Assembly (NCBI GenBank): GCA_029777945.1
Contig: JAKORG010000040.1
Span: forward strand, 1 to 41,995
DNA: 41,995 bases
Source: Deltaproteobacteria bacterium
Lineage (GTDB): Bacteria; Desulfobacterota; Syntrophorhabdia; Syntrophorhabdales; Syntrophorhabdaceae
Direction of reading: 5' to 3'
Shown here: positions 1 through 41,995 of the stretch, piece after piece
Position numbering within the stretch: position 1 is the first letter of the stretch
How the letters are laid out: every line of letters starts with the position of its first letter
The notes under the pieces: generated by a model
Seen by the model: the letters and a program-made list of their open reading frames with translations, nothing else
What the model was told of the DNA's origin: nothing
Database searches by the model: none
Made by a program: the position numbers and the translations under genes

Positions 1-2
1 CA

Positions 3-77
3 GTGCTTAATGGTGACATAGATGCCTTTATTAAGGCATACCTTTTGTTCTTGACTTTTCAACAAAAAATGGATTAA
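3..77 (+). CDS. Possible C-terminal end of an upstream gene (partial)
   Basis: The frame starting at base 3 is open from the window edge and stops with TAA at 75-77, giving about 24 residues ending FQQKMD. It would put the end of an upstream gene 9 bases before the next start. The piece is too short to identify. It overlaps the TTGACT promoter-like element at 51-56, so the coding interpretation is only a possibility. Confidence 0.25.
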   Translation: MLNGDIDAFIKAYLLFLTFQQKMD

Positions 78-79
78 TT
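51..79 (+). promoter_or_regulatory. Possible promoter for the zapB-zapA-6S unit
   Basis: TTGACT at 51-56 is followed after 17 bases by TTAATT at 74-79. The first start codon is at 87, so a transcript from here would have almost no leader. The -10 is a weak match and the prediction rests on spacing plus the good -35. Confidence 0.35.
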
Positions 80-86
80 AATAGTC

Positions 87-320
87 ATGGAGTTATTTAC
101 TGATAATAAAATAGAAGAGCTCGAAAAAAAGGTTGAAATGCTCATTAAAAATTATAGGGCATACAAAGAAGAGAAAGAACAGCTTTCGATTAAATTAGAA
201 AAGCTTGAGAAAGAGAACCAGGAACTGAAAAGAAGCATAGAAGAAACTGCAAATGAAAGAAAGATTGTTCTTGATAAGGTTGTGGGCATACTGGAAAAAC
301 TCGAGACTCTTGATTTTTAG
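87..320 (+). CDS. zapB: ZapB-like short coiled-coil cell-division protein
   Basis: A 77-residue, highly charged protein that is almost entirely predicted coiled coil: heptad-like Leu/Ile spacing runs from about residue 8 to 72, rich in Glu and Lys. No other domain is visible. It sits 6 bases upstream of zapA, and in many Gram-negative bacteria a small coiled-coil protein of this kind accompanies ZapA and bridges it to the division site. The identification rests on length, coiled-coil character and neighbour, not on a diagnostic motif. The start has no Shine-Dalgarno sequence. Confidence 0.6.
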   Translation: MELFTDNKIEELEKKVEMLIKNYRAYKEEKEQLSIKLEKLEKENQELKRSIEETANERKIVLDKVVGILEKLETLDF

Positions 321-326
321 GAATAG

Positions 327-617
327 ATGGATAAATGGGTTGAGGTTACAATATTAAACCAACCGTTTGTATTTATAGGCGATGACGAGGATAGGATTAA
401 GAGATTAGCAAAATTTGTTGATGAAAAGGTAAACCATGTAATTAAGGACTACGGGATTATAAATACATTGAACGCAGTGATTATGGCAATGATGGAATTG
501 ACTGATGAATATCTTGAATTTAGGGAACAGGCAGAAAGATTTGAAGGAATGGCTTTAAAAATTTTAAGAAAGGTAGAAGAAATTGAAGTTCCCTGCGATG
601 TTCGTGATAAATGGTAA
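327..617 (+). CDS. zapA: Cell division protein ZapA
   Basis: A 96-residue protein with the ZapA arrangement. A short N-terminal beta region (VTILNQPFVFIGDD) is typical of the globular head, followed by the dimerisation helix with AKFVDEKVNHV and a C-terminal coiled coil. ZapA cross-links FtsZ protofilaments at the Z-ring. The gene is directly downstream of the zapB-like gene and directly upstream of the 6S RNA, the usual zapA-ssrS order. Its last nine codons also form the 5' strand of the 6S RNA closing stem (from 591), so the two genes share DNA. Confidence 0.85.
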   Translation: MDKWVEVTILNQPFVFIGDDEDRIKRLAKFVDEKVNHVIKDYGIINTLNAVIMAMMELTDEYLEFREQAERFEGMALKILRKVEEIEVPCDVRDKW

Positions 618-768
618 TCTTAGAGCCAACACCTCTTTTATGGGGGTCTTCCATTATCGGTGTGTGCAAGCTCACATAATAGGTGAGAAGCCTAATCCGG
701 TAAATAGACGCCCACTTTAAATTGAGGTTCAAGAAATACTGTTTACACAGCATCTGCGGGGTTTTTTT
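589..768 (+). ncRNA. ssrS: 6S RNA (ssrS) with terminator
   Basis: The block 591-600 (CCCTGCGATG) pairs with 751-761 (CATCTGCGGGG) to close a roughly 170-nt RNA, with one bulged C and G-U pairs. Inside it are several stretches recognisable from E. coli 6S RNA: GATGTTCGTG just after the 5' stem, GAGCCAA, GGTGAGAAGCCT in the 3' half, GGTTCAAG, and GCATC before the 3' stem. A T-tract follows at 762-768, so the closing stem may double as terminator. 6S RNA binds the sigma-70 holoenzyme as a mimic of open promoter DNA in stationary phase. The position after zapA is the classical one. The mature 5' end is inferred. Confidence 0.88.
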
Positions 769-904
769 ATTTTTAAGGGGTAGTAGTAGAGGAAATTGAA
801 ACTTAATATAAATAGTTTTAAAAACTGGAGGTTTTACATACCTTTCCATAAAATTTAAATACTTTTCCTCTCTATGAAACCCCTTTCATATATAAGGGGG
901 AATT

Positions 905-2455
905 TTGAATACAATTGTATACATATTAATTTTCATAGTTGTTTTCTTTCTCGGGTTGTTTCTCGCCAGATTCACACATAAAAGAAAAATTGGCGAATAC
1001 GAGAAGATAGGCAAAAAGATATTAGAAGATGCAAAGAAAGAGGCAGATGTCTTAATCAGAGAGGCATCTGTGCAGGCAAAAGACATTGCAATCCAGGCAA
1101 AAAACGATTTCGAACAGGAAATTAAGTCAAGACGCATTGAACTCCAGAATGCGGAGAAAAGACTTGCCCAAAAAGAAGCAGCAATCGACAAAAAGATAGA
1201 CCTTCTCGAAAAGAAGGAAGACGAGATTTCGAAAAAAGAAAAGGAATTAATAGGCAAACAGACAACCCTTGACGCAAAAATAAAAGAACTCGACGGTTTA
1301 CTCATAAAGGAAAGGGAAACCCTCGAGAAGATATCAGGCTTAACCTCTGAAGAGGCTAAAAAGATCCTTATGCAGAGGATGGAAGATGAGGCAAAGTACG
1401 AAGCGATTAAGATATGCAAGAAGATAGAGGAGGATGCCAGGGAGAATGCAGATAAAAAGGCAAAGGAGATCATAGCTACTGCCATCCAGAGATACGCCGG
1501 AGAATATGTGGGTGAAAATACCGTTTCCGTCATTGCCCTTCCGAACGAGGAGATGAAGGGTCGAATAATAGGCAGGGAAGGAAGAAATATAAGGGCACTC
1601 GAGGCAGCAACAGGGGTGGACATAATAATTGATGATACCCCTGAAGCAGTTATACTTTCCTGTTTTAATCCCATAAGGAGGGAAGTGGCAAGGATAGCCA
1701 TTGAAAGATTGATAACAGACGGAAGGATCCATCCGGCAAGGATAGAAGAGATAGTCTCAAAGGTTGCAGAGGAGATGGAGGTAAAAATTAAAGAGGCAGG
1801 GGAACAGGCAGTATTCGACCTGGGCATCCATAACGTCCATCCTGAAATAGTAAAACTCATAGGCAGACTGAAATTTAGAAGCAGTTATGCCCAGAATGTC
1901 TATCAGCATTCCCTTGAGGTTGCATTTATCTGTGGTATTATTGCGTCTGAATTAAGGATTAACATTAAGATGGCAAAAAGGGTAGGCCTTCTCCACGATA
2001 TAGGAAAGGCAGTAGACCATGAAATAGAAGGTTCTCATGCCTTTATAGGTGCTGACCTTGCAAAAAAATACGGTGAAAGCGAGGAGATTGTCCATGCAAT
2101 CATGGCACACCATGAAGATGTGGAGGCAAAGAGTCTTCTCGATGTGATAGTCCAGGCAGCAGATGCACTATCCGGGGCAAGACCAGGTGCGAGAAGGGAG
2201 ATGCTCGAGACATACGTAAAAAGACTTGAAGAGTTAGAACGCATTGCCAATAGTTTTCATGGAGTAGAAAAGTCTTATGCAATTCAGGCAGGCAGGGAAA
2301 TCAGGATAGTGGTAAGTAGTGATAAGATTACAGATGAAGAGATTTTTATGCTGTCCAAGGATATTGCAAAAAAGATAGAAACAGATTTGTCCTACCCTGG
2401 TCAGATAAAGGTAGTGGTAATAAGAGAAACAAGGGCAGTGGAATATGCAAGATAA
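905..2455 (+). CDS. rny: Ribonuclease Y
   Basis: A 516-residue membrane-anchored endoribonuclease, the usual RNase Y length. An N-terminal transmembrane helix (about residues 3-20) is followed by a long charged coiled coil to about 200. Next is a KH RNA-binding domain with [15 protein letters not shown] (about 219-233), then an HD domain with the metal-binding pair in [12 protein letters not shown] and AHHED. RNase Y initiates mRNA turnover on the inner membrane. The TTG start is chosen because a strong AAGGGGG Shine-Dalgarno lies just upstream (about 894-900) and because the helix begins immediately after it. The stop overlaps the next gene by 11 bases. Confidence 0.93.
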
Positions 2456-3221
2456 TGAGATTAAGGTCTTGTTTCTCGGTGATGTAATTGGAAAACCAGG
2501 CAGAAAGGCAATAGAAAAGATTGCAAAAACTTTTGATATTGATTTTTTTATTATAAATGGTGAGAATCTCGCAGGTGGTATTGGTATTACCCCAAAGACT
2601 GCAATGGAAGTCTTATCTTACGGTGTGGATACCATCACCACTGGAAATCATGTGTGGAAAAAAAAGGAGATTATTCCTTTTTTAATGGGTGAGACACGGG
2701 TCTTAAGACCCCTTAATTATCCCGAAGGGACACCTGGATTTGGTTATTGTTTGTTGAAAAAGAACAATAAAACTTTATATATAGTGAACATAGAAGGCCG
2801 GGTATTTATGAATCACCTCGAATGCCCCTTCAGGGCTATTGACGGTTTTTTAAAAAGTATTGACAATACTATTCCTGTTTTTGTGGACTTTCATGCTGAG
2901 GCAACATCAGAGAAGATTGCCATGGGCTGGTTTCTTGATGGCAGGGTATCTGCTGTTATTGGAACCCATACCCATGTCCAGACATCGGATAAAAGGATAC
3001 TTCCCAACGGCACAGGTTACATAACCGATGCAGGCATGACAGGAAGTATTGATTCAGTTATAGGCATGGATAAAAGGGCAGTGCTTGAGAAGTTTATTAC
3101 CATGTTGCCTCAAAAATATGAGGTGGGAAAGGAAAATGTTGAGGCCCAGGGTGTAATAGTGAAAATAGATGGTAGAACTAAAAAATGCCTTGAAATAGAG
3201 ACCATAAGGGAGAAGATTTAA
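2445..3221 (+). CDS. YmdB-family metallophosphoesterase (TIGR00282 type)
   Basis: A 258-residue calcineurin-like phosphoesterase. Metal-binding motifs appear in the expected order: [11 protein letters not shown] near the N terminus, [28 protein letters not shown] and [10 protein letters not shown], ending with the family signature ITDAGMTGS. Bacillus YmdB, the best studied member, hydrolyses cyclic nucleotides such as cAMP and affects biofilm and motility decisions. The substrate here is unknown. It overlaps rny by 11 bases; rny-ymdB adjacency is widely conserved, so the pair is almost certainly co-transcribed. Confidence 0.9.
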
Positions 3222-3233
3222 AAAGGAGTAGCA

Positions 3234-4439
3234 ATGGATATAGAAAGGCAAATCGAAATTATAAAAAGAGGCGCCGTTGATCTGGTTACTGAAGAAGAGT
3301 TGAGGGATAGACTGAAGAAGGCACAGGCAGAGAATAGGCCTCTTAGGGTAAAACTCGGTTTAGACCCTACTGCCCCTGATTTACATTTGGGACATACGGT
3401 AGTTTTGCAGAAATTAAAACAGTTTCAAGAGCTTGGACACACTGCCATATTTTTAATAGGTGATTTTACAGGTATGATAGGAGACCCTACAGGAAGGATT
3501 GAGACAAGGCCAGCCCTTTCAAAGGAAGAACTTCTTGCCAATGCAGAGACTTATAAGAAACAGGTTTTTAAGATACTGGACCCTGAAAAGACAGAGATAA
3601 GATTCAACAGTGAATGGTTTGAGGCAATGAATGCCTCTGATATGATAAGGCTTTGCGCCAAATACACTGTGGCAAGGATGATGGAAAGAGAGGATTTCAG
3701 GAACCGTTTTCAAAATAATATACCCATAAGCATCCACGAATTTTTATATCCCCTTGTACAGGGTTATGATTCTGTGGCGTTAAGGGCTGATGTAGAGTTA
3801 GGTGGCCATGACCAGATATTTAATCTTTATGTAGGTCGTGACCTTCAGAGGGCGTATGGACAGGAAGCCCAGATAATAGTGACAGTGCCATTACTTGAGG
3901 GTATTGACGGGGTAAACAAGATGAGTAAAAGCTATGGTAATTATGTAGGGATAGATGAGCCTCCAGATATTATGTTCGGTAAACTGATGTCAATTTCCGA
4001 TGAACTTATGTTGAAATATTACGAACTGTTGAGTGATATAACTATAGAAGAACTTAACTCATTGAAAGAAGGTATAAGAAACGGCACTGTTCATCCAAAA
4101 GATGCAAAGGTGAGGTTTGCAAAGGAGATTATCGCAAGATTCCACAGCAAGGAGGCAGCAGAGGCAGCACATATTAGTTTTGAAAAGGTCTTCAAAGAAA
4201 AAGAAATACCCCAAGATATAGAGACTATAGAGATAAAAAAACATGAAATAGAGAAATGGCTCCCCAAATTACTTCTAATTACAGGTATGGTTTCTTCTAC
4301 TTCTGAGGGAAAGAGGATGATAAATCAAGGTGCAGTTTTGATAAATGGGGAAAAGGTAAAATCAGAGGATACGCCTATCTCAGATGAACTTATCATAAAA
4401 GTAGGTAAAAGGAAGTTTAAAAGGATAATCCTTAAATAG
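3234..4439 (+). CDS. tyrS: Tyrosyl-tRNA synthetase
   Basis: A 401-residue class I aminoacyl-tRNA synthetase that charges tRNA-Tyr. The catalytic core carries the HIGH-type motif as HLGH in [12 protein letters not shown] (about residues 43-54) and the KMSKS motif in KMSKSYGN (about 230). The C terminus holds an S4 RNA-binding domain ([14 protein letters not shown]). The length and HLGH form fit the TyrS group common in Gram-negatives. An AAGGAG Shine-Dalgarno lies 12 bases after the previous stop, so it is the last gene of the rny-ymdB-tyrS run. Confidence 0.95.
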
Positions 4440-4551
4440 GTGCCTTTATAAAACATCCTATCTTAAATTTTGTGTCTTCAATCGCCATTTTGCAGCAAAA
4501 GTTTTAAAAATACAAAAATTAAAAAATTTACTTTTTTAGAAAACGAGATGG

Positions 4552-4604
4552 TTGACAAAGGAAAGAAAAATACTTAAAAATATGAATATCTAATCAAAAG
4601 GAGG
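4552..4604 (+). promoter_or_regulatory. Promoter and ribosome binding site of trxA
   Basis: TTGACA is at 4552-4557, with AT-rich -10 candidates at 4575-4580 (TAAAAA, 17-base spacing) or 4581-4586. An AAAGGAGG Shine-Dalgarno at 4597-4604 fixes the ATG at 4610. The preceding 110 bases are AT-rich with no clear terminator for tyrS. Confidence 0.5.
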
Positions 4605-4609
4605 TTTTT

Positions 4610-4933
4610 ATGGGCAGTGCCAAGGCAGTAAATGACGGAAATTTTCTTTCAGAAGTACTCGAATCCAGTACCCCTGTGCTTGTCGATTTCTGGGCATCAT
4701 GGTGTGGACCTTGCCAGATGATGGGTCCTGTAGTTGACGAAGTTGCATCCCAATATGAAGGTAAAGTAAAAGTTTTAAAACTCAATGTTGATGAAAATCC
4801 ACAGACATCTGCAAAATACGGGATAAGAGGCATTCCAACCTTGATACTTTTCAATAAAGGAGAGGTTGTGGATAGGCTCATAGGTGCACAGCCAAAATCA
4901 AGTGTTGAAGAACTACTGAAAAAGGTTTTATAG
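4610..4933 (+). CDS. trxA: Thioredoxin
   Basis: A 107-residue cytoplasmic thioredoxin with the intact active site WCGPC in FWASWCGPCQMM (about residues 28-39). The cis-Pro motif GIPT is at about 75-78. Length and fold order are those of TrxA. It reduces disulfides in client proteins and is itself reduced by thioredoxin reductase. It has its own promoter and strong ribosome binding site and precedes the thioesterase gene by 19 bases. Confidence 0.93.
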   Translation: MGSAKAVNDGNFLSEVLESSTPVLVDFWASWCGPCQMMGPVVDEVASQYEGKVKVLKLNVDENPQTSAKYGIRGIPTLILFNKGEVVDRLIGAQPKSSVEELLKKVL

Positions 4934-4952
4934 AAGGTTTTCGTTTGTTTCT

Positions 4953-5390
4953 ATGGATAACGAGAAAAGATCTCTCTACTTCAAAAAGATGGAAGAAGAG
5001 CCCTTTGCAAGGTTACTGGGTATAAAACTTGTAGAAGTAAGTGAAGGTTATGCCCTATGCGAGATGAAATACACAGATGAAAAGGATAACCTTTACGGTA
5101 TTGCCCATGGAGGTGCCATCTTTTCATTAATAGACGAAGCATTTGAAATCTCCTCTAACAGTCATGATAGAATTGCCGTGGCATTGAATATGAATATTAC
5201 CTATATGAAGCCACCAAAGAAAGGCTCTATGCTTAGGGCAGAGTCAAAAGAAATAAACAGAACGAGAAGGACCGCTTCATATAATATAACAGTAAAAGAT
5301 GAAGATGGCCTTATTGCAACCTGTCAGGCACTGGTATATATAAAGGATCAGCAGATACCTTTTTTACAGGATATAAAATTTAACCCCTGA
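4953..5390 (+). CDS. Hotdog-fold acyl-CoA thioesterase, PaaI type
   Basis: A 145-residue single hotdog-domain protein. The PaaI/4HBT active-site region is visible as YGIAHGGAIFSLIDEAFE (about residues 48-65), with HGG followed by an acidic catalytic residue. The later strand has NMNITYMKPPKKGS. PaaI-type thioesterases hydrolyse hydroxyphenylacetyl- or other acyl-CoA esters. In anaerobes they often clear stalled CoA intermediates of aromatic degradation, but the substrate here cannot be read. Probably translated from the trxA transcript. Confidence 0.85.
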   Translation: MDNEKRSLYFKKMEEEPFARLLGIKLVEVSEGYALCEMKYTDEKDNLYGIAHGGAIFSLIDEAFEISSNSHDRIAVALNMNITYMKPPKKGSMLRAESKEINRTRRTASYNITVKDEDGLIATCQALVYIKDQQIPFLQDIKFNP

Positions 5391-5474
5391 GGATTGTTTT
5401 TTGGAAATAAGCGGCATTTTACAGACAACAATCTCGCTAAATAAACTTCTTTATAAAAAAATTATTCAATAGAC

Positions 5475-6734
5475 CTATTTAGGTGTTATTCTTATTTTTG
5501 CCTTTTTATCCTTTTCTGCCTCTACTATGACCTTTTCTTCATTGATATAATATGTAACAATTTCCCCTGTTAATTTATCCTGGCCTGAAAACACCGTTAC
5601 ATCCCCCTTTAGGGTTATTATACCTTTTTTATTATCGAATATGGCCTCTTTGCATGTGGATGTGCGTTCTCTTTTAACTATTTTTACATTACCCTTTGCA
5701 TGAGCCCTTTCTATTTCATTAGTGTTTTCATCCATATAGGCCTCTATAGTATCACAGTAGATAAACAAATCTCCCTGCCTTGCAACCACATTTCCTTTAA
5801 AAATTACGTATCTTTCCTTTTCCATTCCCTCCATAGAATCGGATACTATATCTATGGGCTTTTTTTCTTCGAAAAATTTAAATTTTTCCTCTTCCTGGGT
5901 TTTTTGAACAACTGGTATTTGTGGTTTTAATTCAATATCTGTTCTTGGAGTTTTTGACATCAATGTTTGACCTGGAGAGGTTGCCTGTGCCACTTTTAGG
6001 CTTTTTCTCTGCCTTTTAATGTCTGTAAATAAAAATTTACTATCCGAATATTGTGATTTTAATTGTCCATAGTATTGATCTGCTTTATTCTGATTGCCCA
6101 TTGCCTTATAGGATTGGGTTAGATAGTATAAAACCTTCTCTATTCCCTTAGCATCGGGATATTTTTTAAGGACATATTCGAGCCTTGTTATGGCTGCATT
6201 ATACTGGAATGTTTTGTAATAGAATTCACCTATATAAATTTCCCTATCCACCAGCTTCTGTATAAGGGCATCCCTTTTTTTATCCGCTTCTTTTGCATAA
6301 ATGCTTGTGGGGTAACGGTTCAGAAGATAGGTATATCTTTCTATTGCCTTTAATGTATATGCCTGATCCCTATGAAATGATAAAGAAAAGCGTTCATAGC
6401 ATTCTCCTAATTTTTTTAACACATATGGTATGTTTTCATCTTCTGGATGGGCATTAAAAAAATCTTCGTATATGGTAGATGCCTGCACATAATCCTTTTT
6501 CTCATAATATGCATCTCCAAGCTTCACTGTTGCGACAAAGGATATGGGGTCAAAGGGAAAGTTCTCTCTTATTAGAGAAAACTTTTCTATTGCCTTGTCA
6601 TATTTCTTTGCCTTCATCAAATTGACGCCTTCTACGTATAGATCAGCAGGCTTTTCCACTTTTTTAGGTGGCGATGCACAGGATGAAAAAATAGATACTA
6701 ATAATACGAGAAAAAAGATGGTGATTTTTTTCAT
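5475..6734 (-). CDS. Lipoprotein fusing a BamD-like TPR part to an LptA/OstA-like domain
   Basis: A 419-residue protein. The N terminus is a lipoprotein signal peptide with a lipobox ending SSC at about residue 19. Residues about 30-240 are tetratricopeptide repeats of BamD/YfiO type, with motifs such as YDKAIEKFSLIRENFP and PTSIYAKEADKKRD. A low-complexity linker follows, and residues about 295-415 look like LptA/OstA beta-jellyroll repeats (VIFKGNVVARQGD, AHAKGNVKIVKR, ITLKGDVTVFSG). BamD belongs to the outer-membrane beta-barrel machine and LptA is the periplasmic LPS bridge; the two are normally separate. The gene is a single unit diverging from rsmG. Confidence 0.8.
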   Translation of the reverse strand: MKKITIFFLVLLVSIFSSCASPPKKVEKPADLYVEGVNLMKAKKYDKAIEKFSLIRENFPFDPISFVATVKLGDAYYEKKDYVQASTIYEDFFNAHPEDENIPYVLKKLGECYERFSLSFHRDQAYTLKAIERYTYLLNRYPTSIYAKEADKKRDALIQKLVDREIYIGEFYYKTFQYNAAITRLEYVLKKYPDAKGIEKVLYYLTQSYKAMGNQNKADQYYGQLKSQYSDSKFLFTDIKRQRKSLKVAQATSPGQTLMSKTPRTDIELKPQIPVVQKTQEEEKFKFFEEKKPIDIVSDSMEGMEKERYVIFKGNVVARQGDLFIYCDTIEAYMDENTNEIERAHAKGNVKIVKRERTSTCKEAIFDNKKGIITLKGDVTVFSGQDKLTGEIVTYYINEEKVIVEAEKDKKAKIRITPK

Positions 6735-6740
6735 GCAACC

Positions 6741-6746
6741 ATTATA
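6741..6746 (-). promoter_or_regulatory. TATAAT box six bases before the lipoprotein start
   Basis: Read on the minus strand, TATAAT (plus 6741-6746) lies 6 bases before the ATG at 6734, and there is no Shine-Dalgarno. If used as a -10 element, transcription would begin at or next to the start codon. No good -35 is visible at 16-18 bases. Confidence 0.35.
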
Positions 6747-6784
6747 ACAGAATAGAAAAAAATATGCTATGATTTATCTAATCA

Positions 6785-7426
6785 ATGATGCTGGAAGAGG
6801 AAATAAAAAAAGGCCTCGATTATTTTGAAATCTTTGTTGATCAAAGTAAATTGAAAAAATTATCACTGTATATTAGTGAGCTTGATAAATGGAATAAACA
6901 TATAAATCTCACAGGCAAAAAGGATATTCCATCCATTATAAGAGAACTTCTCTATGATTCTTTTTTTGTTTATAAACTAATTGAAAAAGGATCCTCTTTT
7001 TTGGATATGGGTTCTGGCTCAGGCATCCTCTCAATTCCTATTGCCATCATAAATAGAGACATTGAGGTTTTTTCTGTGGAAAAAAACACAAAAAAGATAC
7101 ATTTTCAGAGACATATTAAAAGGCTGTTAAGACTTAACCGGTTTTACCCGTTGTTTAAAAGAATTGAACTTTTAGACAATATGAGCGTTGATATCATAGG
7201 GGTTAAGGCCTTTGGCAAAACAGAGATAATACTTGAAAAGGCTGTGAGATTATTGAGAATCAGAGGTAAAGTAATAATATTAAAAGGCAAAAACGCAAAA
7301 CCCGTTGAATTCGAAGGCCTTGAAATGTCTAAAAATTTAACATATTCCTTACCCTGTTCTGAAAAAACATATAAACTTTTTGAATATACATTGAAAGACA
7401 GAAACAATGAAGTTAGAATCGTTTAA
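6785..7426 (+). CDS. rsmG: 16S rRNA (guanine-N7) methyltransferase RsmG
   Basis: A 213-residue class I SAM methyltransferase, close to the usual RsmG length. The N-terminal family signature LDKWNKHINLTG lies at about residues 34-45. The SAM-binding glycine loop FLDMGSGSGILSIPIAI is at about 73-89, and a later ILEKAVRLL segment corresponds to the region usually reading ...ARA. RsmG methylates G527 in the decoding centre. The protein is more divergent than most RsmG in its central part. The start could be the ATG at 6785 or 6788; neither has a Shine-Dalgarno. Confidence 0.8.
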   Translation: MMLEEEIKKGLDYFEIFVDQSKLKKLSLYISELDKWNKHINLTGKKDIPSIIRELLYDSFFVYKLIEKGSSFLDMGSGSGILSIPIAIINRDIEVFSVEKNTKKIHFQRHIKRLLRLNRFYPLFKRIELLDNMSVDIIGVKAFGKTEIILEKAVRLLRIRGKVIILKGKNAKPVEFEGLEMSKNLTYSLPCSEKTYKLFEYTLKDRNNEVRIV

Positions 7427-7471
7427 GGTTTAGGAAAAGAAAGCATCAAAAATAATAAGGATAAGCCCAAA

Positions 7472-8767
7472 ATGATAGATGGATTTTTAAAAGAAATTGC
7501 AAATATGTTCGATTTTACAAGAAAAGATGCCTGTGAGATGATGAGGTCTTTTCAAATAGAAATGGAGAACGGGTTAAAAGGCAGAAAATCTTCTTTAAAG
7601 ATGCTTCCTTCTTTTGTGAGAAGACCAAAGGGTAATGAAAAAGGAGATTTTCTTGCCATTGACCTGGGCGGCATAAATATGAGAATACTTGCTATAAGGT
7701 TATTAGGTCAAGGCAAAATAGAAACAATAGGAATGAAGAGGTTTTCTTTAGGAAAAGAAATAATCTCAAAAACAGAAGATGTTTTTTTTGATTTTATCGC
7801 AGATTGTGTATCTGCTTTTTTAAAGGAACATAAATTAGATGTTTTTTTAGAAGTTGGTTTTACATTTTCTTTTCCCGTTATACAGACATCCATTTTAAGT
7901 GGTGTGCTTGTCTCATGGACTAAAGGATTTGCTGTAAAAGGTGTTGAAGGCCATGATGTAGTTACGCTTCTCGATAAGGCATTTAAAAGAAAGGGGCTTG
8001 AAAATCTAAAATTGGTTGCCCTTGCAAACGATACAGTGGGCACCCTTGTTACACAAAGTTATATTAATCCTTTATGCGATATGGGTGTGATACTGGGGAC
8101 AGGAACAAACGCCGCATATCCAGAAAGGTTAGAAAGCATTACAAAGTTTAAAGGCATGTGGTATTCGGAGGAGATGATAATAAACATAGAGTGGGGTGGG
8201 TTTGATAAGATAAAAATGACAAAATACGACGAACAACTCGATAAGGATTCAGAAAATCCAGGTGGACAGAGGATGGAGAAAATGGTTTCAGGAAGGTATT
8301 TAGGTGAGATTGCAAGGCGTATAATGAAAGAGGCATTTGAAAAAGGTCTTTTAGGCTCTAAAGAATTAAAAGATATTTTTTTAAAACCTTACAGTCTTAC
8401 CACAGAGCAACTTTCGCTAATTGCATCTGACAAGAACATATTCAATGATTCAGGAATTGAGGGTATTTCAGACAAAGATATAAGGTTATTAAAAGAGATA
8501 GGTCAAATCGTATCAAAAAGGGCAGCAAGGATTGCCTCAGCCGCCATAGCCGCTGTCTTAACCCATATGGATAAGGAGTTGAAATTAGAACATGTAATTG
8601 CAATTGATGGCTCGTTGTTTGAAAAATATAAAGGATTTAAAGAGAATATGGATACTATGATGAAGGAAATTTTTCCCAACCAGGCAGATAAAATCCACCT
8701 CAGCCTTACCCATGACGGTTCAGGTATAGGCGCTGCAATTATAGCAGCAAGCCTCTCATCCCATTAG
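7472..8767 (+). CDS. Hexokinase of the eukaryotic type
   Basis: A 431-residue sugar kinase that matches the eukaryotic hexokinase family rather than bacterial ROK/Glk glucokinases. Diagnostic motifs in order: FLAIDLGGINMRIL (phosphate 1, about 65-78), FTFSFPV (about 128-134), LANDTVGTL with the catalytic Asp (about 184-192), GVILGTGTNAAYPE (about 206-219), NIEWGGF (about 233-239) and DGSGIGAAIIA near the C terminus. It should phosphorylate glucose or a related hexose with ATP. The first motif reads DLGGIN where DLGGTN is usual. Start supported by AAGGAT about 10 bases upstream. Its stop overlaps the stop of murJ tail to tail. Confidence 0.88.
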   Translation: MIDGFLKEIANMFDFTRKDACEMMRSFQIEMENGLKGRKSSLKMLPSFVRRPKGNEKGDFLAIDLGGINMRILAIRLLGQGKIETIGMKRFSLGKEIISKTEDVFFDFIADCVSAFLKEHKLDVFLEVGFTFSFPVIQTSILSGVLVSWTKGFAVKGVEGHDVVTLLDKAFKRKGLENLKLVALANDTVGTLVTQSYINPLCDMGVILGTGTNAAYPERLESITKFKGMWYSEEMIINIEWGGFDKIKMTKYDEQLDKDSENPGGQRMEKMVSGRYLGEIARRIMKEAFEKGLLGSKELKDIFLKPYSLTTEQLSLIASDKNIFNDSGIEGISDKDIRLLKEIGQIVSKRAARIASAAIAAVLTHMDKELKLEHVIAIDGSLFEKYKGFKENMDTMMKEIFPNQADKIHLSLTHDGSGIGAAIIAASLSSH

Positions 8768-10302
8768 GGTTTTATCTCTGCCCTAAAAACACGGAGATAG
8801 TAATCTTTAAAAAAGATGAAATATACAGCTATCACACAGAGGCAGCAAAGTAAAATAAGAAAATAGGGGTTAATGGAGTAATAAAATTTTAGAATGTAAA
8901 TGATAAAAACAAGTAAAATGCCTGCTACAATTGATTTGGTTATATCTTTTATGACAGATGGAGAAAGTTTGTAATTTATTCTTTTCTTTAAAAAGAAAAA
9001 AAGCATTGAAAAATTGTAGAAAGAGCTTATAGATGTGGCAAGGGCTATGCCAAGATTTTTTAAAGGGTTCATAAGGATTATGGCAAACCCTGCATTAATT
9101 ATAATGGATGTGATTCCAATAGCAGCAGGGGTCTTCATATCGTGCATGGCATTGAATATCCTCACAAAACTGATAGAGAGGGCATAGAATAAAAGCCCCA
9201 TCGAATATCCGAAAAGCGCCTTGTATGTCAGTAGTGTTTCTTTTTGTGTAAATGCGCCCCTTTCGTATAGGATTTTAATAACAACATCACCGATTGAGCA
9301 CAATAGGATTGTTGAAGGTATAAGTGTAATGGTAATTAGCACAATTGAACTACTTATGTGGGATTTAATGGATGTAAAATCCCTTTCATGATAAAGCTTT
9401 GAGATTTTAGAAAAAACTACCGTATATATGGGAACTGCAAAAAGACTGAAGGGCAGTATAAATATTCTGAATGCATAGGAAAGGGATGCCACCTCTCCAT
9501 GGGGGAGATATGAGGCTATAATCCTGCCTATAAAACTGTTTATAGGCACAATGGATGTGGCAATGAGGGCACCGGTAAAAAGCCTTTTTGCCTCATGGAC
9601 AGAGGGATGATTAAAAGAGGTTGCCCTTGTATATCTTATGTTTAACCTTCTTAGAAATGGCCACTGAATAATAATCTGGGCAATAGACCCAATTGTAACA
9701 CCTATTGCAAGACTGTATATACCGTATCTTTTGCTAAGAAATAAGGCAGATGCAATAAAGACAATATTCCAGATTATCCCTGAAAGTTCAGGTGATGCAA
9801 AGTGTTCCTTTGCATTTAAAAACGCCTTCATAACCGATAGCACTGCATGCAACAAAATAACGGGGATCATAATCAAAAAGAGATGTCTTGTTACGGTCTT
9901 TCCATAAGGCGTAAAGCCTGGGGCAATGATATTTACTATGGGAGTATTTAATAAAAATAAGCCTATTGAGACAATGCCCGTAATCAATAGGGCAAGGTTT
10001 ATAAAAATGGAATAAACCCTTGAGAATTGGATATCATCCTTTACATATCTTGAACATACAGGAATGAGGAATGCACTTGTAGCACCTGAAAAGAAAAGCG
10101 TTTGGATGAGTTCAGGGAAGTTAAAAGCCACTACAAAGGCGTCTACAAGTATTGTGGCGCCGAAAAGATATGCCTGTATCGCCTCCCTTATGTACCCTAA
10201 GGGTCTACTAATAATGGTTATTAAAGTGATTATTGAACCCTTTTTGATTATATCCTTTGATGGACTTTTATGGGAGGTATTTTTATATGTTGTCTCTTCC
10301 AA
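8764..10302 (-). CDS. murJ: Lipid II flippase MurJ
   Basis: A 512-residue polytopic protein of the MVF/MurJ family with about 14 hydrophobic segments. The N terminus contains the family stretch [18 protein letters not shown], followed by [12 protein letters not shown]. MurJ flips lipid II across the inner membrane for peptidoglycan synthesis. It is the last gene of the minus-strand operon proC-pcm-rpoS-murJ, and its start overlaps the end of the sigma factor gene by 20 bases. The stop codon overlaps that of the convergent hexokinase gene (TTAG shared at 8764-8767). Confidence 0.93.
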
Positions 10303-11155
10303 TGTTTTTTCTCTTTACAATTTTACGGAGTTTATTTAGACTTTTTTGTTCAATCTGTCTTATCCTTTCCCTTGTAACGCCGAAGAGTTTTCCTATTGCC
10401 TCAAGGGTCTGCGGTTCACCACCGTCAAGACCGTATCTCAAAACAATGACCCTCTTTTCGTCGCTCGTGAGTGTCTCTATCCATGATGCAATCTCTTCTA
10501 CCCTTTTCGAATGTTCTAAGACCTCTAAGGGTTCTTCAATAGAATAATCCTTAAGTGTATCTTCAATGGTTATTTTTCCGTCCTCATCTATTATTGAATC
10601 TAAGGAACATGTTTTTATCATAAATGTATAGAAGTTTTTTATTAATTCTTCTGGGAAACCTGTTAATCTAACAAGTTCTTCAGGTGTAGGCTCTCTACCG
10701 TGAGTTTCTGTAAATTCATTTATATGTTTTGAAATCTTGTATATCTTTGTAGCTAAATGTATGGGTAATCTTATAGTTCGTGACTGGTTAGCTATTGCCC
10801 TTTCAATGGCCTGCTTTATCCACCAGGTGGCATATGTGGAAAATCGACAGTCTTTTTTTAAATTAAATTTCTCCACTGCCCTTATAAGACCTAAGTTACC
10901 TTCTTCTATCAAATCAAGGGTAGATAAACCTTGGTTTACATACCTTTTTGCAATCTTTACAACAAGCCTTAAATTTGCCTCTACCATCCTTTTTTTTGCA
11001 TGGATGTCACCCTCGGCAACCTTTTCTGCGAGTTGTCTTTCTTCCTCATGGGTAAGCACAGGAAGTTTCATAAGATCCTTCATGTAAAGTCTTTCCACTT
11101 TAAATTCATCGTCTAAAAAGCTCAAATCCTTTTCGGTTTTTTTTATTCTTTCCAA
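10283..11155 (-). CDS. rpoS: RpoS-like group 2 sigma factor
   Basis: A 290-residue sigma-70-family factor without the large region 1.1 and non-conserved insert of RpoD. Region 1.2 begins near [20 protein letters not shown] (about residues 32-51). Region 2 contains [29 protein letters not shown] and [17 protein letters not shown], and region 4 ends with [15 protein letters not shown]. The size and the position immediately after pcm match the rpoS locus of proteobacteria (surE-pcm-nlpD-rpoS), although nlpD is missing. It probably serves stationary-phase or stress transcription. Its start overlaps pcm by 13 bases. Confidence 0.88.
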
Positions 11156-11796
11156 CCGTGTGCCCCTATGAGTTTTACAAATCTACACCCACCAAGATTC
11201 TCCACATCTGTAGCCTCTTTATCTGTTTTTGTATAGACCATCAAATCTTGAGAAAATTCACCACCAATGGGGATTACCAATCTACCCTTTATTTTTAACT
11301 GTTCAAAAAGGGGTCGCGGTATATGGGGTGCAGCGGCTGTAACGATAATGGCATCGAATGGTGCGAATTCGCTCCACCCCTCTGTGCCATCTCTAATGGA
11401 AATCATTACATTTTTATAATTTAATTTATCGAGAATCTTTCTGGCATTTTTTGCAATATTTGGCAGTCTCTCTATAGAATAGACTTGTTCTGCAAGTTCT
11501 GCAAGGATGGCGGTTTGGTATCCTGAACCAGTGCCTATCTCGAGAACCTTATCGTTTTCCTCTAATTCCAAAGCCTCTGTCATAAGGGCTACTATATAAG
11601 GTTGGGATATGGTTTGTTTTTCTCCAATAGGTAGTGGATGGTCTTCATATGCCTGGGGCCATAGTGCATTGTCAATAAAAAGATGTCTTGGCACCTTTCT
11701 CATGGCTTCTATAACCCTTTTGTCTTTGATACCCCTTTTTACAATCTGGGTATCCACCATTTGCTGTCTTTTTCCGTAGAATTCATCAATGGTCAT
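11143..11796 (-). CDS. pcm: Protein-L-isoaspartate O-methyltransferase
   Basis: A 217-residue PCMT that methylates isoaspartyl residues in aged proteins using SAM. The family motif [19 protein letters not shown] (about 83-101) is the SAM site. The preceding substrate segment [12 protein letters not shown] and the later VTAAAPHIP are typical. It overlaps proC upstream by 4 bases and the sigma factor downstream by 13 bases, so the genes are translationally coupled. Pairing with rpoS is an old conserved arrangement linked to stationary-phase survival. Confidence 0.94.
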
Positions 11797-12593
11797 ATTG
11801 AAAGCTCTCCAGCCCTTTTTGCTGCCCTTTCAATAGCCTTAATGAGATTACCCTTAAATGCCTTTTCTTCAAGATATGTAAGTCCATAGATCGTTGTTCC
11901 TCCTGGGGATGTAACCATTTCTTTCAACATGGTGGGGTGGAGATTTTCCTTTTCAAGCATCTCAACGGTGCCTTTTAAAACCTGAACTACTATCTCTTTT
12001 GATTTTTCCCTTGCGAGGCCCATTTTAACACCAGCATCTATCATTGCCTCGAGAAAGAAAAGGACAAAGGCAGGCCCGCTTCCAGATAAGGCTGTCATTG
12101 CATCCATATGGCCTTCATTAATCTCTACAACATGGCCTATACTGGAAAGTATCTTTTTTACCTCCTTTAGTTCATGCTTTTCTACCTTTTTGTTCGAAGT
12201 TATGGCTGTTATTGATTGCCCTACTTTTGCACAGATATTGGGCATAGCCCTTACAACCTTGAATTCTTTAGAAGAAAAAGAGAGTATCTTTGAAATGGAT
12301 ACGCCTGCCATAATGGATATGATAACATTTTCTTCATTAATATTAGGTATCATATCTTCAAGGGTTTTTTTTGCATCCTGGGGTTTTACGGCAACTATGA
12401 TATATTTTACCTTGTTTACTATTTGTTTTATGTCATTTACATGTGTTATTTTAAATCTTTTTGCTATAAATTCTGCACGCTCCGGTTTTATTTCAGAAAA
12501 AAACAGGTCTTCTGATTTGTATCCGGAACTAATAAGTGCCTTTAAAATCGCCTCACCCATATTTCCGAGACCTATTAATCCAATCTTTTCCAT
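11793..12593 (-). CDS. proC: Pyrroline-5-carboxylate reductase
   Basis: A 266-residue NAD(P)H-dependent enzyme catalysing the last step of proline synthesis. The dinucleotide-binding motif [12 protein letters not shown] starts at residue 5. The C-terminal domain carries [21 protein letters not shown] and the signature region [13 protein letters not shown]. It is the first gene of the proC-pcm-rpoS-murJ operon. A GGGGGT Shine-Dalgarno stands before the ATG. About 106 bases separate it from the divergent recO operon, which must hold both promoters. Confidence 0.95.
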
Positions 12594-12699
12594 ATTACCC
12601 CCGTTTAAATTTCTTTCTGATTTTTATATCAAAAGCCCCTGTCAAAGGAAAGGAATTTTTTAATCTTCATGGAAAAACAGAACAATAAATGTTATATGA

Positions 12700-13467
12700 A
12701 TGAATATGGGATTACAAAAGGATGAGGCGCTGGTTTTAACAAAGATATCCTATGGTGAATCGGATAAGATAGTGCGGCTATTTACCTTGATGAACGGAAA
12801 GGTCTCTGCCATAGCAAAGGGAGGCAGTAAAAGCCAAAAAAGGTTTATGAATACACTGGAGCCTTTTAACCATATAAGGATTGAATATTTTAAAAAGCAG
12901 AATAAGTCCTTGGCAAGGATTGAAAATGCAGATTTGATAGAATCTAACAAGGGGATAGAAAAAAGTTTAAAGAGTTTTTGTGCAGCAAGTTTTTTTGCCG
13001 AATTTACCGATAGGCTCACAAAGGATGGAGAAAGAAATAAGGACCTCTTTGATGTGCTGAAATATATATTTATAAATGCAAAGGATACTGCATTCGGGTC
13101 ATCTGAAATTGTAATAAATCTATTGAACATCCTCAAGGTTACAGGTTTTTTGCCGAATTTTAAAAGCTGTGTATACTGTGGAAGGGAGGTCCCAGACGAA
13201 GAAAAGGTTTATTTTTCAAAGGAGAGGGGAGGCATACTGTGTAAGATATGTTCTTCATCCCTTTCTTATAAAACCTATCCTGCAGGTGTTATAATAAGCC
13301 TCTCCTTATTCGAAAAAAAGGGAAATTTTTTAATTGACCCTAAGTTTATCGAATACATTCAGGCGATCATGGAGGATTTTATTGCCTTTCATCTCGATGT
13401 GAAACTAAAATCTTATAGATTGCTAAAAAGTGTAATAAAGGAGGAGGTTAGTAGTATTAACCCATGA
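12700..13467 (+). CDS. recO: DNA repair protein RecO
   Basis: A 255-residue recombination mediator that helps load RecA onto SSB-coated DNA. The N-terminal OB fold has the typical LVLTKISYGESDKIVRLFT and the GKVSAIAKGGSKSQKRF stretch. A four-cysteine zinc site is visible as CVYCGRE and CKICSS (about 159-162 and 180-183). The start may be the ATG at 12700 or at 12706, and no Shine-Dalgarno supports either. It opens a five-gene plus-strand operon and overlaps the next gene by 4 bases (ATGA). Confidence 0.9.
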   Translation: MNMGLQKDEALVLTKISYGESDKIVRLFTLMNGKVSAIAKGGSKSQKRFMNTLEPFNHIRIEYFKKQNKSLARIENADLIESNKGIEKSLKSFCAASFFAEFTDRLTKDGERNKDLFDVLKYIFINAKDTAFGSSEIVINLLNILKVTGFLPNFKSCVYCGREVPDEEKVYFSKERGGILCKICSSSLSYKTYPAGVIISLSLFEKKGNFLIDPKFIEYIQAIMEDFIAFHLDVKLKSYRLLKSVIKEEVSSINP

Positions 13468-14240
13468 AGGTCGCCATATCGGGAAAAGGAGGGGTTGGAA
13501 AGACAACCCTTGCAGGCATTATGGCAAGGATCCTCGATGAAAGGGGGAATAAGGTACTTGCAATAGATGCTGATCCTGATGCCAATCTCGCTGATGCAAT
13601 CGGTTTTTCAGAGGATGAGTTGAAACTGGTAAAACCCATTGCGGAAATGGAAGAATTTATAAGGGAAAGGACAGGGTCAAAAAAAGGTCAATACGGCACC
13701 TTTTTTAAATTGAATCCAAAGGTAGACGACATCCCTGACAGATTTTCTGTTGTTAAAGGCAATATTAAGCTCGTTATACTGGGTAATATTGCAAAAGGTG
13801 GTGGTGGATGCTTCTGCCCTGAGAATGTGCTTTTAAAAAATCTTATCTCCCATGTCCTTATCGAGAGGGATGAATTTGTCATCGTAGATATGGAGGCAGG
13901 TCTTGAGCATTTAGGTCGGGGCACCACAGAATTTGTAGATTCACTGATTGTCGTTGTAGAGCCTGGTAAGAGAAGTATCCAGACTGCAAAGGATATAAAA
14001 AGACTTGCCGGAGATTTAGGTATTAAAAATGTCTATGTTGTGGGAAACAAGATTAAGGGGGATGAAGATGTATTCCTTTTGAAAGAAGAATTAGATGGAT
14101 TTTCCTATTTAGGTTCAATAGGTTATAATGAAAATCTATTAAAGGCAGATAGATTGGGGGTATCACCCTATGATATGGATAATAAAATCAAAGAAGAAGT
14201 GATAAAAATCCTGGATAATCTAAGGGCATTACACGTATGA
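13464..14240 (+). CDS. cooC: CooC-like nickel-insertion ATPase of CO dehydrogenase maturation
   Basis: A 258-residue MinD/ParA-type P-loop ATPase. The deviant Walker A SGKGGVGKTT is at residues 6-15, followed by IDADPDANLADAIG. The CooC/AcsF hallmark, a Cys-x-Cys, is present in GGGGCFCPEN (about 113-122). A VDMEAGLEHLGRGT stretch follows, as in other CooC proteins. In known members the CxC binds metal at the ATP-dependent dimer interface and supports Ni loading of CO dehydrogenase. No CODH gene is in the window, so the client is elsewhere. It overlaps recO and plsC by 4 bases each. Confidence 0.85.
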   Translation: MKVAISGKGGVGKTTLAGIMARILDERGNKVLAIDADPDANLADAIGFSEDELKLVKPIAEMEEFIRERTGSKKGQYGTFFKLNPKVDDIPDRFSVVKGNIKLVILGNIAKGGGGCFCPENVLLKNLISHVLIERDEFVIVDMEAGLEHLGRGTTEFVDSLIVVVEPGKRSIQTAKDIKRLAGDLGIKNVYVVGNKIKGDEDVFLLKEELDGFSYLGSIGYNENLLKADRLGVSPYDMDNKIKEEVIKILDNLRALHV

Positions 14241-14938
14241 GAAGGGTTTTAATATTTATTAACCTCGTATGTTCAACCTTAATTTTATCCATTATTGCCA
14301 TACTTGTGTCTCTTTTTGACAGAAAAGGCGAGTTAATTCATGGCATAGCAAGATTCTGGGCAAGGATTCATCTATATGTTTCAGGTATTAAAGTCATGAT
14401 AAAAGGTATTGAAAACATCCCTGAAACTCCGTGCATTTTTATGTGTAATCATCAGAGTGCCTTAGATATTTATTCACTTCTTGCAAAGATGCCCATTTCA
14501 TTTAGATGGGTTGCAAAGAGACAGCTTTTTAGCATCCCTTTTTTTGGATGGGCAATGAAAAAGGCAGGTTATATCAGCCTCGACAGAGAAAATCCCCGAG
14601 AGGCCATAAAGGCAATAGAGGTGGCTGGAAAAAAGATTAAAGATGGCACAAATCTTGTTGTATTTCCCGAGGGAACAAGGAGTAAAGACGGGATGCTTCT
14701 GCCTTTTAAAAAGGGCGTGTTTACCCTTGCTGTCAGGGCAGGGGTGCCTGTGGTGCCTGTGGGTATAAAAGGCACTTATAGACTTCAGCCAAAAGGCTGT
14801 TTAATTCCTTTAAAAAAAGGGGTAATATACATAAATATAGGAGAATATGTATGTGTTTTAGGAGACAGTGCTAAGGAAAAGGTAAGGCTCATGGATGAGA
14901 TTAAAAAAAGGATAGAGAAACTTTTGGCGCAAGAATAA
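14237..14938 (+). CDS. plsC: 1-acyl-sn-glycerol-3-phosphate acyltransferase
   Basis: A 233-residue membrane acyltransferase that makes phosphatidic acid from lysophosphatidic acid. An N-terminal hydrophobic helix (about residues 4-22) is followed by the catalytic NHQSALDIY (the H-x4-D motif, about 74-82). Further motifs are ISLDRENPREA and FPEGTRSKDG (about 145-154). The 4-base ATGA overlap with the cooC-like gene indicates coupled translation. Confidence 0.93.
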   Translation: MRRVLIFINLVCSTLILSIIAILVSLFDRKGELIHGIARFWARIHLYVSGIKVMIKGIENIPETPCIFMCNHQSALDIYSLLAKMPISFRWVAKRQLFSIPFFGWAMKKAGYISLDRENPREAIKAIEVAGKKIKDGTNLVVFPEGTRSKDGMLLPFKKGVFTLAVRAGVPVVPVGIKGTYRLQPKGCLIPLKKGVIYINIGEYVCVLGDSAKEKVRLMDEIKKRIEKLLAQE

Positions 14939-14955
14939 AAGTGAAATAAAAAAAG

Positions 14956-16989
14956 ATGTCTAAAGAGCTAAAAAAAGAGATTATAGGTATAGGGCTTATA
15001 GGATTGTTTATTTTTCTTATGGTCAGCCTTATTTCTTATGACCCAAAAGACCCTTCTTTTACTACACTTGCCACAGGTCCTGTAAAAAATTTTTGTGGAA
15101 AGGTCGGTTCATATATAACCGATGGATTAATTCAGTTGTTCGGGCTTATAAGCACAATTATTGCCTTATATAGCTTCATATTCGGAATATTTTTTATAAG
15201 GAAAAAGAATCCCCAGAATATAATAGTCTTTTCTGCAGGTCTTTTCCTTATGTTTCTGTCCATTTTAGTGCTTGCCCAGCTTATTGTGGGGAGGATCCAC
15301 ATAAAAGGTGTTTACATACCCTTTTCAGGGTTCTTCGGTGTTGTATTTGGTGAAATACTAACGAGTTTATTCGGTTATTTTGGCGCCTATCTTTTATTAG
15401 TGGTAATGCTACTTATCTCTGTTTTTCTTATTGCCCAGGCACCTATCTTTTCTTTAATAGAGGATAAATGGAAAAAAAGAAGGACTTTAGAAAAGAAAAA
15501 AGAGGTAAGGGTAATTGAAGAGAAACCTGTTGTGGAGTTGGATGTAAAAAAAGAGAAACAGCCTGTTCAGGAGGCCTTTGAGTTTTTTAATGAAATCGGG
15601 CCTTATAAATTACCGCCCATATCCCTTCTCGATAAGGTGGAAAAAAACGAGATAAAGATAGATAAAGAAGACATCAGGCAGAATGCATCTATCCTCGAAG
15701 ATAAGCTTAAGGACTATGGTATAGATGGAAGGGTAACAGAGGTAAAGCCTGGTCCTGTTATTACCTTGTATGAATTTGAGCCTGCACCTGGTATCAAGGT
15801 AAGTCGTATCAGTAACCTTGCAGATGACCTTGCCATGGCCTTAAGTGCCATATCCATCAGGATAATTGCCCCAATACCCGGTAAGTCCGTAGTTGGCATA
15901 GAAGTGCCCAATAAATTGAGACAGATCGTCTTTTTTAGAGAGATTGTAGAATCAGAGGCATTTTTATCCTCCCAGTCTTTTCTTACCCTGGCCATAGGGA
16001 AGACTATATCCGGGGAATCTTTTGTAGCTGATTTAACTAAGATGCCCCATCTTCTTGTGGCAGGTTCTACTGGTTCTGGTAAAAGTGTTTCTTTAAATAG
16101 TATGATTTGTAGTATTTTATTTAAGGCAACACCTGTTAACGTCAGGTTTCTTATGATAGATTTAAAAATGCTCGAACTGTCCTTTTATGAAGGCATACCC
16201 CATTTACTCTTACCTGTGGTAACAAATCCAAAGAATGCAAAAACTGCATTGCGCTGGCTCATCGATGAAATGGAAAGAAGATATACAATGATGGCAGAAA
16301 TAGGTGTAAGAAATATAGACAGATACAATGCGAAGATGACGAAACAGGGTGGTAATGTCTTTCCTTATATAGTGGTCGTTATAGATGAACTGGCAGATCT
16401 CATGATGGTATCTTCAAGGGAGGTGGAAGAATACATTGCAAGGCTTGCACAAATGGCAAGGGCTTCTGGAATCCACCTTATACTTGCTACCCAGAGGCCT
16501 TCCGTGGACGTATTAACAGGTATAATCAAGGCAAACTTTCCTGCCCGCATCTCCTTTAAGGTCTCTTCAAAGGTAGACTCGAGAACCATATTGGATACAA
16601 ATGGTGCTGAGAGTCTGCTTGGTTATGGTGATATGCTTTTTATGAGTCCTGGGGTGGGAAAGATAGAAAGGCTTCACGGGCCACTTGTCTCTGAAGGTGA
16701 GATAAGGCGAGTTGTGGAATTTTTGAAAAGACAGGGCAGTCCAGAATATCAAGAGGAGATTCTTATAGAAAAAGATGAGAACGAAGCTGGCGATGATATA
16801 GAAGATGAGAAGTACAGAGAGGCCGTTGAATTCGTTATGGAAAAGGGTGAGGCATCGATAAGTATGATACAGAGAAGGTTCAGGATTGGTTACAACAGGG
16901 CAGCCCGTATTATAGAGAAGATGGAAAAAGATGGGATTGTTGGGCCTTCAGATGGTGTGAAGCCGAGGGAGGTATTAAAAAGACAATAA
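14956..16989 (+). CDS. ftsK: DNA translocase FtsK/SpoIIIE
   Basis: A 677-residue septal DNA pump that helps clear chromosome dimers during division. The N terminus has about four membrane helices up to residue 170, followed by a short charged linker. The motor has Walker A GSTGSGKSVSLNSM (about 371-384) and Walker B VVVIDELADLMM. The C-terminal gamma winged helix includes QRRFRIGYNRAARIIEKME, which reads polar KOPS-type sequences. It is the compact form without the very long linker of E. coli FtsK. Followed by lolA, an order common in deltaproteobacterial genomes. Confidence 0.96.
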   Translation: MSKELKKEIIGIGLIGLFIFLMVSLISYDPKDPSFTTLATGPVKNFCGKVGSYITDGLIQLFGLISTIIALYSFIFGIFFIRKKNPQNIIVFSAGLFLMFLSILVLAQLIVGRIHIKGVYIPFSGFFGVVFGEILTSLFGYFGAYLLLVVMLLISVFLIAQAPIFSLIEDKWKKRRTLEKKKEVRVIEEKPVVELDVKKEKQPVQEAFEFFNEIGPYKLPPISLLDKVEKNEIKIDKEDIRQNASILEDKLKDYGIDGRVTEVKPGPVITLYEFEPAPGIKVSRISNLADDLAMALSAISIRIIAPIPGKSVVGIEVPNKLRQIVFFREIVESEAFLSSQSFLTLAIGKTISGESFVADLTKMPHLLVAGSTGSGKSVSLNSMICSILFKATPVNVRFLMIDLKMLELSFYEGIPHLLLPVVTNPKNAKTALRWLIDEMERRYTMMAEIGVRNIDRYNAKMTKQGGNVFPYIVVVIDELADLMMVSSREVEEYIARLAQMARASGIHLILATQRPSVDVLTGIIKANFPARISFKVSSKVDSRTILDTNGAESLLGYGDMLFMSPGVGKIERLHGPLVSEGEIRRVVEFLKRQGSPEYQEEILIEKDENEAGDDIEDEKYREAVEFVMEKGEASISMIQRRFRIGYNRAARIIEKMEKDGIVGPSDGVKPREVLKRQ

Positions 16990-17034
16990 GACCTTTTTTA
17001 GGGTTTAATGAAATAGCGTAAATTAGAGGTTGCT

Positions 17035-17679
17035 ATGAAAAAAGGTAAATGTTCGATAATAATTTTCAATATTTTTTTATTTTTCAGTTGCGGTTTTTTT
17101 GCAAAAACAGTATATGCATCTAATTTTGAAGATATAAAGAAGACCTATTCTGCCATTATTACCCTTGAGGCAGGTTTTACACAGAAGATTTTTATATCAA
17201 GCTTAAAAAAGGAAAGGGAGTTTGAAGGTGATTTTTTTTACAAAAGAGGTAAAGGTTTTCTATGGCGTTATAGCAAACCAAAGGGAAGATATTTCCTTTT
17301 TGACGGCAATTTTATATGGCAGGGAGAAGAAGAAAAGCCTTTTGTGTATAAAAGAAAGATAAACAGAGACAAGACAGTGGGAACTTTTTTTGACCTATTA
17401 GATGATATAGCTAAGATAGATGAACTTTTTAACATAAAAGAAAGAAAAAGATCAGGGGATATGGATGTATTAGAATTAGTTCCTAAAAAAGATGGTCAGG
17501 TTTTATCGGCAAAGATATGGGTGGATAGGTTAAACATGGTAAAAAAGATAGAAATTTACGAATTTACAGGTAATATAAATACCTTGAGTTTTACACATAC
17601 AAAGATTAACGATCCTATTAATGATGCAAAATTCATATACAGGCAGGAAAAGGGGAAAGAAATAATAGAATCACATTAG
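17035..17679 (+). CDS. lolA: Outer-membrane lipoprotein carrier protein LolA
   Basis: A 214-residue periplasmic protein with a signal peptide (hydrophobic residues about 8-28, cleavage likely near VYA). Mature-part motifs fit LolA: ITLEAGFTQK, the FEGDFFYKRGKGFLWRYSKP stretch and FDGNFIWQGEEE. LolA shuttles lipoproteins from LolCDE to the outer membrane, where the BamD-LptA-like lipoprotein of this window would be one client. It ends the recO operon, and its stop is only 12 bases from the convergent sugar-transferase stop. Confidence 0.87.
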   Translation: MKKGKCSIIIFNIFLFFSCGFFAKTVYASNFEDIKKTYSAIITLEAGFTQKIFISSLKKEREFEGDFFYKRGKGFLWRYSKPKGRYFLFDGNFIWQGEEEKPFVYKRKINRDKTVGTFFDLLDDIAKIDELFNIKERKRSGDMDVLELVPKKDGQVLSAKIWVDRLNMVKKIEIYEFTGNINTLSFTHTKINDPINDAKFIYRQEKGKEIIESH

Positions 17680-17691
17680 AAAGGCCTTTTG

Positions 17692-19065
17692 CTATCTTGC
17701 ACCTCTACCGAATAATACTGTTCTTATTGTGCGTAATATAATATAGCAGTCAAGAAAGAATGAGAGGTTTTTTATATAAAAGAGATCGTATTTTAATTTC
17801 TCTAAGGCGTCTTCAACAGTGACACCGTGGGGATAATTTATCTGTGCCCATCCAGTAACCCCGGGTTTTATCGTATGTCTTACTGAAAAATAGGGAATCT
17901 TCTTCTCAAATTCCTCTACCTCTTCCCTCATTAATGCCCTTGGGCCTATTAAGCTCATCTCACCTTTTAAAACATTCCATAACTGGGGGATTTCGTCTAT
18001 CCTTGCCAGTCTTAATATCCGTCCCACCCTTGTAATACGGGGGTCATCTTTTTTCCCTGCATGCCTCCTATCGTTTTCTGTGCCCACCTTCATGGTTCTA
18101 AATTTAATGAGCTCAAAGGCATTCCCGTTTAAACCTACCCTTTTTTGTTTGAAAAAGATCGGTCCTTTAGAATCGAGTTTAATGGCAACAATAGCAAGAA
18201 GAGATACTGGAGAGGATATTATAAGCAGGCATATGGAAAAGAAAACACTGATAAGTCTCTTTATTTTTCTGTTATAAACAGTCTTTTTAATACCATGAAT
18301 GGGCATATTTAAGATCCATATGTCGTTTAAATACTCTACCTCTATTTTACCGAGCATTTCTTCATAAAAAGTAGGTACATCGTATATTTTTATCCCCCTT
18401 AATTTACATGCCAGTATTTTTTTTATAAGTTCTGTGTCCTTCAATTCCCTTATTGCAAGGACAATATGGTCAACCTGTTCATTTTTTATAATCTCTTCCA
18501 GTTCTTCTGTATTTTTGGAAAATCTTATAGATTGATGTTGATGTGTCTTAGCGTGATTATTATCTACAAAACCTGCTACTTTAACAGAAGCATCTCTTTT
18601 TAAGATATCGTAAATCTTATTTCCTGCCCTTCCTGCACCTATGATGAGAAATACCTTTTGTTTTGTCGGTTTAAACTTTTTAATGATCTTTTCGAATAAA
18701 TAGCGCCATAAGTAAATAAAAGTGCCTATTAGAATGAAATATATTATGAAGATTCCTCTGCTCGTCTCTAACCCGGGAAATAGGAAAAAGACTAACAAGG
18801 TTATTAAGAATGTCATTGAAATAGTGATGAGGTATCTAAAGATAAACCGGATGTTTATAAAACCCTGTTCAGCATTATAAAAATCTGCAACATAGAAGCA
18901 CAAAATATTTATAAACAAAACTACGAGGATTTCTAACCAAAAATCGAATGGTTCAAATATAAAAACTCCAAAACGCACTGCTGGTGCAATGGAACATGCA
19001 AATAATATCAGAAAGATATCACCGGCGAGGAGCAAAAACTTTTTTTTAGGAATGTATTTTACCAT
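17692..19065 (-). CDS. Polyprenyl-phosphate sugar phosphotransferase, WbaP/EpsE type
   Basis: A 457-residue initiating enzyme of exopolysaccharide or O-antigen synthesis. About four N-terminal membrane helices come first. A cytoplasmic nucleotide-binding-like CoA_binding_3 domain follows (FLIIGAGRAGNKIYDIL, about 139-155). The catalytic bacterial sugar transferase domain has KRLISVFFSICLLIISSPVS, RVGLNGNAFELIKFRTM and DEIPQLWNVLKGEMSLIGPR. It transfers a sugar-1-phosphate to undecaprenyl phosphate. No other polysaccharide genes are nearby, so it is a stand-alone locus. Confidence 0.92.
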   Translation of the reverse strand: MVKYIPKKKFLLLAGDIFLILFACSIAPAVRFGVFIFEPFDFWLEILVVLFINILCFYVADFYNAEQGFINIRFIFRYLITISMTFLITLLVFFLFPGLETSRGIFIIYFILIGTFIYLWRYLFEKIIKKFKPTKQKVFLIIGAGRAGNKIYDILKRDASVKVAGFVDNNHAKTHQHQSIRFSKNTEELEEIIKNEQVDHIVLAIRELKDTELIKKILACKLRGIKIYDVPTFYEEMLGKIEVEYLNDIWILNMPIHGIKKTVYNRKIKRLISVFFSICLLIISSPVSLLAIVAIKLDSKGPIFFKQKRVGLNGNAFELIKFRTMKVGTENDRRHAGKKDDPRITRVGRILRLARIDEIPQLWNVLKGEMSLIGPRALMREEVEEFEKKIPYFSVRHTIKPGVTGWAQINYPHGVTVEDALEKLKYDLFYIKNLSFFLDCYIILRTIRTVLFGRGAR

Positions 19066-19188
19066 GATTTTTTATGTATATTGTGTATGTTTTTATGTTT
19101 CACATATTTTAAATTATTTTTTTGCCAATAGTCTATTATTTTATAACAGATTGGGCTTTTAAAAGAAATCGGGGACATATAAATTCTA

Positions 19189-19217
19189 TTGACACTTGTA
19201 AGTTATATAGATAGGAT
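19189..19217 (+). promoter_or_regulatory. Sigma-70-type promoter of the lsrF-like operon
   Basis: TTGACA at 19189-19194 and TAGGAT at 19212-19217 are separated by exactly 17 bases. A transcript would start near 19224, and an AAAGGAG Shine-Dalgarno at about 19238-19244 precedes the ATG at 19250. Confidence 0.7.
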
Positions 19218-19249
19218 AAATCAAAAAATTTTTGAAGAAAGGAGAAGTT

Positions 19250-20158
19250 ATGCCTGAGATAGATGAATCTGAAAAGGAAAAACAGTTTTATGTGGACATA
19301 CCTGTAAAAAATGAACCGTTCTTTTTAAAAGGGTGTAATAACCTTGACTGGGGTATGAAAAATCGACTTTCAAGGATATTTGATCCAAAAACAGAAAAGA
19401 CCCTCATGCTTGCCATAGACCATGGTTATTTTCAGGGTCCTACCACAGGTCTTGAAAGGATCGATGTAACAATACTTCCCCTATTACCTTATGCAGATAC
19501 CCTTATGCTCACAAGGGGTATTTTAAGGGCAATTATTCCACCCACTTTTGATAAGGGTATAGTGCTTCGTGCAAGCGGTGGTCCAAGTATACTCAATGAA
19601 CTTTCAAACGAACAGATTGCCGTTGAAATAGATGATGCAATAAGATTAAATGTTGCCGCAATGGCAGTTCAGGTGTTTATTGGAGGAAAATTTGAAACCC
19701 AATCGGTTCATAATATGACGAGGCTTGTTGATATGGGCAATAGATACGGTATACCGGTTTTGGGCGTAACTGCAGTTGGTAAAGATATGGCAAGGGATGC
19801 AAAATATATGCGACTTGCATCGAGGATACTCGCAGAATTAGGTGTTACATACGTAAAGACATATTATGTAGAAAAGGGATTTGATACTGTTGTGGCATCA
19901 TGCCCTGTCCCCATAGTCATTGCAGGAGGAAAAAAGGTGCCTGAACTGGATGCATTGACCATGGCTTACAATGCCATACAGGATGGTGCATTAGGTGTGG
20001 ATATGGGCAGAAATATCTTTCAATCAGATGACCCTGTGGCAATGATAAAGGCATTAAGAAAGGTGGTCCATGAAAATGAAAAGCCTAAAGTAGCCTATGA
20101 ATACTTCCTTGAAGAAAAAAATAAATCAAAAGTAAGGGGAAAAAAGGGCAAAAAGTAG
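19250..20158 (+). CDS. lsrF: LsrF-like class I aldolase/thiolase
   Basis: A 302-residue DeoC/LacD-family TIM barrel closely resembling E. coli LsrF along its whole length. Shared blocks include [63 protein letters not shown] and [14 protein letters not shown]. LsrF transfers an acetyl group from the phosphorylated AI-2 derivative to CoA in quorum-signal breakdown. The catalytic lysine lies in the VKTYY segment. The ATG at 19250 is preferred over an in-frame TTG at 19232 because the Shine-Dalgarno lies between them. Neighbours are a dehydrogenase and a sensor kinase rather than other lsr genes, so the substrate may differ. Confidence 0.85.
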
Positions 20159-21190
20159 ATGCTTGTAGGGATGTATTATAATAATAAAAAGGTAGAGGTA
20201 GAGGAACTGCCTATACCTGAAATAGGCGATAATGATATTCTTATTAAGGTTATTGCGAGTGGAATCTGTGGAAGCGATGTTCTCGAGTGGTATAGAATAA
20301 AAAAGGCACCCCTTGTTTTAGGCCATGAGGTTGCCGGTGAAATCGTGGAGACAGGTAAGAACATTAGACATCTGAAAGAGGGAGACAGGGTATTTTCAAC
20401 ACACCATGTGCCTTGTGAAGAATGTTATTTCTGTAAAAAGGGGCATGAAACGGCCTGTGAGGTATTCCACACAAAAAATAATTTTACTCCAGGTGGTTTT
20501 TCGCAATATTTAAAGGTATCTGGTAAAAGTGTTCACACAGGCACCCTTCTGCTTCCCGATACCATGTCTTTTGAAGAGGGTTCTTTTATAGAGCCCTTGG
20601 GTACTGTTGTTAGGGGATTAAGGGCAATTAATATACATGAGGACGATACCATTGCAATCCTTGGTTGCGGCATTGCAGGTTTACTCATGCTAAAACTTGC
20701 CAGGGCAAAAGGGGTAAAAAAGATCATTGTCACTGATATAAATGAATTTAGACTAAGTTCAGCAGAAAAATTCGGTGCAATTAAGGCCTTAAAACCTAAC
20801 GAAAGTGTAGAAGAAACTATAAAAGAAATAAACGAAGGAAGACTGGCAGATAAGGTTATAGTATGTGCTGGCTCCCTCGATGCAGCAAGACAATCCTTAA
20901 GACTTGTAGAGAGGGGAGGAACCATACTTTTTTTTGCAGTGCCTAATCCTAATGAAGTGGTGGAAATAGATTTTACACCTTTCTGGAGAAATGACATAAG
21001 CATAAAGACATGTTACGGTGCAGCCCCAATAGATAATAAGATAGCCCTGGAACTCATAGATAAAAAGATTATTCAGGTATCCGAACTAATTACCCATAGG
21101 TTTGGCATTAAAGAAATTCAAAAGGCATTTTCCATTGCAGTGAGCGGAGAAGACTGTCTTAAAATTATCATCGAACCTTTTGGCACATAA
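20159..21190 (+). CDS. Zinc-dependent medium-chain alcohol/polyol dehydrogenase
   Basis: A 343-residue MDR-family dehydrogenase. The catalytic zinc site is visible as GICGSD (about 37-42) and GHEVAGE (about 58-64). Four cysteines of the structural zinc lie in CEECYFCKKGHETAC (about 85-99). The NAD(P)-binding Rossmann motif is ILGCGIAGLLMLKLARAKG. It resembles sorbitol/threonine dehydrogenase-like enzymes acting on a secondary alcohol, but the substrate cannot be read. It starts on the base after the lsrF-like stop codon, so the two probably work on one pathway. Confidence 0.87.
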   Translation: MLVGMYYNNKKVEVEELPIPEIGDNDILIKVIASGICGSDVLEWYRIKKAPLVLGHEVAGEIVETGKNIRHLKEGDRVFSTHHVPCEECYFCKKGHETACEVFHTKNNFTPGGFSQYLKVSGKSVHTGTLLLPDTMSFEEGSFIEPLGTVVRGLRAINIHEDDTIAILGCGIAGLLMLKLARAKGVKKIIVTDINEFRLSSAEKFGAIKALKPNESVEETIKEINEGRLADKVIVCAGSLDAARQSLRLVERGGTILFFAVPNPNEVVEIDFTPFWRNDISIKTCYGAAPIDNKIALELIDKKIIQVSELITHRFGIKEIQKAFSIAVSGEDCLKIIIEPFGT

Positions 21191-21212
21191 GAAACGTAAA
21201 AATTATTTAACA

Positions 21213-22733
21213 ATGGACAGGGGATTAAGAAAAAGGGAAGTAGAGAACGAATTAGAAAGATGTCAAAAACGGTTTCAAGAATTATTCGAAAACATGCACG
21301 TAGGAATCCTCATTTATGAGACTTATGATTCAGGAAAAACTTTTATAATAAAAGATGTAAATTCCGGGGCAGAAAGGATAGAAAAGAAAAAGAGAGATGT
21401 CTTGATAGGAAGGAATGTGGAAGATGCACTGCCTGAAGTAAAGGCTTCCGGGCTTTTGAATGTATTTAAAAGGGTTTACAAGACAGGTAATCCAGAACAT
21501 TATCAGATTGGCGTTTATAAAGAAGGAAGTCTGATAGGCTGGAGTGACAATTATGTATACAGACTTTCAACAGGAGAAGTAGTTACTGTTTATAAAGACG
21601 AGACAGAAAGAAAGCAGATAGAGGAAAAACTTCTTAAAAGCGAGGAAAGGTACAGAAATATCTTTGAAAGTATAATAGAAGGTATTTTTCAGACAACACC
21701 TAATGGTCGTTTTATTTTAGTAAATCCTGCCCTTGCCCATATGTATGGTTATGATACCCCAGAAGAAATGATAACAGCCGTAGAAGATATTCAGAGACTC
21801 TATGTGAATCCAGAGGACAGGGTTAGATTTAAAAGACTCATTGAAACCCATGGTTTTGTAAAAGGGTTTGAATCAAGCCAATACCATAAAAATGGTTCTC
21901 AAATATGGATATCCATAAATGCCCATGCTGTCAAAGATAAAGAAGGAAACATTATATGTTATGAAGGAACTGCAGAAAATATAACCTTAAGGAAAAAGGC
22001 AGAAAAAGAACTTTTAGAACAGCAAGAAGAACTCCGTTCTTTATCGAAAAGGCTTGTTGATATCGAAGAGGCAGAAAGAAAAAGATTTTCCCAGAAGTTG
22101 CACGATACAGTGGGGCAAAACCTTACTGCCATCAGCATAAATTTAAATATTATCAATGCAAAAATTCATGATATTGTGTCTGATGATATAAAAACACGAC
22201 TAAAAGATTCACTGGTGCTTCTTGAGCAGACAACTGAAAAAATAAGAAATATCATGTCCGATTTAAGGCCTTCAGTATTAGATGATTATGGGCTTTTAGC
22301 AGCTATTAAATGGTATGGAAGGATTTTTTCCTCAAGAACAGGTATTAACGTAACTGTTGAAGGGGCAGAATCCCATGAAAGATTAAACCCTTCAATAGAG
22401 AATGCTCTATTTCGTATAACCCAGGAGGCATTAACAAATACTGCTAAGCACTCTGGGGCAACAGATGTTTACATAAATTTAAATATTGACGATGATGGAG
22501 TTTATCTTAATATTTATGACAATGGTGGTGGTTTTGACGCTTCATTAAGGAAGGGGAATAAGAGTTTTGAAGGCCTTGACCCATCAAAAGAAAAAGGTGA
22601 AGAAAAGGCAAGATGGGGATTGATTAATATGAGAGAACGGGCGATTTCAATAAAAGGAGAGTTAAAGGTTGAATCTGAGAAAGGAAAAGGCACAAAGGTG
22701 ATAGTAAAAGTACCTAAAGTATCCAATCAATAG
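21213..22733 (+). CDS. PAS-domain sensor histidine kinase (NarX/DegS type)
   Basis: About 506 residues with no membrane segment, hence a cytoplasmic sensor. Two PAS domains come first (about residues 15-135 and 145-265; the second contains NPALAHMYGYDTPEEM). The HisKA_3 dimerisation helix has the phospho-accepting His in FSQKLHDTVGQNL. The ATPase domain includes ITQEALTNTAKHSGA, DNGGGF and GLINMRERA. This class phosphorylates NarL-type regulators, and one lies 5 bases downstream. The ATG at 21213 is chosen; an in-frame TTG at 21180 overlapping the dehydrogenase stop is possible. Neither has a Shine-Dalgarno. Confidence 0.88.
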   Translation: MDRGLRKREVENELERCQKRFQELFENMHVGILIYETYDSGKTFIIKDVNSGAERIEKKKRDVLIGRNVEDALPEVKASGLLNVFKRVYKTGNPEHYQIGVYKEGSLIGWSDNYVYRLSTGEVVTVYKDETERKQIEEKLLKSEERYRNIFESIIEGIFQTTPNGRFILVNPALAHMYGYDTPEEMITAVEDIQRLYVNPEDRVRFKRLIETHGFVKGFESSQYHKNGSQIWISINAHAVKDKEGNIICYEGTAENITLRKKAEKELLEQQEELRSLSKRLVDIEEAERKRFSQKLHDTVGQNLTAISINLNIINAKIHDIVSDDIKTRLKDSLVLLEQTTEKIRNIMSDLRPSVLDDYGLLAAIKWYGRIFSSRTGINVTVEGAESHERLNPSIENALFRITQEALTNTAKHSGATDVYINLNIDDDGVYLNIYDNGGGFDASLRKGNKSFEGLDPSKEKGEEKARWGLINMRERAISIKGELKVESEKGKGTKVIVKVPKVSNQ

Positions 22734-22738
22734 CGGCT

Positions 22739-23410
22739 ATGTCCAAATCTTCCCGTGAGCAGATTACAGTTTTTATTGCCGATGACCATGCTGTTTTAAG
22801 GGAAGGATTAAGGCTACTTCTCGAATCAAACGAAAAGATTAAGGTCATAGGTGATGCCGATAATGGGAGAGACACAATAAGAAAGGTCAAGACGCTCAAG
22901 CCAGATATAGTAATAATGGATATTGCTATGCCTGAACTCGATGGTATAGAGGCAACAAGGCAGATTATCGAACAATCACCTTCAACGTGTGTAATAATAC
23001 TTTCCATGCATTCTTCTCCTGAGTATGTCCATAGGTCAATTGATGCAGGTGCGAAGGGTTATATACTTAAAGAATCTGCAGGCGCAGAGATAATAAACGC
23101 TGTTTTGAGTTGTGCCAAAGAAAAAATATATCTCAGCAAAAAGATCTCAGAACAGGTAATAAACGAATATTTCCAACAAAAGGTATATAAAGATAAAAAA
23201 GATATTCTGTCCCAGTTAAGTTCAAGGGAGATGGAGATACTAAAACTTGTGGTAGAAGGAAAAACGAGTGCAGAGATTGCCAATATCATATTTATTTCCC
23301 CTAAGACTGTTGAGACTTACAGGAGCCGAATAATGCAGAAGATAGGCGTAAAGGATATTACTGGTTTAGTAAAGTTTGCCATAAGGCATGGCATTACAAC
23401 CCTCGAATAA
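22739..23410 (+). CDS. NarL/FixJ-family response regulator
   Basis: A 223-residue two-domain regulator. The receiver has the acidic pair in VFIADDHAVLREGL, the phospho-acceptor Asp in DIVIMDIAMPELDG (about residue 61) and the conserved Lys in GYILKESAG. The C-terminal LuxR-type helix-turn-helix reads LSSREMEILKLVVEGKTSAE and SPKTVETYRSRIMQKIG. It is the obvious partner of the preceding PAS kinase. Its targets are unknown but could include the lsrF-like operon in which it is embedded. Confidence 0.92.
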   Translation: MSKSSREQITVFIADDHAVLREGLRLLLESNEKIKVIGDADNGRDTIRKVKTLKPDIVIMDIAMPELDGIEATRQIIEQSPSTCVIILSMHSSPEYVHRSIDAGAKGYILKESAGAEIINAVLSCAKEKIYLSKKISEQVINEYFQQKVYKDKKDILSQLSSREMEILKLVVEGKTSAEIANIIFISPKTVETYRSRIMQKIGVKDITGLVKFAIRHGITTLE

Positions 23411-23472
23411 TATTTATCAAAACTTCCTTACATAAAAATTCAAAATCTCCTTACTTACAAAAAAAGATCGAA

Positions 23473-23603
23473 TTGTTAAATTTCTAACATGATATTTATC
23501 TCTGGCATAAATAACTACTCCGGGCGAGACGCCATATCTTACCCCCACCTAACCCCCCTTCTTAAAAAAGTAGGATCTAAACGTCTCGCCTCCTCTTTTT
23601 TTT
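23473..23603 (+). ncRNA. Possible small RNA with C-rich loop and terminator
   Basis: GGCGAGACG at 23523-23531 and CGTCTCGCC at 23582-23590 form a perfect 9-bp stem, followed by a T-tract at 23596-23603. The 50-base loop holds two C-rich runs (about 23541-23558) able to pair with Shine-Dalgarno sequences. Upstream, TTGTTA at 23473-23478 and TTATCT at 23496-23501 with 17-base spacing form a weak promoter, giving an RNA of roughly 100 nt. Alternatives are a plain terminator of the two-component operon or a leader for the next gene at 23620. Confidence 0.4.
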
Positions 23604-23619
23604 AACATGGACAATAAAG

Positions 23620-24000
23620 ATGACAGATATCATTTTAATAGTTGAAGATCATGATTCGGTAAGGGAATCTCTAATACAATGGTTAAATAGAATATTTCCT
23701 GAATTTGAAATAATGGGAATAAAAACAGGGGAAGAGGCCATAAACATTATAAAAAATGTAATGCCAAAGATAGTACTTATGGATATAAATTTACCCGGTA
23801 TAAACGGGATCGAAACCACAAAAATTATTAAAATTATGCACCCTTCCACAAAGGTTGCAATACTTTCCATCTACGAAGACGAGGCATACAAAAACGATGC
23901 TTTCATTGCAGGGGCAAGTAAATATGTGCCGAAAAGATTGATGCACACAGACCTTATTCCTGCAATTAAATCGCTTCTGTCCACTAACGGCAACACGTAA
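23620..24000 (+). CDS. Single-domain response regulator (receiver only)
   Basis: A 126-residue CheY-like receiver with no output domain. It has the acidic pocket in LIVEDHDSV, the phospho-acceptor Asp in KIVLMDINLPGING (about residue 52) and a Lys in KYVPKRL. The receiver resembles that of NarL-type proteins more than chemotaxis CheY. It lies between the C-rich hairpin and parA and has no strong Shine-Dalgarno. It may act as a phosphate sink or by protein contact. Confidence 0.85.
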   Translation: MTDIILIVEDHDSVRESLIQWLNRIFPEFEIMGIKTGEEAINIIKNVMPKIVLMDINLPGINGIETTKIIKIMHPSTKVAILSIYEDEAYKNDAFIAGASKYVPKRLMHTDLIPAIKSLLSTNGNT

Positions 24001-24063
24001 AAATCAAAAATTTTTCTTTCAAATTTTACACACATAAATAATTATGTTATTTTATACTATCCC

Positions 24064-24831
24064 ATGGTGATATCACTGGCAAACCAAAAGGGCGGTGTGG
24101 GAAAAACCACAACAGCGGTAAACCTATCTGCCTCTGTAGCAGTGGCAGAAAAAAAGACCTTGCTCATAGATATGGATCCCCAGTCAAATGCTACAACAGG
24201 ACTTGGTATATCATATAGCGGTCTATATGGACATCTCTATCATGTCTTAATTGGCAAAAGAACTGCAAAAGAGGTTATTAGAAAGACAGAAGTTCCTTTT
24301 CTCGATATACTCCCTGCACATCCAGATTTAATAGGCGCTGAGGTGGAACTTTTGGAAATGGATAACAGGGAATATATATTTAAAAAGGCCATTGAAGAGA
24401 TAAGAAGGGAATACGAATATATATTTATAGACTGCCCACCGTCTTTGGGGCTTTTAACGATTAATTCACTTGTCGCTTCTGATTTTGTAATTATTCCCCT
24501 TCAGTGTGAATATTATGCCCTTGAAGGCCTGGCAATGCTTCTACGGACAATAACAATCATAAAAAAGAGGCTTAATAAAGACCTTGAAACCTTAGGTGTG
24601 CTTCTCACCATGTTCGATAAAAGAAACAATCTCTCATATAGGGTGCAGGAAGAGATTAACAATTATTTCAGCGGTAGCGTTTTTAAAACTGTTATACCAA
24701 GGAATGTAAGGTTGAGTGAATCACCGAGTTATGGAAAACCTGTGTTACTGTATGATATATGTTCAAAGGGCGCAGAGAGTTATCTTGAACTCGCTGCCGA
24801 ATTACTTTTAAAGGAAGGTAAAGGTGAATAA
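24064..24831 (+). CDS. parA: Chromosome-partitioning ATPase ParA/Soj
   Basis: A 255-residue Walker-type ATPase. The deviant Walker A is NQKGGVGKTTTAVNLSA (about 7-23), then LLIDMDPQSNATTGLG and IDCPPSLGLLTINSL. ParA forms dynamic DNA-bound gradients that move ParB-parS complexes. It overlaps parB by 8 bases. TATACT at 24053-24058 lies 5 bases before the ATG and there is no Shine-Dalgarno, so a leaderless or very short-leader transcript is possible. Confidence 0.95.
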   Translation: MVISLANQKGGVGKTTTAVNLSASVAVAEKKTLLIDMDPQSNATTGLGISYSGLYGHLYHVLIGKRTAKEVIRKTEVPFLDILPAHPDLIGAEVELLEMDNREYIFKKAIEEIRREYEYIFIDCPPSLGLLTINSLVASDFVIIPLQCEYYALEGLAMLLRTITIIKKRLNKDLETLGVLLTMFDKRNNLSYRVQEEINNYFSGSVFKTVIPRNVRLSESPSYGKPVLLYDICSKGAESYLELAAELLLKEGKGE

Positions 24832-25630
24832 GAGAGACCCCCTTGGAAGGGGATTATCGGCCATATTGAAAGATGCAGAGGAAAAGGGGAATATCAGGTC
24901 AATCCCTGTTGAATTGATAGTAACAAATCCAAATCAACCTCGATTTAGTATAAAGGAAGAGACCCTTGAGAACCTTGCCTTATCCATCAAAGAAAAGGGT
25001 TTGCTCCAGCCCATAGTTGTGAGAAAAAAGGGCGATAAATACGAGATAGTGGCCGGAGAGAGGAGGTTTAGGGCATGTCTTATGGCAGGCCTTAAAGAGG
25101 TTCAGGTAAACATAAAGGATTACGATGACAGTGAGGCCTTAGAGGCTGCCCTTATAGAAAACCTTCAGAGGGAAGACTTAAATCCCATAGAGATTGCTGC
25201 GGTTTATGATAGGTTTATAAATGATTTTGGGTATACCCAGCAGGAGCTTGCAGAAAAAATCGGCATTGACAGAAGCACCGTTGCCAATTTTTTAAGATTA
25301 CTTTTACTTCCCCAGTGGATTAAAGATTTAATCGGAGAGGGAAAGTTGACCTATGGCCACGCAAGGTCTCTCATTTCCCTATCAAATGAAAAGGAACAGA
25401 AAAAGTTTGTAAACAAGATATTAAACGAAGGTTTATCAGTAAGAGAACTCGAAAGGGAGGTAAAGAAAACAAAAGAAAAGACATCCCCCTTTATTCACAT
25501 TGAAGAAACATTAAGGGAGATATTGGGGACTAAAGTGAACATAACCTACAAGAAAAATAAAGGTAAAATTATTATAGAATTCTATTCAAAGGAAGACATG
25601 GAGAGAATATTAGAACTTTTATCACGTTAG
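24824..25630 (+). CDS. parB: Chromosome-partitioning protein ParB
   Basis: A 268-residue centromere-binding CTPase. The N-terminal ParA-interacting segment is KRDPLGRGLSAIL. The CTP-binding domain has NPNQPRFSI and EIVAGERRFRACLMAGL (about 68-84) and ENLQREDLNPIEIA. The helix-turn-helix contains YTQQELAEKIGIDRSTVAN, followed by a C-terminal dimerisation domain. The GTG start at 24824 is supported by AAGGAAGG just upstream. No full parS palindrome was seen in the window. Confidence 0.95.
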   Translation: MNKRDPLGRGLSAILKDAEEKGNIRSIPVELIVTNPNQPRFSIKEETLENLALSIKEKGLLQPIVVRKKGDKYEIVAGERRFRACLMAGLKEVQVNIKDYDDSEALEAALIENLQREDLNPIEIAAVYDRFINDFGYTQQELAEKIGIDRSTVANFLRLLLLPQWIKDLIGEGKLTYGHARSLISLSNEKEQKKFVNKILNEGLSVRELEREVKKTKEKTSPFIHIEETLREILGTKVNITYKKNKGKIIIEFYSKEDMERILELLSR

Positions 25631-25668
25631 CGTATAAATACAAATACGGTGATGACCTAATTTTTTCC

Positions 25669-25714
25669 TTGACATAACGAACAAAAAAAAATTAAATTCT
25701 GTGAAAAATATAAT
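25669..25714 (+). promoter_or_regulatory. Promoter of the receiver-TRAP transporter operon
   Basis: TTGACA at 25669-25674 pairs with TTAAAT at 25692-25697 (17-base spacing). A perfect TATAAT lies further on at 25709-25714 without a -35 at normal distance. Either could place the start a few to about 25 bases before the ATG at 25730. Confidence 0.5.
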
Positions 25715-25729
25715 TCGGCAGGGGGTGCC

Positions 25730-26197
25730 ATGGAAAAAAAACTGCTTGATGGTAAAAATATTCTGGCCGTTGATGATGAGCCAGATGTCCTAAGCGTCTT
25801 AGAGGAAGAGATTAAGGATGCCTGTAGTAGTTGCAATTTCGATAAGGCTACTTCCTATGATGAGGCAATGGAGAAATTGCGCAAGAATAATTATGATATT
25901 GTAATACTCGATATCATGGGCGTAAGAGGTTTTGACCTTCTCGATTTTGCAGTGAAAAAAGGGTTGAAGGTGGTTATGCTTACAGCCCAGGCATTGAATG
26001 CCGATGCCTTACAAAAATCCTATCAAATGAAGGCGCATGGATATCTTCCCAAGGACAAACTCGGCGAGATCGTTCCTTTTCTTGAAGATGTGTTGCAATA
26101 CGATTTTTCAACGGCATGGAAAAGGATCTTATCAAAATTAGAAGATTTCTTTGATAGAACCTTTGACCCAAGCTGGCGAAACAAAATAGGATACTGA
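25730..26197 (+). CDS. Receiver-domain protein heading the TRAP operon
   Basis: A 155-residue response regulator with only a receiver domain: acidic residues in ILAVDDEPDVLSVL, phospho-acceptor Asp in IVILDIMG (about residue 63) and Lys in GYLPKDKLG. About 35 extra C-terminal residues, rich in aromatic and basic positions and ending WRNKIGY, form no recognised output domain. It lies 24 bases upstream of dctQ and shares its transcript, so it probably senses or tunes use of the transported substrate through a partner. No kinase is adjacent. Confidence 0.8.
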   Translation: MEKKLLDGKNILAVDDEPDVLSVLEEEIKDACSSCNFDKATSYDEAMEKLRKNNYDIVILDIMGVRGFDLLDFAVKKGLKVVMLTAQALNADALQKSYQMKAHGYLPKDKLGEIVPFLEDVLQYDFSTAWKRILSKLEDFFDRTFDPSWRNKIGY

Positions 26198-26221
26198 TTA
26201 CGATAAATAAGGAGGTATGCC

Positions 26222-26701
26222 ATGGCTTTTTATGAGATTATTAAAAAATTCAATCGTTTTTTGTTTATAATAGGCGGTTTTGCAGTTGTGTTTATGATGT
26301 TTTTAACAGTGGCAGACACAATATTGAGGTATTTTAAAAGACCCATTATAGGCACATACGAGCTTATAGGGTTATCAGCAGCTATTGTATTGGGTTTTAG
26401 TATCCCGTATACAACATCCCTTAAAGGACATATCATAGTAGATTTCTTTGTAATGAAATTTAAACCTAAGACAAAGAAATTCTGGTATATAATAACGAGA
26501 ATTATGGGTATTTTCCTTTTTTTATTCATAGGATACGAGATGTTTGTAATGGCCACAGATCTAAAAAATTCTGGTGAGGTATCGGCAACTCTTCAACTTC
26601 CTTTTTATCCCATAGCATATGGTATAGGAGTTTGTTTGTTTTTTCAGGTCATAACATTAATAGCTGATACAATACTGGCAATTAAGGGGGAGGGAAAATG
26701 A
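26222..26701 (+). CDS. dctQ: TRAP transporter small permease (DctQ)
   Basis: A 159-residue membrane protein with four hydrophobic helices (about 12-34, 50-68, 88-106 and 128-150), as in DctQ. The motif ELIGLSAAIVLGFSIPYTTSLKGHI is shortened here to its recognisable core GFSIPYTTSLKGHI. DctQ holds the large permease and supports substrate uptake driven by the sodium gradient. A strong AAGGAGG ribosome binding site precedes the ATG. Stop and the dctM start overlap by 4 bases. Confidence 0.9.
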   Translation: MAFYEIIKKFNRFLFIIGGFAVVFMMFLTVADTILRYFKRPIIGTYELIGLSAAIVLGFSIPYTTSLKGHIIVDFFVMKFKPKTKKFWYIITRIMGIFLFLFIGYEMFVMATDLKNSGEVSATLQLPFYPIAYGIGVCLFFQVITLIADTILAIKGEGK

Positions 26702-28008
26702 GTGCAGAATTAGTGGGTGTCATTGGCTTTTTATTTATGTTTTTCCTTATGGCAGTGGGCCTTGAGATTGGTTTTGCAATGGCAATAACAGGTTTTTTTG
26801 GTTTTGCATACCTTTCTTCGTTTCCAGCGGCTTGTAACCTTCTTGCAAAGGATGTTTACGATGTGTTTACTACATACAGCTTGACCGTTGTTCCATTGTT
26901 TATTTTTATGGGACAGATCGCTGCAAACTCTGGTATAGGACAAAAGCTCTACGACATGTCCTATAAATTTATAGGCCATATACCAGGTGGGCTTGCCATG
27001 GCAACAAGCATTGCCTGCACGTTTTTTGGTGCAATTTGCGGTTCTACAACGGCAACGGCTGCAACATTTGCAAGTGTATCAGTGCCTGAAATGCGTAGGT
27101 ATAATTATAACGACAAGCTCATAGGTGGTGTCATATCTGCCTCAGGTGGAATTGGTATCATGATTCCTCCGAGTGTAATTTTTATAGTCTATGGTATCTT
27201 TACCCAATTATCTATTGGGACACTTTTTATGAGTGGTGTTTTACCGGGTATTGTAATCTGCTTATTATTCGTTCTGGCAATTTATATCTGGTGTAAAAAA
27301 GACCCGACCCTCGGGCCAAAGGGAGGAAAATCTACATGGAAAGAAAGGATTAAATCCCTTCAGGGTGGCATAGAGATTATCATAATATTCATCATTCTTA
27401 TGGGTGGCATCATGAAGGGATTTTTTACACCCACCGAAGGCGGTGCCGTAGGTGCATTTGCAACTTTACTTGTGGTTTTGATTACAAGGTCTATTACATG
27501 GAAGGCTTTTTATAAATCCGTCCTTGACACCCTTATATCGTCTTGTATGATCATGGTGATTGTAGCAGGCGCCACCATATTCGGACACTTTATAGCCCTA
27601 TCTCGCATACCTTTTTCCGTGGCTTCCTGGGTAGGTGGATTGGGGCTACATCCAATAATTATAATGGCAATGATAATTTTTATATACCTTATCGGTGGCT
27701 GCGTTATTGATGCCCTTGCCCTGATTGTCCTTACAGTCCCTATATTTTATCCTGTTATATTGAAGTTAGGGTTTAATCCTGTATGGTTCGGTGTTATTAT
27801 AGTGCTTATTACGATGATGGGGGTTATTACACCTCCTGTGGGCGTTAACAGCTATGTTGTGGCAGGTATCTCAAAGATACCTTTGAATACGGTATTTTCA
27901 GGTATTTGGGTGTTCCTTGGTTGTCTTGTAGTAGCTTCCATACTATTTATAGCTTTTCCTGAATTGTGTCTGTTTTTACCAAAACTCTTTGGTATGGCCG
28001 TTCAATAA
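26698..28008 (+). CDS. dctM: TRAP transporter large permease (DctM)
   Basis: A 436-residue polytopic transporter with about 12 helices, the translocation subunit of a tripartite ATP-independent periplasmic system. Family motifs include FIFMGQIAANSGIGQKLYD, CGSTTATAATFASVSVPEM, GGIGIMIPPSV and ITPPVGVNSYV. It couples sodium influx to uptake of organic acids or sulfonates brought by the binding protein. The ATGA overlap with dctQ indicates coupled translation. Confidence 0.94.
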   Translation: MSAELVGVIGFLFMFFLMAVGLEIGFAMAITGFFGFAYLSSFPAACNLLAKDVYDVFTTYSLTVVPLFIFMGQIAANSGIGQKLYDMSYKFIGHIPGGLAMATSIACTFFGAICGSTTATAATFASVSVPEMRRYNYNDKLIGGVISASGGIGIMIPPSVIFIVYGIFTQLSIGTLFMSGVLPGIVICLLFVLAIYIWCKKDPTLGPKGGKSTWKERIKSLQGGIEIIIIFIILMGGIMKGFFTPTEGGAVGAFATLLVVLITRSITWKAFYKSVLDTLISSCMIMVIVAGATIFGHFIALSRIPFSVASWVGGLGLHPIIIMAMIIFIYLIGGCVIDALALIVLTVPIFYPVILKLGFNPVWFGVIIVLITMMGVITPPVGVNSYVVAGISKIPLNTVFSGIWVFLGCLVVASILFIAFPELCLFLPKLFGMAVQ

Positions 28009-28050
28009 TGGATGAGTTGTGTTCTGTAGAGGTTTTATTTGAAAAATAGA

Positions 28051-28080
28051 TTGACAAACAAATGTTAAATTTAATATATA
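28051..28080 (+). promoter_or_regulatory. Internal promoter before dctP
   Basis: TTGACA at 28051-28056 is followed by AT-rich -10 candidates, TATATA at 28075-28080 (18-base spacing) being the best. It lies in the 72-base gap between dctM and dctP, so the binding protein can be made in excess over the permeases. Confidence 0.55.
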
Positions 28081-28113
28081 TTGAAAAAAACAAAACCTAA
28101 GGAGGTAGGGGGC

Positions 28114-29139
28114 ATGAAAAAGTTTTTTATGTTTAAGGCTTTTCTTTTTGTCTTTTTTGTAACTGTCTGTTTAGTATCACTCCCGAATCATGCAGTTGCA
28201 CAGAAGGCAACGGAGTTGACATTCTCAAATTTTTTCCCAGCAGCACACAAAAACAGTAAATTAATGGAAGAATGGATTGGCGAAATAGAGAAAAAAACAG
28301 GCGGAAAAGTAAAGATAAAATACTATCCCGGTGGCACTTTAACACCTGCACCCCAGATATTTGATGGTGTTGTAAAAGGCATATCCGATATCGGTTATAG
28401 CTGTTTTGCATATACAAGGGGGAAATTTCCAGTCATGGAGGCAGTTGACTTACCTTTAGGGTATAAGAGCGGTGTAATTGCAACGAACCTTGTAAATGCT
28501 GTTTATAAGAAATTTCAACCAAAAGAACTTGCCGATGTGAAAGTACTTATACTTCATGCACATGGACCAGGTATACTCCACACAAAATTCCCGGTATCTA
28601 AACTTGAAGATTTAAAAGGTAGAAAGATAAGGGCAACAGGGCTTGCCTCAAAGATTGTAACAGCATTTGGCGCTGCACCTGTTGGTACTGCAATGGGTGA
28701 AACATACGATGCATTGAGAACAGGTGTTGTAGAGGGTGCAATGGCCCCTGCTGAGGCACTCCAGGGCTGGAAATGGGGTGAGGTTGTATCTTACACTATT
28801 CAAAACTTTGGTTCTGCATATACAACAGCAATGTTTGTCGTTATGAACAAGGCAAAATGGAATTCATTACCAAAGGATGTCCAGAAGGTTTTTGAAGATG
28901 TAAGCGCAGAGTATACAAAAAAACAGGCCCAGCTTTGGGATGCCATTGATAAAGAAGGCTATGATTTCTTAAAGTCTAAAGGACAAAAGGTTGTCCAGCT
29001 TTCTGCCCAGGAAGATGCACGCTGGGCAAAGGCAGTTCTGCCACTTCTCGATGAATATGCAAAAGGTGCAAATGCAAAAGGCTTGCCTGGTGATGAGATT
29101 ATTAAGTTTTGCTTAGATTTTATAAAATCTCAAAAATAA
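28114..29139 (+). CDS. dctP: TRAP transporter substrate-binding protein (DctP)
   Basis: A 341-residue periplasmic binding protein with a clear signal peptide (hydrophobic core about residues 6-22, cleavage after the AVA near 29). The mature protein has the DctP fold. A conserved Arg in LKGRKIRATG (about 167-176), which in characterised members binds a substrate carboxylate, is present, as is GVVEGAMAP. The ATG at 28114 is chosen because AAGGAGG lies at about 28099-28105; the in-frame TTG at 28081 lies upstream of that site. A strong terminator follows. Substrate is likely a small organic acid or sulfonate. Confidence 0.93.
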   Translation: MKKFFMFKAFLFVFFVTVCLVSLPNHAVAQKATELTFSNFFPAAHKNSKLMEEWIGEIEKKTGGKVKIKYYPGGTLTPAPQIFDGVVKGISDIGYSCFAYTRGKFPVMEAVDLPLGYKSGVIATNLVNAVYKKFQPKELADVKVLILHAHGPGILHTKFPVSKLEDLKGRKIRATGLASKIVTAFGAAPVGTAMGETYDALRTGVVEGAMAPAEALQGWKWGEVVSYTIQNFGSAYTTAMFVVMNKAKWNSLPKDVQKVFEDVSAEYTKKQAQLWDAIDKEGYDFLKSKGQKVVQLSAQEDARWAKAVLPLLDEYAKGANAKGLPGDEIIKFCLDFIKSQK

Positions 29140-29156
29140 ATAGAATATAGATTTGT

Positions 29157-29187
29157 TAAAAGGGGGATGTAATTCCCCCTTTTTTAT
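29157..29187 (+). terminator. Rho-independent terminator of the TRAP operon
   Basis: A-rich and GGGGG at 29158-29166 pair with CCCCC and T-rich sequence from 29175, over a short loop, followed by a run of T. It lies 18 bases after the dctP stop. Confidence 0.9.
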
Positions 29188-29294
29188 TTTAAGCTGTACA
29201 AAACAAATGAAATAAATAGAGTTTTGTCTTAACTTATCAATTCTTCCAAATACATAAAAAAATAAACATATGATTTTTTTGCCAAAAAATGGGG

Positions 29295-29321
29295 TTGACA
29301 AGTTTTTACAAGTAATATAAA
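29295..29321 (+). promoter_or_regulatory. Promoter of the YeiH/TauZ-type exporter gene
   Basis: TTGACA at 29295-29300 with TATAAA at 29316-29321 (15-base spacing, slightly short). It stands between the TRAP terminator and the exporter gene, so that gene is a separate unit. Confidence 0.45.
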
Positions 29322-29380
29322 AGGTTAAAAGAAACAAATATTTAAGTTTTACAATGTAAAATTAAAAAAAGGGGGTTTTT

Positions 29381-30913
29381 ATGGAAGAAAAAAGGTCTAT
29401 TGACTGGACAACGTTGTGGAAAAAAGATGATTGGATGTCAGTATGGATCGGTTTTTTAATACTCATAATATTTCTGGCTGGCGCAACTTTTAAGCTACCT
29501 TCCTGGGTATGGATGACCGATGGTGCATTCAACGAAAAAATACCTGGATATTTAAAGAAGGTAGAAGTCTTGCAAAAGGATGCAGAAGCCAAAGGAGAAT
29601 CTGGGGTCTTATCCCAGTTACAGGCCTTAAAGGGTGCAATTGATGGTAAAGATAGAAAATTAATTGGAGACGCTGCAGGCAATCTTGAAAAAGCAGCTAA
29701 AAGCGTCAAAGACAAGGATATAGGCAAGAAGTCTGAAAAATTGGCAAAGGATTTGAAAAAAGATGCTACATCAACATTAAGCAAGGTCCTTTCAGGCGCT
29801 AACCTGTTACAAGCCCTTTATCTTTTAATTGGCCTATGGATACTCGGTTCAATAGGTATGGCATTTATGGGGATGTCTGTGGGTAAGTTTGCCCTTGGTT
29901 TTCCTATTGTATATATTTTATCAGCTGTGTCTTTTTTTATTGCAGGCAATACAACGATTAGTTATTACGGGCTTGAGGTGGTTTTTTGGGCCCTTATTAT
30001 TGGTCTTCTTATAAGTAATACTGTTGGTGTCCCTGACTGGCTCAAGACTGCTGTAAAAACAGAGTTTTTTATTAAGATAGGTCTTGTTTTATTAGGTGCT
30101 GAGGTGCTCTTTACTACCATAGCAAAGGTGGGTGCCTATAGTATGGTCCAGTCTATCATTGTAATCTTTGCAGTATTCTATTTCTGTTACTGGGTTGCGA
30201 AAAAGCTTGGTCTTGATGACGAATTTGCCTCCATATTAGGCACAGCAGTATCTATCTGCGGTGTTTCTGCTGCCATTGCTGCAGGTGGTGCTGTTAAAGG
30301 AGACCAAAAAAAGGTAAGCCACACCATATCCCTTGTTTTGCTATGCGCTATTCCTATGTTGATTTTCCAACCTTTGATTGCAAAGGCCGTTGGCATGTCG
30401 CCAGCAGTTGCAGGTGCATGGATAGGTGGCACAATAGATACAACAGGTGCAGTTGTGGCAGCAGGTGCCATAGCAGGTGAGGCTGCAATGGCTGTTGCTG
30501 TGGTTGTCAAGATGGCACAGAATGTCCTTATAGGCTTTGTTGCATTCCTCCTTGCTATCTGGTTCACATTTAAAGGCCTTAAAACAGGAGAAAAACCCAG
30601 TGCCATGGAGATATGGTTCAGGTTTCCAAAATTTGTTGTAGGCTTTATAATTGCCTCTATTGTCTTTTCTTTCTTTATGCCCGAGGTAACTGCAAAGGCT
30701 GTTACAGGCATAACTGGCGGGTTAAGGGGTTGGTGGTTTACCCTTGCATTTTTATGTATTGGTCTTGATACACAGTTTAAAGAACTTGTGTCTATGGGTG
30801 GTGGTAAACCTGCTGCTGCATTCCTCATAGCACAGCTTTTTAATATCTTCTGGACACTTCTTTTTGCATGGCTTATATTTGGTGGTGTGTTATTCCCTGT
30901 GCCGAAATTTTAA
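29381..30913 (+). CDS. YeiH/TauZ-family putative sulfate/sulfite exporter
   Basis: A 510-residue membrane protein of the conserved YeiH family (Pfam Cons_hypoth698). After a first membrane helix (about 20-38), residues about 50-135 form a Lys/Ala/Glu-rich helical soluble insert. Then about ten helices follow with family motifs such as GTAVSICGVSAAIAA, GGTIDTTGAVVAAGA and the C-terminal GLDTQFKEL. TauZ, a relative, is proposed to export sulfate or sulfite in taurine degradation. The gene has its own promoter and terminator and follows a TRAP system, which is the taurine-type layout, but no sulfonate-cleaving enzyme is in view. Confidence 0.82.
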   Translation: MEEKRSIDWTTLWKKDDWMSVWIGFLILIIFLAGATFKLPSWVWMTDGAFNEKIPGYLKKVEVLQKDAEAKGESGVLSQLQALKGAIDGKDRKLIGDAAGNLEKAAKSVKDKDIGKKSEKLAKDLKKDATSTLSKVLSGANLLQALYLLIGLWILGSIGMAFMGMSVGKFALGFPIVYILSAVSFFIAGNTTISYYGLEVVFWALIIGLLISNTVGVPDWLKTAVKTEFFIKIGLVLLGAEVLFTTIAKVGAYSMVQSIIVIFAVFYFCYWVAKKLGLDDEFASILGTAVSICGVSAAIAAGGAVKGDQKKVSHTISLVLLCAIPMLIFQPLIAKAVGMSPAVAGAWIGGTIDTTGAVVAAGAIAGEAAMAVAVVVKMAQNVLIGFVAFLLAIWFTFKGLKTGEKPSAMEIWFRFPKFVVGFIIASIVFSFFMPEVTAKAVTGITGGLRGWWFTLAFLCIGLDTQFKELVSMGGGKPAAAFLIAQLFNIFWTLLFAWLIFGGVLFPVPKF

Positions 30914-30921
30914 CACATAAA

Positions 30922-30960
30922 AAAGGGCAGGCTGATTAAAAAGTCTGCCCTTTACTTTTT
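30922..30960 (+). terminator. Rho-independent terminator after the exporter gene
   Basis: AAAGGGCAG at 30922-30930 pairs perfectly with CTGCCCTTT at 30945-30953, followed by a T-rich tract. It lies 9 bases past the exporter stop. Confidence 0.88.
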
Positions 30961-31042
30961 ATGTTAAGTTTTATCATTTTTAATTTTGAAAGTGTGTACT
31001 TAATCCTTTAACCTTTCTCGCCTTTTTTTGCCTGTATTAAAT

Positions 31043-32104
31043 TTACACCCCGAGTATTTTGTGGCATGTCCTACAAAGTTCTGGTGGTTCTGGAAATGTC
31101 ATATCCATTAATCTTTTTTGCTCGAAAAGGAGATTATAAATCTCCTGTGCCTTTTTTCTTCTTTCGTAAAACCTCTTTCTGAATGCAATATATTCAGCTT
31201 TATTCCATATTGATTCAATATCTTCATAAAATATGTTTCCAAAACTCAATTTATTAGTTTTAAATTCTTCACCGCAAAATATTCTTTTAAAACCATTTTC
31301 TAATGGCGGATATAGGTAAACGCATGGAGAGACCTCACCGTCCACTGAGATATAAAGATTTTCAAGGGGATTTTCAGAGCACAATGCTACATCTGTTACA
31401 AAAAAATTCGGTAAGTTTATTTTTACATTATATTTTTTCGCAGCTTTAACTGTTTCCTTTATTATATTGTTTATGGTTTTTTTATATGCCTTTTCTTCCT
31501 CATCTCTGCAAATGAATGCCTTTTCACTGTCCTGCCATTTATTTGTAATATGGGTAATATTTATAAATACGACTTCTTTTATTCCTGCATATGAAGCTAC
31601 TTTTACAATAGTTGGCATTTCATGTATATTTTTCTTAAGTATAAGATATACGATGTGGACTTTTGGCTTTTTCAGGTTTTTTCTAACTAAAGTTTTAACC
31701 GTATTTAAAAGATAGTCAAAATTTGAGTTTATTCTAATTGAACTGTGTGTTTCTGAAGTGCCGCCAGAAAAAGAAAAACCTATAAAATCAATGCCTGCCT
31801 GCAAAAGTTTGTCCATACATAGTTCATCAAGGCCAAAACCGCTTGTTACAAATCCTACCTCACACCCTTGTTTTTTTACCATGCTTACAATATCAATGAT
31901 GTGGGGGTGCATAAGTGATTCACCCCACCCTTCAAGGACCACTGTGCGGGTATATTTAAGAAATGGTAGTATTTTTAAGAAATTATCTAATTCCATATCT
32001 TTGCGATACCAGTTCCTATAAGTGTCTTTTACACACATAGTGCATCGCAAGGGACACCTTGTTGTAAGCTCTATCTGCCAGGCATTAAATTTATAGGTGT
32101 CCAT
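31043..32104 (-). CDS. Radical SAM protein with SPASM-like C terminus
   Basis: A 353-residue radical SAM enzyme. The iron-sulfur motif is CPLRCTMC (C-x3-C-x2-C, about residues 17-24), followed by the GWGESLMHP stretch characteristic of the family. Late cysteines (CSENP, SPCVYLYPP, ELCRTCHKILG near the C terminus) indicate auxiliary cluster binding as in SPASM proteins. No substrate peptide gene was recognised nearby. It follows the carbonic anhydrase gene by 22 bases on the same strand, so they are probably co-transcribed. The reaction is unknown. Confidence 0.85.
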   Translation of the reverse strand: MDTYKFNAWQIELTTRCPLRCTMCVKDTYRNWYRKDMELDNFLKILPFLKYTRTVVLEGWGESLMHPHIIDIVSMVKKQGCEVGFVTSGFGLDELCMDKLLQAGIDFIGFSFSGGTSETHSSIRINSNFDYLLNTVKTLVRKNLKKPKVHIVYLILKKNIHEMPTIVKVASYAGIKEVVFINITHITNKWQDSEKAFICRDEEEKAYKKTINNIIKETVKAAKKYNVKINLPNFFVTDVALCSENPLENLYISVDGEVSPCVYLYPPLENGFKRIFCGEEFKTNKLSFGNIFYEDIESIWNKAEYIAFRKRFYERRKKAQEIYNLLFEQKRLMDMTFPEPPELCRTCHKILGV

Positions 32105-32126
32105 ATTTTAGTGGGTAATTAAATCT

Positions 32127-32711
32127 TCAATTTTCAAACTCAACAATACCAGTATCTATATCATAATAAGCGCCTATTACCTTGAGTTTTCCTTCATTGA
32201 CCTTTTTTGTTATAATTGGCTCTGAAGAAAGTATTTTGTTTTTAACCATTTCTATATTATTTCTAATTGCATTTTCAATAATGTCGCCTTTTTGACTTTT
32301 CGCTTTTTCTACTGCAGGCTTAATAATCTTTGTTATGTTTTCAATATGACCTGAAGCTTCTTCACCTTTTGCCGTGGCAGTCACTGCACCACATTTTGAA
32401 TGTCCTAAAACAACTATAAGTTCAACGCCTAAATGCTCAACTGCATATTCAATGCTGCCTAAAGCCACATCGTCTACGATGTTTCCTGCATCCCTTATAA
32501 TAAATAAATCACCTATGCCCTGATCAAATATTATCTCAATGGGAACACGGGAGTCAGAGCAGCTAACTATAACAGCAAAAGGTTTCTGGCCTGAAGAGAC
32601 GTTCTTTCTTTGTGCTGAGTCTTGACGGGGGTGGTCTAATTTTTCTGAAACAAATCTTTTGTTCCCTTCTATTAAAAGTTCTAATGGGTCATTTACTCTG
32701 GAATTATCCAT
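32127..32711 (-). CDS. Beta-class carbonic anhydrase
   Basis: A 194-residue beta-carbonic anhydrase interconverting CO2 and bicarbonate. Zinc ligands are visible in SCSDSRVP (Cys with the Asp-Arg dyad) and HSKCG (His and Cys). Other family parts are GDLFIIRDAGN and LGSIEYAVEHLG. The ATG at 32711 is chosen over one 63 bases upstream because AAGGAG lies just before it. Carbonic anhydrase next to acs and a CO-type metabolism fits an organism handling CO2 or bicarbonate in acetyl-CoA chemistry. It diverges from acs. Confidence 0.92.
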   Translation of the reverse strand: MDNSRVNDPLELLIEGNKRFVSEKLDHPRQDSAQRKNVSSGQKPFAVIVSCSDSRVPIEIIFDQGIGDLFIIRDAGNIVDDVALGSIEYAVEHLGVELIVVLGHSKCGAVTATAKGEEASGHIENITKIIKPAVEKAKSQKGDIIENAIRNNIEMVKNKILSSEPIITKKVNEGKLKVIGAYYDIDTGIVEFEN

Positions 32712-32885
32712 TTTTTTACTCCTTTTTTTATTTTTTAAATGCCTTTTGATATATAATAGAAGAATTATGGGCAATCCTCAAGTTTTTTTGAAATTTTTAT
32801 AATCCGTTGATTTCAAAAAAGATTTTTTAATATTATTGGTCACTGTAAAAATCATATAAATTGTGAAAATGTTAACAAAATTTTA

Positions 32886-32914
32886 TTGACAATTCACTTT
32901 TCTATGTTTAGAAT
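32886..32914 (+). promoter_or_regulatory. Strong sigma-70-type promoter of acs
   Basis: TTGACA at 32886-32891 and TAGAAT at 32909-32914 with exact 17-base spacing. GAGGAGG at 32967-32973 is the ribosome binding site for the ATG at 32979. The leader of nearly 60 bases shows no obvious riboswitch. Confidence 0.75.
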
Positions 32915-32978
32915 AGAGCGTTAATTCATGAAAATTAAATAGTAACACCATTAATAATATTAAATGAGGAGGTTCCTT

Positions 32979-34964
32979 ATGGGAAAAATAAGAGAAGAAA
33001 ATGGCAAGTTTTATCCACCTGAGGATTTTGTAGAACAGGCTTATGTGAGCAGTCGCGAAGAATACGAAAAGATGTGGAAACAGTCAGTGGAAGACCCGGA
33101 AACATTTTGGGGGGATATTGCATCAGAGCTTTACTGGTACAAGAAATGGTTAAAGGTGAACAGAGAGGATTTTGCAAAGGGCGAGATTGAGTGGTTTATC
33201 GGTGGCAAGACTAACATTTCTTACAACTGCATTGATTATCAGATCAAAAAGGGAAGGGCAGATAAGGTTGCTTTAATCTTCCAGGGTGAACCAGATGAAG
33301 ATGTGAAACAGATAACATATAAAGAATTACTGAAACTTGTTTCAAAGTTTGCAAATGTTTTAAAGAAGAAGGGTGTTCGTAAAGGTGACAGGGTTGCCAT
33401 TTACCTTCCAATGATATGGCAGCTCCCAGTAGTAATGCTTGCTTGCGCAAGGATAGGTGCAATACACACAGTAGTATTCGGCGGTTTTTCTGCTGATGCC
33501 CTTCGCGATAGAATCCTCGATGCAGGCGCAAGGATCCTTATTACTGCAAACGGTTACTGGCGTTCAGGAAAAACTGTTAGCTCTAAGGCAACAGCAGATA
33601 CAGCCCTTGAACTCTGTGCAAAAGAGGGTCATACAGTAGATAAGGTAATAGTTGTAAAGAGACTTGATAACTTTGATGTCCCCATGAAGGCAGGAAGGGA
33701 TACCTGGTTCGAAGATGAAATGGCTGCATCGGACATTAGCGATGTATGCCCACCAGTATGGGTGGATGCAGAGGATCCCCTTTTCATCCTCTATACATCA
33801 GGCTCCACTGGTAAACCAAAAGGCGTGCTCCATACAACAGGCGGCTATATGGTTTATACTTATGCAACATTTAAATACATTTTCGATTACAAAGAAAAAG
33901 ACATATTCTTCTGCACCGCAGATATCGGTTGGGTAACAGGGCATTCCTATATTGTCTATGGACCGTTGTCAAATGGCGCAACATCAATTGTTTTTGAATC
34001 AGTTCCTACATTTCCAAATCCAGATAGATTCTGGCAGATTGTTGAAAAGTTTAAGGTAACTATTTTCTACACAGCACCAACTGCTATCAGGGCCCTTATG
34101 AAGGAAGGTGACCAGTGGCCTGCAAAGAGAGACCTTTCTACCTTAAGACTCCTTGGTTCAGTGGGTGAGCCCATCAACCCCGAGGCATGGTTGTGGTATC
34201 ATAAAAACATAGGCGGTGAGAGATGTCCAATCGTTGACACATGGTGGCAGACAGAAACAGGTGGTATACTCATTACACCCCTTCCAGGCGCATGGCCTAC
34301 AATCCTGAGCTTTGCCACACTGCCTTTCTTTGGTGTTAAGGCAAGGACACTCCAGCCAAGATCATCTGCAGACCAGCCAGCAGTGGATGCACCAGTCAAT
34401 GAACAGGGTGAACTCTGCATCGAGCGTTCATGGCCGGGTATAATGAGGGGTGTGTTTGGTGATCCTGAAAGATTCTACAATACATACTTTGTACAGCAGC
34501 CTGGTTTCTATTTCACCGGTGACGGTGCATTAAGAAATGAAGACGGTTATTTCCGTCTCTTAGGGCGTATTGACGATGTCGTTAATGTTTCAGGGCACAG
34601 GATTGGTACAGCTGAGATTGAGGCTGCCCTTAATTCTTATCCTGCAGTTGCAGAATCTGCAGTCGTTGGCTTCCCACACGAAGTAAAAGGTGAGGACCTC
34701 TATGCATATATTATCCTGAAGACAGGATATGAACCAAGCGACCAGCTAAAGAAAGAGCTTGTTGCCCATGTGAGAAAAGAGATTGGTCCTATTGCATCAC
34801 CTGGTAAGATCCAGTTTGTCCCAGGTCTTCCCAAGACCCGTTCAGGAAAGATTATGAGAAGGATCTTAAGAAAGGTGGCTTCAGGCGAAATTGACCAGCT
34901 CGGCGATACATCAACACTTGCAGATCCTTCAATTGTAGATACCATTGTAGCAGGTAGACAGTAA
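32979..34964 (+). CDS. acs: Acetyl-CoA synthetase (AMP-forming)
   Basis: A 661-residue ANL-superfamily enzyme activating acetate to acetyl-CoA. Motifs are complete: YTSGSTGKPKGVLHTTGGY (phosphate-binding loop, about 268-286), DTWWQTETGG (about 420), GRIDDVVNVSGHRIGTAEIE (hinge) and PKTRSGKIMRR with the lysine that is typically acetylated for control. Length equals that of bacterial Acs. The upstream in-frame ATG at 32964 overlaps the Shine-Dalgarno and is rejected. It is a single-gene unit with good promoter and terminator. Confidence 0.97.
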   Translation: MGKIREENGKFYPPEDFVEQAYVSSREEYEKMWKQSVEDPETFWGDIASELYWYKKWLKVNREDFAKGEIEWFIGGKTNISYNCIDYQIKKGRADKVALIFQGEPDEDVKQITYKELLKLVSKFANVLKKKGVRKGDRVAIYLPMIWQLPVVMLACARIGAIHTVVFGGFSADALRDRILDAGARILITANGYWRSGKTVSSKATADTALELCAKEGHTVDKVIVVKRLDNFDVPMKAGRDTWFEDEMAASDISDVCPPVWVDAEDPLFILYTSGSTGKPKGVLHTTGGYMVYTYATFKYIFDYKEKDIFFCTADIGWVTGHSYIVYGPLSNGATSIVFESVPTFPNPDRFWQIVEKFKVTIFYTAPTAIRALMKEGDQWPAKRDLSTLRLLGSVGEPINPEAWLWYHKNIGGERCPIVDTWWQTETGGILITPLPGAWPTILSFATLPFFGVKARTLQPRSSADQPAVDAPVNEQGELCIERSWPGIMRGVFGDPERFYNTYFVQQPGFYFTGDGALRNEDGYFRLLGRIDDVVNVSGHRIGTAEIEAALNSYPAVAESAVVGFPHEVKGEDLYAYIILKTGYEPSDQLKKELVAHVRKEIGPIASPGKIQFVPGLPKTRSGKIMRRILRKVASGEIDQLGDTSTLADPSIVDTIVAGRQ

Positions 34965-34978
34965 GATTAAATAAACCC

Positions 34979-35017
34979 AAAAACCCCCATGAATTTTCAT
35001 GGGGGTTTTTTTATTAT
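34979..35017 (+). terminator. Rho-independent terminator of acs
   Basis: AAACCCCCATGAA pairs perfectly with TTCATGGGGGTTT (34981-35008), followed by T-rich sequence. It ends right at the start codon of the next reading frame at 35018. Confidence 0.93.
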
Positions 35018-35575
35018 ATGGTTGCGTATTTAGCTTCTTTAATCTTTGTAGTTCTTGCTGAGATGGGTGACAAGACCCAGCTTCTTGCCATGGCATTTGC
35101 CTCAAGATACAAATGACATGTGGTTATATGGGGTGTATTTTTTGCTACACTACTAAATCACCTCTTAGCTGTGATGGTAGGTAGTTATTTGACAAATGTA
35201 TTTCCCATTTTTTACATTAAAGTTATTGCTTCGGCATCTTTTATTTTTTTTGGCATCTGGACGTTAAGAGGTGACTACCTTGAAGATGAAGACAAGAGAT
35301 TTAGTTTCAGCCCCTTCTGGACAGTAGCTATTGCCTTTTTTTTAGCAGAGATTGGGGACAAGACCCAACTTGCCACTATTGCCCTTGCCACTAAATATAA
35401 TAATTTAATGGGTGTATGGTTTGGAACAACATCTGGGATGCTTGTTGCCGATATTATAGGTATTATATTTGGCATTGTGCTCGGCAAAAAAATACCAGAG
35501 AATGCTATAAAATGGGTTTCAGCAATAATTTTTATATGTTTCGGTATATTAGGAATATACGATGCATTAAAATAA
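35018..35575 (+). pseudogene. GDT1/TMEM165-family cation transporter gene with in-frame TGA
   Basis: Read through one stop, this 186-codon frame is a complete UPF0016/GDT1 protein with six helices and both family motifs: AEMGDKTQLLAMAFASRYK before the stop and AEIGDKTQLATIALATKY after it. GDT1 proteins export Mn2+ or move Ca2+/Mn2+. The frame is broken by TGA at 35114-35116 (codon 33), just after the first motif. A GTG two codons later (35120) could start a protein lacking the first motif. The second repeat has Asn at the equivalent position. Nonsense mutation, sequencing error or recoding are all possible. The start sits directly behind the acs terminator and lacks a clear Shine-Dalgarno. 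Confidence 0.7.
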
Positions 35576-35635
35576 GTGATAATATGTCACCAAAGTTTTT
35601 TTTAAAAAATTTGAGGAAATCTGTGATACCCTGCT

Positions 35636-36622
35636 ATGGATTATGAATTAAACACAACTAATAAATATCATAAAGAATACCTAAACACTTTAGGATGGGA
35701 ACTTACAATCTGTAACAGTCTATATGATGATAAAGGTGCAATAAGAAAAATACTTATAGAAAACGAGTCTTTTGGAAGACTTTTATATAAACATTTAAAT
35801 AGATTTTTTCCCATGGATAAAATAAAAAAGGTCTTGGAAATAGGCGGGGGATATGGATATCTAATGAAAGATTTTCTTGATACGAACAGTGCTCTAATAC
35901 CCACCATGATTGATATTTCACCTTATCTTATTAAAAAACAGCAGGAAACATTAAAAAATTATAAAGTTACCTTTATTGAAGACGATTTTCTCCTTGTAGA
36001 TGATACAATGTTAGCTGGTTATGATTTGGTGATTATGAACGAAAACCTCGGTGATTTTCCTACAGTTGTGGATTTGAAGAGAGAAATCTTTAATATACCG
36101 AAAGAAGCCATTACTGACCCTTTGGTTAAAAAAATTAGAAATTTTTTTGAAAAATATAGTTTGGCCTTGCCTGAAAGAGACATCTTTAACTTTAATTTAG
36201 GTGCAATAGAGGCTTTAGAAAAGCTGTGTAGGAACACAATCCCGTATATTTATATTGGAGAGCATAGCTGTGAGGCACAACCTCCTCTACAGCTAAGGCC
36301 TTTTTTAAACATTTTGCCAGTAGGGAACCCTGAAAGGATATCTCTTATGGGCCACGATGAATATACAATAAAATTTTCTTATCTCGAGGACATGGGAAAA
36401 TTTTTCGGATATAATGTTATAAGGGGTGTGTTTGGAGATTTTATTCCATTTAGATGGGATAAAAAAATAGAATATATTCTTGCAACAAAGGGAAGGTATG
36501 GAGATGAGGACGAAATGATTTATCATTTTGTCGAGGATCTGTATAAATATGAATTTTTAATATTTTTAAAATCTGATAAAGAAGCGCATAATAGTAAAAT
36601 AAACGGATTAAAAGAATATTAG
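35636..36622 (+). CDS. Class I SAM-dependent methyltransferase-like protein
   Basis: A 328-residue protein. A Rossmann-type SAM site is visible as KVLEIGGGYGYLMKDFL (about 65-81), followed by DISPYLIKKQQETL and VIMNENLGDFP. The combination of a GxGxG loop, S-x2-L-x3-Q and N-E-x-L/G-D-x-P resembles the MidA/NDUFAF7 family, but only loosely. The C-terminal half (HSCEAQPPLQLRPF, DEYTIKFSYLEDM) was not recognised. Target unknown. Its stop overlaps the stop of the convergent glycerate kinase gene by 4 bases. Confidence 0.55.
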   Translation: MDYELNTTNKYHKEYLNTLGWELTICNSLYDDKGAIRKILIENESFGRLLYKHLNRFFPMDKIKKVLEIGGGYGYLMKDFLDTNSALIPTMIDISPYLIKKQQETLKNYKVTFIEDDFLLVDDTMLAGYDLVIMNENLGDFPTVVDLKREIFNIPKEAITDPLVKKIRNFFEKYSLALPERDIFNFNLGAIEALEKLCRNTIPYIYIGEHSCEAQPPLQLRPFLNILPVGNPERISLMGHDEYTIKFSYLEDMGKFFGYNVIRGVFGDFIPFRWDKKIEYILATKGRYGDEDEMIYHFVEDLYKYEFLIFLKSDKEAHNSKINGLKEY

Positions 36623-37938
36623 TAAATAAAGATTATCTGAATGTCCATTACATTTGTGCCTGTTGGACCTGTAATAATAAGATCATCTATTTTTTTAAAA
36701 AAATTATACGAATCGTTGTTTTTTAGATATTCCTCTGGCATCAATCCTAATCTTTTCGCCTTTATAACTGTATCACCTGTTGCATAGGCCCCTGCTGCAT
36801 CTGTTGGTCCATCAGTGCCGTCTGTGCCTACTGAAAGTAGAAATATTCCATCTATCCCCTCTATCTCAATAGCAAAGGCAAGGGCAAGCTCTGTATTTCT
36901 GCCACCCTTTCCACATCCAGTAATGGTAACTGTAGTTTCTCCACCACTTAAAAGACAAATGGGCTTTTCTATCTCATTTTTTTGCTTTTTCTTTTTATAT
37001 GTTTTGGCAATGTCAGAAAGCCACTTTCCTATTTCCTTTGCCTCACCTTCTATGTCAGTGGTTATGATTTCTGTATGAAAACCAAGCTCAATAGCCTTTT
37101 TCTTTGCTTGTTCAAGGGCAATTTTATTACTACCTATGATAATGTTTTCTGTATTAGCCAGTATATAATCGTCCTTTTTTAATGTCTCGCCAATTTCACC
37201 ATTTTTTCCTCTGTTTAATACTTCTATTACGCTTTTTGGTATGTTATCTAAGAGTTTGAATCTTTTTAATACCTCTATTGCATCATAATATGTAGTTGTA
37301 TCGAATGTGGTTGGCCCTGATGCAATGACATCGAGTCTATCACCTATCACATCAGATAGTATTAGAGATTTTATATAAGCAGGGTAGGTTAACTGGGCGA
37401 GTCTACCGCCTTTTACAGAGGAGATGTGTTTTCTTACTGTGTTTACATCGTTGATGTTTGCACCGGCTTCAAGTAAAAGTTTAGTTGTAATCTGCTTTTC
37501 CTCTAATTTTATAGGTTCCATAGGTGAGACAAGTAGTGCCGAACCACCTCCTGAGATAAGACATATTACAAGCGTTGAGTTATCTGCCTCTTTTAAAAGC
37601 TCAATTATTTTTTTCGTTGCTACAACCCCAGACTCATCGGGGATTGGATGGGCTGCCTCAAACACCTTAATTTTGTCTATTGAAGTTATACCTTTAGCAT
37701 GATTGTATTTTGTAATGATTATGCCCTTATCAATTATTTTGCCTAAGGATTCGTTTATTGCCATTGCCATTTCAAGACATGCCTTTCCAAAACCAATAAC
37801 AAAAACCCTTTTGATATTTTTTAAATGATAAAATGAAATAAGGGCCTCTCCTTGGGCTTTTACAGCCATAAAAGGATTTACAGATGAAATAGCTTTGTTA
37901 AAAATGTAAAAAGCCTTGGTCTTTGCTTCTTCTACCAT
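36619..37938 (-). CDS. Glycerate 2-kinase (GckA/TtuD, MOFRL type)
   Basis: A 439-residue kinase of the DUF4147-MOFRL family. The N-terminal part includes VFVIGFGKACLEMAMAI and AHPIPDESGV. The glycine-rich LISGGGSALLVSP (about 128-140) and the later LLSGGETTVTITGCGKGGRN bind nucleotide and substrate. The MOFRL-like end carries LSVGTDGTDGPTDAAGAYA. It phosphorylates glycerate to 2-phosphoglycerate, feeding lower glycolysis. It begins 6 bases after the truncated livH, so it was probably in that gene's operon. Confidence 0.9.
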   Translation of the reverse strand: MVEEAKTKAFYIFNKAISSVNPFMAVKAQGEALISFYHLKNIKRVFVIGFGKACLEMAMAINESLGKIIDKGIIITKYNHAKGITSIDKIKVFEAAHPIPDESGVVATKKIIELLKEADNSTLVICLISGGGSALLVSPMEPIKLEEKQITTKLLLEAGANINDVNTVRKHISSVKGGRLAQLTYPAYIKSLILSDVIGDRLDVIASGPTTFDTTTYYDAIEVLKRFKLLDNIPKSVIEVLNRGKNGEIGETLKKDDYILANTENIIIGSNKIALEQAKKKAIELGFHTEIITTDIEGEAKEIGKWLSDIAKTYKKKKQKNEIEKPICLLSGGETTVTITGCGKGGRNTELALAFAIEIEGIDGIFLLSVGTDGTDGPTDAAGAYATGDTVIKAKRLGLMPEEYLKNNDSYNFFKKIDDLIITGPTGTNVMDIQIIFIY

Positions 37939-37944
37939 TTATTT

Positions 37945-38228
37945 TTAAACTTCTATGGGTTTAAAAATCAGTATTATGCCCATAATAATAAAGACCATTG
38001 TCTCAGCTGCAGGACCCCAAAACCTACCTGTTATTGCCATGACAAGTCCAAGCATAAAGGCTGAAACAAATGTTCCCTTTAAATTTCCCAGTCCACCCAC
38101 AACCACTACGGCAAAGCTTATTAAAAGGACCATCATCCCCATATATGGATGAACAGATGTAATAGGGGCATAAAGAACACCACCTAATGCAGCGAGGCAA
38201 CTGCCTATTATAAATAGGGTAAAGTGTT
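37945..38228 (-). pseudogene. Truncated LivH-type branched-chain amino acid ABC permease
   Basis: Only about the last 94 residues of a LivH-family permease remain. Recognisable stretches are SCLAALGGVLYAPITSV and SFAVVVVGGLGNLKGTF. The first part (normally about 200 residues) is missing and an in-frame stop appears at about 38227-38229, where unrelated sequence begins. No livM, livG, livF or livK is in the window. The truncation point is close to the IS3 debris, so a mobile-element rearrangement probably removed the rest. An internal ATG at 38142 could still start a 65-residue fragment. Confidence 0.75.
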
Positions 38229-38422
38229 ATTTAAGCCACCAATTCTATAATGATTTATACTGTTTTTCATAGAGCAAATTCAACAGTTTTTTAACTTGGT
38301 CATCAATAGAGTAATTACGATGATTAAACTATACTTTCCCCCAAATCCTGGATACTCCCTTAAGTTTGGTTTCCCTCTGATTCGGTATGGTATATAATAA
38401 AACAGAGGAGGGAGAAGGAAAG
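38229..38422. other. Junk junction between truncated livH and the IS3 remnant
   Basis: About 190 bases of AT-rich sequence. On the minus strand a 27-codon open stretch (about 38240-38325, containing IDDQVKKLLNLLYEKQ) ends in TAG at about 38240 and may be the tail of another lost gene. The last part (38380-38415) holds TATATAAT-like sequence within a CCTCTG/CAGAGG inverted repeat and probably served as transposase promoter. No insertion-sequence terminal repeats could be matched. Confidence 0.3.
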
Positions 38423-38736
38423 ATGAGTGGAGAAAGGAGAAAACTTGACGCAGCATTGAAGGTTCAAATTGTACTTGAAGCTATTCGAGGTAAAAGGACG
38501 GCAGCAGAGATAGCATCTTAAGTATGGAGTTCATCCTAATCAGATTACTGCCTGGAAGAGGTATCTTCTTGATCAGCTGCCCCAGATATTTTCCAAAGGG
38601 AATAGCAGTAAGGAAAAGGCCTATGAAGAGGAGAGAGAAGCATTGCTCAAGAAGATAGGTGAGCTCGCGATGGAGTTGGACTGGCTTCAAAAAAAATTGC
38701 ATACCTTCCCGTCAAAGAGAGGAAAGGATTTATAAC
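38423..38736 (+). pseudogene. IS3 transposase orfA, frameshifted
   Basis: The first 32 codons run to a TAA at about 38519. Removing a single T restores IASKYGVHPNQITAWK, the standard continuation in IS3 orfA, to a natural end at 38736. The C-terminal LAMELDWLQKKL is the usual dimerisation region that ends OrfA in this family. The frameshift makes the element inactive. Confidence 0.8.
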
Positions 38737-38739
38737 AAT

Positions 38740-39188
38740 GGAAGATGGTTTACCCATTTGGAGGCAATGTGAGCTTACATCTATTCCACGGTCAAGCTAT
38801 TACTATAGACCCATGCCTGAATCATGAAGACCCTAAACCTCGTTATCAGATCCCATTTGATGGCTGTGAGAATAAAAAAGCTCATACCTGGTCTTATAAA
38901 TCATTCTGATCGTGAAACTCAGTATTGCAGCCATGAATACCAGTATCTTCTGAAACAATTTGAAATGAAACCCTCAATGATAAGAAAAGGCAACTGTTAT
39001 GACAATGCCCCCATGGAGAGTTTCTGGGGAACCATGAAGAATGAGCTTGTATATCACCAATGTTACAAAACACGGGAACAGGCGTTCAGAGAGATAACAG
39101 AATATATTGAAGTGTTTTATAATCGGTAGTGGCGACAGAAGAGGCCTGGATACTTAACTCCTGTTGTCTATTGGAGACAGTTTGCTAT
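38740..39188 (+). pseudogene. IS3 transposase orfB remnant with internal deletion
   Basis: Intact orfB would be about 270-290 codons; here about 150 remain. The N-terminal piece is out of frame or stopped. From about 38900 the integrase-core end is recognisable: NHSDRETQYCSHEYQYLL, RKGNCYDNAPMESFWGTMKN with the catalytic Glu of the DDE triad, and ITEYIEVFYNR, followed by an in-frame TAG in place of a coding codon and then GYLTPVVYW. The first Asp of the DDE triad is lost. Confidence 0.78.
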
Positions 39189-39275
39189 GTATAATAAGGA
39201 TGCAGCATGTAATATTTGGTCTCCACGATTGACATCAGGGGTCAACTTGCCCATTCTGTTCATCCTACTCGCAGT

Positions 39276-40832
<1,557 letters not shown>

Positions 40833-40866
40833 CATTATTTTTTAAATTTATTCTATTGACAAAGAA

Positions 40867-40895
40867 ATTTTATATAAGTAAAAAAAGGATGTCAA
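40867..40895 (-). promoter_or_regulatory. Probable cassette promoter (Pc)
   Basis: On the minus strand, TTGACA (40890-40895) and TAAAAT (40867-40872) are separated by exactly 17 bases. Transcription would start near 40860 and cross the attI junction into the HD-GYP cassette. On the plus strand the same segment has TTGACA at 40856-40861 pointing into the integrase gene, so two promoters face each other. Confidence 0.7.
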
Positions 40896-40916
40896 TGAAA
40901 ATTTAGCGAAAAATTA

Positions 40917-40967
40917 TTGTTTTTTTGAAATAATTCAAGCATAATAATCAAATATTATTTATTATGC
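40917..40967 (+). promoter_or_regulatory. Possible integrase promoter with palindromic operator
   Basis: TTGTTT (40917-40922) and CATAAT (40940-40945) are 17 bases apart, upstream of the integrase ATG at 40995. A perfect inverted repeat, GCATAATAA at 40939-40947 and TTATTATGC at 40959-40967, covers the -10 and would be well placed for a repressor. It is not the CTGT-N8-ACAG LexA box of Proteobacteria. Confidence 0.45.
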
Positions 40968-40994
40968 TGAATTTATTTAAATTTAGAGATTGTT

Positions 40995-41803
40995 ATGCTA
41001 AAGGCTTACGAAAACTTTTTAAATAAAAAGGGGAACATAAAACCTCAATACATTCCATACTACTTGAAGTGGGTTTCGGATTGTTATAATTTTTTAAACC
41101 AACCCCTTTCTGCCAGATTGAACAGCGATCAGAAAAGGCAGTTCCTAAAGGATATGGGGAAGAAATACGAAGAGTGGCAGGTCAACCAGGCGGATACGGC
41201 TTTAAGATTATACGATTACTTTCTTTCACAAACACAATTGCCAGAGAGGGGAGACATATCTTCCGATAAAGAGAGTTGGCGTTCCCTTGAAGAGAAGATG
41301 CGCGAGGCTTTGAGGCTTAGGCATAGATCCCTAAGTACCGAAAAAACCTATCTTCTCTGGCTAAAAAATTTTAAGGACTTTGTCAATTACAAAAGCCCGG
41401 ATCAGCTTGATGGAACAGATTTACAGGATTTTTTGAGCCAGCTTGCTGTGGAGAAAAGAGTTTCTCCCTCTACCCAGAATCAAGCGCTTAATGCGATCGT
41501 CTTTTTTTACCGGCACGTCCTGGATAAAAATATCGAACAGGTTTTGAGTGCTGTTCGGGCCAAACAGAAAAGACACCTACCGGTAGTTCTTACCACAAGA
41601 GAGGTGCAAAACATATTTGACCAGATGTCGGGAACAACGAAGCTGATGGCAATGTTGATATATGGAGCTGGGTTAAGGCTTCAAGAATGTTTGCAGTTGA
41701 GGGTTAAAGATATTGATCTTGAACAAAGTACAATCATTATCAGGTCAGGGAAAGGAGATAAGGATAGAAGGACTGTTCTTCCTGACGCTCTGAATGACCT
41801 GTT
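40995..41803 (+). pseudogene. intI: Integron-type tyrosine recombinase (IntI), C-terminally truncated
   Basis: About 270 codons remain of an integrase that should have roughly 380 or more. An extra N-terminal helical region (about residues 1-90) precedes the SAM-like DNA-binding domain (RHRSLSTEKTYLLWLKNF). The stretch STQNQALNAIVFFYRHVL is typical of integron integrases. The catalytic domain begins with LLPVVLT-like sequence, the first catalytic Arg in IYGAGLRLQECLQLRVKDID and the Lys in RSGKGDKDRRTVLP. The H-x-x-R and Tyr are lost because an insertion sequence joins at about 41803; the frame then runs into it to 41876. Divergent from the cassette, as in integrons. Confidence 0.82.
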
Positions 41804-41995
41804 TTTTATATTATTAGACAAAATAATATATTTTAGTGAGAACATTTTCGGTTATAATTGTATACAGGAGGCATAAACAGATGAATGAAAAGCAAGCAAG
41901 AAGACCGAACAGGGTTTTCACACCAGAACAAAAATATGAGATATTAAAGGATATAGAAAAATACCCGACCATAAGAGAAGGTTTGCAAAAACATC
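41803..41995 (+). mobile_element. Left end of an insertion sequence, cut by the window edge
   Basis: Homology to integrase stops near 41803 and AT-rich sequence begins, including ATATTATT and AATAATAT arms of a small inverted repeat (about 41808-41830). A ribosome site CAGGAGG at about 41866-41872 precedes the transposase-like frame. The exact end and any target-site duplication cannot be seen because the other end lies outside. Confidence 0.65.
41881..41995 (+). CDS. Transposase OrfA-like protein (partial)
   Basis: The first 38 codons of a helix-turn-helix protein beginning MNEKQARRPNRVFTPEQKYE and continuing with KDIEKYPTIREGLQKH, then cut by the window edge. The FTPEQKYEILKDIE pattern is common in small transposase proteins of IS3-like elements. 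A good Shine-Dalgarno (AGGAGG) lies 8-9 bases upstream. It belongs to the element that truncated the integrase. Confidence 0.65.
   Translation, partial: MNEKQARRPNRVFTPEQKYEILKDIEKYPTIREGLQKH

Follow-up and report, generated by a model that had tools for sequence, protein, structure and literature searches.

BAM and Lpt are separate complexes in model organisms, and how the insertion of outer-membrane proteins is coordinated with that of LPS is an open question. A gene at 5475–6734 (-) of the stretch of DNA analysed here (41,995 nucleotides; the window) bears on it, as one frame of 419 residues links parts of both machines covalently. What is this protein, how widely is it kept, and what could an LptA domain do on a BAM subunit? 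A sequence-only reading of the window had described a lipobox, a TPR half of BamD type and an LptA-type half in this frame, and had suggested that such a fusion could couple barrel insertion to LPS delivery. The three parts are all present and had been placed correctly; the coupling is a role that the fusion may have, and we weigh it below against other explanations.

BamD and LptA domains in one lipoprotein

According to sequence and profile searches, the frame (419 codons and a stop) encodes a lipoprotein in which BamD is followed by a linker and then by an LptA jellyroll, and relatives have the same architecture. A signal peptide with lipobox is predicted by inspection of the sequence only at residues 1–19 (6678–6734 (-)): the putatively lipidated Cys19 follows a hydrophobic stretch in the motif IFSSC19-A20, such a Cys is kept in relatives, and Ala20 at position +2 is compatible with sorting of the fusion to the outer membrane.

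The BamD (YfiO) TPR domain occupies residues 28–235 (6030–6653 (-)). Pfam YfiO (PF13525) matches residues 28–220 over its gathering cut-off (E 7e-33, 114.5 bits), and the NCBIfam BamD model TIGR03302 scores 193 bits against a cut-off of 81.4, with residues 6–234 aligned to profile positions 4–238 of 239. The half is a genuine BamD and not a protein of the CpoB/YbgF type, the alternative raised by the sequence-only reading: the corresponding model, TIGR02795, reaches 79.3 bits, below its cut-off of 90.1, and a CpoB-like gene is encoded separately on contig C38, after a TolB-like gene. A flexible linker of about 55 residues, fast-evolving and predicted to be disordered (residues 236–290; 5865–6029 (-)), leads to the LptA-type beta-jellyroll (residues 291–419; 5478–5864 (-)). 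Here the Pfam LptD_N/LptA family (PF03968, OstA) matches residues 296–400, again over the gathering cut-off (E 1e-18), and the C-terminal half passes the NCBIfam LptA equivalog TIGR03002 with 74.6 bits against 71.7.

We modelled the fusion with AlphaFold using five sequences, the window protein and L007–L010. The model has TPR helices at 29–228 (pLDDT mostly >90), a disordered stretch at 239–293, with linker pLDDT of about 26–32 across most of 241–290, and nine strands at 295–405, so that the beta-jellyroll expected from the sequence-only reading is indeed predicted. The helical half of the predicted model matches E. coli BamD (3q5m) with TMt 0.90 and rmsd 1.7 (Foldseek/VIA), and by VIA-align with Z 20.5 over 206 residues at rmsd 1.9; its jellyroll half matches E. 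coli LptA (2r1a) with TMt 0.82, and with Z 18.5 over 129 residues at rmsd 2.2 (Foldseek, VIA). When the C-terminal domain is modelled alone, LptA/LptH match first (TM 0.69–0.79 to LptA) and LptD and LptC later, and a profile of the fused LptA-type domains against the PDB matches nothing but LptA/LptH. An LptD N-terminus was considered as well and is ruled out: phmmer E-values are about 1e-22 to free LptA and 2e-4 or weaker to LptD, and no barrel follows.

The protein thus resembles E. coli BamD in its lipoprotein signal, its full five-TPR fold and its single copy, but carries about 185 extra residues, the linker and the LptA jellyroll. The C-terminal half is an LptA domain and not an LptA protein, being covalently attached to the BamD lipoprotein. 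With LptA (YhbN/OstA) it shares the beta-jellyroll and a score over the equivalog cut-off, and with the local free LptAs the N- and C-edge motifs; it differs from LptA in its attachment to an outer-membrane lipoprotein, in lying outside the kdsD-lptC-lptA-lptB locus and in being a distinct paralogue.

Other LptA copies, distribution and constraint

The genome of the window (2.4 Mb, 97% complete) encodes LptB, LptD, LptE, LptF, LptG, BamA and LpxC. The fusion is its only BamD; other YfiO matches are the CpoB-like protein already mentioned and an ankyrin/TPR protein. The sequence-only reading had proposed a check for separate bamD and lptA genes; we found no freestanding LptA in this genome. The second PF03968 locus encodes an LptC-LptA fusion, a single frame of 304 aa (L006:1456-2370 (-), contig C34) between kdsD and lptB, in a kdsD-lptCA-lptB locus that does not include the BamD-LptA gene. 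This protein, too, holds an LptA-type jellyroll within a membrane-tethered polypeptide, but belongs to the inner-membrane side (LptC transmembrane start) and lacks the C-edge motif. Only these two loci were listed by the PF03968 search, yet LptD (680 aa) still has an N-terminal jellyroll, whose score falls slightly short of the Pfam threshold (18.9 bits against 20.4; TIGR03002 E 3e-7). This rules out that the jellyroll of LptD was lost and is supplied in trans by the fusion. From the gene inventory, the BAM and Lpt pathways look complete, with LptA present only as fused domains; as the LptC-LptA protein and LptD carry jellyrolls of their own, the BamD-fused one is additional and not the sole one. 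Single-domain annotation counts of lptA and bamD misjudge the Lpt machinery of these bacteria.

Across the order Syntrophorhabdales (44 genomes, three families) the fusion is present as one open frame in 41, and named relatives that have it include Syntrophorhabdaceae and Syntrophorhabdus MAGs. In one of the remaining three, G020, the contig ends within the frame; the other two, G025 and G027, are without it at 90 and 95% completeness. In nine genomes of the order that were tested, the fusion is always accompanied by another LptA-type domain, encoded in a frame of about 305 aa; a search of these nine for freestanding LptA gave none. A scan of genome contigs returned the order's own members only, plus a Treponema protein matching the TPR part alone. 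We surveyed the phylum through 198 evenly sampled genomes, with matches then extracted and checked by HMM, and found the fusion also in families f10, f11, f13, f15, f23, f26 and f44: at least 33 of the 191 sampled genomes with a BamD match carry it, in at least 10 families when f2 from the order survey is counted. The check for the fusion in related genomes, proposed by the sequence-only reading, is thus positive both within the order and for seven or more families beyond it, and for the same reason the fusion is not an assembly artefact. An assembly chimera is ruled out by uninterrupted frames in many independent assemblies, including the single-contig genome G154. The domain order is invariably BamD, linker, LptA, with linkers of 41–315 aa, many of them rich in Pro, Lys, Glu and Ala. 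The longest unfused BamD frames checked (up to 443 aa) have no LptA match.

Two variants were seen among these frames. Fusions of family f23 (L080:1311-4169, L081:1220-3838, L082:1291-3786) carry a further tail of about 240 aa after LptA, with an NTF2-like Cds6_C domain at its end (E 3e-21 in L080 and 6e-20 in L081; by eye in L082). In family f7, a solo BamD frame (L089:896-1990, G047) has a second, partial match to the BamD profile (71–274 and 287–360), possibly an internal duplication.

Most fusion genomes of the other families also carry a free LptA of 178–240 aa, which in f10, f11, f13 and f15 sits in a kdsD-(kdsC)-lptC-lptA-lptB locus. Compared with the genome's other LptA, the fused domain shows only 20–44% identity, and on the LptA tree 3 changes separate fused from other domains, against 26.6 when shuffled. 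The BamD-fused LptA domain is a conserved paralogue distinct from the other LptA of the same genome. A single origin of the fusion is not rejected by the sequence data (AU p 0.42), with which it is compatible; the fusion state needs about 6 changes on the BamD tree, and f13 and f26 form long branches in the LptA tree.

Within the window's genus the fused LptA domain is under strong purifying selection and as constrained as BamD. Between the window protein and that of a congener, omega amounts to 0.060 in BamD and to 0.045 in the fused LptA domain; dN is 0.2–0.7 in the linker against 0.04–0.28 in the domains. For the window's genus, this dN/dS of about 0.05 rules out a chance fusion whose LptA domain is drifting. 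Mean identity within family f1 is 69.8% for the fused LptA, 66.8% for BamD and 58.9% for the LptC-fused LptA. In f23 the fused LptA is far better kept than the free one (79 against 47% identity), while f13 shows the reverse (65 against 73%). Fused domains generally keep the N-edge motif of free LptA (about PIxIxSD) and, except in f13, its C-edge motif (a basic residue followed by a strand that ends in P), which stands at the free C-terminus of the fusion protein. In f13 (L045, L067–L070) the fused LptA is highly divergent and the C-edge motif is lost, with the free LptA still canonical; decay or a new function are possible explanations.

BamD and LptA are each known as families; the literature searched describes no covalent union of the two, although domain databases may list the architecture. 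Nor did the search yield an LptC-LptA fusion; it was thin on subscription journals and is weak evidence of absence. A 2026 review of BAM mentions neither LptA nor fused proteins, and a study of the evolution of BAM lipoproteins (PMC3359395) does not mention LptA.

Possible roles of the tethered LptA domain

In E. coli, the N-terminal region of LptA contacts LptC and its C-terminal region contacts LptD (PMC3944529), LptD is folded at BAM (PMC12644819), and BepA touches immature LptD on BAM (PMC8423444). With the fusion, lipid anchor and BamD half would bring the protein into the BAM complex to do the ordinary work of BamD, and the tethered jellyroll would extend into the periplasm and form the part of the LPS bridge that is anchored at the outer membrane. 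Its edge strand at the free C-terminus could dock on the N-terminal jellyroll of LptD, a BAM client, as LptD leaves BAM, and its N-terminal edge could take LPS from the inner-membrane jellyrolls, the donor being the LptC-LptA fusion in Syntrophorhabdales and free LptA in the other families. Assembly of LptD by BAM and connection of the LPS pipeline would then be directly coupled. We tentatively favour this docking of a tethered bridge segment on LptD, and give it a little less than an even chance.

The fusion as a whole is real and conserved, and the proposed mechanism is plausible. The anatomy fits coupling: a free C-edge, a flexible linker, a single-copy BamD, no freestanding LptA found in the nine genomes of the order that were tested, and a strongly conserved domain. 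Both halves pass curated cut-offs and match solved folds, the edge motifs and the domains are kept under selection, and long variable linkers are what is expected of a tether. On the other side, LptC-LptA and LptD of the source genome already offer jellyrolls able to meet directly; most fusion genomes of other families keep a free LptA, so that outside the order the bridge can be completed without the fused domain; and in f13 it has diverged and lost the C-edge motif. A stricter version, in which the Syntrophorhabdales bridge consists of an LptC-LptA half at the inner membrane and a BamD-LptA half at the outer membrane and LPS reaches LptD only via a BAM subunit, we regard as rather unlikely. 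If true, such a bridge of two tethered halves would make OMP insertion and LPS insertion physically one machine.

That nearly all fusion genomes also encode another LptA, free or fused to LptC, and that the BamD-fused domain is a separate paralogue, would also suit an LptD-assembly factor in the manner of BepA, LptM or LptE. The fused LptA would then be no conduit and would serve on BAM as a checkpoint or template, where it would pair edge-to-edge with the N-terminal jellyroll of nascent LptD and then pass LptD on to the real bridge; LptD being a BAM client, and the BepA contact with immature LptD on BAM, point the same way. The fused domain, however, keeps the overall features of LptA and not one edge only, its score lies over the cut-off of the LptA equivalog, and none of the nine genomes of the order that were tested yielded a freestanding LptA; we consider this role unlikely. 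BepA, LptM and LptY, which help LptD, resemble the fusion in the role proposed, whether touching LptD during its assembly at BAM or supporting the bridge on the outer-membrane side, but are separate polypeptides and neither BamD nor LptA proteins (PMC8423444, PMC12644819).

The fast-evolving linkers of 41–315 aa, which argue that no precise geometry is kept, would agree with passive anchoring, whereby the fusion just holds LptA at the outer membrane and raises its concentration near BAM-rich zones, with BAM activity not linked mechanistically to the transport of LPS. For that any lipoprotein would do, yet it is BamD specifically that is kept across at least 10 families, and we think this improbable. 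Slightly less probable still, in our estimate, is a jellyroll that no longer serves LPS and has become an extra part of the BAM lipoproteins, a chaperone or a lipid-binding module. Its low identity to the genome's other LptA and the loss of the C-terminal motif in f13 speak for it, as does earlier work that reported no convincing BamB, BamC or BamE for delta-proteobacteria and describes BAM lipoproteins confined to single lineages, such as BamF (PMC3359395); against it, the fused domain of the source genome retains both edge motifs and a score over the LptA equivalog cut-off.

Whichever of these holds, docking of the bridge segment on LptD being our preferred reading, a BAM–Lpt link kept over deep divergence in one phylum is a natural handle on coupling of the two machines, and the fusion protein can be cloned and its halves separated, swapped or cross-linked.

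Gene neighbourhood of the fusion

The fusion gene lies in a housekeeping region, divergent from rsmG (6785–7426 (+)) and facing a thioesterase gene; a promoter and terminator scan gave no signal above chance. Elsewhere in the window, directly after an ftsK-like gene, LolA is encoded at 17035–17679 (+). LolA carries lipoproteins to the outer membrane, and its presence supports their sorting there in this organism. The frame at 7472–8767 (+) encodes a eukaryotic-type hexokinase (Hexokinase_1 E 5e-64, Hexokinase_2 E 1e-70) whose best matches among solved structures are mammalian hexokinases I and II (E 1e-156). This is unusual for an anaerobic bacterium, and the gene was possibly acquired from a eukaryote or is a sign of an old bacterial branch.
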